A stretch of DNA of 62,389 bases, from the NCBI GenBank assembly GCA_903855945.1, contig CAIOAK010000091.1, forward strand, positions 1 to 62,389, given 5' to 3'. A model generated the notes under the pieces. That model searched no databases. It was not told where the DNA came from and saw nothing but the letters and a program-made list of their open reading frames with translations. The position numbers and the translations under genes are program-made. Positions 1 through 62,389 of the stretch are shown here, piece by piece; position 1 is the first letter of the stretch; the number at the start of each line of letters is the position of its first letter. Origin of the DNA: an uncultured Anaeromyxobacter sp. (GTDB lineage: Bacteria; Myxococcota; Myxococcia; Myxococcales; Anaeromyxobacteraceae).

Positions 1-127
1 CAACAACAAGATCAAGGTGCTCCAGCGGCGAGCCTACGGGTATCGCGACGAGGACTACCTCAAGCTCAAGATCATCGCGGCGTTCCTGCCTCCGCTACCC
101 AGAAACGCGTCAAAAGGCCCACTGTGA
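1..127 (+). CDS. IS transposase, C-terminal fragment (ISL3-like)
   Basis: Only the last 41 codons lie in the window, read from base 2 to the TGA at 125-127. The residues NNKIKVLQRRAYGYRDEDYL resemble the C-terminal end of DDE transposases of the ISL3 (IS204/IS1001/IS1165) group, where an asparagine-asparagine-lysine-isoleucine-lysine stretch is followed by RRAYG. The family assignment is from memory of that signature. The gene is cut by the window edge. Its stop is only six bases from the next start codon and is in the same reading frame, so the right end of the element lies against, or within, the 5' region of the downstream peptidase gene. Confidence 0.7.
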   Translation, partial: NNKIKVLQRRAYGYRDEDYLKLKIIAAFLPPLPRNASKGPL

Positions 128-133
128 TCCGCG

Positions 134-2026
134 TTGACCCGGTTGTTCGAACCAGCCATCCAGGCCGCACGGGAGAAGATCGAGCAGTTCCGTTCCAGCC
201 CCTCGCTCCCGCGGGACGAGGCGCTCGGGCTGCTCGACGACGCCTTCGCCCTGCTCGGCAACGCCGCCGCCCATGCGAGCCTGCTGCGCAACGTCCACCC
301 CTCGGCCGAGGTGCGCGAGGCGGCCGAGCGGGACGAGCAGGAGCTCGACGCCTGCCAGACCGAGCTCTCCCTCGACCGCGGGCTCTACCAGGCGCTCGAA
401 CGGGTGGACCTGTCCGGCGCCGACCCGGTCACGCTGTGGATGGTGGAGCGGAGCCTGCGCGAGTTCCGGCGCGCCGGCGTGGACCGGGACGACGCCACGC
501 GCGCCCGCGTCCGGGAGCTGCGCGAGGAGCTGGTGCGCATCGGGCAGGAGTTCTCCCGGAACGTCCGGGACGACGTGAAGGAGCTGCGGGTCGATCCCGC
601 CGAGCTCGTGGGGCTGCCGCCGGACTGGCTCGCGTCGCGGCGGCCGGGCGAGGACGGCAAGATCGCCGTCACCACCGACCCCACCGACTACGTGCCGGTC
701 GTGACCTGGGCCGAGAGCGGCTCGGTCCGGGAGCGGCTCTGGCGGCTGCAGCGGCAGCGGGCCCATCCGCAGAACCTCGAGGTCCTCGGCCGGATGCTCT
801 CCCGCCGCGCCGAGCTGGCGCGGCTGCTCGGCCACCCGAACTGGGCCTCCTACGCCACCGAGGACAAGATGATCGGGGGCGAGGCGGAGGCGGTCGCCTT
901 CGTGGAGCGCATCGCCGCCGCCGCCGGCCCGCGCATGGAGCGGGACGCCGACGCGCTGCTCGAGCGGAAGCGACGAGACCTGCCCGGGGCCGAGCGGGTC
1001 CATCCCTGGGACTCGGCCTTCTACTCCGAGAAGATCAAGGCGGAGCGGTTCGGCGCCGACGCCCGCGGCGCGCGCTCCTACCTCGAGTACCGGGCCGTCC
1101 GCGACGGGGTGCTCGCGCTCACCGGTGCGCTCTTCGGCATCACCTACCGCCCGGTGGTGGTCCCGGACGCCTGGCACCCGGAGGTGGAGACCTACGACGT
1201 GCTGGAGGGGGAGCGGCCGCTCGGTCGCATCTGGCTCGACATGCACCCGCGCGAGGGCAAGTACCGCCACTTCGCCCAGTTCACCCGCGTGAACGGCCAG
1301 GCCGGGCGGAGGCTGCCCGAGGGGGTGCTGGTCTGCAACTTCCCTCGCCCCGGCGAGGCGCCGGCGCTGCTCGACCTCTCCGAGGTGCGCACCCTCCTCC
1401 ACGAGTTCGGCCACCTGCTCCACCACATCCTCGGCGGCCACACCCGCTGGGCGGCCCACTCCGGCGTGGCCACCGAGTGGGACTTCGTGGAGGCCCCGTC
1501 CCAGCTGCTCGAGGAGTGGGTGCGCGACCCCGCCGTGCTGCGCCGGTTCGCGCGCCACGTCGAGACGGGCGAGCCCATCCCGGCCGAGCTCGTCCTGAAG
1601 CTCGAGGCCTCGGAGGAGTTCGGCAAGGGGCTCACCGTGCGCCAGCAGATGTGGTACGCGGCGGTGAGCCTGGAGCTGCACCGGCGCGATCCCGCGGGGC
1701 TCGACACCACCGCGCTCGTGGCCGAGCTGATGGAGCGCTACACGCCGTTCCGGCACGTGCCCGACACCTTCTTCCACGAGTCGTTCGGCCACCTCGACGG
1801 CTACTCGGCCCTTTACTACACGTACATGTGGTCGCTCGTGATCGCGAAGGACCTCTTCTCCCCGTTCCAGGAGGAGGGGCTGCTCGCGACGGGTCCGGCG
1901 CACCGCTACCGGCGTGCCATCCTGGAGCCGGGAGGATCGAAGCCGGCCCGGGAACTCGTGAAGGACTTCCTCGGGCGCGAGTCCAGCTTCGCCCCCTTCG
2001 AGCGCTGGCTCTCCTCGGGAGAGTGA
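134..2026 (+). CDS. M3-family zinc oligopeptidase (thimet/oligopeptidase type)
   Basis: This is a predicted cytoplasmic zinc metallopeptidase that cleaves short peptides. The HExxH site is at residues 423-427 (HEFGH), followed about 25 residues later by the FVEAPSQ segment whose glutamate is the third zinc ligand in the M3 family. The late GYSALYYTYMWS segment is also typical of the family. The start used is TTG at 134; a second in-frame TTG lies at 143, and no Shine-Dalgarno sequence is visible. At 630 residues it is slightly short for the family, and the similarity begins immediately after an IS transposase fragment. The native N-terminus or promoter may therefore have been lost. The stop overlaps the following permease start as GTGA. 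Confidence 0.85.
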   Translation: MTRLFEPAIQAAREKIEQFRSSPSLPRDEALGLLDDAFALLGNAAAHASLLRNVHPSAEVREAAERDEQELDACQTELSLDRGLYQALERVDLSGADPVTLWMVERSLREFRRAGVDRDDATRARVRELREELVRIGQEFSRNVRDDVKELRVDPAELVGLPPDWLASRRPGEDGKIAVTTDPTDYVPVVTWAESGSVRERLWRLQRQRAHPQNLEVLGRMLSRRAELARLLGHPNWASYATEDKMIGGEAEAVAFVERIAAAAGPRMERDADALLERKRRDLPGAERVHPWDSAFYSEKIKAERFGADARGARSYLEYRAVRDGVLALTGALFGITYRPVVVPDAWHPEVETYDVLEGERPLGRIWLDMHPREGKYRHFAQFTRVNGQAGRRLPEGVLVCNFPRPGEAPALLDLSEVRTLLHEFGHLLHHILGGHTRWAAHSGVATEWDFVEAPSQLLEEWVRDPAVLRRFARHVETGEPIPAELVLKLEASEEFGKGLTVRQQMWYAAVSLELHRRDPAGLDTTALVAELMERYTPFRHVPDTFFHESFGHLDGYSALYYTYMWSLVIAKDLFSPFQEEGLLATGPAHRYRRAILEPGGSKPARELVKDFLGRESSFAPFERWLSSGE

Positions 2027-2829
2027 CCGCCGTGCTGCGCACGCTGCGGGCCTCGCCCACGCTGCTCCGGGTGGGCTTCTCCGAGGCGGTGGCCTACCGG
2101 GCCGAGTTCCTGGTGTGGCTGCTCTCCACCAACATGCCGCTCGTCATGCTGGCGCTCTGGAGCGCGGTGGCGCGCGACGGGCCGGTGGGGCGGTTCCGGC
2201 AGGCCGACTTCGCCGCCTACTACCTGGCGGCGCTGGTGGTCCGTCTCATGACCGGGGCCTGGGTGGTCTGGGAGATGAACTTCGAGATCCGGCAGGGCAC
2301 GCTCGCCTTCCGGCTGCTGCGGCCGGTCCACCCGCTCGTGGCCTACGCCGCCGAGAACGTGGCGGCCATGCCGGTTCGGCTCGCCATCTCGCTGCCGGTG
2401 GCCCTCGTCTCCCTGTGGGTGCTCGGCGGCCAGCACGTCACCCACGACCCGCTGCTGCTCGCCCTCTTCCCGGTGACGGTCTTCGCGGCCTGGCTCATCA
2501 CCTACCTCGCGATGGCGGCGGTGGGCTGCCTCGCCTTCTGGCTCGAGTCGGCCACCTCCCTCTTCGACGTGTGGCTCGGACTCTTCGGCATCTTCTCGGG
2601 ATACCTGGTCCCGCTCGAGCTCTATCCACGCTGGGTGGAGCAGGTCTCCTGGTTCCTGCCCTTCCGCTACATGCTGGCCTTCCCGGTGGAGCTCGTCACC
2701 GGCGGCCTCTCCCGCTCCCAGGCGTTCGCGCAGCTGGCGGCCCAGTGGGGCTTCGTGCTGCTCTTGCTCGCCGTCGCCTCCGGGATGTGGCGGCTCGGCG
2801 TGCGCCGCTTCGCCGCCCTCGGCGGATAG
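2023..2829 (+). CDS. ABC-2 type permease (DUF990 family), first of pair
   Basis: This is an inner-membrane permease of about 268 residues with six hydrophobic segments. The overall pattern (a YRAEFLVWLLSTN-type N-terminus, then IRQGTLAFRLLRP after the second segment) matches ABC-2 permeases of the DUF990 type. These usually occur as two permease genes plus one ATPase gene. GTG 2023 overlaps the upstream stop (GTGA); GTG 2032 is an alternative. A second permease follows after 12 bases, so the two probably form a heterodimeric channel. The likely ATPase is not adjacent but is encoded on the opposite strand at 13429-14424. The substrate cannot be read from the sequence. Confidence 0.8.
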   Translation: MTAVLRTLRASPTLLRVGFSEAVAYRAEFLVWLLSTNMPLVMLALWSAVARDGPVGRFRQADFAAYYLAALVVRLMTGAWVVWEMNFEIRQGTLAFRLLRPVHPLVAYAAENVAAMPVRLAISLPVALVSLWVLGGQHVTHDPLLLALFPVTVFAAWLITYLAMAAVGCLAFWLESATSLFDVWLGLFGIFSGYLVPLELYPRWVEQVSWFLPFRYMLAFPVELVTGGLSRSQAFAQLAAQWGFVLLLLAVASGMWRLGVRRFAALGG

Positions 2830-2841
2830 GGGACCGGGACC

Positions 2842-3630
2842 GTGCTCCGCCACCTCCGACTCCTCGCCGTCCAGTTCCGCGCGTCGCTCCAGACGTCGAT
2901 GCAGTACCGCGCCGACTTCCTCGTGCAGGGGGCCATGTCCTTCTTCTGGATGGCCTGGGCGGTGGTGCCGCTGCTCGTCGTCTACGGGAAGCGGCAGAGC
3001 GTGGCGGGCTGGACGCTCGACGAGGCGCTCGTGGTCCTGGGCTGGTTCCTCGCCATGAAGGGGCTGCTGGAGGGGGCGGTGAACCCGTCGCTCGCCAGCG
3101 TGGTCGAGCACATCCGCAAGGGCACGCTCGACTTCATCCTGCTGAAGCCCGCCGACGCCCAGTTCCTCGTCTCCACCGCCAAGTTCGCCCCCTGGCACGT
3201 GGTGGACCTCGTCGCCGGGTTCGGGGTCATCGTCTGGGCCCTCTCGCGGCTCGGGCGCGTCCCCGGTCCGGCCGAGGTGGGGGCGGCGCTGCTGCTCACG
3301 GCCTGCGCCGTGGCGGTGCTCTACTCGCTCTGGATCCTGGTGGTCTCGGCGGCCTTCTTCGTCGTGAAGGTGGACAACCTCTCCTTCCTCTTCCTCTCCA
3401 TCTTCGACGCGGCCCGCTGGCCGGCGTCGGTCTTCACCGGCTTCTGGCGCGTCGTCTTCACGGTGGTCATCCCGCTCGCGCTCATGACCACCTTCCCGGC
3501 CGAGGCGCTGCTCGGGCGCATCCCCCCCGGGACGCTGGTGGGGGCGGTGGCCGGCTCGCTCGCCTTCGTCGCCGCCTCGCGCGTGGTCTGGACGAGGGCC
3601 ATCGCGCGGTATACCTCTGCCTCGTCGTAG
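2842..3630 (+). CDS. ABC-2 type permease (DUF990 family), second of pair
   Basis: This is a 262-residue inner-membrane protein with about six transmembrane segments. It is similar in plan to the preceding gene: an N-terminal MQYRADFLVQG segment and an HIRKGTLDFILLKP segment, the counterpart of IRQGTLAFRLLRP in its neighbour. The start is GTG at 2842. It is the second half of a presumed two-permease export channel. Two permease genes with no ATPase beside them is unusual for this family. The ABC ATPase at 13429-14424 is of the subtype normally paired with such permeases, which makes it the best candidate partner. Substrate unknown. Confidence 0.8.
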   Translation: MLRHLRLLAVQFRASLQTSMQYRADFLVQGAMSFFWMAWAVVPLLVVYGKRQSVAGWTLDEALVVLGWFLAMKGLLEGAVNPSLASVVEHIRKGTLDFILLKPADAQFLVSTAKFAPWHVVDLVAGFGVIVWALSRLGRVPGPAEVGAALLLTACAVAVLYSLWILVVSAAFFVVKVDNLSFLFLSIFDAARWPASVFTGFWRVVFTVVIPLALMTTFPAEALLGRIPPGTLVGAVAGSLAFVAASRVVWTRAIARYTSASS

Positions 3631-3657
3631 GCCGGGGACCGGGGTTCGGAGGAAGGC

Positions 3658-5556
3658 ATGAAGCTCGACAGCCAGACGGTGGGACGCGCCGCGCCCTGGC
3701 TGGGGCTCGTCCTGCTGCTCGCCGTCACCGCGGTGGCCTACCAGCCGTCACTCGACGGCGGGTTCAACCTGGACGACGACCGCGTGGTCACCTGGAACCC
3801 GGAGCTCCGGCGCCCCGACGCGATGCTCCTGCCCGGCCTCCGGGAGATGATCGGCACCGGCCGGCCGCTCACCTCGGTGACCCTGGCCTACGACCTCCGG
3901 GACGGGCTCGACCCTCGCCGGTTCCACCGGACCGGCCTTCTCCTGCACCTGCTCGCGACGGCCACGGTCTTCCTCTTCCTGCGCCGGCTGCTCCGCCGGG
4001 TGGGTCACGCGCGGGCCGCGGGGGTGGCGCTCGTGGTCACCGCCCTCTTCGCGCTCCACCCCATCCAGATGGAGTCGGCGGCCTACGTCTCCCAGCGCGC
4101 GGAGGTGCTCTCGGCCATCCTGTACCTCGGGACGCTCCTCCTCCTCGACGCGGCTGCGAGGCGCGCCTGGAACTGGAAGGGGCTCGTCGCCTGGGCCGGA
4201 GGCGTCGTGGGCTGGATCTTCGCCATGGCGGCGAAGGCCGTCGCCATGAGCCTCCCCGGTGCGTTCGTGGCCGAGGAGCTGGTCCTCGCGCCCTCCGGGG
4301 AGCGGGGCTGGGGCGCGGCCCGACGCCGGGGGCTGCGCGCCGTCCTGCTCTCCCTGCCGATCGCCGGGCTCGTCGCCTGGAGCGCGACGCTCCAGTTCGC
4401 GGCGTTCGAGGCCATGCCCTCGGCCGGGGCGGGATTCACGGCCACCTCCTTCTCCCCGTGGCAGTACCTGCTCACCCAGCTCCGGGTGCAGTGGCTCTAC
4501 CTCCGGCTGCTCGCCTGGCCGTCCGCCCTCTCCATCGACCGGCCGTACACGGCCAGCCAGGGGCTCGACGCGCCATCGGTGGCGGCGGCCCTGGGTGTGG
4601 CGGCGCTCGTGGCGCTCGCCTTCTGGCTCTGGTCCCGCGCGGAGCGGAGCGACCGGGATGCGCCGGCGCCTCGCCTGGCCGCCTTCGGGATCTTCTTCTG
4701 GTTCATCGTCCTCTCCCCGACCTCCAGCGTGGTCCCGGTCCTGGACCTGGCGGTCGAGCACCGGGTCTACCTGGCGTCGCTCGGGCCGTTCCTCGCGCTC
4801 GGGGTGGCGGTGGACGCGCTCCTCTTCGGGCGGCTCGCCCCCCGCGCGGCCCGGATGGCGGCTGCGGCGCTGACCCTCGCGCTGCTCCTGCCGCTCGGGC
4901 TCACCCTCGCGTCCCGGGCGGAGGCCTGGAGCTCGTCGCTGGGGATCTGGCGGGAGGCCTACGCGCTCGACCCCGGGAGCGAGCGGATCGTCGTCAACCT
5001 CGCCATCGCGCTCCGGAGGTCCGGCGACATCCCGGGGGCGGAGGCCACCTTCCAGAAGGCCTGGGGGGTCGTGCGGAAGCCGCACGGAGTGGTTTCACTA
5101 TCAGTGAATCACGGTTCCCTCCTCATCGACCTGGGGCGCCCGGCCGAGGCGCTCGTGATCCTGGACCGGGGGGTGCCCTACGCACCGTCGGAGCCGGGCC
5201 TGCGGGCCAACCGGGCCACCGCGCTCGGGATGCTGAACCGGAACGACGAGGCGATCGTGGACGCGCGCATCGCCGCCACCACCGAGCCGTCCAATCCGCT
5301 CTTCCGCGCCACCTACGGCGTGGCGCTCCTCGCCGGCGGGGACCTGAACGGGTCCCTCCGGGAGTTCGGCGCCGCCGAGGCGCTCGACCCGGGGAATCCC
5401 TTCTACCCGGTCACCGCCGGCATCGCGCTCGAGACCACGGGGCGGAGGGACGAGGCCTGCGCCACCTACCGGCGGGCCCGCGCGACGACGAAGTTCCTGC
5501 CGCTCCCCCGGGACGCAGCGGCGCGGGCGGCGCAGCTCGGCTGCCCGATCGAGTAG
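3658..5556 (+). CDS. TMTC-like membrane protein with C-terminal TPRs (paralog 1)
   Basis: This 632-residue polytopic membrane protein has about ten transmembrane segments followed by TPR-like repeats (residues ~440-625). The Asp-rich NLDDD (37-41) at the end of the first membrane segment and the HPIQMESAAYVSQRAEVLS segment match the bacterial TMTC/GT-C-like group. Eukaryotic members of that group are protein O-mannosyltransferases; whether this protein is a glycosyltransferase is inference. ATG 3658 is preceded by GGAGGAAGGC, a good ribosome binding site. It is followed after nine bases by a close paralog, a clear tandem duplication. One TPR segment contains a perfect copy of the TTCACT-N3-AGTGAA palindrome, which paralog 2 lacks. 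Confidence 0.75.
   Translation: MKLDSQTVGRAAPWLGLVLLLAVTAVAYQPSLDGGFNLDDDRVVTWNPELRRPDAMLLPGLREMIGTGRPLTSVTLAYDLRDGLDPRRFHRTGLLLHLLATATVFLFLRRLLRRVGHARAAGVALVVTALFALHPIQMESAAYVSQRAEVLSAILYLGTLLLLDAAARRAWNWKGLVAWAGGVVGWIFAMAAKAVAMSLPGAFVAEELVLAPSGERGWGAARRRGLRAVLLSLPIAGLVAWSATLQFAAFEAMPSAGAGFTATSFSPWQYLLTQLRVQWLYLRLLAWPSALSIDRPYTASQGLDAPSVAAALGVAALVALAFWLWSRAERSDRDAPAPRLAAFGIFFWFIVLSPTSSVVPVLDLAVEHRVYLASLGPFLALGVAVDALLFGRLAPRAARMAAAALTLALLLPLGLTLASRAEAWSSSLGIWREAYALDPGSERIVVNLAIALRRSGDIPGAEATFQKAWGVVRKPHGVVSLSVNHGSLLIDLGRPAEALVILDRGVPYAPSEPGLRANRATALGMLNRNDEAIVDARIAATTEPSNPLFRATYGVALLAGGDLNGSLREFGAAEALDPGNPFYPVTAGIALETTGRRDEACATYRRARATTKFLPLPRDAAARAAQLGCPIE
5094..5108. repeat. Dispersed palindrome TTCACT-N3-AGTGAA (perfect copy)
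   Basis: TTCACT ATC AGTGAA matches all 12 fixed positions. It lies inside the coding region of TMTC-like paralog 1 (encoding SLSVN). The aligned part of paralog 2 reads differently and is G+C-rich. It is one of eight sites described in the findings. Confidence 0.6.
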
Positions 5557-5565
5557 GGGAATGGC

Positions 5566-7443
5566 ATGAGACGCGCCGCGCCCTGGCTCTCGCTCGCCGC
5601 GATCCTCGCCGTGACGGCGTTCGCCTACGCCCCGTCGCTCGACGGCGCCTTCGTGCTCGACGACGGCCCCAGCGTCGAGCGGAACATGGCGCTCCGGGCC
5701 CCGGACGCGCTGCTCCTCCCGCCGCTGCCCGGGATGCTCGGCACGGGTCGCCCGCTCACCGATGTCACCTACGCCCTCGACCTCCGGGCGGCGGGTCCGG
5801 ATCCCCGTCGGTTCCACCGGACCGGGCTCCTCCTGCACCTCCTCGCGACCGCACTCGCCTTCGCCTTCCTGCGCCGCATCCTCGCCCGGGTCGGCTACCC
5901 GCGCCCCGCGCCGGTGGCCCTCGTCGTGGCCGCGATCTTCGCGCTCCACCCGATCCAGGCCGAGTCGGTCGCCTACGTCTCGCAGCGGGCCGAGGTGCTC
6001 TCGTCGGCGCTCTACCTCGCCTCGCTGCTCCTCCTCGACCTCGCGGCGGCGCGCTTCCTGGCCTGGCCCGGAGTCGTCGCCTGGGCGGGCGGGGTCGTCG
6101 GCTGGGTGCTCGCCATGGGCGCGAAGGCCATCGCCATCACCCAGCCGGCCGCGTTCCTGCTCGACCAGGCGGTGCTGGCGCCGGTCGGCGAGCGCGGGGG
6201 GAAGGCGGCCGTGCGCCGGGTGGGCCGCGCGCTCCTCCTCGCGTCGCCGATCCTCCTGCTCTCGGCCTGGAGCGCTTCTCTACAGTTCACCTCGTTCGCA
6301 GCCGCCCCGGCGGGCGGGGTCGGGTTCACGGCGACGAAGCTCTCCCCCTGGATGTACCTCCTCACGCAGTTCCGGGTTCAGTGGCTCTACTTGAAGCTGC
6401 TCGCCTGGCCGCGGGGCTTCGCCTTCGACCGGGGATTCGAGGCCAGCCAGGGGCTCGATCCGGCGACGGTCCTGGCCGGGGCCGGGCTGCTCGGGCTCCT
6501 GGCGCTCGCGCTCTGGCTGTGGCGGCGCGCGGAGCGGGGGGCGGGCGACGCGGCGGCGGCGCGTCTCGCCGCCTTCGGCATCCTCTTCTGGCTCGTCGTG
6601 ATCTCCCCCACCTCGAGCGTCGTACCGGTGCTCGACCTGGCGGTGGAGCACCGGGCCTACCTGGCATCGCTCGGCCCGTTCCTCGCGGTCACGGTCGCCG
6701 TGGACGCGCTCCTGCGCCGGTGGCTCGGGTCCCGGGCGCAGGCTGCGGCGGTCGGCGTGGCCCTCGTGGTCCTGGGGATCCTGGGCATCTCGGTGCGCGG
6801 CCGCGCGGAGACGTGGGGCTCCACCGTCACCCTGCTCCGGGAGGCGAGCGCGGCCACGCCCGACAGCGTCCGGATCCTGACCAACCTCGCCATCGCACTT
6901 CGACAGAAGGGGGACATGGCCGGCGCCGAGGCCGAGTTCCGGAAGGCCTGGGGCGTCGCACGGCAGGACAACCACGTGGCGGGGGTGGCCCGGAACCTCG
7001 GCGCGCTGCTCATCGACACGGGGCGAGGAGCCGAGGCCATCGCCATCCTCGACCGGGGGCTCCAGGCCTCGCCCGAGGATGCCGTGCTCCGGGTGAACCG
7101 TTCGGTGGCGCTGGGGATGCTGGGGCGGTATCCGGAGTCGCTCGAGGAGGCGCGCCACGCCGCCGCGACGAATCCGGGCAACCCGGTCGCCCGGAACAAC
7201 CTGGGGGTGGCGCTCTGCGCGGTGGGGGACCTGCCGGCTGGCATGGGCGAGTTCCGCGCCGCCGAGGGGCTCGACCCGGGGAATCCGACATTCCCGGTCA
7301 CGGCGGCGATCGCACTCTCCCGGCTGGGACGCCGGGAGGAGGCCTGCGACACGTTCCGCCGGGCGCGGGCCGCCACACGAATCCTGCCGATGCCTCGCAA
7401 CGGCGTGCAGGTCGCCGCGCAGCTCGGCTGCCCGATCGAGTAG
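5566..7443 (+). CDS. TMTC-like membrane protein with C-terminal TPRs (paralog 2)
   Basis: This 625-residue membrane protein is collinear with the preceding gene: LDD (31-33) after the first membrane segment, HPIQAESVAYVSQRAEVLSS, an SPTSSVVPVLDLAVEHR block, then a TPR tail ending in the same QLGCPIE. The shared ends show recent tandem duplication. The start is ATG 5566, nine bases after the upstream stop, so co-transcription is likely. The most probable role is in membrane-linked glycan or glycoprotein assembly, by analogy with TMTC/GT-C proteins. No substrate is indicated, and the two copies may act on different acceptors. Confidence 0.75.
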   Translation: MRRAAPWLSLAAILAVTAFAYAPSLDGAFVLDDGPSVERNMALRAPDALLLPPLPGMLGTGRPLTDVTYALDLRAAGPDPRRFHRTGLLLHLLATALAFAFLRRILARVGYPRPAPVALVVAAIFALHPIQAESVAYVSQRAEVLSSALYLASLLLLDLAAARFLAWPGVVAWAGGVVGWVLAMGAKAIAITQPAAFLLDQAVLAPVGERGGKAAVRRVGRALLLASPILLLSAWSASLQFTSFAAAPAGGVGFTATKLSPWMYLLTQFRVQWLYLKLLAWPRGFAFDRGFEASQGLDPATVLAGAGLLGLLALALWLWRRAERGAGDAAAARLAAFGILFWLVVISPTSSVVPVLDLAVEHRAYLASLGPFLAVTVAVDALLRRWLGSRAQAAAVGVALVVLGILGISVRGRAETWGSTVTLLREASAATPDSVRILTNLAIALRQKGDMAGAEAEFRKAWGVARQDNHVAGVARNLGALLIDTGRGAEAIAILDRGLQASPEDAVLRVNRSVALGMLGRYPESLEEARHAAATNPGNPVARNNLGVALCAVGDLPAGMGEFRAAEGLDPGNPTFPVTAAIALSRLGRREEACDTFRRARAATRILPMPRNGVQVAAQLGCPIE

Positions 7444-7453
7444 GCTCGGACGC

Positions 7454-8371
7454 GTGCTCCGCCTCACCTTCCTCGGCACCTCGGGTGCCATGCCCACCGC
7501 CGCCCGCAACCTCTCCGGGCTGTCGGTTCGCCACGGGCGGGAGCACTACCTCCTCGACTGCGGGGAGGGCACCCAGCGCCAGATGATCCGGTACGGCACC
7601 GGCTTCGACGTCACCGCCATCTGCTTCACCCACTTCCACGCCGACCACTACATCGGCGCCATCGGCTTCGTCCGCACGCTCTCGATGCTGGGGCGGGAGC
7701 GTCCGCTCGACGTCTACGGTCCCGCCCCGGCGCGCGCCTTCCTCCAGGGGCTGCTGCTCGGCGGCACCGACCCGCTCTCGTTCGAGATCCGCATCCACGA
7801 GGTGAGGCCCGGCGACGCCATCCGGCGCGACGGAGCGACGCTCCTCCCGTGGGCGACGCAGCACCGGATCACCTCGGTGGGCTGGGTTCTGCAGGAGGAC
7901 GCGCGGCCGGGCCGGTTCCATCCGGAGCGGGCCCGGGAGGCCGGCGTTCCCGAGGGGGAGCTCTGGGGAGAGCTGCAGCACGGGCGCCCGGTGACCCTGC
8001 CGGGCGGACGGGTGGTGGAGCCGGCGTCCATCGTCGAGCCGCTTCGCCGGGGGCGCCGCGTGGCGGTCACCGGGGACACGCGGCCTTGCCCGGCGACGCC
8101 CGAGGCCACCCGCGGGTCCGACCTGCTCGTGCACGAGTGCACCTTCGGCGACGGGGAGGCCGCCCGGGCCATCGAGACCACCCACTCCACGGCGCGGGAG
8201 GCCGGACGGATGGCGCGCGAGGCGGGAGCGGCCCGTCTCGTCCTCACCCACCTCTCCACCCGCTACGACACCGACCCGGGGACGCTGCTCGCGCAGGCCA
8301 CCGAGGAGTTCGCGGGGCCCGTGGAGGTGGCGCGGGACGGGATGGTCGTCGAGATGCCGCACGCGGAGTGA
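7454..8371 (+). CDS. rnz: Ribonuclease Z (tRNA 3' endonuclease)
   Basis: This is a metallo-beta-lactamase-fold ribonuclease of 305 residues, the usual length for bacterial RNase Z, which trims tRNA 3' trailers. The zinc-binding motif HFHADH is at residues 60-65. The N-terminal LGTSGAMPTAARN and the LLDCGEGTQRQM segment (33-44) are diagnostic of the family. Further metal ligands are seen in VTGDTRP and the late LTHLSTRY. The start is GTG 7454, ten bases after the upstream TMTC gene. The stop is almost contiguous with the next gene, an rRNA/mitoribosome-type methyltransferase, so two RNA-metabolism genes are paired. Confidence 0.92.
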   Translation: MLRLTFLGTSGAMPTAARNLSGLSVRHGREHYLLDCGEGTQRQMIRYGTGFDVTAICFTHFHADHYIGAIGFVRTLSMLGRERPLDVYGPAPARAFLQGLLLGGTDPLSFEIRIHEVRPGDAIRRDGATLLPWATQHRITSVGWVLQEDARPGRFHPERAREAGVPEGELWGELQHGRPVTLPGGRVVEPASIVEPLRRGRRVAVTGDTRPCPATPEATRGSDLLVHECTFGDGEAARAIETTHSTAREAGRMAREAGAARLVLTHLSTRYDTDPGTLLAQATEEFAGPVEVARDGMVVEMPHAE

Positions 8372-8373
8372 AT

Positions 8374-9552
8374 GTGGGATCGATCGCCGACGACCTGCGA
8401 CGCTGGGTTCCCGTGCTCCTCGCGACCTGGCGCGGCCTCCGGCGCGAGGTGAGGCGCGGGCCGAGGCCCCCGCCCGATGCGCTCCTGCCCGAGGAGCTGC
8501 GCGAGGTGGCGGCCGCCGTGCAGCGACTCTCCCTCGGCCTCACCCGGGACCGGGAGCTCGCCGGGGCGCGCTACCTGGACGACGATCGGCTGCTCGGCGC
8601 CTACCTGCTCTTCTACTGGCCGGTGTCCTACCTCCAGGCGCGCGGCGTCCTCTCCGAGCTGCCGGGCCGGCCGCGCTCCGCGCTCGACCTGGGCAGCGGC
8701 CCGGGACCCGTGGCCTTCGCGTCGCTCGACGCGGGGGCGGCCGAGGTGCTGGCGGCGGACCGCTCGGCCCGCGCGCTGGCCGCGGCGCGCCGGCTCGCCA
8801 CCGGCGCCGGGGAGCCGCTCTCCACCCGGGAGTGGGATCCCCAGCGTCGCGCCGGTCTCGCGGGGTTCGCCGGCGGGCGCAGGTTCGACCTCATCACGAT
8901 GGGGCACCTCGTGAACGAGCTCTTCCAGGGGGAGGGCGCGGCGGAGCGTCGCGCGGCGCTCCTCGAGGAGGCGCTCGGGCTGCTCGCGCCGGGGGGATCG
9001 CTCGTGGTCATCGAGCCGGCGCTGCGGGACACCTCGCGGGCCTTGCTCGAGGTGCGGGACCTGCTCGTGGCCCGGGGCGTGACCGTTCGCGCCCCGTGCC
9101 TGTTCCGCGGGGCCTGCCCTGCGCTCGTACGCCCCACCGACTGGTGCCACGCCGAGCGGCCGGTGGAGGTGCCGCGGCTCGTGGAGGAGATCGGCCGCCG
9201 CGCCGGGCTCCGCAAGGAGGCGGTGAAGATGAGCTACCTCGTGCTCGCGGCGCCGGGGGAGGGCTTGAGCGAGCCGCCCGCCGGTCGGGTGTTCCGGATC
9301 GTCTCCGAGCCGCTGCCGTCGAAGGGGCGGCTCCGTTACATGGGCTGCGGGCCGGAGGGGCGGATGGGGCTCGCGCTCCAGGAGAAGGACGTCACCGAGC
9401 GCAACCGGGCCTTCGAGCGGCTGCTCCGGGGCGACGTGGTCGAGGTCACGGCGACCGAGCCGAGGGGGGACGGGATCCGGCTCTCGGCGGAGTCGGATGT
9501 GCGCGTCGTCGCGGCGGCGGGGAGGCCGGTTCCCCGACGCAGCGACCCGTGA
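8374..9552 (+). CDS. Rsm22-like SAM-dependent methyltransferase
   Basis: This is a 392-residue class I methyltransferase of the Rsm22 family, whose members act in small-ribosomal-subunit maturation. The SAM-binding motif LDLGSGPGPVAFASL is near residue 107, followed by an aspartate at the end of strand 2 (LAADRS). CLFRGACPAL and TDWCH supply the cysteines expected in this family, where some members bind an Fe-S cluster. GTG 8374 is chosen because GGAG lies at 8365-8368 with good spacing; GTG 8368 overlapping the rnz stop is possible. The tight linkage to rnz suggests co-expression. The exact target RNA is not established here. Confidence 0.75.
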   Translation: MGSIADDLRRWVPVLLATWRGLRREVRRGPRPPPDALLPEELREVAAAVQRLSLGLTRDRELAGARYLDDDRLLGAYLLFYWPVSYLQARGVLSELPGRPRSALDLGSGPGPVAFASLDAGAAEVLAADRSARALAAARRLATGAGEPLSTREWDPQRRAGLAGFAGGRRFDLITMGHLVNELFQGEGAAERRAALLEEALGLLAPGGSLVVIEPALRDTSRALLEVRDLLVARGVTVRAPCLFRGACPALVRPTDWCHAERPVEVPRLVEEIGRRAGLRKEAVKMSYLVLAAPGEGLSEPPAGRVFRIVSEPLPSKGRLRYMGCGPEGRMGLALQEKDVTERNRAFERLLRGDVVEVTATEPRGDGIRLSAESDVRVVAAAGRPVPRRSDP

Positions 9553-9583
9553 GGTACGCTCGTTCGATGAAGGTGGAGGCTCC

Positions 9584-12304
9584 ATGAGATCGACCGTCGC
9601 CCTTTCCCTCCTCGTCGCGATCGCCGCCGGGTGCGGCGGTGGAACGAATCCCCCCTCCGTCTCGTCCGCGAACTCGTCGCTCGCGGTGGACCGGGCCCTC
9701 GCCGTGGCCAACGGGTTGTCGGTCGTCACGGTCTCCGCCACCATCCGGGACGAAGGAAATGGTCCGATGGCCGGGGTGACGGTCGCGTTCTCCTCGACCG
9801 GGGGCGGGAACGCCTGGACGCCTTCGAGCGCGGTCACGAGCGCGAGCGGCGTCGCGACCGCCACCCTCGCCTCCACCCTCGCCGAGGCGAAGACGCTCGG
9901 CGTCACGGCCGGGGGCCTGGCGGTGGCGCAGGAGCAGGCGGTCACCTTCTCGGTCCCGGCGCCGTCCGCGTCGAGATCGTCACTCGCAGTGAATTCCGCC
10001 TCGGTGATCGCGAACGGCGTCTCGACGACGGGGGCGACGGCCACGGTGCGCGACGACGACGGCGTGGCGATGGCGGGGGTGACGGTCACGTTCTCCTCGA
10101 CCGGGACCGGGAACGCATGGACGCCCCCGAGCGCCGTCACGAGTGCGAGCGGCGTCGCGACCGCCACCCTCGGTTCGACGGTCGCAGAGGCGAAGACCCT
10201 GAGCGTCGTCGCCGGTCGCGTCGCCGTGTCGCAGACCCAGCCGGTGACCTTCACGGTGCCGGTGCCATCCGCATCCAGGTCGTCGCTGGCGGCGAGCCCC
10301 CCGGCCGCGGCGGCGAACGGGCTGGGGATGATCGCGGCGACCGCCACCGTGCGGGACGCGGACGGAGTCGCGATGGGAGGGGTGACCGTCCGGTTCGCCG
10401 CGACCGGGAGCGGGAATGTCTGGACGCCGTCGAGCGCCGTCACGAGCGCGAGCGGCATCGCGACCGCCGTCATCGCCTCCAGCCTCGCCGAGGTGAAGAC
10501 GCTGAGTGCGAGCGCCGGGGGCGTGGCCGTGTCGCAGACCCAGCCGGTGACGTTCACGCCGGCTCCGGTGCCGGCGCCCGACCTCGTCATCTCGGAACTG
10601 GGGAACTGGTACGACCCGAGCGTCCCGGCCTGGGTCGAGATCCACAACGGCACGGCGGCGCCCGTGAACCTGGAGGGCTACACCCTCCGGGCCCGGGGCG
10701 TGGACGTAGACAGCGGCATCCACGTCGCCTCGACCACCTTCCGCCTGCCGTGGCTCTCGGTACCGAGCGGCGGATATGCGGTGGTGGCCGGTGTGGTCGA
10801 GAACATCACCTACAACGGCGGCCTGCTCGTCCACGTCTCCGACGCCGCCAGCCGGGTGCCTTACTGGAGCGGTTCGGGATTCGTGGAACTCGTCAAGGAC
10901 GGGGCCACCGTGGACTTCGTCCGGATCGGGGAAGACACGACCGCCCCCACGACGGCCGGCTACTGGGTCGGGGCCGGCGCCCCGGCGCTCCCCACGGGGC
11001 TCGACAGGTACGACGTCGCGCTGGCGAGGCGTCCGGTCGGGGCGCAGACGCACGGCGCCGCCGACTGGGTCCAGGTCTCCTTCCCGACACCGGGCGGGCC
11101 GAACGACGTGGCGCCCGACGCGGTCTCCTCCGACGGCGACGGCATCCCCGACTCGGCCAAGGTACCGGGTGGAACCTTCGCCGGCCTGGACCTCCACTCC
11201 ATGGGCGCCCGCAAGGGGCACCGGGACATCTTCATCGAGCTGGACGCCATGGGGAGCACCGACCCGGGCGTGATCCCCCGCAAGGAAGCGCTCGACATGG
11301 TGGTGGCGAAGTTCCAGGAGCACACGGTCTACCTGCACATCGACGCCGGGGCCCGCTTCAGCGCGACGTTCAACCCGGCGCTCTACAACCTGGGACAGCC
11401 GAACTGGGACGTACGCTTCTCCGCGTGCCTGGACTTCCCCCAGGACCTCAATGCCAACCCGCCCAACGTGCCGAACGGGTGCAGCTCCGTCTACGCCTAC
11501 AAGGCGGAGTACATGCAGGTCGTGCGGCGCGCCATCTTCCACTACGCCCTCTTCGGCAGCTCGCAGAAGCTGGATGGCTCCTCGGGCTCCTCGGGTCGTG
11601 CGGACATCATCGGCTCGAACTTCATCGTCACCCTGGGGAACTCGGAGTTCGCCATATCCCCGGAGGACGAGCTGAACCTGCTCATCAACCAGCAGGCCTC
11701 CACGTTCATGCACGAGTTCGGTCACAACCTCGGGCTGCGCCACGGAGGGGACGAGGACCTGAACTACAAGCCGAACTACCTGTCGATCATGAACTACCTG
11801 CACCAGATGACGGGCCTCCCCGATCCCGCAGCGGCGACGGCCGGAGACCGCTACACGTTTCAAGCCTTCAAGAGGCCGGCCCGGTGCGACCTGGACGCGA
11901 GCCCCTGCGGGAGCCCCAGGTTCTTCCGGATGGACTTCTCGAACGGACGCGGGGCCCTGCTCGACGAGCTCGTCGTGAGCGAGACGGGCGGGCTGGGCCG
12001 GGGCGGACCCTGGGTCGACTACGACGGGAACCGCCTGCAGAACGACGGGTACTCGAGAAGCCTGCTCCCCAAGGACGTGCCTCATACATGGGGCAAGCTC
12101 CACGATTTCGACGACTGGTCGAACCTCGTGCTGCCGTTCCAGCCGTACGCGAACTGGCCGCGCGGCGCCCCGACGAGCACCCTGACCCGGATGCTGCGCA
12201 GGCCCGTCACGCCGTTCAACGATCACCAGCGCGAGGTCAGCCAGGAGACGCCGCCCGGCGAGGCGTTCTTCGAGGAGATGCGGCAGCGCCGCCAGGGTCG
12301 ATGA
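9584..12304 (+). CDS. Secreted lipoprotein metalloprotease with Ig-like repeats
   Basis: This 906-residue predicted lipoprotein has the signal peptide MRSTVALSLLVAIAAGC with cysteine 17 as the lipidation site. Three tandem bacterial Ig-like (Big_1/invasin-type) repeats of about 101 residues occupy roughly 26-326. They are followed by a lamin-tail-like domain (DLVISELGNWYDPSVPAWVEI) and a metzincin-like zinc protease domain with HEFGHNLGLRH at 710-720 and a Met-turn SIMNY at 734-738. ATG 9584 is chosen because it precedes the signal peptide and has a GGAGG ribosome site. The protein is presumably anchored outside the cell and may digest proteins. Neighbours give no pathway context. Confidence 0.8.
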   Translation: MRSTVALSLLVAIAAGCGGGTNPPSVSSANSSLAVDRALAVANGLSVVTVSATIRDEGNGPMAGVTVAFSSTGGGNAWTPSSAVTSASGVATATLASTLAEAKTLGVTAGGLAVAQEQAVTFSVPAPSASRSSLAVNSASVIANGVSTTGATATVRDDDGVAMAGVTVTFSSTGTGNAWTPPSAVTSASGVATATLGSTVAEAKTLSVVAGRVAVSQTQPVTFTVPVPSASRSSLAASPPAAAANGLGMIAATATVRDADGVAMGGVTVRFAATGSGNVWTPSSAVTSASGIATAVIASSLAEVKTLSASAGGVAVSQTQPVTFTPAPVPAPDLVISELGNWYDPSVPAWVEIHNGTAAPVNLEGYTLRARGVDVDSGIHVASTTFRLPWLSVPSGGYAVVAGVVENITYNGGLLVHVSDAASRVPYWSGSGFVELVKDGATVDFVRIGEDTTAPTTAGYWVGAGAPALPTGLDRYDVALARRPVGAQTHGAADWVQVSFPTPGGPNDVAPDAVSSDGDGIPDSAKVPGGTFAGLDLHSMGARKGHRDIFIELDAMGSTDPGVIPRKEALDMVVAKFQEHTVYLHIDAGARFSATFNPALYNLGQPNWDVRFSACLDFPQDLNANPPNVPNGCSSVYAYKAEYMQVVRRAIFHYALFGSSQKLDGSSGSSGRADIIGSNFIVTLGNSEFAISPEDELNLLINQQASTFMHEFGHNLGLRHGGDEDLNYKPNYLSIMNYLHQMTGLPDPAAATAGDRYTFQAFKRPARCDLDASPCGSPRFFRMDFSNGRGALLDELVVSETGGLGRGGPWVDYDGNRLQNDGYSRSLLPKDVPHTWGKLHDFDDWSNLVLPFQPYANWPRGAPTSTLTRMLRRPVTPFNDHQREVSQETPPGEAFFEEMRQRRQGR
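9662..10561 (+). repeat. Three tandem Ig-like coding repeats, period 303 bp
   Basis: Three in-frame copies of about 300 bases encode Big_1-type domains. Each ends in a PSASRSSLA or similar hinge and carries the conserved TPSSAVTSASG(V/I)ATA block. The period measured between equivalent bases 9965 and 10268 is 303. The second unit alone carries a TTCACT-N3-AGTGAA-like palindrome at 9979-9993. Confidence 0.8.
9979..9993. repeat. Dispersed palindrome, 11 of 12 positions
   Basis: GTCACT CGC AGTGAA differs at one position from TTCACT-N3-AGTGAA. It lies in the second Ig-like repeat. The equivalent bases in repeats one and three are G+C-rich and lack the palindrome, so the sequence difference is specific to this site. 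Confidence 0.55.
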
Positions 12305-12365
12305 GGCACCTGCGGCTCGCGCCCATTTTTGCGCCGCCGCCGGGGAGGCTCTATCCTCCGCACGC

Positions 12366-13382
12366 ATGTCGAACTCCTGGGTGAAGTCCTTCAAGCGGAC
12401 GCCGTTCTTCCTGCGGCTGCGCCGGCGCTTCCACCGTCCGAGCCGGGAGGTGAGGGACGCCGACCCGATGCGTCTGAGCATGAAGAGCTTCGGCCACCGG
12501 CTCGCGCTCGACCTGACCCGGAACCTCGCCGCGACCGACACGTCGGGGGAGCCGCGCCACCGCGGGCTCGGCAGCAAGGCCTGCACCCAGGGGGACGTGG
12601 AGAGCCCCTGGTTCGCCCACTGGTGCCGGGAGCTGCACATCGCACCGGCGTACCACCGCAAGATCTGGGAGTACGCCTTCCTCCTCCAGGTGCTCCACGA
12701 GCGGGACATGCTGCGCCCGGGGCGCACGGGGCTCGGCTTCGGGTGCGGCGAGGAGCCCATCGCCTCCTACCTCGCCTCCCGCGGCGTGGGCGCGACCGCG
12801 ACCGATCTCGCGCCCGATGAGGCCCGGGGCCGGGGCTGGATGGAGACGGGCCAGCACACCACCCAGCGCGACATGGCCCTCCGGCCCGACCTCGTCTCCC
12901 GGGAGGCGTTCGAGCGGCACGTCGACTTCGCGTTCGTGGACATGACCGACATCCCGGCGTCGCTCGACGGCAAGTACGACTTCTGCTGGTCGCTCTGCGC
13001 CTTCGAGCACCTGGGCAACGTCGAGGCCGGCCTGCGCTTCGTGGAGCAGTCGATGCGATCGCTTCGCCCCGGGGGGATCGCGGTCCACACCACCGAGTTC
13101 AACTTCCTCTGCACCGACGACACCATCGACGAGGGCTCCACGGTCCTCTTCCTGGCGAAGCACTTCGCCGGGCTCGCCGCCCGCCTCGAGCGCGCCGGCC
13201 ACCGGGTGGGGACGCTCGACCTGGACGTGGGCGACGGGGTCGTCGACCGCTACGTGGACGTGCCCCCGTACGAATGGAACCCCGTTCCGCAGGCCAGGTG
13301 GAACACGGGGACCGTCCACCTCAAGCTCTCGCTCGGCGCGTACCCCACGACCTCGTTCGGCCTGGTCGTCGAGAAGGGTTGA
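12366..13382 (+). CDS. Class I SAM-dependent methyltransferase
   Basis: This is a 338-residue protein with a methyltransferase core at about 115-245. The glycine-rich loop is GLGFGCGEEPIASYLASRG, with a strand-2 acid in ATDLAPDEA, and the post-core motif is SLRPGGIAVHTTEF. The family resembles methyltransferases found in polysaccharide and surface-glycan clusters, but the substrate is not evident. The start is ATG 12366, 61 bases after the protease gene. The gene converges on the ABC ATPase gene with 46 bases between the stops. No operon partner is obvious. Confidence 0.7.
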   Translation: MSNSWVKSFKRTPFFLRLRRRFHRPSREVRDADPMRLSMKSFGHRLALDLTRNLAATDTSGEPRHRGLGSKACTQGDVESPWFAHWCRELHIAPAYHRKIWEYAFLLQVLHERDMLRPGRTGLGFGCGEEPIASYLASRGVGATATDLAPDEARGRGWMETGQHTTQRDMALRPDLVSREAFERHVDFAFVDMTDIPASLDGKYDFCWSLCAFEHLGNVEAGLRFVEQSMRSLRPGGIAVHTTEFNFLCTDDTIDEGSTVLFLAKHFAGLAARLERAGHRVGTLDLDVGDGVVDRYVDVPPYEWNPVPQARWNTGTVHLKLSLGAYPTTSFGLVVEKG

Positions 13383-13428
13383 GCGAGAATGGCGCGGCCG
13401 CTGCGCCCTCGCCGACCTCCTCCTCGCC

Positions 13429-14424
13429 CTACTTCGCACTCGGTACGGGCGGCCCCCGCTGCGCCCGGAAGAGCTCGCTCATGATCTCCTCCAGCGGCGG
13501 CTCCTCCACCGTCAGGTCCACCACCGGCAGGGCGGCGAGCAGCCGACCCACCATCCCGGCCACCTCGTCCCCCGGCACCCGGTAGGTCGCCTGCGCCTCC
13601 CCGTGCGACGTGAGCACGCCCATCCGGGAGAGCTCCGCCTCCGCTACCGGCTGTCCGAGCCGGACCACCACGCGCTTCTCCGGCCGGACCTCCCGCGAGA
13701 GCCGCTGCAGGTCGCCGTCGTAGATGAGATGCCCCCGGTCGATGACCACCACCCGGGGGCACAGGGCGAGCACGTCGTCCATGTAGTGGCTCGTGAGGAG
13801 CACGGTCGCCCCGGTCCGCTCGTTGTAGGAGCGGATGAAGTCGCGCACCGTCGACTGCATCGTCACGTCGAGCCCGATGGTGGGCTCGTCGAGGAAGAGC
13901 ACGCGCGGCCGGTGCAGGAGCGACGCGGCCAGCTCGCACTTCATCCGCTCGCCGAGCGAGAGCTGGCGCGTCGGCTTGTCCACCACGCCGCCGATGTCGA
14001 GCAGCTCGAGCAGCTCGCGCACGCGGGTCGCGAACTCGGCGCGCGGGATCTCGTAGATGGCCCGGTTGAGCGCGAAGGTCTCGGACGGGGGCAGGTCCCA
14101 GATGAGCTGCTGCTTCTGCCCCATCACGAGCGTGATCGACTTCAGGAACTCGACCTCGCGCCGCGCCGGGACGAAGCCCGCCACCTGCACCTCACCGGCG
14201 GTGGGATGGAGGAGGCCGGAGAGCACCTTCAACGTGGTGGTCTTGCCCGCCCCGTTGGGGCCCAGGAATCCCACCCGCTCCCCCGGCCCCACCGAGAAGG
14301 AGATCCCGTCCACCGCCCGGACCACCTCCCGGCGCCGGTGGAACAGGGAACGGATCGAGGCGCCCAGGCCGGGCTCGCGCCGGTGGACCCGGTACTCCTT
14401 GCGCAGTTCGCGGACATGGATCAC
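13429..14424 (-). CDS. ABC transporter ATPase (partner type for DUF990 permeases)
   Basis: This is a 331-residue ABC ATPase. Walker A is GPNGAGKTT (about 55-63), the signature is LSLGERMKCELA, and Walker B is RVLFLDEPTIGLD. The Q-loop region GQKQQLIWDLP and the C-terminal extension after the nucleotide-binding domain match the ATPase that normally accompanies paired DUF990 ABC-2 permeases. The start is GTG 14424 (MIHVRELRKEYRV). No permease gene is adjacent. The only two suitable permeases in the window are at 2023-3630 on the other strand, so a dispersed three-component exporter is inferred. Confidence 0.82.
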   Translation of the reverse strand: MIHVRELRKEYRVHRREPGLGASIRSLFHRRREVVRAVDGISFSVGPGERVGFLGPNGAGKTTTLKVLSGLLHPTAGEVQVAGFVPARREVEFLKSITLVMGQKQQLIWDLPPSETFALNRAIYEIPRAEFATRVRELLELLDIGGVVDKPTRQLSLGERMKCELAASLLHRPRVLFLDEPTIGLDVTMQSTVRDFIRSYNERTGATVLLTSHYMDDVLALCPRVVVIDRGHLIYDGDLQRLSREVRPEKRVVVRLGQPVAEAELSRMGVLTSHGEAQATYRVPGDEVAGMVGRLLAALPVVDLTVEEPPLEEIMSELFRAQRGPPVPSAK

Positions 14425-14477
14425 GGGGCGTCACGATAAGGGCGTGCACGGCCACCGGCAACGGTTAGGGTTCCGCC

Positions 14478-15026
14478 ATGCGCAAGTTCGCCCTCCTCGG
14501 AGCGCTCCTCGTCGGATGCGCCCACGCCCCGTCGGGGCCGCCGCTCCGCGCCGTCGATCGCGTGGACCTCACCCGATACGCGGGGCGCTGGTACGAGATC
14601 GCCACCATCCCCATGTCGTTCCAGAAGGGCTGCGTGGGCGTGACCGCCGACTACGCGCTCCGCCCCGACGGCGACGTGAGCGTCGTGAACACCTGCCGCA
14701 AGGAGACGCTCGACGCCCCGGAGCGCTCCGTCGAGGGCAAGGCCTGGTCGGTCGCCCCATCCAACGCCAAGCTCGAGGTCCAGTTCTTCTGGCCCTTCCA
14801 CGGCGCCTACTGGATCATCGACCTGTCGCCCGACTACCAGTGGGCGGTGGTGGGCCATCCCAGCCGCACCTACCTCTGGATCCTCTCGCGCACCCCGCAG
14901 ATGGACCCCGCCACCTACGACGGCATCCTCTCCCGCCTGAAGGCGCAGGCCTACGATACGTCACTGTTGGTGAAGACGCCGCAGCCCCCCGGTCCGGTGT
15001 ACATTCCCCCCCGGGAGGCACCGTGA
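14478..15026 (+). CDS. blc: Outer-membrane lipocalin (Blc-like lipoprotein)
   Basis: This is a 182-residue bacterial lipocalin with a lipoprotein signal peptide (MRKFALLGALLVGC, cysteine 14). The conserved lipocalin motif YAGRWYEIA follows near residue 33, with later beta-barrel segments such as WVVGHPSRTYLWILSR-like strands (the sequence reads WAVVGHPSRTYLWILSRTP). Blc proteins sit on the inner face of the outer membrane, bind fatty acids or lysophospholipids and are linked to membrane stress. It is translationally coupled to the next gene through a GTGA overlap. A 10-of-12 copy of the dispersed palindrome lies near its 3' end. Confidence 0.88.
   Translation: MRKFALLGALLVGCAHAPSGPPLRAVDRVDLTRYAGRWYEIATIPMSFQKGCVGVTADYALRPDGDVSVVNTCRKETLDAPERSVEGKAWSVAPSNAKLEVQFFWPFHGAYWIIDLSPDYQWAVVGHPSRTYLWILSRTPQMDPATYDGILSRLKAQAYDTSLLVKTPQPPGPVYIPPREAP
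14961..14975. repeat. Dispersed palindrome, 10 of 12 positions
   Basis: GTCACT GTT GGTGAA lies inside the 3' part of the lipocalin gene (encoding TSLLVK). It differs from TTCACT-N3-AGTGAA at the first position of each half-site. Confidence 0.4.
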
Positions 15027-15556
15027 AGAAGGGAACCATCGTCGCAACGCTCCTCGTGGCGACCGGCGTGCTCGCCGGCCTGCTCGGCTACCTGCTCCTC
15101 GACGACGGCCCGGGATCCGGCTCCGGAACCGCGGGCAAGAACCCCGCACCCGGGGGGAAGGGCGGAGCCGGCGACGGCTTCCGGGACGCCGACTTCGCGG
15201 GACAGGGGGCCGGCGGCGCCGGCGCGGGACTCACTCCCGAGCAGGAGAAGATGCTGCGGGCCGCCCTCGAGCGGATCGGCAACGAGGCCGCCATCCGAGC
15301 GGCACTCACCTCCGACGTCCCCGAGCCCTGGCCGCTGCCCGAGTCCCAGAACCGGTTCGCGACCTGCCTCATCGCCATCGAGGGGAGCCTGTCGGCGGAC
15401 CGCGCCCCCGCCAAGGAGCAGATCTGCGCCTGCGCGACCCGCGCCATCCAGCGGACCTATCCGAAGGCTCCTCCCCGGGCGGAGAGGCGCCACGAGATCA
15501 AGTCCGCGGGCGCGAACTTCCGCGCCGCGGTCGAGGAGTGCACGAACGGCCCGTGA
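15023..15556 (+). CDS. Membrane-anchored hypothetical protein with four cysteines
   Basis: This 177-residue protein has one N-terminal membrane segment (about 5-25), then a Gly/Ala-rich linker (about 30-75) and a small soluble domain with cysteines in FATCL, ICAC and EECTNG. The spacing suggests two disulfides or a metal site; this is inference. GTG 15023 overlaps the lipocalin stop, so the two proteins are co-translated and probably both periplasmic-facing. No family is recognised. Confidence 0.65.
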   Translation: MKKGTIVATLLVATGVLAGLLGYLLLDDGPGSGSGTAGKNPAPGGKGGAGDGFRDADFAGQGAGGAGAGLTPEQEKMLRAALERIGNEAAIRAALTSDVPEPWPLPESQNRFATCLIAIEGSLSADRAPAKEQICACATRAIQRTYPKAPPRAERRHEIKSAGANFRAAVEECTNGP

Positions 15557-15565
15557 AACCGGATC

Positions 15566-16810
15566 CTAGAAGCAGGTCGTGTTCGGGATCCCCTGCTTCC
15601 AGTAGCGGACGCCGCCGTGGCAGCCGGTGGTCACACCCAGGACTCCGGTGGACGTGCCGGTCCAGCCGTTCGGCCCCGCCGCGTTGGGCTTCCACGCGGG
15701 CAGGTTGGCCGTGTTCACGTTCCGCACGCCGTTCACGTGGTACGGGACGGCCTGGGGAAGCACCGCCGCGATGCTGTAGCCGGCCGGGTGGCACTTCGAG
15801 CAGGCCAGGTTCACCTGCCCGGGCGCCGCGTGGAGGACATGGGGCAGATCGGACGGCGGTGAGCCGTGGCAGCTGCCGCACCTGGCCTGCGTGCCGTCCA
15901 CCTTGTTCCAGATCGGCGTCGTGTAGGTGCCGCCGCCGTTCAGCGTCTGGCCGTGGCAGTAGTTCGCGCAGGTGAGCGTCCCGGTGTCGAAGGCGGGCAC
16001 GGCCGACTCCGCCGTGGCGATGGGGCCCCAGGAGAAGGTGACCGGGCTGTCCGGGACCGGACCGACGTGGGCCAGGTCGGTGGGGACCACGTGGCACTCG
16101 TTGCAGGCGATGGGGCTCGAGAGGGCGGTGGCTCCGGGCATCAGGTGGGCCTGGTGGGCGCCGACTCCCGGGGCGGTCGTGGCCGTGTTCCCGTACCGGT
16201 CGGCCGGAGGCGCCGCCTTCAGCGCGGCCGAGGAGCCGGCGGGGATCACGCGGGTCCGGTCGCCGTGGCACGCCGCGCAGCTCGTCCCGATGTCGGTGGG
16301 CTGCAGGTTGACCACACCGTTCACGTGGACGGCCCGGTTCACGGTGCTGTTCGTGTAGCCCGGGTGGCACATGGCGCACTGCACGCCGGTCGCCACCGCG
16401 GGGTGCCACGGGGTCGCCGCGACGCCGCCGGGGGTGGCGTGGCAGCCCTGGCAACCGGTGAGGCTGGTGGGCGGGTTCCAGACCGGGGCCGGGGTGGCGC
16501 CGCGGAAGACGACCGCGGTCGCTCCGCCCGCGTGGCAGTAGACGTTGGAGCAGGTGAGGTTCGAGATGCTGAGGGAGGGGTTCGCGCCGTTGGCCCGGGC
16601 GAGGCTGCCCGTGTAGGCGGGGAAGACCACGTCCCAGTTGGGAGCGTGGCACTCGCCGCAGGAGAGGGGCTGGGAGATGGGGCCCGCGAGGTGGATCGGG
16701 TGAGCACCGGTGATGGGCTGGCCGTTGTCGTCACCTTCCGATGCCGGGCGGCCGTTGCAGCCGGCGAGGACGAGGAGTACCGCGAGGAAGGGGACGACGA
16801 GCCGATGCAT
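15566..16810 (-). CDS. CxxCH/C4xCH multiheme c-type cytochrome lipoprotein
   Basis: This 414-residue lipoprotein has the signal peptide MHRLVVPFLAVLLVLAGC (cysteine 18). It contains seven CxxCH heme motifs (CGECH, CQGCH, CAMCH, CAACH, CNECH, CGSCH, CSKCH) plus two longer variants, CSNVYCH and CANYCH. Paired CxxxxCH/CxxCH motifs are typical of the Geobacter-type GSU_C4xC__C2xCH cytochromes. It is predicted to carry up to nine hemes on the periplasmic or outer face of the membrane. ATG 16810 is chosen because it heads the lipoprotein signal and follows GGAGG. It is divergent from fadI, with a palindrome in the shared 114-base region. Confidence 0.85.
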   Translation of the reverse strand: MHRLVVPFLAVLLVLAGCNGRPASEGDDNGQPITGAHPIHLAGPISQPLSCGECHAPNWDVVFPAYTGSLARANGANPSLSISNLTCSNVYCHAGGATAVVFRGATPAPVWNPPTSLTGCQGCHATPGGVAATPWHPAVATGVQCAMCHPGYTNSTVNRAVHVNGVVNLQPTDIGTSCAACHGDRTRVIPAGSSAALKAAPPADRYGNTATTAPGVGAHQAHLMPGATALSSPIACNECHVVPTDLAHVGPVPDSPVTFSWGPIATAESAVPAFDTGTLTCANYCHGQTLNGGGTYTTPIWNKVDGTQARCGSCHGSPPSDLPHVLHAAPGQVNLACSKCHPAGYSIAAVLPQAVPYHVNGVRNVNTANLPAWKPNAAGPNGWTGTSTGVLGVTTGCHGGVRYWKQGIPNTTCF

Positions 16811-16823
16811 GGAACCTCCGGAA

Positions 16824-16844
16824 GGTAACTCTTCGGAAGTTACC
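16824..16844. promoter_or_regulatory. Candidate operator palindrome between cytochrome and fadI
   Basis: Perfect 7-base arms GGTAACT and AGTTACC are separated by seven bases, just upstream of the cytochrome start and within the divergent promoter region. The size fits a dimeric regulator such as a TetR-type protein, but it could instead be a hairpin in the cytochrome leader. Confidence 0.4.
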
Positions 16845-16854
16845 ACCGCCCCTC

Positions 16855-16884
16855 TTGACGCTGTGCGTCGAAACGATCCATCAT
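16855..16884 (+). promoter_or_regulatory. Candidate sigma-70 promoter for fadI-fadJ
   Basis: TTGACG at 16855-16860 is followed after 18 bases by CATCAT at 16879-16884, about 40 bases before the fadI start. The -35 matches five of six and the -10 four of six consensus positions. It lies beside the candidate operator at 16824-16844. Confidence 0.35.
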
Positions 16885-16924
16885 TCCCCGAGACCGCTGA
16901 TTCAAGAATCAACACGGGGGGAAA

Positions 16925-18271
16925 ATGTCCCATTACCGGAAGCACCGGCACCACCATTCCCGCACCCAGAACGACGGCTCCCCGCTTCCCCGCGTGGCGG
17001 TGGTCGCAGGGCTCCGGACCCCGTTCGTCCGCTCCGGAGGGGACTTCAAGGACCTCTCGGCGGTGGACCTGGGGTCCATCCTGGTGAACGAGCTGGTGGC
17101 GCGAAGCGGTCTGCCGGCCAGCGAGTTCGACGCCCTCATCTTCGGTCAGGTGATCCCGTCGCAGCTCTCCTCCCTCATCGGGCGGGAGGTGGTCCTCCGC
17201 ACCGGCCTCCCGCGGACCCTTCCGGCCCACACCACCTCCCGGGCCTGCGCGACGTCGCTGCAGGCCGCCACCGAGGCCGCCGATCAGATCCTGCTCGGCC
17301 ACGCCGACACGGTGATCGCCGGCGGCGCCGAGTCGCTCTCCGACGCGCCCATCTTCGCCTCCCACAAGCTCGCCCAGGCGCTCGTGAACGCGTCGCGGGC
17401 CCGCAACGTCCCCGACAAGCTGAAGGCCTTCTCCGGTCTCTCCCTGAAGGACGTGGCCCCGGTGCCCCCGGCGCTGAAGGAGCCCACCACCGGCCTCACC
17501 ATGGGCGAGAGCGCCCAGAAGATGGCCTGGGAGAACGGAATCACCCGCGAGGCCCAGGACCGGTTTGCCGTGGAGAGCCACCGCAAGGCGGCCGACGCCT
17601 GGGCCAGCGGAAAGTTCACCGAGGAGGTGATGGCGGTCGAGGTCCCGCCCCGCTTCCAGAAGATCGCCTCGGCCGACAACAACGTCCGGGCCGACACCAC
17701 CTTCGAGGCGCTCTCCGCGCTGAAGCCGGTCTTCGACCGGCGCTACGGCACCATCACCGCCGGCAACGCCTCGCCCCTCACCGACGGCGCCGCCGCGGTG
17801 ATCCTGATGTCCGAGGGGCGAGCCCGTGAACTGGGAGTGAAGCCGCTCGGGTTCCTGCGCGCCTACGCCTACGCCGCCACCGACCCGGGCGACCAGCTCC
17901 TGCAGGGGCCGGCCTACGCGGCCCCCATCGCGCTCGACCGCGCCGGGCTCTCCCTCGGCGACATGGACGTGGTGGAGATGCACGAGGCCTTCGCCGCCCA
18001 GGTGCTCTCCAACCTCCAGGCCTTCGCCTCCCGGAAGTTCGCCGAGGAGAAGCTGGGGCGCTCCGAGCCCCTCGGCGACATCGATCCGCGCCGCCTCAAC
18101 CCGAACGGCGGGTCGATCCCGCTCGGCCATCCCTTCGGCGCCACCGGCGCCCGGATGATCACCCAGGCGCTGCGGGAGCTCGCGCGCCGCAAGGGGCGCC
18201 ACGCCCTGCTCACCATCTGCGCCGCCGGCGGTCTCGGCGCTGCGGTCGTCCTCGACGGTCCGGAGGCCTGA
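16925..18271 (+). CDS. fadI: Acetyl-CoA acyltransferase (3-ketoacyl-CoA thiolase)
   Basis: This is a thiolase of 448 residues, catalysing CoA-dependent cleavage of 3-ketoacyl-CoA in beta-oxidation. The nucleophile cysteine is C108 in TSRACATSLQ. EMHEAFAAQVL, the GHPFGATGARM histidine and the C-terminal CAAGGLGAA cysteine complete the active site. The length and pairing with a FadJ-type multifunctional protein favour FadI over FadA. It has an unusual His/Arg-rich N-terminal extension of about 20 residues (HYRKHRHHHSR). The start is ATG 16925 behind a GGGGGG stretch. fadJ begins two bases after the stop, so this is one operon. Confidence 0.88.
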   Translation: MSHYRKHRHHHSRTQNDGSPLPRVAVVAGLRTPFVRSGGDFKDLSAVDLGSILVNELVARSGLPASEFDALIFGQVIPSQLSSLIGREVVLRTGLPRTLPAHTTSRACATSLQAATEAADQILLGHADTVIAGGAESLSDAPIFASHKLAQALVNASRARNVPDKLKAFSGLSLKDVAPVPPALKEPTTGLTMGESAQKMAWENGITREAQDRFAVESHRKAADAWASGKFTEEVMAVEVPPRFQKIASADNNVRADTTFEALSALKPVFDRRYGTITAGNASPLTDGAAAVILMSEGRARELGVKPLGFLRAYAYAATDPGDQLLQGPAYAAPIALDRAGLSLGDMDVVEMHEAFAAQVLSNLQAFASRKFAEEKLGRSEPLGDIDPRRLNPNGGSIPLGHPFGATGARMITQALRELARRKGRHALLTICAAGGLGAAVVLDGPEA

Positions 18272-18273
18272 TC

Positions 18274-20445
18274 ATGACCAGCAACCCTTGGAAGAACTAC
18301 CGGGTCGAGATCGCGGACGGCGTGGCCACCGTGTGGGTGGACGTGCCCGGGGAGCCGGTGAACACGCTCTCCCGCGAGACCGGAGCCGAGTTCGGCGAGG
18401 TGCTCGAGGCGCTCGACAAGGACCCCGCGGTCCGGGCGGTCGTGCTCGCGAGCGGGAAGAAGGACGGATTCGTCGCCGGCGCGAGCATCGACATGCTGCG
18501 CGAGGTGAAGAGCGCCGAGGAGGCCGCCCAGCTCTCCCGCGACGCCCAGGCCGGCTTCGACCGGCTGGAGCGCCACCCGAAGCCGGTGGTGGCCGCGGTC
18601 CACGGAGCCTGCCTCGGCGGCGGCCTCGAATGGATCATGGCCTGCCACTACCGCGTGGTCTCGAACGACCGGAAGACCCAGCTCGGCCTCCCCGAGGTGC
18701 AGCTCGGCCTCATCCCCGGCGCGGGCGGCACGCAGCGCATGCCGCGCCTGGTCGGGATCGCCACCGCCCTCGACCTCATCCTGGCCGGCAAGACGGTGAA
18801 GCCGAAGAAGGCGCTCGCCATCGGGCTGGTGGACGAGTCGGTGCCGCCGGCGATGCTGCTCGAGGTGGCGCGGGCACGGGCGCTCGCGCTGGCCGACGGC
18901 AAGCGGCTGCGCCCCGAGCCGGCCGGCATGGTGGACCAGCTGAAGAAGAACCCCCAGGCGGCCCTGCAGAAGCTGGCGCTCGAGGAGAACTTCGTGGGGC
19001 GCGGGATCCTCTTCTCCCAGGCCAGGAAGCAGCTGCTCGCGAAGACGAAGGGGCACTACCCCGCGCCGGTGGCTGCCCTCGAGGCCATCCAGGCCGGCTT
19101 CGAGAAGGGGATGGAGAAGGGGCTCGAGGCGGAGGCCCGACTCTTCGGCGAGCTGGCCGTGTCGCCGGTGGCGAAGGAGCTCATGGGCATCTTCTTCGCG
19201 ACCACGGCGCTCAAGAAGGACAACGGGACGCCCGATCCCTCGGTGAAGGGGCGCAAGGTGGAGTCGGTGGGCATCCTGGGCGGCGGGCTCATGGGCTCGG
19301 GCATCGCCTACGTCACCGTGAACGCCGGCGTCCCCGCGCGCATCCGCGAGCGGGACGACGCCGCGGTGGGGCGCGCGCTCTCGTCGGTGGCCGGGATCTT
19401 CGACGGGCGCGTGAAGAAGCGCTCCATGGACCGGCTGGAGAAGCTCTCCCGCATGCGGCTCCTCACCGCCGGCACCGGGTGGGAGGGCATGGAGCGGGTG
19501 GACGTGCTCGTGGAGGCGGTCTTCGAGGATCTGAAGCTGAAGCAGGAGATGCTGCGGACCTTCGAGGCCATGAACCCGCACGGCATCTTCGCCACCAACA
19601 CCTCGTCCATCCCGGTGGGCGAGATCGCGGCCGCCTCGGGCCACCCCGAGACCGTGCTCGGGATGCACTACTTCTCGCCGGTGAACAAGATGCCGCTGCT
19701 CGAGGTCATCGTGACCCCGCGCACCTCCCACGAGGTGACCGCCACCGCGGTGGCCCTCGGCAAGAAGCAGGGCAAGACCGTCATCGTGGTCGGCGACGGC
19801 CCCGGCTTCTACACGAGCCGCGTGCTCGCCCCGTACATGAACGAGGCGGTGATGCTGCTCCTCGAGGGGGCCTCGGTGGAGGACATCGACGCGGCGCTCA
19901 CCGGCTTCGGGTTCCCGGTCGGGCCGATGACGCTCCTCGACGAGGTGGGCATCGACGTCGGCGCCAAGGTGGCCAAGGTGATGCACGGCGCCTTCGGCGA
20001 GCGCATGGCCGTGCCCGAGGTGATGGGCAAGGTGATCGAGTCGGGGCGGCTCGGCCGGAAGAACGGCAAGGGCTTCTACACCTACGGCGACCCGAAGAAG
20101 AAGGTCGTGGACGTCACCGTCTACGACGCGCTCCCGGGCGGCCGCACGCGCAAGAAGATCGACCGCCAGGAGATCGTCGAGCGCTGTGTGTTGCAGATGG
20201 TGAACGAGGCCGCACTCACCCTGGGTGAAGGGATCCTCCGCAGCGCCCGGGACGGGGACGTCGGCGCCGTCTTCGGCCTCGGCTTCCCGCCCTTCCGCGG
20301 CGGTCCGTTCCGCTGGGTGGACGCGGAGGGGAGTGCCGCGATCCTCGACCGGATGCGGCGGATGGAGGCGCGCTTCGGGCTGCGCTTCCGGCCGGCGCCG
20401 ATGCTGGTCGAGCGGGGCGCCGCGGATCGTCCGTTTCACGAGTAA
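18274..20445 (+). CDS. fadJ: Multifunctional enoyl-CoA hydratase / 3-hydroxyacyl-CoA dehydrogenase
   Basis: This is a 723-residue beta-oxidation enzyme with the usual FadB/FadJ layout. The hydratase domain (1-~190) has its two catalytic glutamates in CLGGGLEWIMACHY and GLPEVQLGLIPGAGG. A linker follows, then an NAD-binding domain starting at GILGGGLMGSGIAYV (about 330). The dehydrogenase histidine lies in GMHYFSPVNKMPLLEV. It converts trans-enoyl-CoA to 3-ketoacyl-CoA, which FadI then cleaves; the two genes are two bases apart. The reducing equivalents produced could feed the respiratory proteins encoded nearby, which is inference from position. Confidence 0.9.
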   Translation: MTSNPWKNYRVEIADGVATVWVDVPGEPVNTLSRETGAEFGEVLEALDKDPAVRAVVLASGKKDGFVAGASIDMLREVKSAEEAAQLSRDAQAGFDRLERHPKPVVAAVHGACLGGGLEWIMACHYRVVSNDRKTQLGLPEVQLGLIPGAGGTQRMPRLVGIATALDLILAGKTVKPKKALAIGLVDESVPPAMLLEVARARALALADGKRLRPEPAGMVDQLKKNPQAALQKLALEENFVGRGILFSQARKQLLAKTKGHYPAPVAALEAIQAGFEKGMEKGLEAEARLFGELAVSPVAKELMGIFFATTALKKDNGTPDPSVKGRKVESVGILGGGLMGSGIAYVTVNAGVPARIRERDDAAVGRALSSVAGIFDGRVKKRSMDRLEKLSRMRLLTAGTGWEGMERVDVLVEAVFEDLKLKQEMLRTFEAMNPHGIFATNTSSIPVGEIAAASGHPETVLGMHYFSPVNKMPLLEVIVTPRTSHEVTATAVALGKKQGKTVIVVGDGPGFYTSRVLAPYMNEAVMLLLEGASVEDIDAALTGFGFPVGPMTLLDEVGIDVGAKVAKVMHGAFGERMAVPEVMGKVIESGRLGRKNGKGFYTYGDPKKKVVDVTVYDALPGGRTRKKIDRQEIVERCVLQMVNEAALTLGEGILRSARDGDVGAVFGLGFPPFRGGPFRWVDAEGSAAILDRMRRMEARFGLRFRPAPMLVERGAADRPFHE

Positions 20446-20817
20446 CTGGGGCACCCGACCCAGCCGCCGCCGGCCGGTGCGCCGTTTCACCCACGGCCCC
20501 CGTTCGGGGCGTCAGGGGCTCATCCTGCTGCATCTCCGCGCAGACGTGCTGGGGGCCGGCGTGTCGAGCCGATTCCGGAATCATTTCATGGGGGGCGGCG
20601 TGTCCCGTGACGAAACGACCCGGGAAACCGGGACGGCACCCGTCCGGGCGAGCCCCCGCTCGAGTCCCTGACAGAGCTCCCCGTCCGGGGCGTCTCATTG
20701 GCACCATTCCCGCACTCCGCCCGAGTGCAGTCCCATCCGTTGGAACCGAACGTGGAAGCGCGCACCTGGTCACGCCCACGCCCGACCCCGTCCCGAACGC
20801 CATCTGAGGAGTTCCAA
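20446..20817 (+). other. 372-base leader region between fadJ and nonaheme gene
   Basis: No gene is supported here. The region holds a CCCGG-GAAA-CCGGG hairpin, a sigma-54-like promoter at 20698-20714, and a GAGGAG ribosome binding site at 20806-20811 that sets the cytochrome start. No GEMM-type riboswitch core was found. Confidence 0.6.
20698..20714 (+). promoter_or_regulatory. Candidate sigma-54 (-24/-12) promoter
   Basis: The sequence TTGGCACCATTCCCGCA has the -24 element TTGGCAC intact and GC at -12 with the required ten bases between GG and GC. The two T residues before the -12 GC are C here. Transcription would start near 20725, about 95 bases before the nonaheme cytochrome start. RpoN control of cytochromes is known in other delta-group metal reducers. 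Confidence 0.4.
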
Positions 20818-23703
20818 ATGCGAACCTGGAAGGTATCGACCATCGCCGTTCTCGCCACCGCCAGCCTCGTGCTCGCGGCCTGCGCGGGGAGCACCGGCCC
20901 GCAGGGCCCCGCCGGCCCCACGGGCTCCACCGGAACCACCGGAACCACCGGTCCCACAGGTACCCCCGGCGCGAGCGTCGGAATCATCTCCGGCAAGCTC
21001 ACCGCCACCGGCGCCACCGGCGGCGTCCCCGCCATCAGCGTGACCACCATCCCCGACGAGGGCGTGACCACCATCACCGCCGCCGACGGCTCCTACACCC
21101 TCGCCAACGTCCCGGTCGGCATCTACACGGTCTCCTTCGGGGGCGCCACCATCGCCACGACGACCGTCACCGGCGTGAACGTGGTCGCCGCCAAGACGAC
21201 GACGGTGAACGCGACGGCGACCTACTCGCCCATCGTGCTGACGCTCACCCCGAGCGTCGCGCTTCCCACCGGCTTCGCCAAGGCGACGAAGTACACGGTG
21301 AGTGCCACGGGCGCCACGGCGGCCGTGACCTACACCTGGGCGCGCACCTGCCAGGCCGCTCTCCCGACGGCGAAGTGGCCGGCCCTCACCGCCGCCGCCG
21401 ACGGGACCTCCGTCAGCCTGACCACGCCGGCGCTCCTCGACTACACCTGGACGGTCCTCGCCGGGAACACCGGGATGACCCTCGGCGCCATCGACCCGGT
21501 GTCCAGCACCCACTACACCTCGATGCTCATCCCGATGGATGCCAGCGGCGCCACCATCGCGGCCGTCCGCCCCGGCCTCATCGGCATCGGCCCGAGCATC
21601 ATGGCCCGCGGCTTCAACTGCACCATCACCGTCACCGCGACCGACGGCGCCTACAAGCAGACGGCCACCGCCTCGCTCTACCCGGTGCCCGCGCAGCCCG
21701 GCAGCATCGGCGCCATCCAGCCGCAGAACACCATGATGATGGCGGTCGGCAACGCCAACGGCCCCTGGACGCTCTCCTACAGCGCCACCGACAAGTCCTA
21801 CACGACGAGCAAGACCGCCCTCATCGACTTCCCGAGCCAGTGGATCACCACCTTCACCCCGGCCGACCAGGGCTTCTACGCCCTCAAGCTGAACGGCGCG
21901 ATCGTGGCCGAGTTCCAGGTGGGCAAGTACCAGGGCGCCATCAACAACAGCTGCGCCCCCTGCCACAACAGCATTCCCGCCCTGAAGGCCGCCGTGGACG
22001 CCAAGTGGACGGCGTGGAACAAGTCGGCGCACGGCAACTTCTACTTCAAGGCCTATGGCGTCGAGGGCGCCCCCATCCTCTGCCCCGACAGCTACGACGG
22101 CATCACCCCGGCCCTCGGCCTCTGCATCCCGAAGGCGCTCGACCAGACCATCCCCGGCAACATGACGCTCTTCGCCGCCGGCGTGAACGGCGTCGAGGGT
22201 AGCCACTACAGCACGACCTGCGTGGTCTGCCACACCACCGGCTACAAGAACCCGGCTGCCCTGCCCAACATCGCCGACTGGGGCTTCAGCGACACCGCCA
22301 CCAAGCTCGCCTGGGCCTTCCCCAGCAACGCGACCATCGACTACACCCGCTACAACGCGAAGGTCACCGGCACGGGCACCACCGTCGGCTCCGGCTACGA
22401 GACGGGCGATCTCAAGAAGCTCGCCGGCATCCAGTGCGAGAGCTGCCACGGCGGCATCTCCATGCACGTGAACAACGACTCGGTGCTCACGAAGCCGGTG
22501 GCCGTGTGGGACGCCCGCACCTGCGGCGTCTGCCACGACAGCCCGTCGAACCACGACCGGTACTGGCTCTGGTCCAACTCCGGCCACTCCAACTACGAGC
22601 TGGCCATGAACGAGGGGCCCGCCGGCGTCTCCTGCCAGCGCTGCCACGTGGCCCAGGGCTTCGCCGACTACGTGGACAACGGCCTCGCCCCGATCGCGGG
22701 TTCGAACAACCACTCCAGGAACGGCGCCTACCAGGCGGCCACGCTCCTCACCACCAAGGCCACCGCGATGCCGCAGACCTGCCAGGCCTGCCACGACCCG
22801 CACACCACCGGCCTGCGCGTCGATGAGTCCTGGATCCTGACGCTCCCGGCCGGCTTCGAGGTGCAGGGCACGGGTGCCGGCTCCACCTGCTTCGCCTGCC
22901 ACAACACCCGCAACGGTCTGCACGTGGACAACACGCCGTTCTGCTACGAGACTGCCACCGCTCCGGTCGTGAAGGGCGCGGGGCCCATCGCAACGCCTCC
23001 GTTCTGCATGTCGGGAACCTCGGCGGCCAGCGCGGCCATCGGCGGCCCGCACGCTCCCGTGCAGGGTGACATGATGGCGGGCACGAACGCCTTCTTCGTC
23101 TCCACCGGCATGCCGTCGCGCCACATGGCGGTCAAGGACACCTGCGTCGGCTGCCACGTGAAGCTCCACCCCGACTCGATCACGCCGGCCAACACGAACC
23201 ACACCTTCCGGGCCGACGGGACGATCTGCAAGAGCTGCCACGGCGTAGAGGTCAACCTCGAGGCCCTCGAGGGCGAGTACTCGCTGCTGGCCGGCTACGC
23301 GCTGACGAGCTTCAGCAAGGTGGCGAAGCGGGCGCTGCCCGATCCGTTCTACGTGAAGAGCGGCACCTCGTACTACGCGGTCTCCGCCAGCAACGTGGCC
23401 AGCGTCGTCCCGGCCGGCCGCTCGGGCTGGATGATGACCTTCACCACGCCCGTGACCATCGGCAGCGGCACGGTCTCCTCGTTCACGGGGAACGCGCTCT
23501 CCTTCTTCACGTCGGGCATCGCGCCCTTCACGCAGGTCTACGCCACCAAGGGCATCGTCGCGAAGTCCAACTGGAACCTGTACGCAACGAGCGGCGCGGT
23601 CGCCGGCAGCGCGGCGAACGTGATCCACAACCCGTCGTTCGCCTTCCAGGTCATCACCGCGACGAAGACCGCGCTCGACGGTGCCACGTCGGGCACGTAC
23701 TAG
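20818..23703 (+). CDS. Nonaheme c-type cytochrome lipoprotein with collagen-like stalk
   Basis: This 961-residue lipoprotein has its signal ending LVLAAC with cysteine 22. Ten Gly-X-Y triplets (residues 24-53) follow, then a carboxypeptidase-regulatory-like beta domain (about 55-130). Nine CxxCH heme motifs lie between residues 379 and 808: CAPCH, CVVCH, CESCH, CGVCH, CQRCH, CQACH, CFACH, CVGCH, CKSCH. It is predicted to be exposed at the outer membrane and to carry electrons to external acceptors. ATG 20818 is chosen because it heads the signal peptide and follows GAGGAG; the long open frame upstream has no such signal. The N-terminus closely resembles that of the decaheme protein downstream. 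Confidence 0.85.
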   Translation: MRTWKVSTIAVLATASLVLAACAGSTGPQGPAGPTGSTGTTGTTGPTGTPGASVGIISGKLTATGATGGVPAISVTTIPDEGVTTITAADGSYTLANVPVGIYTVSFGGATIATTTVTGVNVVAAKTTTVNATATYSPIVLTLTPSVALPTGFAKATKYTVSATGATAAVTYTWARTCQAALPTAKWPALTAAADGTSVSLTTPALLDYTWTVLAGNTGMTLGAIDPVSSTHYTSMLIPMDASGATIAAVRPGLIGIGPSIMARGFNCTITVTATDGAYKQTATASLYPVPAQPGSIGAIQPQNTMMMAVGNANGPWTLSYSATDKSYTTSKTALIDFPSQWITTFTPADQGFYALKLNGAIVAEFQVGKYQGAINNSCAPCHNSIPALKAAVDAKWTAWNKSAHGNFYFKAYGVEGAPILCPDSYDGITPALGLCIPKALDQTIPGNMTLFAAGVNGVEGSHYSTTCVVCHTTGYKNPAALPNIADWGFSDTATKLAWAFPSNATIDYTRYNAKVTGTGTTVGSGYETGDLKKLAGIQCESCHGGISMHVNNDSVLTKPVAVWDARTCGVCHDSPSNHDRYWLWSNSGHSNYELAMNEGPAGVSCQRCHVAQGFADYVDNGLAPIAGSNNHSRNGAYQAATLLTTKATAMPQTCQACHDPHTTGLRVDESWILTLPAGFEVQGTGAGSTCFACHNTRNGLHVDNTPFCYETATAPVVKGAGPIATPPFCMSGTSAASAAIGGPHAPVQGDMMAGTNAFFVSTGMPSRHMAVKDTCVGCHVKLHPDSITPANTNHTFRADGTICKSCHGVEVNLEALEGEYSLLAGYALTSFSKVAKRALPDPFYVKSGTSYYAVSASNVASVVPAGRSGWMMTFTTPVTIGSGTVSSFTGNALSFFTSGIAPFTQVYATKGIVAKSNWNLYATSGAVAGSAANVIHNPSFAFQVITATKTALDGATSGTY
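20887..20976 (+). repeat. Collagen-like Gly-X-Y tract (10 triplets)
   Basis: This codes for ten consecutive Gly-X-Y triplets, rich in Gly-Pro-Thr and Gly-Thr-Thr, immediately after the lipidated cysteine of the nonaheme protein. It could form a trimeric stalk. Confidence 0.75.
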
Positions 23704-23705
23704 CA

Positions 23706-23720
23706 GTCACCTAGAGTGAA
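23706..23720. repeat. Dispersed palindrome, 10 of 12 positions
   Basis: GTCACC TAG AGTGAA directly follows the nonaheme stop codon and abuts the first terminator-like hairpin. It is the only intergenic copy among the eight best matches. Confidence 0.4.
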
Positions 23721-23750
23721 AGCCTGCCGGCGCCAGCGCGCCGGCAGGCT
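23721..23750 (+). terminator. Terminator-like hairpin after nonaheme gene
   Basis: A perfect 13-base stem (AGCCTGCCGGCGC with its complement) encloses the loop CAGC, 18 bases after the stop codon. There is no T-run behind it, so it may act as a transcript-stabilising hairpin or a Rho-assisted terminator. Confidence 0.55.
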
Positions 23751-23846
23751 CGTGGTTGAAGGCGCTGGGCCCCCGACCCACCCGGGGGGGCCGCCTCTCG
23801 AGCGCGCTTCCAGGGTCGGATTCCTCCTGGCCTGGGCCAGGGGGCC

Positions 23847-23876
23847 GCCCGTCGATGCCACCGTGCATCGACGGGC
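23847..23876. terminator. Second strong hairpin in intergenic region
   Basis: A perfect 12-base stem (GCCCGTCGATGC with its complement) encloses a six-base loop and is followed eight bases later by TTTT. It could end read-through transcription from the nonaheme gene, separating it from the decaheme gene. Confidence 0.45.
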
Positions 23877-24399
23877 ATTCGTGCTTTTGGGGCATTCATC
23901 GACGCGCAAGTCTTGCGGGCGACCGCGTGCCACGATCGCGGGACGCGGGCTCGAGTATTATCTACCAGTCAAGTCCACATTGACCACCTCGGCGAGGGCC
24001 CGAGGACCGGCTGGCCTCGGCCGCGCCCCGTCCCAATCCCGCGACACGACAGGCTTCTGGGAGGGAGTCCGCGCCTGATCGGCGAGCCGGACCGAACCGG
24101 CGACGACCGCGCGGTGAATCCTGCACCACCCCGACGGCAACCGAAACCTGCGAAAGCCTTGCGTCGAGTGACGGACAGTAAACGACGACTCATGATGTCG
24201 AGAATGGAAGGACGCGCGGGAAATGCGGGCGCTATGGCATTTCACGCACCCCAAAAGGGCGCGGAATACCGAAACACGAAGCTTCCCGTGGCCATTCACA
24301 CAGGGTAGGCTGCCGCCACGATTTCACTCCGCAGCGAAGCGCGCGAAGCACCTACAGAGTTCATCCTGCAGTCAAGTCTGTTCCAAGGAGGCAGTACAA

Positions 24400-27123
24400 A
24401 TGCGAACGTCGAAGCTCATGACTCTCTCCGTTCTGGTCGCGGCCGGCATCGGCCTGACGGCCTGTTCGGGATCCACCGGCCCGCAGGGTGCCAACGGTCC
24501 GACCGGCGCCACGGGCGCCACGGGCACCCCGGGCACCACGGGCCCCACCGGCGCCACCGGCGCCACCGGCCCCACCGGCCCTGCCGGACTCACCGTGCTC
24601 GATTGGGCCACGATGTCTGACGCGAGCCGCCTCGAGGCGGGCCTCGTGTTCGCGCTGGCTGGCAACCCCACGCTCGACGCCACCGGCCACGCGGTCGTGA
24701 AGTGGACGGTCACGCACCGCAGCGGTCTTCCGGTGAAGGGTCTCGGCGCCGTCGCCGCCACCGCCACCACGTCCGGCAGCAGCTTCCGCTTCGCGCAGCT
24801 GCAGCTCGTCCCGGCCGCCGCCGGCTCGAACTCCTACTGGTGGAGCCACATGGCCGCCACCACGACCTCGACGGCCAGCACCGAGACCGCCGCGGCCGGC
24901 AGCATCGTCGACGACGGCAAGGGCGGCTACACCTACACCACCGTCAAGGTGATCAGCCCCAGCACCTCGGGCAAGCCCTACGACGCGGCCGCCACCCAGC
25001 GGTTCGTCTGGATCGCGCAGTACTCGCAGCCGACGCTCGACCCGAACACCGTCCGCAACGTCTTCCCGCCCACCGACATCACCGTTGACTGGGTGCCCTC
25101 CACCGGCGCCGTCGTCACGGGCGCGAACGAGAAGGTGAACCTCGACTCCTGCCTCGACTGCCACGGCCAGTTCCAGGCCCTCACCGGCCAGAACACCACC
25201 AACGTGGAAGGCATCTTCCACGGTGGCGCCCGCTACACGGTCGCCGCCTGCCAGGCCTGCCACAACAAGCAGCAGGCCAACGGCAAGACCAACACGGCGA
25301 TCTCCAAGGCGGGCACCTGGTCCGGCACGATGAGCCTGATCAACGGCAACTCGATCATCAACATCCCCACCTTCGTCCACGGGATCCACCTGGGTGAGGC
25401 GATGTACGACACGGTCGGCAAGACGCCGCACCAGATCGCCCTCACCGGCGGCGCCTACGCCGGCATCACCACGCCGTACGAGATCACCTACCCGCAGATG
25501 GTGAACAACTGCGCCAAGTGCCACAACACCGTGGCCAAGGCCGACAACTGGAACACCGAGCCCACCCGGATGGCTTGCCAGGGCTGCCACAACAAGACGA
25601 GCTTCCTCACGACCGTCCCCACGGGCGAGGTCGCCCACTTCGGCGGCGCCTACTCCGACGACGCCACCTGCAAGCTCTGCCACACCCCGGACGTCGTGAA
25701 GGGCTACCACCTGCCCGTCATCGCTCCCGACCCGAACAACGCGTTCGTGGGTGGCTCGAACACCCGCACCAACGCCGCGTACGTCGCCGCCGCCGGCACC
25801 AAGCCTGCCGGCGCCGTTCAGGTCAGCGTCGTCATCAAGAGCGTGGACGTGACCGCTGACGCCAGCGGCATCAAGCGCCCGTCGATCACCTTCCAGTTCC
25901 AGAAGGAAGGCGTCCCGGTGGTCTTCAACACCTACAATGCAGCCACCCAGCTCCAGATGATGGCGGACTTCGTGGGCTCCACGGCGGTCTACTGGGCCTT
26001 CTCCGTCACCCAGGACGGCATCGTGAAGCCTGCCGACTGGAACGGCTCCGCCAACTGCTACATCCGTGATGCGTGGCGCGGCACGACGTCGGCCAGCTGC
26101 AAGTGGACGGTGGGCACCGGCACGAACGCCGGCTACTACACCATCACCAAGGTTGACGTGAACCTGAGCAACGCCACGCAGGTCACCGGCGGCGTCGGCT
26201 ACGTCTACTCGCTGTCGGTCGCCGGCCAGCAGCAGCCGATCACCCAGACCAACCTGGCGGCGTACCCCTACACGGCGCTCGCCACCGGCTCGCCGAACGG
26301 CACGGGTGGCCTCATCGTTCCGATCCCGAACGTCTGGAAGTCGGCCACGGGCTACACCGCCCGCCGGACGATCGTCGAGACGGCCCGCTGCAACGACTGC
26401 CACGGGTTCCTCGGCGTAGCGCCCAACTTCCACGTTGGTCAGCGCAACGACGCCCCGACCTGCACGTTCTGCCACAACACCACCGGCATCAACAGCGGCT
26501 GGTCGTACAACATCAAGGACGCCGTGCACTCCATCCACGGGGCTGGCATGCGCAACAGCAACTTCACCTGGGAGATCACCGCCGGCGCCAAGTACTGGGA
26601 AGTGACCTACCCGGGCAAGGCGTACAAGTGCGAGCAGTGCCACCTGCCCGGCATGTACGACTACTCGGCCTCCGTCTACGTCGGCAGCTCGACGACGCCG
26701 TCGGTCGTCCCGAGCATGCTCTGGAGCAGCGTGGCCAAGGGCAGCTACACGGGCATCCCGGGTAGCACGCTGTCGCCCTACATCGTGTCGGGCGCGTGGT
26801 ACGGCACCGGCTTCTCGTTCAGCGCCACCACCGGCACGTCCATCCAGGCCACCAGCGACACGCTGGTCGTCTCCCCCATCACGGCGGCCTGCTCGGCCTG
26901 CCACGACTCGAGGACGGCCATCGAGCACATGATCCGCGCCGGCGAGGGCTTCTTCTACGCGACGCGTGGGGAGAGCATCGCCAACGTCACCAAGGGTCCG
27001 GCCATCGAGCAGTGCCTCATCTGCCACGGCCCCGGCACCGACGCGAGCATCGAGAAGGTGCACGCAGCTCCGGGTCCGGTTCCGTTCCTCGGCAAGAACC
27101 CCTGGACGCGGCCGGTCCACTAG
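24400..27123 (+). CDS. OmcA/MtrC-family decaheme cytochrome lipoprotein with collagen-like stalk
   Basis: This is a 907-residue outer-surface cytochrome. The signal peptide ends GLTAC (cysteine 22) and is followed by about thirteen Gly-X-Y triplets (24-62). Ten CxxCH motifs span residues 251-876: CLDCH, CQACH, CAKCH, CQGCH, CKLCH, CNDCH, CTFCH, CEQCH, CSACH, CLICH. The two groups of five separated by a beta-rich segment match the OmcA/MtrC plan, in which such proteins reduce metals or other extracellular acceptors. ATG 24400 is chosen by the ideal AAGGAGG site seven bases upstream. No MtrA or MtrB-type porin-cytochrome partner is encoded in the window. Confidence 0.9.
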   Translation: MRTSKLMTLSVLVAAGIGLTACSGSTGPQGANGPTGATGATGTPGTTGPTGATGATGPTGPAGLTVLDWATMSDASRLEAGLVFALAGNPTLDATGHAVVKWTVTHRSGLPVKGLGAVAATATTSGSSFRFAQLQLVPAAAGSNSYWWSHMAATTTSTASTETAAAGSIVDDGKGGYTYTTVKVISPSTSGKPYDAAATQRFVWIAQYSQPTLDPNTVRNVFPPTDITVDWVPSTGAVVTGANEKVNLDSCLDCHGQFQALTGQNTTNVEGIFHGGARYTVAACQACHNKQQANGKTNTAISKAGTWSGTMSLINGNSIINIPTFVHGIHLGEAMYDTVGKTPHQIALTGGAYAGITTPYEITYPQMVNNCAKCHNTVAKADNWNTEPTRMACQGCHNKTSFLTTVPTGEVAHFGGAYSDDATCKLCHTPDVVKGYHLPVIAPDPNNAFVGGSNTRTNAAYVAAAGTKPAGAVQVSVVIKSVDVTADASGIKRPSITFQFQKEGVPVVFNTYNAATQLQMMADFVGSTAVYWAFSVTQDGIVKPADWNGSANCYIRDAWRGTTSASCKWTVGTGTNAGYYTITKVDVNLSNATQVTGGVGYVYSLSVAGQQQPITQTNLAAYPYTALATGSPNGTGGLIVPIPNVWKSATGYTARRTIVETARCNDCHGFLGVAPNFHVGQRNDAPTCTFCHNTTGINSGWSYNIKDAVHSIHGAGMRNSNFTWEITAGAKYWEVTYPGKAYKCEQCHLPGMYDYSASVYVGSSTTPSVVPSMLWSSVAKGSYTGIPGSTLSPYIVSGAWYGTGFSFSATTGTSIQATSDTLVVSPITAACSACHDSRTAIEHMIRAGEGFFYATRGESIANVTKGPAIEQCLICHGPGTDASIEKVHAAPGPVPFLGKNPWTRPVH
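24469..24585 (+). repeat. Collagen-like Gly-X-Y tract (about 13 triplets)
   Basis: This codes for uninterrupted Gly-X-Y triplets (Gly-Ala-Thr and Gly-Pro-Thr types) placed exactly as in the nonaheme protein, right after the lipidated cysteine. Confidence 0.75.
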
Positions 27124-27176
27124 CCTGACCGATCCACCGGGGGCGGTCCGCCGCTCCCGGTAGTTCGAAATCTCAA

Positions 27177-27209
27177 GGGCGGGCCCTCCGGGGCCCGCCC
27201 GTTTCTTTT
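27177..27209 (+). terminator. Rho-independent terminator after decaheme gene
   Basis: A perfect ten-base stem GGGCGGGCCC / GGGCCCGCCC with loop TCCG is followed by GTTTCTTTT. It lies between the decaheme stop and the histidine kinase start, so the two-component genes are probably transcribed separately. Confidence 0.8.
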
Positions 27210-27225
27210 GGGCTACGATGGCGCC

Positions 27226-28128
27226 GTGAAGCTCCGGCGCGTCTACCCGCTCATCATCGGTCTCGTCGTGGTCCCGGCGGCCATGATGCTGACGGTGGGC
27301 ATCCTGATGCTCGTCTTCGGGCGTCAGCCGCAGGACTACGTCTTCGGCATCCTCATCCTGGCGCTGGTCGCCACCACCATCTTCGGAACCATCGGGACCC
27401 TCGTGGTCCTCTACCGCGAGGCCTACGTCTCACGGCTCCAGACCGACTTCGTGAACAAGGTCTCCCACGACCTGCGCACGCCGCTCACGAGCATCCGGAT
27501 GTTCGTGGAGACCCTCCAGCTCGGACGCATCGCCGACCCGGTCCAGGCGAAGGAGGCGCTCGACATCATCGCGGCGGAGAGCGAGCGGCTCTCCCAGCTC
27601 ATCACGCGGCTCCTCGACTGGGCGCGCATGGAGTCGGGCAAGCGGAGCTTCGACCTGCGCCCGCAGCCCATCGGCCCCATCGTGGACGACGCGCTCCGCG
27701 CCGTGGAGCCGCAGCGGGTCCAGACCGGCGCCCAGATGCTGCGCGACGTCCCCGACGACCTGCCGCTCGTGGATGCCGACCGGGACGCGCTCTGCGACGC
27801 GCTCGTGGACCTGCTCCAGAACGCCTTCAAGTACACCGGTCCCGAGAAGCGGATCACGGTCTCGGCGCGCCGGGTCGGCAACGCCGTGGAGGTGATCGTG
27901 GAGGACAACGGCCCGGGCATCCCCGGCGCCGACCAGGTCCGGATCTTCGAGAAGTTCTACCGGGGGAAGGATCCGCTCGAGCGCACCATCGAGGGGAGCG
28001 GCCTCGGCCTCTCCATGGTGAAGCACGTGGTCGAGGCCCACGGCGGCAAGGTGGGCGTGAAGAGCGAGCTCGGCAAGGGGGCGGCCTTCTCGGTCCTCCT
28101 CCCGCCGGCCGAGGAGACGAAGCCATGA
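27226..28128 (+). CDS. Sensor histidine kinase without a recognisable sensor domain
   Basis: This is a 300-residue membrane kinase. Two transmembrane segments (about 9-31 and 38-63) are joined by only about seven residues, so no extracytoplasmic sensor is present. The H-box VSHDLRTPLTS carries H81, the N-box is LLQNAFKYT, and the G-boxes are VEDNGPGIP and GSGLGLSMV. GTG 27226 is preferred over the in-frame TTG 27208, which lies inside the upstream terminator's T-run. It overlaps the response-regulator gene by ATGA. Input may come from the membrane itself or from a partner protein. Position suggests, but does not prove, a link to the cytochrome genes. Confidence 0.85.
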   Translation: MKLRRVYPLIIGLVVVPAAMMLTVGILMLVFGRQPQDYVFGILILALVATTIFGTIGTLVVLYREAYVSRLQTDFVNKVSHDLRTPLTSIRMFVETLQLGRIADPVQAKEALDIIAAESERLSQLITRLLDWARMESGKRSFDLRPQPIGPIVDDALRAVEPQRVQTGAQMLRDVPDDLPLVDADRDALCDALVDLLQNAFKYTGPEKRITVSARRVGNAVEVIVEDNGPGIPGADQVRIFEKFYRGKDPLERTIEGSGLGLSMVKHVVEAHGGKVGVKSELGKGAAFSVLLPPAEETKP

Positions 28129-28820
28129 GCGGCGAGCGGATCCTGGTGGTCGAGGACGACCCCAACATCCTGCGGGGGCTCGATCTCAACCTCGCCATGG
28201 AAGGCTACAGGGTGCGCACCGCCGCCGACGGCGAGGAGGGGCTGCGCATCGCCCGCACCGAGCGCCCCGACCTCCTCATCGTGGACGTGATGCTGCCCCG
28301 GCTGGGCGGCCTGGAGCTGGTCCGGGAGCTCCGGAAGGAGGACCCGGACATGCCCATCCTGATCCTGTCGGCCAAGGGGCAGGAGCAGGACAAGGTGGCC
28401 GGCCTCGCGCTCGGGGCCGACGACTACGTGGTGAAGCCCTTTGGACTTCGAGAATTGCTGGCCCGCATCGGCGCAGCGCTGCGCCGCCCCCGTGCCCAGG
28501 GGGCCACCGGGCCCGTGCGCCAGCTGAAGCGCTTCGGCGCGGTGGAGATCGACCTGGGCGAGCGGAAGGTGACGGTGGACGGGAAGCCCGCCCTTCTCAC
28601 TGCGCGTGAATTCGACCTGCTGGCCTTCTTCGTGGCCCACCCGGGGCGCGTCTACTCCCGCGAGCAGCTCACCCGCGCGGTCTGGGGTTCGCTCTACATC
28701 GGCACCGAGCGCACCGTGGACAACTTCGTGGCCCGGCTGCGCGCCCACATCGGCGACGACGCCGACCGGCCGCGATGGCTCGAGACGGTGCGCGGCGTGG
28801 GCTACCGGTTCAACGGGTAG
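28125..28820 (+). CDS. OmpR/PhoB-family response regulator
   Basis: This 231-residue regulator has a receiver domain with acidic pocket E10-D11-D12, phospho-acceptor D54 (LLIVDVMLP), and conserved lysine in DYVVKPFG. A C-terminal winged-helix DNA-binding domain (about 130-228) contains LTAREFDLLAFF and the RTVDNFVARLR recognition-helix region. It is translationally coupled to the kinase (ATGA). The last 11 bases overlap the convergent glycosyltransferase gene. The DNA-binding domain gene segment contains a 10-of-12 copy of the dispersed palindrome. Confidence 0.9.
   Translation: MSGERILVVEDDPNILRGLDLNLAMEGYRVRTAADGEEGLRIARTERPDLLIVDVMLPRLGGLELVRELRKEDPDMPILILSAKGQEQDKVAGLALGADDYVVKPFGLRELLARIGAALRRPRAQGATGPVRQLKRFGAVEIDLGERKVTVDGKPALLTAREFDLLAFFVAHPGRVYSREQLTRAVWGSLYIGTERTVDNFVARLRAHIGDDADRPRWLETVRGVGYRFNG
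28596..28610. repeat. Dispersed palindrome, 10 of 12 positions
   Basis: CTCACT GCG CGTGAA lies inside the response regulator gene where it encodes LTAREF, and is followed by TTC, as at 9979-9993. Confidence 0.4.
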
Positions 28821-29883
28821 CGTTCCCCGCCAGCCGCAGGTAGAGCGCCAGGTAGGCCTCGGCGCAGGCGTCCCAGGAGAAGGTCGCGGCCTGCCGCCGG
28901 AGCGCATCGGCCCGCCCGGGCTGACGCGCCTCCGCCAGGCCCTGCTCGACCACCCGCCGCATCGAACCCGGCTCGAAATCGTGGAAATAGGAGGCCACGT
29001 CCCCGCCGATCTCCGGCAGGCAGGTGCGGTCCGAGAGGAAGGACGGTTTTCCGAAGTGCATGGCCTCGAGCGGCGGGAGCCCGAACCCCTCCGTGAAGGA
29101 CGGGAAGAGGAACCCGGCGCAGTTCGCGAAGAGCCAGGCCTTCCGGGCGTCGTCCACGTCGGTGAGGATCCGCACGTTCCCGAGCCCCCGCTCGGCCACC
29201 GCACCCCGAACCGCCTCCACGTCGCCGCTCGGTGGGCCGGCGAGCACGAACTCCTGCTCCGGCCAGAGGGCCGCGAGCCCCAGGATCGCCCCGATGTTCT
29301 TCGTCGGGATCATCCGGCTGACGTGGAAGAGGTAGCCCCCGGGCTCGATGCCCGCCACCGGCTCCCGGGGGTCGTAGACCAGGCTGCGCGCCCCGAGGTG
29401 GATGGTGTCGATGGGCCCGGCAAAACCCGCGTGGTCCCGGACGTCGCCGGCGACGAACCGGGTGTCGGTCACCACCCGGTCGGTCTCGGCGAGGACGCGA
29501 CGCATCTTCCGGGCGTTCCCCTCCTCGCGCGGGTCCTTCTGGCCGTACAGGAAGTTGAGATCGTGGACCGTGGTGAGCCGGCACCGGGCCCCCGCCGGCG
29601 GGCGGTGGGAGAGGAGCTGGTGCGTCCGGTGCCAGACGTCGTAGCGGGTCCACCGAAGGTGAATCCGCTTCTGGATCGACCGGAGCGGCAGGCAGCGCAG
29701 CCGGTCCCCGAACAGCCCGAAGCGCCTCCGGGGAAGGTGGAAATGCAGGTGGACACCTTGCCGGGCGAGCTCCGGGGCGCGGGCGGCCAGGCGGGTCCCG
29801 AGCTGGACGGCGAACTCCCCCACCCCGTCGTGCAGCGTCGTGAGCCTCCCGAAGCTGACGCCGATATTCACTGGCCGTGACAA
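28810..29883 (-). CDS. Glycosyltransferase family 4 (paralog A)
   Basis: This 357-residue GT-B fold glycosyltransferase has an N-terminal NIGVSFGRL start of the acceptor domain and a C-terminal donor-binding EX7E motif in FTEGFGLPPLEAMHFGKP. It transfers a sugar from a nucleotide donor to a glycan, probably for surface polysaccharide. TTG 29883 is preferred because it gives MSRPVNIGVSF, which aligns with MAQRIVNIGVSF of the upstream paralog; GTG 29871 is the alternative. Only two bases separate it from that paralog. It overlaps the response regulator gene tail-to-tail. Confidence 0.8.
   Translation of the reverse strand: MSRPVNIGVSFGRLTTLHDGVGEFAVQLGTRLAARAPELARQGVHLHFHLPRRRFGLFGDRLRCLPLRSIQKRIHLRWTRYDVWHRTHQLLSHRPPAGARCRLTTVHDLNFLYGQKDPREEGNARKMRRVLAETDRVVTDTRFVAGDVRDHAGFAGPIDTIHLGARSLVYDPREPVAGIEPGGYLFHVSRMIPTKNIGAILGLAALWPEQEFVLAGPPSGDVEAVRGAVAERGLGNVRILTDVDDARKAWLFANCAGFLFPSFTEGFGLPPLEAMHFGKPSFLSDRTCLPEIGGDVASYFHDFEPGSMRRVVEQGLAEARQPGRADALRRQAATFSWDACAEAYLALYLRLAGNATR
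29867..29881. repeat. Dispersed palindrome, 10 of 12; 16-base identity with 43213
   Basis: TTCACT GGC CGTGAC lies at the 5' end of glycosyltransferase paralog A. The 16 bases GATATTCACTGGCCGT beginning at 29863 are repeated exactly at 43213-43228 inside an unrelated epimerase gene. Confidence 0.45.
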
Positions 29884-29885
29884 AG

Positions 29886-30962
29886 TCAGGCGGCGACCCC
29901 CGTGAGCCGCAGGTAGAGCGCCAGGTAGGCGTCGGTGCAGGCGTCCCAGGAGAAGCGCGCCGCCTGCCGACGGATCGCGTCGGCCCGCCCGGGCTGCCGG
30001 GCCGCCGCGAGCCCCTCCTCGACCACGCGGCGCATGGACGACGGCTCGAAGTCCCGGAAGTAGGAGGCCACGTCGCCGCCGATCTCCGGGAGGCAGGTCA
30101 GGGTGGAGAGGAAGGCCGGCTTCCCGAAGTGCATGGCCTCGAGCGGCGGGAGTCCGAACCCCTCGGTGAAGGACGGGAAGAGGAACCCGGCGCAGTTCGC
30201 GAAGAGCCAGGCCTTCTCCGGCTCGCTCACGCCCCGGAGGACGCGCACGTTCGGAAGCCCGCGCTTCTCCACCTCGGCGTGCACCGCGTCCACCGAGCCG
30301 CCCGCCGGGCCGGAGAGCACGAACCTCTGCTCCGGCCAGATGGCCGCGAGCCCGAGGACCGATCCGATGTTCTTCGACGGCGCCATCCGGCTGATGTGGA
30401 AGAGGTAGCTCCCGGGCTCGATCCCCTCCACCGGCTCCCGGGGATCGTCCACCAGGCTGCGCGCGCCGAGGTGGATGGTCTCGATGGGGCCACGGTACTT
30501 GGCGCGGTCCCGGACGTCGCCGACGACGAACCGGGTGTCGGTCACCACCTGGTCGGTCCCGGCCAGCTTCAGCCTTCCCTTGAAGGAGTGGACCATCCGG
30601 CTCACCCCGCGCTTCGTGTGCTCGTAGTTGAGGTCGTGGACGGTGACGAGGCTGCACCGGGTCCCGAAGGGCGGACGGTGGGCGATGTCCTGGTTCATCC
30701 GGTGCCAGAGGTCGAAGCGGGTGCGGGAGAGGTGGACCATCCGCTCCACGTCCCGCATCTCGACGTAGCGAACCGTGTCCCCGAAGAGGCCGAAGCGCTC
30801 CTTGCGGGTGTGGAAGTGGAAGCGGATGCCGTGCCGCTCGGCGAGCTCCGGCGCGCGGGCGGCGAGGCGCTTGCCGAGCTGCAGGCTGAACTCCCCCAGG
30901 CCGTCGTGCAGGCGGCGGAGCGGCCCGAAGCTCACCCCGATGTTCACGATCCGCTGGGCCAT
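29886..30962 (-). CDS. Glycosyltransferase family 4 (paralog B)
   Basis: This is a 358-residue GT4 enzyme closely related to its neighbour across the whole length, including LTVHDLNYE, the SRMAPSKNIGS loop and the EGFGLPPLE donor-site motif. It is a tandem duplicate that lies first in the pair. The start is ATG 30962. selA ends eight bases upstream, so selA and the two glycosyltransferases run in one direction and may share a transcript. Substrates are not evident. The pair may add consecutive sugars, an inference from duplication. Confidence 0.82.
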   Translation of the reverse strand: MAQRIVNIGVSFGPLRRLHDGLGEFSLQLGKRLAARAPELAERHGIRFHFHTRKERFGLFGDTVRYVEMRDVERMVHLSRTRFDLWHRMNQDIAHRPPFGTRCSLVTVHDLNYEHTKRGVSRMVHSFKGRLKLAGTDQVVTDTRFVVGDVRDRAKYRGPIETIHLGARSLVDDPREPVEGIEPGSYLFHISRMAPSKNIGSVLGLAAIWPEQRFVLSGPAGGSVDAVHAEVEKRGLPNVRVLRGVSEPEKAWLFANCAGFLFPSFTEGFGLPPLEAMHFGKPAFLSTLTCLPEIGGDVASYFRDFEPSSMRRVVEEGLAAARQPGRADAIRRQAARFSWDACTDAYLALYLRLTGVAA

Positions 30963-30970
30963 CCGGCCTT

Positions 30971-32422
30971 CTAGGACGAACCGTGTCTCCCGGGCAAGCT
31001 CGACCGCACCGCGGCGAGCACCGCCTCGTCCTCGCCGGGCAGCACGGTGCGCGGGTCGAGGAGCACGCGTCCCCCCTCGATGCGCCCCACCACCGGCGGG
31101 TCGGAGGAGCGGAGCCGCGCCGCGATCGCATCGGCGTCGCCGGGCGGGAGCGCCAGCGCGAAGGAGGGGAGGGTGACACCGGGCAGCGTCCCGCCCCCCA
31201 CCGCCGAGCGGACCTCCACCACCTCGACCCCCGGTACGGCGAGCGCCTCCCGCCATCCCTCGGCCCGCGCCCGGACCTCCTCGGGGCTCCATGCGATGGC
31301 CCGCCACACCGGGACCTCCCGGAGCGCCTCCCCCTTCTCGTGGTGCGCGAGGGTGGCGATGAGGCCGGCGAGCGTGACCTTGTCCACGCGCAGCGCGCGG
31401 AGGAGCGGGTGGCGACGGCAGAGGTCGATGGCCTCGCGCCGCCCGGCCAGCACCCCGCACTGCGGGCCGCCGAGCAGCTTGTCGCCGGAGAAGCAGACCA
31501 CGTCGGCCCCGGCGGCGACCCGCTCCGCCACGGTGGGCTCCTCCCCCAGGCCGAAGGGGGCCGTGGGGAAGAGGGCGCCCGAGCCCACGTCGTCCACCAC
31601 CCACACCCCGGCCCGACGCCCGAGGTCGCACAGCTCCGCGAGCGTGGCGTCGTGGACGAACCCCTCCTGGCGGAAGTTGGAGCGGTGGACGGAGAGGAGG
31701 ATGCGGCTCCGGGGGGAGAGGGCCCCCTCGAAGTCGGACAGGTAGGTGCGGTTGGTCGTGCCCACCTCGACCAGGTCGGCGCCCGACCGTCGCAGCACGT
31801 CCGGAACCCGGAAACCACCACCAATTTCAACGAGTTGTCCGCGGGATACCAGCACCTCGGGCCGGCCGCTGGCGCCCGCCGTTGCGACCGCACCGGCGGC
31901 CCCCTCCCGACGCGCCGGGAGCCGCTCCGAGAGGGCGGAGAGGGCGAGCAGCACCGCCGAGGCGCAGTTGTTCACGACCACCGCCGCCTCCGCTCCGGTG
32001 AGGCGGCAGAGGGATGCCGAGGCGTGGCCGTATCGGTCGCCCCGGTCGCCGGAGGGCAGGTCGAACTCGAGGTTGGAGTAGCCGGCCGCCTCCTGCATGG
32101 CAGCCACGGCCGCCCGGGAGAGGGGAGCCCGCCCCAGGTTGGTGTGGATCACCACGCCGGTTGCGTTCACCACCCGCCGAAGCGTCCCCCGGACCCCCTG
32201 GGCCACGCGATCGAGGAATCGTGCCTCCACCTCCTCCGGGGGGGGGCACGGCGTTCCGGCGAGCACGGCCGTCCGAAGTTCGTCGAGGGAGGAGCGCACC
32301 GCCTCCATGATCGGCGCATGCCCCAGCCTGGCCGTCCAGCCGGCCCGTTCGGCAGCCGCCAGCAGGCGATCGGCGCGGGGGATCTTCCGGGCCTCCTGGG
32401 AGGCGTCTTCAGGGGTGGTCAC
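30971..32422 (-). CDS. selA: L-seryl-tRNA(Sec) selenium transferase
   Basis: This is a PLP enzyme of 483 residues that converts Ser-tRNA(Sec) to Sec-tRNA(Sec) using selenophosphate. Family segments visible are NATGVVIHTNLGRAPLS, GQLVEIGGGFRVPDV, and the PLP lysine K315 in FSGDKLLGGPQCG. GTG 32422 is taken as start (VTTPEDASQ). selB is encoded 5 kb away on the same strand, with nuoLMN on the other strand between them. No selC or selD is in the window. The codons for GQLVEIGGGF (around 31815-31840) are strikingly AT-ending compared with the rest of the gene. Confidence 0.93.
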   Translation of the reverse strand: MTTPEDASQEARKIPRADRLLAAAERAGWTARLGHAPIMEAVRSSLDELRTAVLAGTPCPPPEEVEARFLDRVAQGVRGTLRRVVNATGVVIHTNLGRAPLSRAAVAAMQEAAGYSNLEFDLPSGDRGDRYGHASASLCRLTGAEAAVVVNNCASAVLLALSALSERLPARREGAAGAVATAGASGRPEVLVSRGQLVEIGGGFRVPDVLRRSGADLVEVGTTNRTYLSDFEGALSPRSRILLSVHRSNFRQEGFVHDATLAELCDLGRRAGVWVVDDVGSGALFPTAPFGLGEEPTVAERVAAGADVVCFSGDKLLGGPQCGVLAGRREAIDLCRRHPLLRALRVDKVTLAGLIATLAHHEKGEALREVPVWRAIAWSPEEVRARAEGWREALAVPGVEVVEVRSAVGGGTLPGVTLPSFALALPPGDADAIAARLRSSDPPVVGRIEGGRVLLDPRTVLPGEDEAVLAAVRSSLPGRHGSS

Positions 32423-32491
32423 GGGGGGATGATAGCCACTCACAAGGTGATTGCCTCCCTTGTTCGAAGAAGGTAATCCTTTCGCCTCCCT

Positions 32492-34516
32492 ATGCCCCCG
32501 CTCCTGGACAACCCGGCAGCGGCCCAGAGCTACTTGTGGGCCATCATTCTTCTCCCCCTCGGCGGAGCCCTCGTCAACGGGCTCTTCGGCCGGAGGCTCG
32601 GTCGCGGCAACGTCGGCCTGATCGGGCTCGCGATGGCGGGGGGTGCGTTCCTGCTCTCCTGCATCGCCTTCGCCTGGGTGGCGGGGGGCACCAATCTCCA
32701 CTTCGTCGGTGACTGGTGGTTCCGGGTCGTCGATCCGAGCGGGCGGGCGCCCATCTCGGTGCCCTGGGGTCTGCTCGTGGACCGGCTCTCCGGGACGTTG
32801 CTCCTCATCGTCACCGGAGTCGGGTTCCTCATCCACCTCTACTCGGTCGGCTACATGTCCCACGAGGACGACGCCGGCTACGCCCGCTTCTTCACCTACC
32901 TGAACCTCTTCATCGCCGCGATGCTCACGCTGGTGATGGGGGACAACCTGGTCCTCACCTTCGTGGGCTGGGAGGGCGTGGGTCTCGCCTCCTACCTGCT
33001 CATCGGCTTCTGGTACACGAAGGAGGAGAACGCCGCGGCGGGGCGCAAGGCCTTCGTCACGAACCGCATCGGCGACTTCGGCTTCCTGCTCGGCCTCTTC
33101 GCCATCTTCTCCATCTTCGGCACCTCCGACTTCGGCCAGCTCTCCGCCCGCGCGCTGTCGCTCCAGCCCGACTGGGTGCTCACCTCCGGTGTCTTCGCCG
33201 GCTGGACGATGCGCGGCGCGCTCACCTTCGCCACGCTCGGCCTCTTCGTGGGCGCCGCCGGCAAGAGCGCGCAGATCCCGCTCTACGTCTGGCTCCCCGA
33301 CGCCATGGCCGGTCCGACGCCGGTCTCGGCCCTCATCCACGCCGCCACCATGGTCACCGCCGGTGTCTACCTGGTCGCCCGCACCAACTTCCTCTTCGTG
33401 CTCGCCCCGACCTCGATGGCGGTGGTCACCATCGTGGGCGCCTGCACGGCGCTGCTCGCGGCCGTCATCGCCTTCGCCCAGTACGATCTGAAGCGGGTGC
33501 TCGCCTACTCCACGGTGAGCCAGCTCGGCATCATGTTCATCGGCGTGGGTTCCGGCGCCTACGCCGCCGGCGTCTACCACCTGATGACCCACGCCTTCTT
33601 CAAGGCCTGCCTCTTCCTCGGGGCCGGGAGCGTCATGCACGCGATGCACGACGACCTCGACATCCGGAACATGGGCGGCCTGTGGAAGAAGATGCCTTCG
33701 ACGGCGAAGACCTTCCTGGTGGGCACGCTCGCCATCACCGGCATCGTGCCGCTCTCGGGCTTCTTCTCGAAGGACGCCATCCTGGCGGGCGCGCTCTTCA
33801 GCCACAACGCCGCCTGGCCGGCCGTGGGGAAGATCGCCTACGTCATCGGCACGGTGGCCGCGGCCGGCACGTCCTTCTACATGATGCGCGCCTTCGCGCT
33901 GGCCTTCGTGGGCGCCCCCCGCACCAGGACCGCCGAGCACGCCCACGAGTCCGACTGGACGATGACGCTCCCCCTCTGGGTGCTGGCCTTCCTCTCGGTG
34001 GTGGCGCTCGTGCTCGGGCTCCCCGCCTGGCTCGTCGGCCACCACTACGCCGAGCTCTTCCAGCAGTTCACGAACCCGGTCTTCGGGCGCGCCTACAAGG
34101 TCCTCGGCATCGAGGAGCACTCGGCCATCTGGCCCTACGCCGTGGCCTGGGTGGTGGCGCTCGTCCCCGGCTGGCTCTCCTGGCAGATGTACGCCGGCTC
34201 CATGCGGGGCTTCCCCGATCGGTTCGTGGCCGCCTTCCCGGGCTTCTTCCGGCTGGTGGCCGACAAGTTCCGCATCGACGAGCTCTACGAGTTCATCCTG
34301 CTCCGGCCGGTGCGCAAGGTCTCCCAGGGGCTCTTCCTCGCGGTGGACCGGTTCACCATCGAGGGGATCTTCGTGAACGGCGTGCCCAAGGCCGTGTACG
34401 CGGTGGGCGACGTGCTGCGCGGCTGGCAGAACGGCAACCTGCAGCGCTACGCCACCGTCATCGCCGTCGGAGCGGCCTTCATCCTCTGGGCCGTCCTCGC
34501 CGCGGGAGGGTACTGA
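32492..34516 (+). CDS. nuoL: NADH-quinone oxidoreductase subunit L
   Basis: This is a 674-residue antiporter-like membrane subunit of complex I that takes part in proton pumping. GWEGVGLASYLLIGFWY carries the conserved glutamate near residue 150. LPDAMAGPTPVSALIHAATMVTAG is the family signature of the discontinuous-helix region (quoted here in two parts: LPDAMAGPTPVSALIH and AATMVTAG). A long C-terminal part would form the lateral helix. It heads a nuoL-nuoM-nuoN run with 1-base gaps. The other complex I genes, including nuoK, are not upstream, so the operon is split. The start is ATG 32492, divergent from selA with only 69 bases between. Confidence 0.95.
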   Translation: MPPLLDNPAAAQSYLWAIILLPLGGALVNGLFGRRLGRGNVGLIGLAMAGGAFLLSCIAFAWVAGGTNLHFVGDWWFRVVDPSGRAPISVPWGLLVDRLSGTLLLIVTGVGFLIHLYSVGYMSHEDDAGYARFFTYLNLFIAAMLTLVMGDNLVLTFVGWEGVGLASYLLIGFWYTKEENAAAGRKAFVTNRIGDFGFLLGLFAIFSIFGTSDFGQLSARALSLQPDWVLTSGVFAGWTMRGALTFATLGLFVGAAGKSAQIPLYVWLPDAMAGPTPVSALIHAATMVTAGVYLVARTNFLFVLAPTSMAVVTIVGACTALLAAVIAFAQYDLKRVLAYSTVSQLGIMFIGVGSGAYAAGVYHLMTHAFFKACLFLGAGSVMHAMHDDLDIRNMGGLWKKMPSTAKTFLVGTLAITGIVPLSGFFSKDAILAGALFSHNAAWPAVGKIAYVIGTVAAAGTSFYMMRAFALAFVGAPRTRTAEHAHESDWTMTLPLWVLAFLSVVALVLGLPAWLVGHHYAELFQQFTNPVFGRAYKVLGIEEHSAIWPYAVAWVVALVPGWLSWQMYAGSMRGFPDRFVAAFPGFFRLVADKFRIDELYEFILLRPVRKVSQGLFLAVDRFTIEGIFVNGVPKAVYAVGDVLRGWQNGNLQRYATVIAVGAAFILWAVLAAGGY

Positions 34517-34517
34517 G

Positions 34518-36152
<1,635 letters not shown>

Positions 36153-36153
36153 C

Positions 36154-37614
36154 ATGCCTTCCGGCCAGGACATCGCGGCGCTCCTCCCCTTCCTCCTCCT
36201 CGTCCTCGGGGCGCTCGTCCTCATGCTCTCCGAGGTCTTCCTCCGCTCCGGCGGGCGCGGCTACCAGTCGGGCCTGACCATCGCCTTCGCGGCTGCGGCC
36301 GCCCTGGCCGTCCCCTTCGCCCCGCAGCAGGTGCTCTTCGGCGGCCAGGCGGTGAGCGACGGCTTCGCCGGATTCGTCACGATGGTGGTCTGCGCGGGCC
36401 TCGCGCTCTCGGCGCTGCTCGGCCGGGGCTGGCTCGAGACCCGGAACATGGAGCGGGGCGAGTACTACGCGCTCGCCCTTTTCGGCGCCTCCGGCATGGT
36501 CCTGCTCGGGATGGCCACCGACCTGCTCCTCGCCTTCATCGCCATCGAGGTGATGAGCCTCGCCGTCTACTCGCTCGCCGCCTACCCGCGGCGCGGGCAG
36601 CGGCCGCCCGAGGCGGCCTTCAAGTACTTCATCCTGGGCTCGTTCGCCTCCGCCATCCTGCTCTACGGCTCGGCGCTCTACTACGGCGCCACCGGCTCCA
36701 CGCTCCTCTCCGCCATGCGCGGCGGTGGCGGTGCGCTGCTCGCCGCCGGGCTGTCGCTCATCCTGGTGGGGCTCGCCTTCAAGGTGGCCGCGGTCCCGTT
36801 CCACGCCTGGACGCCCGACGTCTACGAGGGGGCTCCCACGCCGGCCACGGCCTTCATGGCCGCCGGCGTGAAGGCGGCCGCCTTCGCCTTCCTCACCCGC
36901 GGTGTGCTCGCCATGGTCGCGGGGACGCCCTTCGCGGTGGGCAACGAGCTGGGCGGCGTGCTCGGGCTGCTCGCCGTGCTCACCATGGTCGTGGGCAACC
37001 TCTTCGCGCTCCCGCAGCGGAACGTGAAGCGCATGCTCGCCTACTCCTCGATCGCCCAGGCCGGCTACCTGCTCGTCGGCGTGATCGCCGCCTCCCGTCC
37101 CGAGTCGCGGGCCCAGGGGACCTCGGCGGTGCTCGTCTACCTGGCCGCCTACGCCGTCACCGTCATCGGCGCCTTCTCGGTGCTCGCGGTGATGGAGAAG
37201 CGCGAGCCCACCCCCGACGCCGGCTCGGCCGACGCCTGGGACGTCTCCCGCTTCGCGGGGCTCGCGAGCCGCCGCCCGTGGCTCGCCTTCGCCATGGCCA
37301 TCTTCATGCTGTCGCTCGCGGGCGTGCCGCCCACGGCCGGCTTCGTGGCCAAGCTCTCCGTCTTCCAGGCCGCCGCCGGGGCCAAGGCCTGGGGGCTCGT
37401 GGTGGTGGGCGTCCTCACGAGCATCATGGGCGTCTACTACTACCTGCGGGTGGTGGTGGCGATGTACATGCAGCCGGCCGAGATGGAGGAGCCGGCCGCC
37501 GCGCCGCCCACCGTGGCCATCGCCATCGCGGTCGCCGCGCTGCTCGTCGTGGTGGTGGGCTTCTCGCCCGAGCCGCTCACGGCCTGGGCGCGCGCCGCGC
37601 TCCTACGCATGTAG
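36154..37614 (+). CDS. nuoN: NADH-quinone oxidoreductase subunit N
   Basis: This 486-residue third antiporter-like subunit carries [20 protein letters not shown], the NuoN signature, and [14 protein letters not shown] with a conserved glutamate. ATG 36154 is one base after the nuoM stop, so the three subunits form one operon. The 3' end overlaps the convergent selB gene by 12 bases. Confidence 0.95.
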
Positions 37615-39552
37615 CCCGCGCAGCACCCGCTTCTCGCCCACCCGGAGCGTCACCTTCTCGCGGTCGAAGTACTCCGCGAGCGGGATGACGTGCTTGCGGG
37701 TCGAGCCCACCAGCTCCTTGAAGGCCTGGGTGTCGATCTCCCGGTGGGCGTGCAGGTGCTCGATGAGGCGCGCGCGCAGGGTCGAGACGGCCGCGCCGTC
37801 GAACCAGATCTCCGGGGAGACGCGAACGACCGACCCGTCTGCGGCGAGCAGCTTCAGCACCGCGTTCACGTCGGCCGCCGATGCGCCGGCGAGCCCGGGA
37901 AGGTCTACCACCCGAGGCGGAGCGAGCGCGCCCTCCCGGAGCAGGTCGGCCACCCGGTCCTTGAGCGCCCCGCCCGTCCCTCCCGACGCGGCCACGTGGC
38001 CGTGCAGCCGCGCGTGGTCGCCCTCGAGCACGAGCTCCCCCTTCTCGGCGAGCTGCGAGAGGAGCCGCTGGAAGAGGCGGGGATCGGTCACCGGCGGAAG
38101 GCGGCCGCGCAGCTCCTCGCGACCGGCCCCGGCGGCGAGCGGTTGCGCGGCGTGGAAGGCCCGGAGGGCTTCGAGGAGCCGCTCGCGCAGATCGGTCGCG
38201 ACGGTACCCGACACCCACGACCTCCGGTCCCGGTCGAAGAGGAGCGCCAGGCCGCGGGCGCCGAGCCGGTCGAGTGCTCCCTGGACGGCGCGCGGGGAGA
38301 GGGCGGTGCGCCCGGGCAGCGCGTCGGCGGGAAGGCCCGCCGGGCCCGCCATGGCGAGCACCTCGGCGATGCGTGCGTCGGCGTCCCCCGTGGCGAGTAT
38401 CCGAAGCTGCGCCAGGTCGTCGGCCTTCCCGCGCCGCCGCTTGCGGGGCACCACCGCGAGCACGCGCCCGCCGCCCACCGTCTTGCCGCGCCCCTCGATG
38501 GCGCGGAAGCCGCGCAGGATGAAGCGCTGGCCGGGGAGCGCGGCCACCGGCGCGGCGAGCCGGAGCTGGGCGAGGGCGGTCGCACCGGGCGCCATCTCGG
38601 GCCGCCCGTCCACCAGGGCCACGGCGCAGGGCACCTGTGCGGTTCCCACGTGGAGCAGCAGGCGGGAGCGGTGCCGGATGGGGCGGGGCGCGGCCTCGAG
38701 GAGGGTGAGCTCGACGTCGAGGATGGAGGTGGCGGGCACCTCGCCGGGGTGGGTGAGCACCTGGCCCCGAGAGATGGCCTGGGCGTCCACGCCGGGGAGG
38801 TTCACCGCGGTCCGCTGGCCGGCGGCGGCGCGCGGCGCACCCTGCCCGTGGACCTGGACGCTGCGCGCCCGGAGCTCCCCCACCGCCTGGGAAGGTGGAA
38901 CGAGCGCGAGCACGTCGCCCGTCGAGACCGCGCCCGAGAGGATGGTCCCGGTCACCACCGTGCCGAATCCCTTCAGCGAGAAGGCGCGGTCCACCGGGAG
39001 GAGAAGCGGCCCGTCGGCCGGCCGCTCCGGGACCTGAGCGGCGAGCGTGCCGAGCTCCTCGACGAGGCGAGGAATCCCCTCGCCGGAGCGGGCCGACACC
39101 GGGAGGATGGCGGCCGCTTCGAGGAAGGTGCCCTTGCAGGCGGCGCGGATCTCCTCCTCGAGCAGCGGCAGCCAGTCCTCGCCCAGCCCGGGGAGGAGGT
39201 CGGCCTTGGTCACCACCACCACGCCCCGCGCCACGCCGAGCAGCCGGCAGATGTCGAGGTGCTCCCGGGTCTGGGGCATGACCCCCTCGTCGGCGGCGAC
39301 CACCAGCAGGACCAGGTCCACCCCGCCGGCGCCGGCCGCCATGGCCCGCACGAAGCGCTCGTGCCCCGGGACGTCCACGACGCCGGCCACCGTGCCGTCG
39401 GGCAGCTTCAGATGCGCGAAGCCCAGCTCGATGGTGATGCCGCGCCGCTTCTCCTCGGCGAGCCGGTCGGTGTCGATGCCGGTGAGGGCCTGGACGAGCG
39501 CGGTCTTCCCGTGATCGATGTGCCCCGCGGTCCCCACGACGACGCGTCGCAC
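37603..39552 (-). CDS. selB: Selenocysteine-specific elongation factor
   Basis: This 649-residue translational GTPase delivers Sec-tRNA(Sec) to UGA codons marked by a SECIS hairpin. G1 is [13 protein letters not shown] at the N-terminus, the switch segment [13 protein letters not shown] and G3 DVPGHE follow, and TKAD is the G4 element. The C-terminal third contains the winged-helix repeats that bind SECIS RNA. The start is GTG 39552. With selA it shows that the organism makes selenoproteins, though no in-frame TGA selenocysteine codon was recognised in any gene here. Confidence 0.94.
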
Positions 39553-39576
39553 GATCGGTCCGGGCCGGGCAGCGGG

Positions 39577-40203
39577 CTAGACGCCCACCGAGCCGGGGTC
39601 TACGGGTCCACCCTCGTCGAGCCGGTAGTCCCAGGGGAAGACGATGAGCTGCGCGGTCTCGAGCGCGAACCACTCCGGGCGGGAGCCGCCGGGCCGGACC
39701 ACCAGCGCCGCCGACTGGACCTCGCGCGCGCCGGAGCGCTTCGCGAGCGCCGTGGCCTTGGCGAGGGTGTCGCCCGAGTTGGTCACGTCGTCCACCACCA
39801 GCACGTTCTTGCCCTTGGCCTCCGGCACGCGGAAGGTGGGCACCGTGCGCTTGTCGCGCGAGCGCTTCTCCACCCGCACCGGGAGGAAGTCGGCCCGCAT
39901 CGGGGCGGCGAGCGCCCCGCCCACGAAGATGCCGCCGCGGGCCACGCCCAGGATCACATCGGGCTGGAAGCGCGCCGCGATCCGGTTGGCGAGGTCGCGG
40001 GCCACCGTGCCGAACTCGATCCAGGTGAGCTCGCGCACCGCGCTCCCGCTGGACGATGGGGCGGGGAGGCCGCCGAGCCGCTCGATGGCCCAGGCGTCGG
40101 CGACGCCCACGCCGAGCGGCTGCTCCGCGCGGGGGCGCTTCGATCGCGCCGGCGCCTTGCGGGGCTTGCGGGCGGTCTTCTTCGTCTTCTTCGAGGGAGC
40201 GAT
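39577..40203 (-). CDS. Phosphoribosyltransferase with Lys-rich N-terminus, unusual start
   Basis: This is a type I phosphoribosyltransferase fold with the PRPP-binding motif VLVVDDVTNSGDTL and an upstream VILGVARGGIFVGG loop. It resembles hypoxanthine/xanthine-type or uncharacterised purine phosphoribosyltransferases. The open frame has no ATG, GTG or TTG before GTG 40110. Coding bias (almost every third base G or C) and a Lys/Arg-rich stretch continue upstream to an ATC at 40203, which follows GGAGG with five-base spacing. I take ATC 40203 as the probable start; GTG 40110 gives a conservative 177-residue protein. A sequencing error in an ATG is the main alternative. Confidence 0.7.
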   Translation of the reverse strand: MAPSKKTKKTARKPRKAPARSKRPRAEQPLGVGVADAWAIERLGGLPAPSSSGSAVRELTWIEFGTVARDLANRIAARFQPDVILGVARGGIFVGGALAAPMRADFLPVRVEKRSRDKRTVPTFRVPEAKGKNVLVVDDVTNSGDTLAKATALAKRSGAREVQSAALVVRPGGSRPEWFALETAQLIVFPWDYRLDEGGPVDPGSVGV

Positions 40204-40271
40204 GGCGGCCTCCGGATGGGGCTGGGGTCGGTGGGTGAATCTAGCATGCGACGGCGCGGGCGGCGCCGGGG

Positions 40272-41165
40272 TCAGGCGCGGGCGCCTCCGGGTACTCCGC
40301 CCTCGAGCCTCCGGGCGATGTCGGCCAGTTCCGCCTCGCCGATCACGTACCGCTTCCTGCAGAACTCGCAGTCGATGACGACCTGGCCGTCCTCGACGAT
40401 GACCTGCCGGATGCCGTCGGGCCCGAGCGCCGACACGGCGTTCACGGCCCGTTCCCGGGTGCAGTTGCAGACGTAGGAGACGGGCCCCTGCGCGAGGACC
40501 TGGAGCCGGGTCCCCACCGCCGCGCTGGCGAGCGTCTCGCCCCGTTCGCCGCGGGCGAGGGCATCCCGGAAGCTCCCGGCCTCGAGCCGCAGCCGGACCT
40601 CCTCGAGCGCCTCGAGGCTCCCGCCCGGCATCTTCTGGACCACGATGCCGGCCACGACACCGAGCGGCTCGCCGTCGTGGGGGAGGACGCGAAGGTCGAG
40701 GACCGACGCCACCTGCTCGCTCGACGCGAAGTAGCGGCGCAGGTTCTCGGTGAGCGTCCCGGGCGTGAACTCCACCGACCCCCGGTAGAACTCCCCCCTG
40801 CCCTGATCGCGGAGAACCGACAGCGTCCCCGACCCGCCCAGCGCCGCCCGGGGGCCCACCGAGGGGTCCCCGGGAAAATGGATGTCGGGGCGACGGATCC
40901 GGCCGCGGATGTTGCCCTCGGTGTCGGCATCGACGAGGAGGCCGCCGATGGGCCCGTCCACCTCGAGGGAGAGGTTCACCCGGGTTCGATCCTTCTGGAG
41001 CGCACCGAGGAGGAGTCCGGCCGCGAGCGCCTCGGCGAAGACGGCCGCCGAGGTGGGGGCGAGGCCGTGGAGCATGCGGGCCATGCGGGAGAGGTCGGTG
41101 GCCTCGACCTGGATCACGCGGAGGTCGGCCGGCTCGATGAGCCCGCGGAGGAGCTGGTCCTTCAC
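40272..41165 (-). CDS. hslO: Hsp33 redox-regulated chaperone
   Basis: This is a 297-residue cytoplasmic holdase activated by oxidation. The four zinc-binding cysteines are present near the C-terminus as CNC (in SYVCNCTRE) and CEFC (VIDCEFCRKRY), the standard Hsp33 spacing of CxC and CxxC. GTG 41165 overlaps the upstream lipoprotein stop by GTGA, so the two are co-translated. Because Hsp33 needs oxidative unfolding to act, the gene fits with the peroxide-related genes further right, though it is not linked to them. Confidence 0.92.
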   Translation of the reverse strand: MKDQLLRGLIEPADLRVIQVEATDLSRMARMLHGLAPTSAAVFAEALAAGLLLGALQKDRTRVNLSLEVDGPIGGLLVDADTEGNIRGRIRRPDIHFPGDPSVGPRAALGGSGTLSVLRDQGRGEFYRGSVEFTPGTLTENLRRYFASSEQVASVLDLRVLPHDGEPLGVVAGIVVQKMPGGSLEALEEVRLRLEAGSFRDALARGERGETLASAAVGTRLQVLAQGPVSYVCNCTRERAVNAVSALGPDGIRQVIVEDGQVVIDCEFCRKRYVIGEAELADIARRLEGGVPGGARA

Positions 41166-41755
41166 GGCCCCTCCGGGAAGGCGCCCAGGAAGGCGAAGAG
41201 CCACTGGGGCATGGCCGCGTCGGGGATGTCGTTCGCCGCCCCCTCCAGCTCCATCGAGGCCGCATCGGGATTGGGGCAGGCGAGGAAGCCCCGCCAGCCC
41301 TTGCCCTCCACCAGGTTCAGGTCGATCGAGCAGCCCGCGCCGGGTGTCCCGGTCACCTGATCCTTCTGGAACCGGAGCTCGAGCCTCGCGTTCCGCCACA
41401 GCCCGGAGACGAGGAGTTCCTCGCCCTGCCGCAGGACCGTGAGATCGACGCCGGCCCCCTGGATTCGACCGCTCGACACCTCGAGCATCGTGGTCTGTCC
41501 ACCGAGCGTGCCGGCCCAGCGCCCCTGCGAGTTGCGCGCGAGGCTGGTGTTCGGACCCACGACCTGGTTCGCGCCGTAGGAGTTGGTGATGCCCGCGGCC
41601 CGCCCCACGGCGAGGTAGATCGCGCCGTCGGACCGGTAGCTCATCCGGAGCGCGGCCGCGGTCGGCGGCGACGCGTCCATGGCGAGGGGGGCCCCCCGCG
41701 GCGCGCTGGCGCAGGCGGCGAGCAGGAGGAGGGCGAGGAGGGGCACGCGGGTCAT
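41162..41755 (-). CDS. Lipoprotein of unknown family, paralog A
   Basis: This 197-residue lipoprotein has the signal MTRVPLLALLLLAAC (cysteine 15). The mature part contains SQGRWAGTLGGQ, GLWRNARLELRF, GWRGFLACP and a C-terminal AMPQWLFAFLGAFP. The same three landmarks (a W-G-G/A-T-L block, a Cys-containing central block and MPQWLFAFL) occur in the next lipoprotein, so they are paralogs. It is translationally coupled to hslO. No known domain is recognised; a beta-rich periplasmic or outer-membrane protein is likely. Confidence 0.7.
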   Translation of the reverse strand: MTRVPLLALLLLAACASAPRGAPLAMDASPPTAAALRMSYRSDGAIYLAVGRAAGITNSYGANQVVGPNTSLARNSQGRWAGTLGGQTTMLEVSSGRIQGAGVDLTVLRQGEELLVSGLWRNARLELRFQKDQVTGTPGAGCSIDLNLVEGKGWRGFLACPNPDAASMELEGAANDIPDAAMPQWLFAFLGAFPEGP

Positions 41756-41798
41756 GACGGGAGGTCTATCCCGGACGCGCCCCGTTTTCACGCGGGCG

Positions 41799-42710
41799 TC
41801 AGCGCTCGCTGGCCGACTTGCCCTTGTCGGTGTGTGTGGCGACCCCGCGCTGCGGCCGCGTGCCGGGCAGGCTCTGGGTCGAGATGCCGCGCGGGCCACC
41901 GCCCGTCACGTTTCCGACGGGGATACCCATCATCGGATTCCAGCCCAGGGAGTTGCAGGCCCTCTGGTCCCACCAGGAGCAGGGTCCCGGCGCCCCGTAC
42001 ACGGCGGGCGGGCCCCGGTACTCGGCGGGCAGGAACCAGGACGGCGATCCCGTGCGCGCCCCCGCGTAGGCGGCGTTCGGGAAGACGGTGGTCTGGGGCG
42101 AGGGGAGCGAGGCCAGGAAGGCGAAGAGCCACTGGGGCATCTCCGCGGACGGATCGCCCGCGACCCCCCGCAACGTCATCCAGGTGTAGGTGAGCCGGCC
42201 GCCGCAGCCGCCGAAGCCGCGCCAGTAGCCGTCCCTGGCGAGCGCGAGCTCCATGCTGCACACGCCGTTCGTGGGGGAGGCGGAGAGGGTGGTGGGGGAG
42301 ACGTCGATGCGGAGCAGGTTGCCGAACCACATCCCCTGGACGTGGACGACCGGCCCCTCCTGCGTGACGAAGACGTTGACCCCCTCGCCGGTGATGCGTC
42401 CGCCGCGGGCGCGGAGCAGCACCGGCCGGTTGCGCAGCGTCCCGCCCCAGAGCCCCTCGTCGGTGAGCGCGAGGTTCACGGCGGGTCCGCGCACGCTGCG
42501 GGCGTCCCAGGCGGCGCTGGCGCCGGGCGTGCCCATCGGCGTGAACTGGATCTGCCCCTGCTCGGTGAAGTCGGCGGCGGGGTCAGGAGGGGGAGCCGGC
42601 GGGCGCATGGTGAGCGGCCGGCCGGCCGGTGCGCTGGAGGCGCAGCCGACCGCGGCCAGCGCCAGGGCGGCGAGCAGGGCGGGGGCGACCGGTATTCGAT
42701 GGAGCGGCAT
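41799..42710 (-). CDS. Lipoprotein of unknown family, paralog B
   Basis: This 303-residue lipoprotein has the signal peptide ending ALAAVGC (cysteine 23). It shares with paralog A the block GLWGGTLRN, a Trp/Gly/Cys block YWRGFGGCGG, and EMPQWLFAFLASLP. It then extends for about 90 further residues rich in Pro, Gly and Trp. ATG 42710 is chosen because it heads the signal peptide; the open frame runs ten codons further without one. It lies first in a run paralog B - paralog A - hslO, so it may share a transcript with the chaperone. Function unknown. Confidence 0.7.
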   Translation of the reverse strand: MPLHRIPVAPALLAALALAAVGCASSAPAGRPLTMRPPAPPPDPAADFTEQGQIQFTPMGTPGASAAWDARSVRGPAVNLALTDEGLWGGTLRNRPVLLRARGGRITGEGVNVFVTQEGPVVHVQGMWFGNLLRIDVSPTTLSASPTNGVCSMELALARDGYWRGFGGCGGRLTYTWMTLRGVAGDPSAEMPQWLFAFLASLPSPQTTVFPNAAYAGARTGSPSWFLPAEYRGPPAVYGAPGPCSWWDQRACNSLGWNPMMGIPVGNVTGGGPRGISTQSLPGTRPQRGVATHTDKGKSASER

Positions 42711-42795
42711 GGCTTCCCTCCGCGCCGGGGGGCGGTCCACAGGATAACACCCGGCCCGGCCGGAAGTTGTGCCCCCCCCCGGAAGGTGGGGACCG

Positions 42796-43731
42796 TCAGC
42801 GAGGGGCGAGGACGCTGCGGAGCGTGTCGCGGATGGAGTAGCGGGGGCTCCATCCGGCGTCGCGCGCGAAGCGGGAACCGTCCACGGCGCACAGGTACTG
42901 GATGTAGTCGATCTCGCCGGAGGGATAGGAGGACAGGCGCGCGTCGTAGAGGGCCCGCACGAACGGGCGGACGAGGAAGTGGGGCAGCGGGACCGGCTCC
43001 CGCCCCAGCTCCCGCAGGGCCGCCGAGAGGGGCACCTCGCCCGCGCCGGTGACGTTGTAGACGCCGCGGATCCCGGGGCGCAGGGCGAGCGCGATGGCCC
43101 GGCAGACGTCCTCCTCGTGGATCACCTGGATCATCGGGTCGAAGCCGAGGACGGTGATGGGGCGCTCGAGCCGGAGGTAGTTGGACGAGGCGTTCCGGAC
43201 GGTGGGGCCGATGATATTCACTGGCCGTAAAATGACCGTCTCGATCTCCGGGTGGCGCCACATGAACGACTGCACGTACATGTCGACCTCGATGAGGTCG
43301 CGGTAGCCGGGCAGGCGGGCGGCGCCGAGGAGCGGGGTCTCCTCCGGGAGGAAGTTCGGGTTCCCCGGGGCCGGGCCGTAGACGTTGGCGCTGGAGAGGA
43401 GCAGCACCTTCTTCACGCCGTGGCGGGTCGCGATGTCGAGCAGCTTCTGGGTCCCGGCCACGTTGAAGCTGTGGGCCTCGGCCCGGTCGTCGCGCGGGTC
43501 GTGCTTCAGCCCCAGGTGGGCGATGGCCTCGATCCGGTTCCGGCGGAAGACGTCCTCCACCCGCGCCTTGCGGATGTCGAGCTGGTGGTGCTCGACGTCC
43601 TTGGGCCGGTCGCGCAGCGGGCGCCGGTCGAAACCGATGACGCGGGTCTCCCCGTGGAGGACCCGGGCCAGCTTCCGCCCCAGGTTCCCGGCGATCCCGG
43701 TGATCGCCACGCTGGCCGGCAGCTGGCTCAC
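42796..43731 (-). CDS. NAD-dependent epimerase/dehydratase family protein (extended SDR)
   Basis: This is a 311-residue Rossmann-fold sugar-nucleotide-type enzyme. It has the N-terminal GIAGNLGRKLARVL cofactor loop, an acidic residue after strand 2 (GFDRRP), SSANVYGPAPGN at the active-site strand, and RPVNIIGP. The catalytic tyrosine region reads GYRDLIEVD, so the usual lysine four residues after tyrosine is not seen; activity could be altered. GTG 43731 overlaps the acyltransferase stop (GTGA). It is the last gene of a four-gene envelope cluster. It carries a copy of the dispersed palindrome. Confidence 0.75.
   Translation of the reverse strand: MSQLPASVAITGIAGNLGRKLARVLHGETRVIGFDRRPLRDRPKDVEHHQLDIRKARVEDVFRRNRIEAIAHLGLKHDPRDDRAEAHSFNVAGTQKLLDIATRHGVKKVLLLSSANVYGPAPGNPNFLPEETPLLGAARLPGYRDLIEVDMYVQSFMWRHPEIETVILRPVNIIGPTVRNASSNYLRLERPITVLGFDPMIQVIHEEDVCRAIALALRPGIRGVYNVTGAGEVPLSAALRELGREPVPLPHFLVRPFVRALYDARLSSYPSGEIDYIQYLCAVDGSRFARDAGWSPRYSIRDTLRSVLAPR
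43217..43231. repeat. Dispersed palindrome, 10 of 12 positions
   Basis: TTCACT GGC CGTAAA lies inside the epimerase gene (encoding RPVNI on the minus strand), within a 16-base identity to the site at 29863-29878. Confidence 0.4.
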
Positions 43732-44582
43732 CAGAAGACGTGCTCCCGGTCGGCGAGGCCGCGGGCGAGCAGCCCCGCCACCGCATCGCGAACCCGCGCC
43801 ACCTTCCGCTCCAGCACCGCGTCCTCGTCGTCCGCACGCCCGGTGAAGCGCATCGGCTCCCCGAAGTGGATCCGGTACCGGACGGGGAGCGGGAAGGGCA
43901 GGCCGGTGGGCGTGATGGGGAAGTGGGGGAAGGAGAACATCCGGGCCAGCGGCTGGATGTCCAGGATGGCCGGTGCCTGCTCCTCGGCGCCCACCACGCC
44001 CACCGGGACGACCGGGACGCCGTTCTCCAGCGCGAGCCGCATGAACCCGAGGCCGAAGTCCTGCAGCTGGTACCGGCGGGAGAAGGGCTTGTTGAGCCCG
44101 CGGGTCCCCTCCGGGAAGACGAGCATCGCCTCGCCGGCCGAGAGCAGCCGCCGGCAGTTCTCCGGCGTGCCCACGACCTGCCCGCAGCGGGCGAAGAGGG
44201 TGGAGACGAAGGGGAGGGTGGGGACCCACTTGTCCACGAGGGCGCGGACCGCACGCGGCGGGTCCTTGTCCACGAGGCAGGCGGTCTCGACCATGACGGC
44301 GTCGAAGGGGAGCTGGCCGGAGTGGTTGCCCACGATGAGCACCGGCCCCTCGTTCGGCACGTTCTCGAGCCCGAAGGCCTGCACCCGGAAGTACTTCCGG
44401 TAGAGCCAGAGCACCGGCGCCACCGCCGCCTGCATGAAGTCGACGTCGAAGCCGTACGGATCCACCCCGTACTCGTTGCGAGGGGGGGTGAGCTTCTGCA
44501 GCCGCTCGCGGGTGCCCGGGCCGCCGAGCTCCATCGTCCAGCGCCGCAACCTCTCCTGGATCTCGTCGCCGAGCCCCGCCAT
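43728..44582 (-). CDS. Lysophospholipid acyltransferase (PlsC-like)
   Basis: This 284-residue membrane-associated acyltransferase carries NHSGQLPFDAVM, the histidine-aspartate catalytic region in the form used by this subfamily, and FPEGTRGLNKPF, the glycerol-phosphate-binding block. It probably acylates a lysophospholipid or other lipid acceptor at the inner membrane. The start is ATG 44582, nine bases after the GT2 stop, and it overlaps the epimerase start. The cluster (FAD oxidoreductase, GT2, acyltransferase, epimerase) suggests synthesis of a glycolipid or modified lipid; the product cannot be named. Confidence 0.82.
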   Translation of the reverse strand: MAGLGDEIQERLRRWTMELGGPGTRERLQKLTPPRNEYGVDPYGFDVDFMQAAVAPVLWLYRKYFRVQAFGLENVPNEGPVLIVGNHSGQLPFDAVMVETACLVDKDPPRAVRALVDKWVPTLPFVSTLFARCGQVVGTPENCRRLLSAGEAMLVFPEGTRGLNKPFSRRYQLQDFGLGFMRLALENGVPVVPVGVVGAEEQAPAILDIQPLARMFSFPHFPITPTGLPFPLPVRYRIHFGEPMRFTGRADDEDAVLERKVARVRDAVAGLLARGLADREHVFW

Positions 44583-44591
44583 CCGATCGAT

Positions 44592-45353
44592 CTACCACGC
44601 CGGCGGAGACTTCGACGACTCCGGGTCCGGCCGGACGGGGGCGGAGACGCGCAGGACCCAGAAGAGGCGAGCCACCTGGCGCAGCACGTCGGGCACCCGT
44701 CGCAGGAGCCCGATCGACGGGGCGCGCTTCTCCCGCAGCTCGATGGGGATCTCCACGACCCGCTTCCCCTCCAGGCCGGCCCGCAGGACGAGCTCGCTCG
44801 CGAAGACGTCCCGGTCCACCACGCAGCGGGAGGCGACCGGAGCGATGAGGTCCCGGGAGAAGGCCTTCACTCCGTGGGTGTCCGTGCCCCGGAAGCCGAG
44901 CAGGAGGCGAAGAACCGTGTTGTGAACCCAGGTGGCGGTCCGCCGGAACGCCGGACGGCCGTCCACCGATCCCGGGGCCCGCTTCGACCCGACCACCATG
45001 TCGGCCTGCCCTCCCTCGAGGAGCGGAAGGGCCCGGTCGTAGAAGGCCGGGTCGCAGAGGTCGATCTCGTCGGCCACCACCCAGCGACCCCGCGCCTCCA
45101 GGATCCCCCGCCGCAGCGCGAGCCCGTAGTTGGGGTGGGGCGAGTGGACGTGGCGGAGCCGGGGGTGCCGATTCGCGAGCTCCTCGAGGATGGGAACGGT
45201 CCGGTCGGTCGAGCCGTTCTCCGTGAGGAGGAGCTCGTAGTCCCATCCGCGGAGGTCGAGCGCCTCCATCAGCTCCTGGCAGGCCTGCGCGACGATCCCC
45301 TCCTCGTTGTAGACGGGGATGACGATGCTCAGCCGGGGGGGCGCGACCGACAT
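44592..45353 (-). CDS. Glycosyltransferase family 2 (polyprenyl-phosphate sugar type)
   Basis: This is a 253-residue GT-A enzyme. The N-terminus has SIVIPVYNEEGIV, the nucleotide-sugar aspartates fall in LTENGSTDRT and ADEIDLCD, and TDTHGVKAF resembles dolichyl-phosphate-mannose-synthase-like enzymes. The C-terminus lacks the two membrane helices of GtrB types. The start is ATG 45353 and the next gene upstream ends 15 bases away. It likely makes a lipid-linked sugar for the envelope cluster. Confidence 0.8.
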   Translation of the reverse strand: MSVAPPRLSIVIPVYNEEGIVAQACQELMEALDLRGWDYELLLTENGSTDRTVPILEELANRHPRLRHVHSPHPNYGLALRRGILEARGRWVVADEIDLCDPAFYDRALPLLEGGQADMVVGSKRAPGSVDGRPAFRRTATWVHNTVLRLLLGFRGTDTHGVKAFSRDLIAPVASRCVVDRDVFASELVLRAGLEGKRVVEIPIELREKRAPSIGLLRRVPDVLRQVARLFWVLRVSAPVRPDPESSKSPPAW

Positions 45354-45368
45354 TCGCCCTCCTGCTTA

Positions 45369-46679
45369 TCATCTCAGGCGGAGCGCCGCCTCCCGGCCGC
45401 CGAGGAGCGCGTCCTCCATGGAGGAGTACTCCCAGCTCCCCGACCGCCCCGCCACGAGGACGTCCCGGCCGGCCAGCCAGGTGCGGACCTCCTCCCGGGC
45501 CGAACCGTACCGCGCGTCGTGGATGACGTAGGCGTGGGGGATGGAATGGGTCTCGGCAAAGAGGACGTCGGCCGCCGACCGGACCATCCCGAGCTCGAGC
45601 AGTGCGGTGAGCGCCGCCGCCTCGGCCGCGGCGGCCGGTACCGGCGCGGCCCCCGACATCTCCACGTAGAAGCTCCGGCAACCGGGGGGTGCGAGGGAGG
45701 GCACCGCGGCGGAGGCGGAGCCGACCCGGTACGGACGGAGCCGGGGTTCGGGCAGGTAGACCCAGTGCCAGGGCGGGCCGCCCACGTCCCGGGCGGCCAC
45801 GTTCACGTAGGTCACGGTGGCGGCACGGAGCGAGCGGGCCGCCTCGCGAACCGAGGGCGGAGCGCCCCCCACGAGCTCCACCAGCGAGGGGAGGGGGGCC
45901 GTGGCGATCACGGCCCGGAAGGGGACCTCCTCGCCCGTGGAGAGGAGCGCCACCTTCCGGCCCGGGTCGATGGAGACCGGGTGGACGCCGCATTCGGCCG
46001 GCCGCGTCAGGCGGGCCGTCAGCGCGCGCACGAAGGTCTCGATTCCCCCCTCGCGCGGGTAGAGGAAGGAGGCGTTGTAGCCGGCCCCCTCCTCGGCGAG
46101 CCCGAGCGCGCCGCGCACCACCTGCTCGAGCGTGGGCTGGGGGACGAAGCGCCCCATCCACTCCGTGGAGAGATCCTCGGGCGGCACGGTCCAGAGCTTC
46201 TCGTTGTAGGGGAACATGAAGTTCCGGGCGAAACCCGGGCCCAGGTGGCGGAGCACGAACTCGGCGAAGTTGCGCGGCTCCCGTTCCCGCAGGGCCCGCC
46301 CCTCCTCGCCGAGCCGGGCGGCGACGAACCCCAGGACGTTCTCGGCGATCACGGCGGGGGGAAGCCCGTGGGTGTGGACCTGGTAGGGGTAGGGGGTGAA
46401 GACCCCGTTCGACCAGATGGCGGCGCGTCGCTCCACCGAGACCCATCCGCCGGGGAGCAGCTCCTCGGCGAGGGCCCGCATCCCGGGGTCTCGCAGGTGC
46501 AGCCAGTGGCCGGTGGCGTCGAAGGCGAACCCGTCGCGGAGGCGGGTGCGGCAGAGTCCGCCCGGACGGGTGCCACGCTCGACGAGCCGGTACCCCCGGT
46601 CGAGGGTGAGCCCCGCGGAGATCCCCGCGAGGCCCGCGCCCAGGACGAGCACGTCTCTGTTTGGTGGTGCGCGGTTCAC
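45369..46679 (-). CDS. FAD-dependent oxidoreductase (amine oxidase/UGM-like)
   Basis: This 436-residue flavoprotein has the dinucleotide-binding motif VLVLGAGLAGISAGL at the N-terminus, then ERGTRPGGLCRT and the GHWLHL segment. FPYNEKLWTVPPEDLSTEWM recalls UDP-galactopyranose mutase and related FAD proteins. A C-terminal FAD contact, VAGRSGSWEYSSMEDALLGG, is present. Start GTG 46679. It is the first gene of the four-gene cluster and is divergent from the TPR gene at 46759. The substrate may be a sugar nucleotide or lipid-linked sugar; this is inferred from context. Confidence 0.75.
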   Translation of the reverse strand: MNRAPPNRDVLVLGAGLAGISAGLTLDRGYRLVERGTRPGGLCRTRLRDGFAFDATGHWLHLRDPGMRALAEELLPGGWVSVERRAAIWSNGVFTPYPYQVHTHGLPPAVIAENVLGFVAARLGEEGRALREREPRNFAEFVLRHLGPGFARNFMFPYNEKLWTVPPEDLSTEWMGRFVPQPTLEQVVRGALGLAEEGAGYNASFLYPREGGIETFVRALTARLTRPAECGVHPVSIDPGRKVALLSTGEEVPFRAVIATAPLPSLVELVGGAPPSVREAARSLRAATVTYVNVAARDVGGPPWHWVYLPEPRLRPYRVGSASAAVPSLAPPGCRSFYVEMSGAAPVPAAAAEAAALTALLELGMVRSAADVLFAETHSIPHAYVIHDARYGSAREEVRTWLAGRDVLVAGRSGSWEYSSMEDALLGGREAALRLR

Positions 46680-46758
46680 GGACGGCGTTACGATTCCCGT
46701 TTCTGGTTAGCATGCGGGATGCCCTGGCGCCAGCGCCCGGGCCCCGGGGGCTCATTCG

Positions 46759-49700
46759 ATGCGTGTCACCTGTCCGCAGTGCCAGTCCGGCTACGACGTC
46801 GACCCGGAGAAGATCCCGGTCGCCGGGCTCAGCGTGCGGTGCCCCCACTGCACGCGCGTGTTCCCGGTGCGCAAGCTCGACCCCGTCCCGCTCCCCGGGA
46901 GAGCACCACCGGCGCCGCCGCCCCAGGATGCGGACTTCTTCCCGGCGCCCGAGGTCGTGGACGAGCCGACCCGCGCCGTTCCGCTTCCCCCGCCGCCCGG
47001 CGGCGCGTCCAGCCAGCCCTGGCCGCCCCCCGAGGAGCCGTTCGAGCTCCCCGAACCGCTCTCCTTCGGGGAGGTGCCCCTCGACGACGAGCTGGAGATG
47101 CTCTTCGCCCCCGGGGACGCTCCCCCGGCCGCGGCCGCCCAGTTAACTGAGAGTGAAATCGGATGGCGGGTTCGACGCTCCTCCGGGCGGATCTTCGGCC
47201 CCTTCGCGGAGCCGGAGATCGCGGAGATGCTCGCGAAGGGGGAACTCCTCGGAAACGAGGACATCGCCCCCGCCAGCGGCGAGGACTGGATCGCCATCGG
47301 GTCGGCCGCCCCCTTCGCCGCGGCGGTGAAGCGGATGAACGACGCGCCGCTCGTGCCGCCGCTCTCCTCCGGCGCGCCGCAGGCCGAGGGGTTCGGGACG
47401 GTCCCGGCTCCGTTCCAGCCCCGGATGCAGGGCGGTTTCCGCGAGAAGCAGGCGCGCAAGCCCATCCCGCGCCGGTGGCTCGTGGTGGCCGGCGTGCTGC
47501 TGCTCGTCGCCGGGGTCGGAGCCGGCGGCGCCCTCACGCGCCACGGACCCTTCTTCTGGAAGATCCTCCGCTCGCGGAGCGACTCGTCGGTGGCCCGTCT
47601 GGCGGCCGAGGGGCGGAAGCTCCTCGCCCAGGACGCCTTCCCCTCCGACCAGGGGGCGATGCGGCTCGCCGAACAGGGGCTGGCCCGCCGCGGCGACGAT
47701 CCGGAGGGCATCCGGCTCTTCACCAGCGCCTCGGCGGCGCTCGGCTCCCGCGGGGCGGAGGCGATGCTCCCCCGGGCGCGCCAGCTGTCGGCGGCGCTCA
47801 CGATCGACTCCCCCGACTCGCTCGATGCGCGGGAGGCGGCCCTCGCCGTGGCGCTCGCGGCGGGCGAGGACACCGCCGCGGCGGCCGCGGCGCTGGAGAA
47901 GGTGCTCCCGGCCAGCCCCGACTCGGAGACCCTCTTCCTCCTCGCTCGTGCGGCACTCGCCCGCGGGGACCTGCCGAAGGCGCAGGCGGTGCTCGACCGG
48001 CTCGACGGCCAGAGCCCAGGCTCCGTCCGCGCGGCCAGATTGCGCGCCGCACTCCTCGTGAAGAAGGGGGACGACCCGGCGGCCCGGACGGTGCTCGAGG
48101 GTGCGCTGGCCCGCGAACCGGCTCATGCGGCGGCAGCCCTCGACCTCGCCGCTCTCCAGGAGAAGGCGGGCGAGCCAGGCGCCGAGGCGGCGCTGCGGGC
48201 GCTCCTCGCCAGGGACCGGCTCGAACGGCTCGGCCCCTCCGAGCGGGCCCGCGCCCGGGTGCTCCTCGCCGGGTTGCTCTCCCGCGCCGGCGACGTCGAG
48301 GCAGCCGAGGTCGAGCTGGCCCAGGCCGCGCAGGACTGGGCCGGTGCGAACGATGCCCGCGTGGCGCTGGCGCGGTCGCTCCTCCGCCGGGGCGAGCTGG
48401 TGAAGGCGGCCGCGGTGCTCGAGTCCATCCCCGCGCCCGCCCGGAGCGCCGCAGCCTGGGCGCTCCTCGTGCGAGCCCAGACGGCCGCCGGGAAGGGGGC
48501 CGAGGTGGCAGCGAGCCTCGACGCCGCGCAGGCTCGCTTCCCCGACGACCCCGATCTCCTCATCGCCCGCGGTCTGGCGGAACAGCGGGCGGGCAAGGGC
48601 GTGGAGGCGCGGAAGACCTTCGGGAAGGCGGCGGACAAGGCCCCCACGGGGTGGCAGGCGCCGCTGGCGCTCGCGCGCCTCTCCGCGGCGGAGGGGGACC
48701 TGGCCGGGGCCGAGGCCCAGCTCAAGATCGCCACCGAGCGGGGGCCGGCGGAGCCCGACGTCCTCGCGGCGCAGGCCTCCCTCGCCTTCGCGCGGGGCGA
48801 CACGGCCGGGGCGGAGGAGCTCTTCGCCCGCGCGCTCGCCCTCGACCCGCGCAACGCCCCGGCGCTGGCCGGGTCGGCCCGCCTCGCGCTCGCCCGCGGG
48901 GACCTGGCGGGGGCCCGCCCGATCGCCGAGCGCGCCGTCGCGGCCGACCCGGGATCGGCCGAGGCGCAGCTCGTCCTCGGCTGGGTGCTCTGGCGTTCCG
49001 GCGAGCCCGAGCCGGCCCGCAAGGCGCTCGAGGCGGCGCTGGCGCTCGACCCCCGGGGTGCGATGGCGCGGGTGAGGCTCGGCGCGCTCCTGCTCGAGCA
49101 GAAGCGAACCGACGAGGCGATGAAGCACCTCGACCAGGCGACCAGCCTCGACGCCCGGCTGGCGGAGGCGCAGTTCTGGCTGGGCAAGGCGCTCCTCGTC
49201 CGGGGCGAGACGGCCTCCGCCCTGGAGCGGCTGCGCCAGGCCACCCGGCTCGCGCCCGGCGAGGCCGCCTATCAGGTGCAGCTCGGTGAGGTGCTGGAGC
49301 GCTCGGGGCAGGTGCCGGAGGCCGTGGGGGCCTACCGGGCCGCCATCTCGGCGGCCCCCCGCTCCCCCGACGGCCTGCTCCACCTCGGACGGCTGTTCGC
49401 CAGCCAGGGGGACTGCAGGCAGGCGATGCCCTGGTTCCAGAAGGCCATCGAGGTGGCCCCCGACCCCGAGCTGGCCCGCATCGAGCTGGCCGGCTGCCAG
49501 CTCCGGTCGGGCAGGGCCGCCGAGGCGGTCGCGACCTACCAGAAGGTGCTGCGGGGCGACCCGAAGCGGGTGGAGGTCTACTACCTCCTCGCACGCGCGG
49601 TGCACGAGGCCCAGGGGCTCCGGCAGGCGGTGCCCTGGTACGAGAAGGCCGCCGTGGCGGAGCCCGGGAACCCCATGCCCCACCTCTACCTGGGCTACTG

Positions 49701-49827
49701 GCACAAGGAGCGCGGGCAGCGGGCGCAGGCCGTCCAGGAGTTCCGCAAGTACCTGGCCGAGCGCCCCGACGCCGACGACCGCAAGGACGTCGAGCGGGAG
49801 CTCGAGGACCTGTCGGGCAAGCCATAG
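46759..49827 (+). CDS. MJ0042 zinc-ribbon / GYF_2 / TPR membrane protein
   Basis: This is a 1022-residue protein. Residues 5-36 form an MJ0042-type zinc ribbon (CPQC ... CPHC). A Pro-rich linker (45-125) is followed by a GYF_2-like domain with WRVRRSSGRIFGPF (about 135-185), a single membrane helix at about 240-258, and then roughly twenty TPR-like repeats to the end. In this arrangement the ribbon and GYF domains are cytoplasmic and the TPR superhelix is outside the inner membrane. The plan is common in Myxococcota proteins of gliding, polarity or secretion, but no partner is visible here. The linker/GYF junction carries a dispersed palindrome. Confidence 0.8.
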   Translation: MRVTCPQCQSGYDVDPEKIPVAGLSVRCPHCTRVFPVRKLDPVPLPGRAPPAPPPQDADFFPAPEVVDEPTRAVPLPPPPGGASSQPWPPPEEPFELPEPLSFGEVPLDDELEMLFAPGDAPPAAAAQLTESEIGWRVRRSSGRIFGPFAEPEIAEMLAKGELLGNEDIAPASGEDWIAIGSAAPFAAAVKRMNDAPLVPPLSSGAPQAEGFGTVPAPFQPRMQGGFREKQARKPIPRRWLVVAGVLLLVAGVGAGGALTRHGPFFWKILRSRSDSSVARLAAEGRKLLAQDAFPSDQGAMRLAEQGLARRGDDPEGIRLFTSASAALGSRGAEAMLPRARQLSAALTIDSPDSLDAREAALAVALAAGEDTAAAAAALEKVLPASPDSETLFLLARAALARGDLPKAQAVLDRLDGQSPGSVRAARLRAALLVKKGDDPAARTVLEGALAREPAHAAAALDLAALQEKAGEPGAEAALRALLARDRLERLGPSERARARVLLAGLLSRAGDVEAAEVELAQAAQDWAGANDARVALARSLLRRGELVKAAAVLESIPAPARSAAAWALLVRAQTAAGKGAEVAASLDAAQARFPDDPDLLIARGLAEQRAGKGVEARKTFGKAADKAPTGWQAPLALARLSAAEGDLAGAEAQLKIATERGPAEPDVLAAQASLAFARGDTAGAEELFARALALDPRNAPALAGSARLALARGDLAGARPIAERAVAADPGSAEAQLVLGWVLWRSGEPEPARKALEAALALDPRGAMARVRLGALLLEQKRTDEAMKHLDQATSLDARLAEAQFWLGKALLVRGETASALERLRQATRLAPGEAAYQVQLGEVLERSGQVPEAVGAYRAAISAAPRSPDGLLHLGRLFASQGDCRQAMPWFQKAIEVAPDPELARIELAGCQLRSGRAAEAVATYQKVLRGDPKRVEVYYLLARAVHEAQGLRQAVPWYEKAAVAEPGNPMPHLYLGYWHKERGQRAQAVQEFRKYLAERPDADDRKDVERELEDLSGKP
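47143..47157. repeat. Dispersed palindrome, 11 of 12 positions
   Basis: TTAACT GAG AGTGAA differs at one base from TTCACT-N3-AGTGAA. It lies at the junction between the Pro/Ala linker and the GYF-like domain of the TPR protein, encoding LTESE in a very G+C-rich gene. Confidence 0.55.
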
Positions 49828-49893
49828 CGTCCCAATTCTCGCGAGCACGACGGGACGGTCTGGTGTAGACCTCCCCTGCAAACGGAGGTTTTC

Positions 49894-51354
49894 ATGAGCA
49901 TCCCCGCGTTCCTCGCCGCCCTCGTCCTGGCCCAGGCCGCCCCCGCGGGGGTGCCCACGGTCCTGCCGCCGCCCAGCGGCTCGACGAAGCCGGCCGCCAC
50001 ACCCGACGGGATGCCGGCGCCGTCGCCCGCGCCCCGGAGCAAGATCCTCACCCTCCGGGAGGCCCTCGATTCGGCCCGCACCCAGAACCTCGACATCCAG
50101 CAGCTCGACGCCAAGGTGCAGGCGGCCCGCCAGTTCGCCTGGAAGGCCTGGTCCACCTACCTCCCGCAGGTGTCGGCCGGCGTGAACGTGGTGCGGAACC
50201 AGTACGAGGTAGACTTCGCGCTTCCCGGCGGTTACTGGGTCCGCGACATGGGCTCCTCGCAGGGGCCGGCCGGCGGCGGCTCCGTGCCCGGCAACCCGTC
50301 CAGCTACATCGTCTACCCGAGCGACATGGTGAGCGCGGTGGTGCAGCCGCTCGTCCAGACCCAGGGGCAGGTGAAGCTCACCCAGGCGGTGCTGGCGCCC
50401 CAGGCGATCGTGCTCATCCAGAACGCCTACAAGGCGGAGAAGACCGTCGACTACAACGTGCAGCAGGCCCGCCGGGACGTCCTCTTCGCCGTGGCCCAGA
50501 TCTACTACGGGGTCGCGAGCCTGCAGGAGCTCTCCGCCGTCCAGGAGAGGCAGGTGGTGATGACGAAGGAGCGGGAGCGGGACGCGCGGGTGCGCTTCGA
50601 GGCCGGCACCGGCACCAAGGTCGGCCTGCTCCGCGCCGAGATCGACCGGGCCCAGGCCGAGGAAGATCTCAAGCGGTCCCAGTTCGACTTCCAGCGGCTG
50701 CGACTCTCGCTCGCCGAGATGCTCAACCGGCCCGACGACTTCGACATCGTCATCCCCTCCGCGCCCCCCAAGCCAACCGGGGCGGATCTCCCTCAGCGGG
50801 CGCTGCAACTCCGCCCCGACGTGAAGGCCGCCGCGGAGAACCTGGACCTCGCCTACGGGGAGCGGCTGCGCATCTACATGCAGTACCTGCCCAGCATCGG
50901 CGTGTTCGGGGCCTACAACTACATCACGGCCAGCACCTTCTCCCCCGAGAACTACACCTGGCAGGTCGGCGTCGGGCTCACCTGGAACATCCTCGACGGA
51001 GGGCTGCGCGAGGCGAGCATCCGCGAGGCCACCGCCAAGATCGCCGAGGCCGACGCCCACAAGCGGCAGGTCGACCTGGCGGCCGTGACCCGCGTGAAGG
51101 AGGCCGAGCTCGACCTCCAGAGCGCCATCGCCACCCGGACCAAGGCGCGGGAGCGCACCACGCTCGCCCAGGAGAACGCCCGGCTCGTGGACGTGGCCTA
51201 CAAGGCCGGAGCGGCCACCTACCTCGAGTCCACCGACTCGGTGCAGACCCTGCGGCAGGCCGAGGTGTCGCTCGTGTTCGAGTCGCTCAACGTGGACCTC
51301 GCCACGCTCAAGCTGCTGAACGCGGTCGGCGCCTTCGGGGAAGTGAACAACTAG
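49894..51354 (+). CDS. TolC-family outer-membrane efflux protein
   Basis: This is a 486-residue outer-membrane channel of the TolC/OEP fold. A signal peptide (MSIPAFLAALVLAQAAPAG) precedes two related halves, each with long helices (LREALDSARTQNLDIQQLDA; RAQAEEDLKRSQFDFQRLRL) and beta segments. TolC proteins connect inner-membrane pumps to the outside. No membrane-fusion protein or pump gene is adjacent, so the partner is elsewhere. ATG 49894 follows AAACGGAGG. The next gene converges with a gap of nine bases. Confidence 0.85.
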   Translation: MSIPAFLAALVLAQAAPAGVPTVLPPPSGSTKPAATPDGMPAPSPAPRSKILTLREALDSARTQNLDIQQLDAKVQAARQFAWKAWSTYLPQVSAGVNVVRNQYEVDFALPGGYWVRDMGSSQGPAGGGSVPGNPSSYIVYPSDMVSAVVQPLVQTQGQVKLTQAVLAPQAIVLIQNAYKAEKTVDYNVQQARRDVLFAVAQIYYGVASLQELSAVQERQVVMTKERERDARVRFEAGTGTKVGLLRAEIDRAQAEEDLKRSQFDFQRLRLSLAEMLNRPDDFDIVIPSAPPKPTGADLPQRALQLRPDVKAAAENLDLAYGERLRIYMQYLPSIGVFGAYNYITASTFSPENYTWQVGVGLTWNILDGGLREASIREATAKIAEADAHKRQVDLAAVTRVKEAELDLQSAIATRTKARERTTLAQENARLVDVAYKAGAATYLESTDSVQTLRQAEVSLVFESLNVDLATLKLLNAVGAFGEVNN

Positions 51355-51363
51355 TTCCCCGGT

Positions 51364-52293
51364 TCAGGGCAGCGACAGCGGCCCGCGCGCCTCGACCCGG
51401 TTTCCACCCTCGGCGATCGCGTGCCGGAGGGCCGTCTCGGCCATCGCCAGCACCTCCGCGTCGGTGCGCGTCGCGGAGTAGGTGGCGATCGAGTCGATGC
51501 CGACCACGCTCACGCTGGCCGTGAGCGGGAGGATCTCCCCCCGGATCGACACGGGGCCCCGCTCCACCGTGGCGCGGATGCGCTCGCCGAGGGCCCGCCC
51601 GGCCGACAGCGGCGTCTCCCGCGCCACCACGCCGAAATGCTCCGCGTTCAGGCGCGCCAGGACGTCCTCGCGCCGGATCGAGGACTTCACGAGGCGGGAC
51701 ACGAGCATCAGCACCTCGTCGGCCGCGGCAGAGCCCGCGGTCTCGCGCAGGTGCGTCAGGCCGTCGATGGCCACGAGCAGGAGCGACATCGGGCGCGTGT
51801 GACGGGAGGCCGTCACCAGCTCGGAGGAGAGCCGGTCGTCGAAGTGGCGCCGGTTGAAGAGGCCGGTCTCCGGATCGAGGAGAGCCCCCTCGGCGAGGCG
51901 CCGCTGGAAGGTGATCTCCATGTCGTCACACAGGCAGAACTTGAGGGCCGTGTGCATGCCCATCTGCACGCGCTGCCCGTCCTGCAGCTTGCAGTCGCCG
52001 ACGCGGGTCCCCTCGACGAAGATGCCGTTCGTGCTCCCCATGTCGCGCAGGCGGGCCCCGTCGATGGTGGCCACGATGGAGGCGTGGCGGCGGGAGACGC
52101 CGGTGTCGCGCAGGCGGAAGTCGCAGGCGGGATCGCGACCGAGCACGACCTCGCGGTTCAGCTCCAGGGGGAAGATCTCCCCGAGCTGCGGACCGGCCAG
52201 GACGAGCAGGTAGGGGCGCCGCTCGGAGGATGGGCGCGGTGGGGCGATACTCCATGACTCCGTCCCCTCGGGACGGATGTCGGGCGGAACCAT
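51364..52293 (-). CDS. FHA domain protein with degenerate GGDEF domain
   Basis: This is a 309-residue cytoplasmic signalling protein. The N-terminal FHA domain (about 28-125) keeps its phosphothreonine-binding residues: GRDPACDFRL, VSRRHA and GSTNG. The C-terminal diguanylate-cyclase-like domain (about 138-300) begins DPETGLFNRRHFDDRL. Its signature loop reads RLNAEHFGVV in place of RxGGDEF, so catalysis is not expected. It may bind c-di-GMP or GTP, or act as a scaffold; that is inference. FHA-GGDEF fusions are typical of Myxococcota with many Ser/Thr kinases. The start is ATG-equivalent at 52293 (MVPPDIRPEG). Confidence 0.85.
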   Translation of the reverse strand: MVPPDIRPEGTESWSIAPPRPSSERRPYLLVLAGPQLGEIFPLELNREVVLGRDPACDFRLRDTGVSRRHASIVATIDGARLRDMGSTNGIFVEGTRVGDCKLQDGQRVQMGMHTALKFCLCDDMEITFQRRLAEGALLDPETGLFNRRHFDDRLSSELVTASRHTRPMSLLLVAIDGLTHLRETAGSAAADEVLMLVSRLVKSSIRREDVLARLNAEHFGVVARETPLSAGRALGERIRATVERGPVSIRGEILPLTASVSVVGIDSIATYSATRTDAEVLAMAETALRHAIAEGGNRVEARGPLSLP

Positions 52294-52383
52294 CCGTCCA
52301 TCCTACAGCGCTGTCCCCCTCCGGCGGAACGGCCCGGCAGGGTTGCCATGCCCGGCCGCCGGCCGCATGATCGGGGGCACACC

Positions 52384-53349
52384 ATGCCCCGCTCCCAGGC
52401 GCTTCGCATCGTCACCTACAACGTCCGCTACTTCGGCCACGCCCTGAAGGGGATCGCCAGCACCCGCGGTGCGGAGCACCGGATCGCCCGCGCGCTGGCG
52501 GAGCTCGACCCGGCGCCGGACCTGGTGTGCCTCCAGGAGATCGAGACCATCTCGTTGCGCTCAAGGGTCGCACGCGGGCGCAAGGCGCAGGGGGAGACCC
52601 AGCTCGAGTCCTTCCTGGCGTCCATCGAACGGGAGTTCGCGGCCCGCAAGCGCCCGCTGCCGTACGACGGCTTCTACTTCGGCGCACACGCCAACCGGAT
52701 CCGACGGGTGAACATCACCACCCACGGGCTCGCGATCCTGGTGAACACCGACCGGCTCTCGGTCGAGACCCACAACGTGGACTCCCCCCACCCGATCACC
52801 CACCACCACGTGAAGCGCTTCCGCGACCGGAAGCAGGCCCGGATCTGCGCCCACATCCAGGTCCGCGATCCTTCCGGGAAGCGGCTGCACGTCTTCAACA
52901 CCCACATCTCGCTTCCCACCCCGTTCGCCAGGGGCTTCTGGACGAAGGGCGCCCGGATGGGCTGGGGCGTGAACCAGCTGCACGAGGCCCGGACGCTCGC
53001 CGCGTTCGTGAAGCGCCACTCCGCCGGCGATCCGTTCGTGGTCTGCGGCGACTTCAACTCGGCGCCGGGCTCGCCCGTGTTCCAGTACCTCACCGGCGAG
53101 GCCGGGTTCCGGAGCGCCCAGCAGGACCTCGGGCAGCTCGACCCGGACGACGCCCGGGCCTGGCCCACGGCGGGCTTCATGCGGATGCGCATGCACCTCG
53201 ATCACCTCTTCCACGGCGACGGGGTCCGCTTCCTGGACCTGGACGGATCGGCCCGATTCGGCGACCGCGAAAGCCCGTTCGCCGGGCTCTCCGACCACGT
53301 GCCGCTCGTGGGACGGCTCCGCTGCGAAGCCCCCCGTGGCGCGACGTAG
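52384..53349 (+). CDS. Endonuclease/exonuclease/phosphatase family protein
   Basis: This is a 321-residue EEP-fold metal-dependent phosphoesterase. The conserved elements are present in order: TYNVRYFG, CLQEIE (metal-binding glutamate), FNTHISLP, GDFNSAPGSPVF and a C-terminal SDHVPLVG histidine. Such enzymes cleave DNA, inositol phosphates or sphingolipids; the substrate is not evident. ATG 52384 gives a protein starting just before the fold (MPRSQALRIVTYN); an upstream ATG 52348 would add 12 residues. A signal peptide is absent, so it is probably cytoplasmic. Confidence 0.82.
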   Translation: MPRSQALRIVTYNVRYFGHALKGIASTRGAEHRIARALAELDPAPDLVCLQEIETISLRSRVARGRKAQGETQLESFLASIEREFAARKRPLPYDGFYFGAHANRIRRVNITTHGLAILVNTDRLSVETHNVDSPHPITHHHVKRFRDRKQARICAHIQVRDPSGKRLHVFNTHISLPTPFARGFWTKGARMGWGVNQLHEARTLAAFVKRHSAGDPFVVCGDFNSAPGSPVFQYLTGEAGFRSAQQDLGQLDPDDARAWPTAGFMRMRMHLDHLFHGDGVRFLDLDGSARFGDRESPFAGLSDHVPLVGRLRCEAPRGAT

Positions 53350-53371
53350 TTCGGTGGTCTACTGTCCCCCC

Positions 53372-53593
53372 ATGCAGCTTCCCGAGACGGCTGCCCGGGC
53401 GCTCGAGGTGGTTCGCCGCGAGGGGCGCGGCGTGCGTTTCGAGATCAAGAAGGCCTGCGAGCAGGAGCGCTGGCGGCTCAAGATGTGCTACGCCGGTCCC
53501 TCGGGGGCAGAGGTGCAGCTCGGCCTCCTCTGGTCGGAGGACCTGGACGGGCTCGAGGCGCTCAAGCGGAAGCTGGAGGAGGAATCGCCATGA
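53372..53593 (+). CDS. Small hypothetical protein (73 residues)
   Basis: This is a small, soluble, charged protein (MQLPETAARALEV...). The segment RGVRFEIKKACEQERWRLKM suggests an alpha/beta fold. ATG 53372 is preferred; an in-frame GTG 53336 would add 12 residues but overlap the EEP gene. Its stop overlaps the start of the next lipoprotein gene as ATGA, so the two are translated together. No family recognised. Confidence 0.6.
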   Translation: MQLPETAARALEVVRREGRGVRFEIKKACEQERWRLKMCYAGPSGAEVQLGLLWSEDLDGLEALKRKLEEESP

Positions 53594-54102
53594 GGAACAG
53601 GAAGCTCGGATGGACGCTGGTCGCGGGGATGCTCGCGGTGGTGGGGTGCAGCACCGTCACCGCGCGGAGCGCCTCGGAGGCCTACGTCCGGGACGCGATG
53701 CGCAACCAGCGATTCCCGAAGGCGTGTGACGAGCTCTGGCTCGACGCGCTCCAGGTGATCGCCGGCGAGGGCTTCGGCCTCGTGGGCAAGGACCGGACGG
53801 TGACGGGGCAGGACCAGCAGGGGGTCGTCACGAACTTCTTGAACCGCGGCCACTCCACCACCAAGGACAGCGACGGGACGCTGGAGTCGGAGAGCGACGC
53901 GAACAGCCAGATGTTCCGCTACCTCGTCCGCGGCAAGCTGGCCGGCTCCGACGGGTGCTTCGTCCAGTACACCCACATCCACGACGACCGCGTGAACGGG
54001 ACGGAGACGCGGAACCGCGACTACGACATGGAGCTGAAGCTGCTCGCCCGGGTCGACCCGCTCGCCGCCTCGAAGATCCTGCAGGCCGCCGACGCGAAGT
54101 GA
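53590..54102 (+). CDS. Lipoprotein, hypothetical (170 residues)
   Basis: This predicted lipoprotein has the signal MRNRKLGWTLVAGMLAVVGC (cysteine 20). The mature part is about 150 residues, with paired strands such as GLVGKDRTVTGQDQQGVV and CFVQYTHIHDDR. ATG 53590 is chosen because it heads the signal peptide and follows a strong GGAGGAGGAA site; the longer open frame upstream lacks one. It is coupled to the small gene before it and ends opposite the outer-membrane barrel gene. Function unknown. Confidence 0.7.
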   Translation: MRNRKLGWTLVAGMLAVVGCSTVTARSASEAYVRDAMRNQRFPKACDELWLDALQVIAGEGFGLVGKDRTVTGQDQQGVVTNFLNRGHSTTKDSDGTLESESDANSQMFRYLVRGKLAGSDGCFVQYTHIHDDRVNGTETRNRDYDMELKLLARVDPLAASKILQAADAK

Positions 54103-54110
54103 AGCGGGCG

Positions 54111-54139
54111 GGCCGAGGGCGGTTCGTCCGCCCCCGGCC
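54111..54139. terminator. Hairpin between convergent genes
   Basis: A 12-base stem with one A-C mismatch (GGCCGAGGGCGG against CCGCCCCCGGCC) has a five-base loop. It lies between two convergent genes and could act in both directions. It has no clear T-run. Confidence 0.4.
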
Positions 54140-54153
54140 ATTCGCCCTCGGAC

Positions 54154-54753
54154 TCAGAAGACGTAGCCGACGTTGGCGGTGAGGGTCACGCCGGAGAGCT
54201 TCATCGAGCCCCAGTCGAAGGTCTGCTCGGTGATGTAGTTGTAGCGGGCCTCGGCGCCGAGGAGGACGGGCCCGAGGATGAAGTCCACCCCGGCCCCGCC
54301 CACGACCATGAAGGAGGCCTTGGTGGTGGCGGTGCTGACGAAGGCCTCGCTCGTGGTCGCGAAGTTGAGCAGGCCGCCGATCCCCGCTTCCAGGTAGGGC
54401 TGGATGAAGAAGATCGGGAGGCGGAGCTGCCCGACGACCGTGAGCGGGATCATGCTCGCCTTCGCGGTACCGGTGGCGCCCAGGTTCGTCACGGTCTGGC
54501 TCGACCACATGTAGCCGGTGGAGATCTGGGCGCCGATGATGCCGAAGGTCGCCCCGAGGGCCACCTCGACATCGCCGGAGGTGGGGAACTGGCCGGTCAC
54601 GGCGCCGCCGGCTGCGCTGATCCCGTCCTTGGCGGTGGGGGCCAACACGCCGCCCTTCAGCGCGACGTAGGTGTCGCCCGCGCGAGCGGAGGGGGCGCCG
54701 AGGAGGAGTGCGGCTGCGAATCCGGCGAGGAGGGTTCGGATGGCGGGGCGCAT
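54154..54753 (-). CDS. Outer-membrane beta-barrel protein (OmpA/OmpW-like)
   Basis: This is a 199-residue protein with a cleavable signal peptide (MRPAIRTLLAGFAAALLLG, cleavage after ARA). It has alternating amphipathic strands ending with VTLTANVGYVF, where the terminal phenylalanine is typical for BAM-assembled barrels. An eight-stranded barrel is likely. The start is ATG 54753, five bases after the tpx stop, so co-transcription with tpx is likely. Possible roles are adhesion or passive transport; no specific family is certain. Confidence 0.75.
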   Translation of the reverse strand: MRPAIRTLLAGFAAALLLGAPSARAGDTYVALKGGVLAPTAKDGISAAGGAVTGQFPTSGDVEVALGATFGIIGAQISTGYMWSSQTVTNLGATGTAKASMIPLTVVGQLRLPIFFIQPYLEAGIGGLLNFATTSEAFVSTATTKASFMVVGGAGVDFILGPVLLGAEARYNYITEQTFDWGSMKLSGVTLTANVGYVF

Positions 54754-54758
54754 GGCGA

Positions 54759-55259
54759 TCACTTCGCGGCCGCGAGCGCGGCGTCGTAGTTGGGCTCCTG
54801 CCCGATCTCCGGCACGAGCTCTGCGTAGGTGACCTTGTCGTTCTCGTCGAGCACGAGCACGGCGCGGGCCGAGAGGCCGGCGAGGGGGCCGTCGGTGAGG
54901 AGCACGCCGTAGTCCTTGGCGAAGCCCTTGCCGCGGATCATGGAGAGGCTCACCACGTTCTGGAGCCCCTCCGTCGTGCAGAAGCGCTTCATCGCGAAGG
55001 GCAGGTCGGCGGAGATGACGAGGACGACCGTGTTCGGCAGCTTGCCACCGGTCTCGTTGAACCTCCGGGTGGAGGTGGCGCACACGGCGGTGTCGAGGCT
55101 GGGGACGATGTTCAGGATCTTCTTCTTGCCCTTCCACTCGCCGAGCCCCACGTCCTTGAGGTCCACGCCGGTCAGCGTGAACGCAGGGGCGTTCGCACCC
55201 TTGGCGGGGAGGTCGCCGTTCGTGTGGATGGGGTTGCCCTTCAGCGTGACGGTGGCCAT
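54759..55259 (-). CDS. tpx: Thiol peroxidase
   Basis: This is a 166-residue atypical two-cysteine peroxiredoxin reducing peroxides with thioredoxin. The peroxidatic cysteine is C60 in [12 protein letters not shown], and the resolving cysteine is C94 in RFCTTEG. Length and spacing match Tpx of other bacteria. The start is ATG 55259. Peroxide defence is repeated in the neighbourhood by the rubrerythrin-like domain at 56469-59477. Confidence 0.95.
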
Positions 55260-55296
55260 GGATTCAGGTCCTTTCGGGAGGGGTTGAGCCCGTAGT

Positions 55297-55698
55297 CTAA
55301 GGCCCGGCCACCGGGTTTGCCCGGTCCCGCGTGGGGCCCGGGTTCTCGGGCGCCGCGGCGGCCGGCGATTCGGCCTTGATCTCCAGCCCCAGGAAGTAGT
55401 TGAGCCCGGTCCGGATCACGGCGATGGCGGCGAGCTTCCCGATCTCGTCCCAGGAGGGGGAGATGGCGGTCGAGAGGACGTCGGCCGCAAGCTGGAACTC
55501 GAGCGCGAGGGAGAGGTACCGGGCGAGCGTCAGGCGGATGGGGACGAACCGCCCGTCGGCGGGGGCCGATCGCGCCGCCAGCAAGGCGAGCAGGCCATGG
55601 ACGGCGCCGGCGGCGATGACCAGCGCGCCGACCGTCTCGAGGAGCAGTCGGAGCCACTGAACCGCCAGGTGAAGGATGTGCTGCGATGCTTCGAACAT
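55297..55698 (-). CDS. DUF1622 family small membrane protein
   Basis: This 133-residue protein has two or three transmembrane helices. [20 protein letters not shown] near the N-terminus, [19 protein letters not shown] and [16 protein letters not shown] match DUF1622 membrane proteins, whose function is unknown. A charged Ala/Pro-rich tail follows. The start is ATG 55698, 16 bases after the AlgH-type gene, and the run continues toward tpx, so these four genes may be co-transcribed. Confidence 0.8.
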
Positions 55699-55714
55699 GG
55701 TCGCCTCCCGGACG

Positions 55715-56302
55715 TCAGGCCATCGCCCCGCCGCCACCCACGAGGAACCCGTTCGGGTCGAGCCCGAGCCGGCGGACCGCCTCCGACCAGCGGTCGTGAA
55801 GGGGAACGGTCGTGACCAGGTCCTCGTCGAGCCCCATTGGAACCCAGGAGCCCTGGGATATCTCCTCCTCGAGCTGCATGGTCGCCCAGCCGGCGTACCC
55901 CACGAAGAGCTGCAGGAGGCGGCTGCCGTCATCCCGGAGCACGGTCTCCAGGATCGCCCGGGAGCTGCCCACCGCCAGGTTCCGCCCCACCCGGATGGCC
56001 TCGTCCTCGTCGCCACCTGGACCGCGCCGGTAGAGCATCCACAGCTGTTCCGGAGAGACCGGTCCGCCCACCAGCACGGGGCGCTTTCCGTGGACCGACG
56101 CGCGGGCGAGCTCCCCGAGCGCCGCGTCCACCGTGGCCAGGAGATCCCCGGCCGCGACGGGGGCGGCGCGGTTCACCACGAACCCCATCGACCCCGCCTT
56201 CCGGTGGCCGGTCATGAGGACGAGCGATCCGGCGAAGTTCGGGTCGCGGAGCCCTGGGGCGGCGACCAGGAACCCGGGCGCGAGGTGAGAAGCCGTTCGC
56301 AT
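55715..56302 (-). CDS. YqgE/AlgH family protein (UPF0301)
   Basis: This is a 195-residue protein of the UPF0301 family, of unsettled function. HLAPGFLVAAPGLRDPNFAGSLVLM and GGPVSPEQLWMLYR are family hallmarks (the first given here as HLAPGFLVAAPGL then RDPNFAGSLVLM). Two ATGs are possible: 56311 has GGAG touching it, while 56302 has GGAG nine bases upstream, so 56302 is chosen. It is divergent from the Nfn-rubrerythrin gene, sharing a 166-base upstream region. Confidence 0.85.
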   Translation of the reverse strand: MRTASHLAPGFLVAAPGLRDPNFAGSLVLMTGHRKAGSMGFVVNRAAPVAAGDLLATVDAALGELARASVHGKRPVLVGGPVSPEQLWMLYRRGPGGDEDEAIRVGRNLAVGSSRAILETVLRDDGSRLLQLFVGYAGWATMQLEEEISQGSWVPMGLDEDLVTTVPLHDRWSEAVRRLGLDPNGFLVGGGGAMA

Positions 56303-56379
56303 GCTGGCCATCTCCTTTACCTGTCGCAACCCCCCGACGTTCGCCAGCTTTTTCGCGCCCCATTCGGCGTGCGTAGTCC

Positions 56380-56408
56380 TTGACGGGTACAGTCGGCGCT
56401 GGTACCAA
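56380..56408 (+). promoter_or_regulatory. Weak candidate promoter for the Nfn-rubrerythrin gene
   Basis: TTGACG at 56380-56385 and TACCAA at 56403-56408 are separated by 17 bases, about 60 bases upstream of the ATG. The -35 matches five of six positions; the -10 only three. Confidence 0.25.
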
Positions 56409-56468
56409 CGTCGTCCCGCCGGAGAGCCTCCCGAAGCTCCCTCCACCGCTCCCGAGGAACGGAAGCCC

Positions 56469-59400
56469 ATGTACAAGATCGTTCGCCACGAGACCTTCTC
56501 CCCGACCACCTTCCTCTGGGAGGTCGAGGCCCACGATGTCGCCCGGGCGGCCCAGGCGGGTCATTTCGTCATGCTGCGGCTGCGCGAGGGAGGTGAGCGC
56601 ATCCCCCTCACCGTCGCCGACTACGACCGCGAGGCCGGGACCATCACCATGGTCATCCAGGCGCTCGGCAAGACCACGAAGGAGATGATGGAGAACTACG
56701 TGCAGGGGGATTCGTTCGACGACTTCGTCGGCCCCCTGGGCATGCCCCAGCACATCGAGGCGGGCAAGCACGTGGTCTTCGTCGGCGGCGGCCTGGGCGT
56801 GGCGCCGGTCTACCCGCAGCTGCGCGCCTTCAAGGAGGCCGGCTGCAAGACCACCAGCATCATCGGCTTCCGCAACAAGGATCTGGTCTTCTGGGAGGAC
56901 AAGTTCAAGAAGTACTCGGACAACCTCATCGTCTGCACCGACGACGGCAGCTACGGCAAGCCGGGCTTCGTCACCGTGGCCCTGAAGGAGATCCTGGAGA
57001 AGGAGAAGCCGGACATGGTGGTGGCCATCGGGCCGCTCCCCATGATGTACGGCTGCGTCGAGACCTCCCGCCCGTTCGGCGTGAAGACCATGGTGTCGCT
57101 CAACGCCATCATGGTGGACGGCACCGGCATGTGCGGCTCCTGCCGCGTCACCGTGGACGGCCAGGTGAAGTTCGCCTGCGTCGAGGGTCCGGACTTCGAC
57201 GGCCACAAGGTGGACTTCAAGGAGTTGCTCTCCCGCCAGAAGCGCTTCAAGGGGCAGGAGGAGCAGGCCAACGTCGATTACGCGCACGTCTGCAACCTCG
57301 AGAAGCAGCTCTTCGAGGAGCAGAAGCGCAACTACAAGAAGATCAAGGAGCTCGAGCCGCACCAGGTCCACATGCCCGAGCGCGACGCCGCCGAGCGCGC
57401 CCGCAACTTCAAGGAAGTGAACCTGGGCTTCTCGCTCCAGGACGCGCTCCGGGAGGCGGAGCGCTGCATCCAGTGCGCGAAGCCGGCCTGCATCGCCGGC
57501 TGCCCGGTGCAGATCGACATCCCGCGCTTCATCCGCCACCTGATCGTGCGCGACCTCGACGGCGCCCTCGAGGCGCTCTACGACGCCAACATGTTCCCGT
57601 CGATCTGCGGCCGCGTCTGCCCGCAGGAGACGCAGTGCGAGGCGCTCTGCATCATCAACAAGAAGGTCGAGTCGGTGGCCATCGGCCGGCTCGAGCGCTT
57701 CGTGGGCGACAACGCCAAGGCCCCCAGGGGCGCCCCGCCCGCCTTCGCGGGGAAGCTCGGCAAGGTCGCCGTGGTGGGTTCCGGCCCGGCGGGTCTCGCC
57801 GCCGCCGCCGACCTGGTCCGCTACGGCGCCGACGTCACCATCTACGAGGCCCTCCACGTGGTGGGCGGCGTGCTCCGCTACGGCATCCCCTCCTTCCGTC
57901 TGCCCCGCGACATCATCGAGCGCGAGGTGAACCGGCTGAAGGAGATGGGCGTGAAGGTCGAGACCAACAAGGTGGTCGGGAAGACCTTCACGGTGAAGCA
58001 GCTCATGGAGGAGAAGGGCTTCGACTCGGTGTTCCTGGGCGTGGGCGCGGGCGCGCCCACCTTCCTCGGCATCCCGGGCGAGTTCGCCGGGCAGGTCTAC
58101 TCGGCCAACGAGTTCCTCACCCGCGTGAACCTGATGGGCGGCGACCGGTTCCCCTACCTCGACACCCCGGTGAACGTGGGGCAGAGCGTGGTGGTCATCG
58201 GCGCCGGCAACACCGCCATGGACTGCCTGCGCGTCTCCAAGCGCATCGGCGCCGCCACGGTCCGCTGCGTCTACCGCCGCACCGAGGCGGAGGCCCCGGC
58301 CCGCATCGAGGAGATCCGCCACGCCAAGGAGGAGGGGATCGAGTTCTTCTTCCTCCACGCTCCGGTCGAGATCTACGTCGATCCCGACGGCAACGTGAAG
58401 GGCATGAAGGTCGAGGAGATGCAGCTCGGCGATCCCGACGAGAAGGGGCGCCGCAAGCCCGTGCCCACCGGCCGCTACAAGGACCTGGAGTGCGACACGG
58501 TCATCTACGCGCTCGGAACCAAGGCCAATCCCATCATCACCCAGGCCACCCCCGGCCTCGGGCTCAACAAGTGGGGCAACGTGGTGGCCGACGACAAGGC
58601 CCAGGCCACGACGCTCCCGGGCGTGTTCGCCGGTGGTGACATCGTCACCGGCGGGGCCACGGTGATCCTGGCCATGGGCGCCGGCCGCCGTGCGGCCAAG
58701 GGCATCGCCACCTGGCTCTCCGCTGGCAAGTCCAAGTGGCCCGTCACCGAGACCGATCTCGACTCGTTCGTCCCCATGACCGCCGGCGTGGCGGGCGCCG
58801 GGGGTTCCAGCTCGAAGGGAGCCGTCAGCGTGGAAAGCGGTGGAAGGACCTGCCCGAAGTGCCGTCAGCCTCTCGAGGGCGAGGAGGAGTACATCTGCTG
58901 CGCCGACGCGAAGCTGGAGTGGAAGTGCGGCTCCTGCTCCAAGGTGAGCGAGGGCTTCGCCTTCCCGTACGGCCAGTGCCCCGCCTGCGGCGGCAAGCTC
59001 GCCCCGATCGGTGAGCGCTCCATCGCCGATGCCAAGGCGCTCGAGGCGATCCGCACCGCCTTCGAGATCGAGCTGGGCGGCATGGCCTTCTACAAGCGCG
59101 CCTCGGCCGAGGCCAAGGACCCGCAGCTCCAGACCCTCTTCGGCAAGTTCGCCGAGATGGAGAAGGAGCACATGGCCACCCTCTCCGGCCGCTACCACGT
59201 CAACGTGGCGGAGGCCGCCGAGGGCTTCAAGACCGAGCGGGCCGCCATCTACGCGGGCATCCCCAACGACCCGCAGGACCCGGCCAACCTGTTCCGGATC
59301 GCGATCGCCTTCGAGCAGCGCGCCGTGAAGTTCTTCGGCGAGAAGAGCGCGGACTGCGCGCCCGGCTCGGTGGAGCAGCAGCTCTACCGCGAGCTCGCCG

Positions 59401-59477
59401 CCGAGGAGCGGGAGCACGTGGACATCCTGGTGACCGAGTTCAACCGCTTCCAGGCCGGCAAGCCCGGGCTGCTCTAG
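56469..59477 (+). CDS. NfnAB-type transhydrogenase fused to rubrerythrin-like domain
   Basis: This is a 1002-residue fusion. Residues 1-~285 are NfnA/SudB-like (DHODB electron-transfer type), with a GGGLGVAPVYPQLRAF nucleotide loop and a [2Fe-2S] site in MCGSCRVTV ... FACVEGP. Residues ~310-775 are NfnB/GltD-like. They carry two 4Fe-4S-type cysteine blocks (CIQCAKPACIAGC; ICGRVCPQETQCEALC), the FAD motif GSGPAGLAAAAD and the NADPH motif GAGNTAMDC. A Gly/Ser linker (~783-792) leads to CxxC pairs at 795-798, 820-823 and 837-840, then a ferritin-like di-iron domain (852-1002) with EMEKEHM and EEREH. The two Nfn parts fused are known; the rubrerythrin tail would let NAD(P)H electrons reduce peroxide or oxygen. 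The start is ATG 56469. Confidence 0.85.
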   Translation: MYKIVRHETFSPTTFLWEVEAHDVARAAQAGHFVMLRLREGGERIPLTVADYDREAGTITMVIQALGKTTKEMMENYVQGDSFDDFVGPLGMPQHIEAGKHVVFVGGGLGVAPVYPQLRAFKEAGCKTTSIIGFRNKDLVFWEDKFKKYSDNLIVCTDDGSYGKPGFVTVALKEILEKEKPDMVVAIGPLPMMYGCVETSRPFGVKTMVSLNAIMVDGTGMCGSCRVTVDGQVKFACVEGPDFDGHKVDFKELLSRQKRFKGQEEQANVDYAHVCNLEKQLFEEQKRNYKKIKELEPHQVHMPERDAAERARNFKEVNLGFSLQDALREAERCIQCAKPACIAGCPVQIDIPRFIRHLIVRDLDGALEALYDANMFPSICGRVCPQETQCEALCIINKKVESVAIGRLERFVGDNAKAPRGAPPAFAGKLGKVAVVGSGPAGLAAAADLVRYGADVTIYEALHVVGGVLRYGIPSFRLPRDIIEREVNRLKEMGVKVETNKVVGKTFTVKQLMEEKGFDSVFLGVGAGAPTFLGIPGEFAGQVYSANEFLTRVNLMGGDRFPYLDTPVNVGQSVVVIGAGNTAMDCLRVSKRIGAATVRCVYRRTEAEAPARIEEIRHAKEEGIEFFFLHAPVEIYVDPDGNVKGMKVEEMQLGDPDEKGRRKPVPTGRYKDLECDTVIYALGTKANPIITQATPGLGLNKWGNVVADDKAQATTLPGVFAGGDIVTGGATVILAMGAGRRAAKGIATWLSAGKSKWPVTETDLDSFVPMTAGVAGAGGSSSKGAVSVESGGRTCPKCRQPLEGEEEYICCADAKLEWKCGSCSKVSEGFAFPYGQCPACGGKLAPIGERSIADAKALEAIRTAFEIELGGMAFYKRASAEAKDPQLQTLFGKFAEMEKEHMATLSGRYHVNVAEAAEGFKTERAAIYAGIPNDPQDPANLFRIAIAFEQRAVKFFGEKSADCAPGSVEQQLYRELAAEEREHVDILVTEFNRFQAGKPGLL

Positions 59478-59497
59478 CCGCGACCGGGATCGGGCCG

Positions 59498-60169
59498 ATG
59501 ATGCCCCGCGTGGTCCTGTTCGATCTGGACGGGACCCTCATCGACTCGATCCCGCTCATCGTGGCCTCCATGCGCCACGCCTTCGCGGGCCATCCGCGCG
59601 CCCCCTCGGTCGCGGACTGGGTGGCACTCATCGGCACGCCGCTCGACGGGATGATCCGTCGCTGGGCGATCGACGAGGAGGACGTGGCCCGATTGAAGGA
59701 GCGGTACAAGGAGCACCAGTGGGCGCACCACGACGCCATGGTGCGACCCTTCCCGGGCGTCCCGGAGCTCCTCGCGACGCTCACCTCCCGCGGCGTCCGG
59801 ATGGCGCTCGTCACCTCCAAGCTCACGCCGTCGGCGCGCCGGTCGCTCGAGTTCCTGGGCCTCCTCGGCCACTTCGAGCTGCTCGTCGGGCTCGAGGCGA
59901 CGGAGCGGCACAAGCCCCACCCGGACCCCGTCCTCCACGCCATCGAGCGGCTCGGCGCCGACCCGCGACACGCCGCCTTCGTGGGGGACTCACCCCACGA
60001 CATCGAGGCCGGGAACGCCGCCGGCGTCCCCACCATCGCCGTCCTCTGGGGCCCCTTCACCCGGGAAGAGCTCGCCCCCGCCCGGCCCACCGCCTGGGCG
60101 GAACGGGTGGAGGAGATCCTCCCGCTCCTGGAGGGGATGGGCGCTGGCCATCGGCCGCAGTGTGGTTAG
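59498..60169 (+). CDS. HAD-family phosphatase (Gph/PpaX-like)
   Basis: This is a 223-residue haloacid-dehalogenase-fold phosphatase. Motif I is LFDLDGTLIDS, motif II lies in ALVTSKLT, the lysine of motif III in HKPHPDP, and motif IV in FVGDSPHDIEAG. A helical cap sits between motifs I and II, as in phosphoglycolate phosphatase or pyrophosphatase PpaX. Substrate is not fixed by sequence. The start is ATG 59498, 20 bases after the Nfn fusion and nine bases before the Bax-inhibitor gene, so the three may form one operon. Confidence 0.88.
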   Translation: MMPRVVLFDLDGTLIDSIPLIVASMRHAFAGHPRAPSVADWVALIGTPLDGMIRRWAIDEEDVARLKERYKEHQWAHHDAMVRPFPGVPELLATLTSRGVRMALVTSKLTPSARRSLEFLGLLGHFELLVGLEATERHKPHPDPVLHAIERLGADPRHAAFVGDSPHDIEAGNAAGVPTIAVLWGPFTREELAPARPTAWAERVEEILPLLEGMGAGHRPQCG

Positions 60170-60178
60170 AATGGCCCC

Positions 60179-60877
60179 ATGGCAAACGCTTATGAGAACT
60201 ATCAGGTCGTGGCCCGCGCCAGCTCGGACGTCGAGCGGCGCTTCATGGCATCCGTCTACCGCTGGATGACCATGGGACTGCTCGTCACGTCGGGGGTGGC
60301 CTGGTACGTCGCCTCCACCCCGGTGGCGCTGAAGGCCATCCTCGGCAACCAGTTCGTCTTCTGGGGGCTCATCATCGCCCAGTTCGGCCTGGTCATCACG
60401 CTCTCCGCGGCGGTGAACAAGCTGTCGGCGGGGGCGGCCGGAGCGCTCTTCATCCTCTACTCGGCGGTGACCGGCGCCACGATGTCGGTCGTGCTCCTCG
60501 CCTACACCGGTGCCTCGGTGGCGAGCGCCTTCGCCGTGACGGCGGGGACCTTCCTCGCCATGAGCGTGTACGGCACGGTCACGAAGCGCGATCTCGCGGG
60601 CTGGTCCACCTTCCTCTTCATGGGGCTCATCGGGATCGTCATCGCCAGCGTCGTGAACATCTTCACGAAGAGCAGCATGCTGGCCTGGGTGGTTTCCTGC
60701 GCCGCCGTGGTGGTATTCACGGGGCTCACCGCCTACGACACGCAGCGGCTGCGCCGCATGGCGGCCCTGGGCGGGAGCGTGGCTGCGCTGCCGGTGAACG
60801 GCGCGCTCGCCCTCTACCTCGACTTCATCAACCTGTTCCTGTCGATCCTGAACATCTTCGGCGGGCGCCGCAACTAG
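60179..60877 (+). CDS. Bax inhibitor-1/YccA family membrane protein
   Basis: This is a 232-residue inner-membrane protein with seven helices of the BI-1/YccA fold. YRWMTMGLLVTSG, YTGASVASAFAVTAG and the late YLDFINLFLSILNIFGGRR are the family segments. BI-1 proteins are pH-sensitive calcium-leak channels or protease modulators. The start is ATG 60179, ten bases after the HAD stop. Confidence 0.9.
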   Translation: MANAYENYQVVARASSDVERRFMASVYRWMTMGLLVTSGVAWYVASTPVALKAILGNQFVFWGLIIAQFGLVITLSAAVNKLSAGAAGALFILYSAVTGATMSVVLLAYTGASVASAFAVTAGTFLAMSVYGTVTKRDLAGWSTFLFMGLIGIVIASVVNIFTKSSMLAWVVSCAAVVVFTGLTAYDTQRLRRMAALGGSVAALPVNGALALYLDFINLFLSILNIFGGRRN

Positions 60878-60884
60878 CGGCTCG

Positions 60885-60918
60885 CGGCGACCCGCGGCGA
60901 CCACGGCGACCCGCGGCG
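60885..60918. repeat. Short direct repeat between convergent genes
   Basis: The 15 bases CGGCGACCCGCGGCG occur twice with a 19-base period, between the Bax-inhibitor and asd genes. No function is apparent; it may be slippage. Confidence 0.5.
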
Positions 60919-60927
60919 CGAGGCCGG

Positions 60928-62016
60928 CTACTTCGCCTCGATCCAGCCGTCCTTCGTGAGCAGTTCGGCCGTCAGGACGGCGCCGCCCGCGGCGCCGCGG
61001 ACGGTGTTGTGCGAGAGCGCCACGAAGCGCCAGTCGAAGAGCGTGTCGGGGCGGAGCCGGCCGATGGTCACGCCCATGCCGCCGCCCGCGTCCCGGTCGA
61101 GCCGGGTCTGGGGGCGGTTCTCCTCCTCGAAGTAGGTGAGGAAGGGCTTCGGCGCGCTGGGGAGCCCGAGGACCTGGGGCCTGCCCTCGAAGCCGCGCCA
61201 GAGGGAGATGATCTCCTCCTTCGAGGCCTTCTTCTCGAGCTGCAGGAAGACCGCGGCCATGTGGCCGTCGGAGGCCGGGACGCGGATGCACTGGGCCGAG
61301 ATGACCGGGTCGGTGGCCGCGACGATCTTCCCGTCCTGGATCGAGCCCCAGATCTTCATGGGCTCCTTCTCCGACTTCTCCTCCTCCCCCTTGATGAAGG
61401 GGATGAGGTTGTCGACCATCTCCGGCCAGGACTCGAAGGTCTTCCCCGCGCCGCTGATCGCCTGGTAGGTGCAGACCGCGACCCGCTTCGGGCCGAACTT
61501 CATGAGCGGGTGGATGGCCGGGACGTAGCTCTGGAGCGAGCAGTTGGGCTTCACGGCGATGAAGCCGCGCCGCGTGCCGAGCCGCTTGCGCTGCGCCTCG
61601 ATCACCGTGGCGTGCTCGGGGTTGATCTCCGGGACCATCATGGGGACGTCGGGCGTGGCCCGGTGGGCCGAGTTGTTGGAGACCACCGGCGTCTCGGCGC
61701 GCGCGTAGTCCTCCTCCAGCTTCGCCGTCTCCTCCTTGCTCATGTCCACGGCGCAGAAGACGAAGTCGACCTGGTCGGCGATGCGGGCGGCGTCGGAGGC
61801 GTTCTGGACGGTGAGGGCCGCGGCCTTCGCCGGCGGCGGGGCCTGGAGCGCCCAGCGACCCTTCACGGCATCGGCGTACTTCTGCCCCGCCGAGTTGGCG
61901 CTGGCGGCGACGAGGGTGACGTCGTACCAGGGGTGGTTCTCGAGGAGCGTCAGGAAGCGCTGACCGACCATGCCGGTGGCGCCGAGGACGCCGACGCGGA
62001 ACTTCTTCGTGCTCAT
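60928..62016 (-). CDS. asd: Aspartate-semialdehyde dehydrogenase
   Basis: This 362-residue NADP-dependent enzyme makes aspartate semialdehyde for lysine, threonine, methionine and cell-wall diaminopimelate. The cofactor loop is GVLGATGMVGQRF, the catalytic cysteine is C159 in VKPNCSLQSY, and a conserved histidine lies in PASDGHMAAV. The sequence resembles the archaeal/fungal-type ASADH more than the usual E. coli type. ATG 62016 is preceded by a purine-rich AGAGAAAA site. Confidence 0.92.
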   Translation of the reverse strand: MSTKKFRVGVLGATGMVGQRFLTLLENHPWYDVTLVAASANSAGQKYADAVKGRWALQAPPPAKAAALTVQNASDAARIADQVDFVFCAVDMSKEETAKLEEDYARAETPVVSNNSAHRATPDVPMMVPEINPEHATVIEAQRKRLGTRRGFIAVKPNCSLQSYVPAIHPLMKFGPKRVAVCTYQAISGAGKTFESWPEMVDNLIPFIKGEEEKSEKEPMKIWGSIQDGKIVAATDPVISAQCIRVPASDGHMAAVFLQLEKKASKEEIISLWRGFEGRPQVLGLPSAPKPFLTYFEEENRPQTRLDRDAGGGMGVTIGRLRPDTLFDWRFVALSHNTVRGAAGGAVLTAELLTKDGWIEAK

Positions 62017-62065
62017 TTTCTCTCCGGAATTGGGCTGTCCGGCCCTTGCGGCCGGGCCCAGAGAA

Positions 62066-62389
62066 TTACCACAAGCCGGCGGGCCGGGGTGGAGCCCGCG
62101 GCGCTGGGGGGCGCCGGCTGCGCGGGGGGGGTGGGCAAGGCTGGATGGCGCCGGGGCACACCGAGGTTCGAGTGGTCCCGGTTCCCGGCGCCCGCGCAGA
62201 TGCGCCCCGCGCCGGGGCCACCCCGGCCCGCCTGGCGGATGGGTGGCCGGTGCCGTAGGTCGCGGGGGGTTCTCGGACTGTCGTCGTGAACTTGTCCATC
62301 AGTTCGTCGCCGTAAACCTGGCGCGCGGATTCGAGATTGTGGGGTTTGCAGAGGATCCTGCAGTTGGCGACCGTGGAGGGGCCGCCCCG
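62066..62389 (-). CDS. HNH endonuclease, C-terminal fragment
   Basis: The window edge cuts this gene; the visible part is 107 codons. The first residues GGPSTVANCRILCKPHNLESARQ (shown here as GGPSTVANCRIL then CKPHNLESARQ), followed by VYGDELMDKFT, match the C-terminal end of HNH endonucleases common in Anaeromyxobacter and Myxococcus genomes, including the CxxH of the treble-clef fold. A low-complexity Arg/Pro/Gly tail follows. Family members are often repeated in these genomes, which may explain the break in sequence here. Confidence 0.7.
   Translation of the reverse strand, partial: RGGPSTVANCRILCKPHNLESARQVYGDELMDKFTTTVREPPATYGTGHPSARRAGVAPARGASARAPGTGTTRTSVCPGAIQPCPPPPRSRRPPAPRAPPRPAGLW

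Follow-up and report, generated by a model that had tools for sequence, protein, structure and literature searches.

Two multiheme lipoproteins encoded in a 62,389-nucleotide stretch of DNA from an uncultured Anaeromyxobacter sp. (hereafter the window) carry an unbroken Gly-X-Y tract close behind the lipid-accepting cysteine, and this tract is most likely a simple spacer, not a three-stranded stalk. We consider it probable that it is a low-complexity spacer under a single-chain heme body, and that whole heme bodies are exchanged at the tract, at a fixed chromosomal site. The Gly-X-Y spacer would raise the heme body off its lipid anchor. The tract would have no fold of its own, directly follows a strongly conserved leader, and appears loosely constrained in length and composition, so that it could grow or shrink, or give way to a poly-Gly or Pro-rich linker. 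Body exchange would have its junction here, at a site with a fadJ-like gene on one side and a two-component system on the other. As part of the same explanation both proteins are probably multiheme cytochromes that sit on a lipid anchor and belong to the extracellular electron transfer type, presumably exposed on the cell surface.

The nonaheme lipoprotein (20818-23703, + strand, ATG at 20818) has 961 amino acids and nine CXXCH motifs, and the decaheme lipoprotein (24400-27123, + strand, ATG at 24400) has 907 amino acids and ten. Both open with MRT and place Cys22 in a lipobox, LAAC in the nonaheme vs. LTAC in the decaheme. A sequence-only reading of this DNA had described uninterrupted Gly-X-Y runs of 10 and about 13 triplets behind Cys22, and these were confirmed: residues 24-53 of the nonaheme form 10 triplets and residues 24-65 of the decaheme form 14 (13 without the final GLT). 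With a Gly content of 10-11% in each protein, the odds of nine more in-phase glycines are about 1e-9 per start, and the tracts are therefore far beyond chance. The leader DNA of the two genes is homologous (72% over 167 nt). The decaheme scored 323.2 bits against TIGR03507 (OmcA/MtrC family, curated cut-off 209.3), has the ten CXXCH motifs and the lipobox that define such proteins, and matched MtrF and UndA in profile comparison; its sequence places it in the OmcA/MtrC family. As to the two beta-barrel and two pentaheme domains expected in this family, PF22113 covered two stretches of the decaheme, and a model with a mean pLDDT of only 46 put beta regions at residues 83-232 and 475-601. The nonaheme was not among the TIGR03507 matches and hit PF22113 only, over part of its body; Pfam recognised a CarboxypepD_reg-like domain after its tract, followed by the nine-heme body. 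The nonaheme has relatives within its own bacterial family and its order. The nearest named genome is that of an uncultured Anaeromyxobacter (L194). Searches for relatives yielded none among viral contigs and one weak match among plasmids. The TIGR03509 profile (MtrB-type porin) had no match in the genome, and the control genomes were likewise without a match. Feature coordinates are given in Table 1.

Table 1. Features of the nonaheme and decaheme genes and of the genes bordering them, in window positions.
Feature	Positions	Strand	Basis
fadJ-like gene at the left edge of the proposed slot (enoyl-CoA hydratase / 3-hydroxyacyl-CoA dehydrogenase)	18274..20445	+	Pfam, NCBIfam; synteny in 22 family genomes
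Nonaheme lipoprotein signal peptide, ending at lipid-accepting Cys22	20818..20883	+	Leader DNA 75% identical to the G002 decaheme leader over 160 nt
Nonaheme Gly-X-Y tract, 10 triplets	20887..20976	+	Sequence
Nonaheme body: CarboxypepD_reg-like beta domain, more beta domains, nine CXXCH	20977..23703	+	Pfam, structure model
Stretch after the nonaheme stop codon, with terminator-like hairpins and homology to its G002 decaheme counterpart	23709..23887	+	87% nt identity over 46 nt, 90% over 41 nt
Conserved DNA in front of the decaheme gene (promoter, ribosome-binding site)	24302..24399	+	76-80% nt identity to G001 and G002
Decaheme lipoprotein signal peptide, ending at Cys22	24400..24465	+	92-95% identity among four congeners over the first 60 nt
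Decaheme Gly-X-Y tract, 14 triplets; joins constant leader to variable body	24469..24594	+	Pfam Collagen 27.8 vs. 27.2 bits
Decaheme body, OmcA/MtrC family	24595..27123	+	TIGR03507 323 bits; PF22113
Terminator-like hairpin 3' of the decaheme	27177..27200	+	Resembles the G001 hairpin only
Right edge of the proposed slot: histidine kinase plus PhoB/OmpR-type response regulator	27208..28820	+	Pfam, NCBIfam, synteny

Several further genes were recorded as well. A further multiheme lipoprotein of the window (15566-16810, - strand) has seven CXXCH and also CxxxxCH motifs, with Cys18 and without a Gly-X-Y tract. In G003 the syntenic counterpart (L152) has 607 amino acids and 11 CXXCH, and heme number thus changes at this locus too. 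At about 28822-31000 (- strand) lie two similar tandem glycosyltransferase-like genes, 2.2 kb that are missing from the syntenic stretch of G003. The nearest congener holds an open frame of 1097 amino acids with 42 CXXCH (L144, G001:C37:15000-27000).

The fadJ-like gene and the histidine-kinase/response-regulator pair also flank this site in other members of the bacterial family. The site was mapped in 22 family genomes, 20 of which hold one or two nona- or decaheme lipoproteins there, in either orientation, and all 26 of these cytochromes carry a Gly-X-Y tract (4-20 triplets). The exceptions are G016, where the site is empty (88 bases), and G013, where it holds 2 kb without a cytochrome. The bodies at the site fall into 12 clusters at 42% identity. 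We read the site as a fixed surface-cytochrome slot: promoter, signal peptide and tether would stay constant, and the bodies behind them would be exchanged.

This reading draws on four congeners (G000-G003). Their flank DNA is 85-89% identical and their leader DNA 86-95% identical over 87 bases, with upstream DNA also conserved. The decaheme bodies that follow belong to three subfamilies sharing 23-26% amino acid identity, but those of G000 and G001 are 61% identical. Past the tract, DNA identity drops to background in all congener comparisons save G000 vs. G001, the break falling at the tract itself. The nearest kin of each congener body (50-58% identity) was found in another genus or family: in genera g3 and g4 for the G002 body, in g4 for the G003 body, and in a different family for the body type of G000 and G001. 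Grouping the four bodies as one clade cost 790 log-likelihood units and was rejected (AU test, p = 2e-30). Across the 26 site genes, which are not independent, leader DNA in pairs with bodies below 35% identity was 10.5 points closer within genera than between them (none of 5000 label shuffles reached this value), and the corresponding difference for the bodies was 0.9 points (142 of 2000 shuffles). Leader similarity appears to track genus where body similarity does not. Single-contig (complete) relatives differ in their bodies at this site too, and their leaders are less constant (G011 vs. G020, leader DNA 79%, body 25%). The earlier suggestion that the shared N-termini constitute a module is strengthened by these comparisons, in which leader and tract form a unit in front of differing bodies. 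The simplest reading would be that bodies are replaced while the leader and, to some extent, the 3' stretch stay in place. The nonaheme of the window, whose leader and post-stop stretch both resemble those of the G002 decaheme gene (Table 1), may have arisen in this way; the terminator-like hairpin behind the decaheme is common to the window and G001. A silent stock of other bodies behind one leader within a single genome was considered and rejected, as the leader search returned one strong copy per congener, plus the related nonaheme leader in the window.

The tract itself is not special to these cytochromes. A home-made heuristic recognised a leader in 69 multiheme lipoproteins of relatives; at least 6 triplets followed the cysteine in 50 of them and 4-5 in 6, so that at least 4 triplets were present behind the lipobox in 56; two misassigned leaders (L221 and L005) were left out of the linker comparison. 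In named genomes of several phyla, at least 4 triplets were present in 45 of 59 multiheme lipoproteins (Geothrix/Holophagaceae 12/12, Beta- or Gammaproteobacteria 22/29, Myxococcota or delta 10/13, Nitrospirae 1/1, and Desulfuromonadia 0/4). The solved MtrC, MtrF, OmcA, and UndA have a similar GXX run of 4-5 triplets, e.g. GSDGDDGSPGEPGKP in MtrF. Heme-free lipoproteins of the genome that the window comes from (contigs C10 and C36) also start with a lipobox closely followed by Gly-X-Y. Judged from these sequences, the tract is a common tether of the superfamily in several phyla. Two non-cytochrome lipoproteins with long Gly-X-Y runs after the lipobox (L046, G000:C10, and L123, G000:C36) are more plausible than the cytochromes as true collagen-like proteins.

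Tract length across homologues ranged from 4 to 20 triplets. Bodies 52% identical (L082 and L159) follow tracts of 20 vs. 4 triplets, and at 62-71% body identity Gly-X-Y, poly-Gly or Pro-rich linkers stand in the same place (L223 or L236 vs. L270; L254 vs. L233). A decaheme subclass of the relatives (L065, L154, L155, L072, and L076) has poly-Gly near the lipobox in place of Gly-X-Y. The G003 tract consists mostly of GTN triplets in near-perfect 9-base repeats, a pattern as slippage would make. In L139 (G003:C36) the tract is largely built of repeated GGGACCAAC units, and strain-to-strain length variation is likely.

Such repeats invite the alternative that the tract is mainly a DNA recombination substrate, recruiting homologous exchange, with the encoded peptide incidental. 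The break from conserved to unrelated DNA does sit at the tract, the 9-base repeats of G003 are nearly perfect, and no gene of the exchanging site lacks a tract. The conserved leader and flanks could, however, serve intergenomic exchange instead, and the same tract is found at loci without sign of exchange and in non-cytochrome lipoproteins. We therefore regard a role mainly in recombination as unlikely.

The sequence-only reading had proposed trimeric display of the hemes and a thirty-heme trimer of decahemes. In such a model the tract would form a collagen triple helix and bring three cytochromes together in stalked assemblies of 27 or 30 hemes. Both tracts are unbroken, as expected of a triple helix, and the decaheme lies slightly above the Pfam Collagen cut-off (the nonaheme was not listed). 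Thr-rich Gly-X-Y is typical in bacterial collagen-like proteins (PMC8968730), a bacterial (GAS)n tract forms a triple helix, and Bucl8, a trimeric outer-membrane protein with variable-length Gly-X-Y, can be triple helical (PMC7682875). A tract that forms a triple helix should also be kept in close homologues, but here the tract is swapped for other linkers or cut to 4 triplets; we doubt the helix because a load-bearing one should hold its tract position more tightly. A tract variable and absent in close relatives was what the sequence-only reading itself had named as evidence against its proposal. Profile searches of both proteins against NCBIfam and Pfam recognised no trimerisation domain, and AlphaFold monomers without heme showed no structure in the tract, although the models were poor (mean pLDDT 46-47 for both proteins). 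Characterised MtrC-type cytochromes of Shewanella are known as single chains, and this includes the solved homologues with short tracts. Since bacterial Gly-X-Y can be triple helical alongside a trimeric domain, as in Bucl8, a trimer is disfavoured only, and the longer tracts may yet form a triple helix; we judge a trimer quite unlikely here, and trimeric display and the thirty-heme assembly were both left unsupported.

The spacer reading with body exchange must also be weighed against error in the data. The congeners are multi-contig drafts (190-510 contigs), repeats can cause misassembly, and at a repetitive tract one leader might have been fused to a body from elsewhere. In three independent genomes the body is a complete open frame with the expected right border behind it on one contig, which, together with the different bodies of single-contig relatives, makes such an artefact very improbable. 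That no exchange occurred, and that the bodies diverged very fast in place behind a strongly constrained leader, can hardly be credited: leader conservation does reach into upstream DNA, as constraint on the gene start would have it, but the bodies find their nearest kin outside the congeners, the single clade was rejected, and post-stop stretches change along with the body.

Like the decaheme of the window, Shewanella MtrC, MtrF, OmcA, and UndA have a lipobox, a Gly-rich GXX run directly after the cysteine, ten CXXCH, and MtrC/MtrF II/IV domains, the last being predicted in the decaheme. They differ in tract length (4-5 triplets vs. 10-20 here). Unlike in those systems no mtrAB adjoins the decaheme gene, and the nonaheme falls below the TIGR03507 model, as a family of its own. 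Next to a conserved mtrAB, mtrC has been described as undergoing modular replacement and duplication (PMC8805035). There, as here, the outermost cytochrome varies and its genomic partner genes are constant, whereas the present site is framed by a fadJ-like gene and by a two-component system, and promoter, leader and tether appear to be kept while only the body changes. Scl, BclA, Lcl, and Bucl8 share a Thr-rich Gly-X-Y run of variable length on a surface protein, but their tracts are long or accompanied by a trimeric partner domain, and those described here are short and replaceable, with no trimeric domain known. PgcA of Geobacter sulfurreducens (PMC5732950) is likewise a lipidated extracellular multiheme cytochrome with low-complexity repeats; its PTX repeats lie between heme domains, and the Gly-X-Y tract lies at the lipid anchor. 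The open-access literature yielded no account of collagen-like tracts in multiheme cytochromes or of the fadJ-HK site, which does not prove that none exists.

The claim of a thirty-heme trimer is thus set aside, and in its place stands a site that can be checked, at which the outermost electron-transfer protein varies among related bacteria while the start of its gene is unchanged. Spacer chemistry at the lipid anchor appears to be interchangeable within one cytochrome family in several phyla. The congeners would provide natural matched strains, in which the part of the heme body in acceptor choice could be separated from expression or anchoring. More tentatively, and as a possibility that we would not yet call probable, fadJ-HK may be a locus dedicated to the exchange of surface cytochromes in Anaeromyxobacter-type bacteria, with a constant promoter, signal peptide, tether and two-component regulator, into which nona- and decaheme bodies are recombined. 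If this were true, the range of electron acceptors available to these bacteria would shift in a single step.
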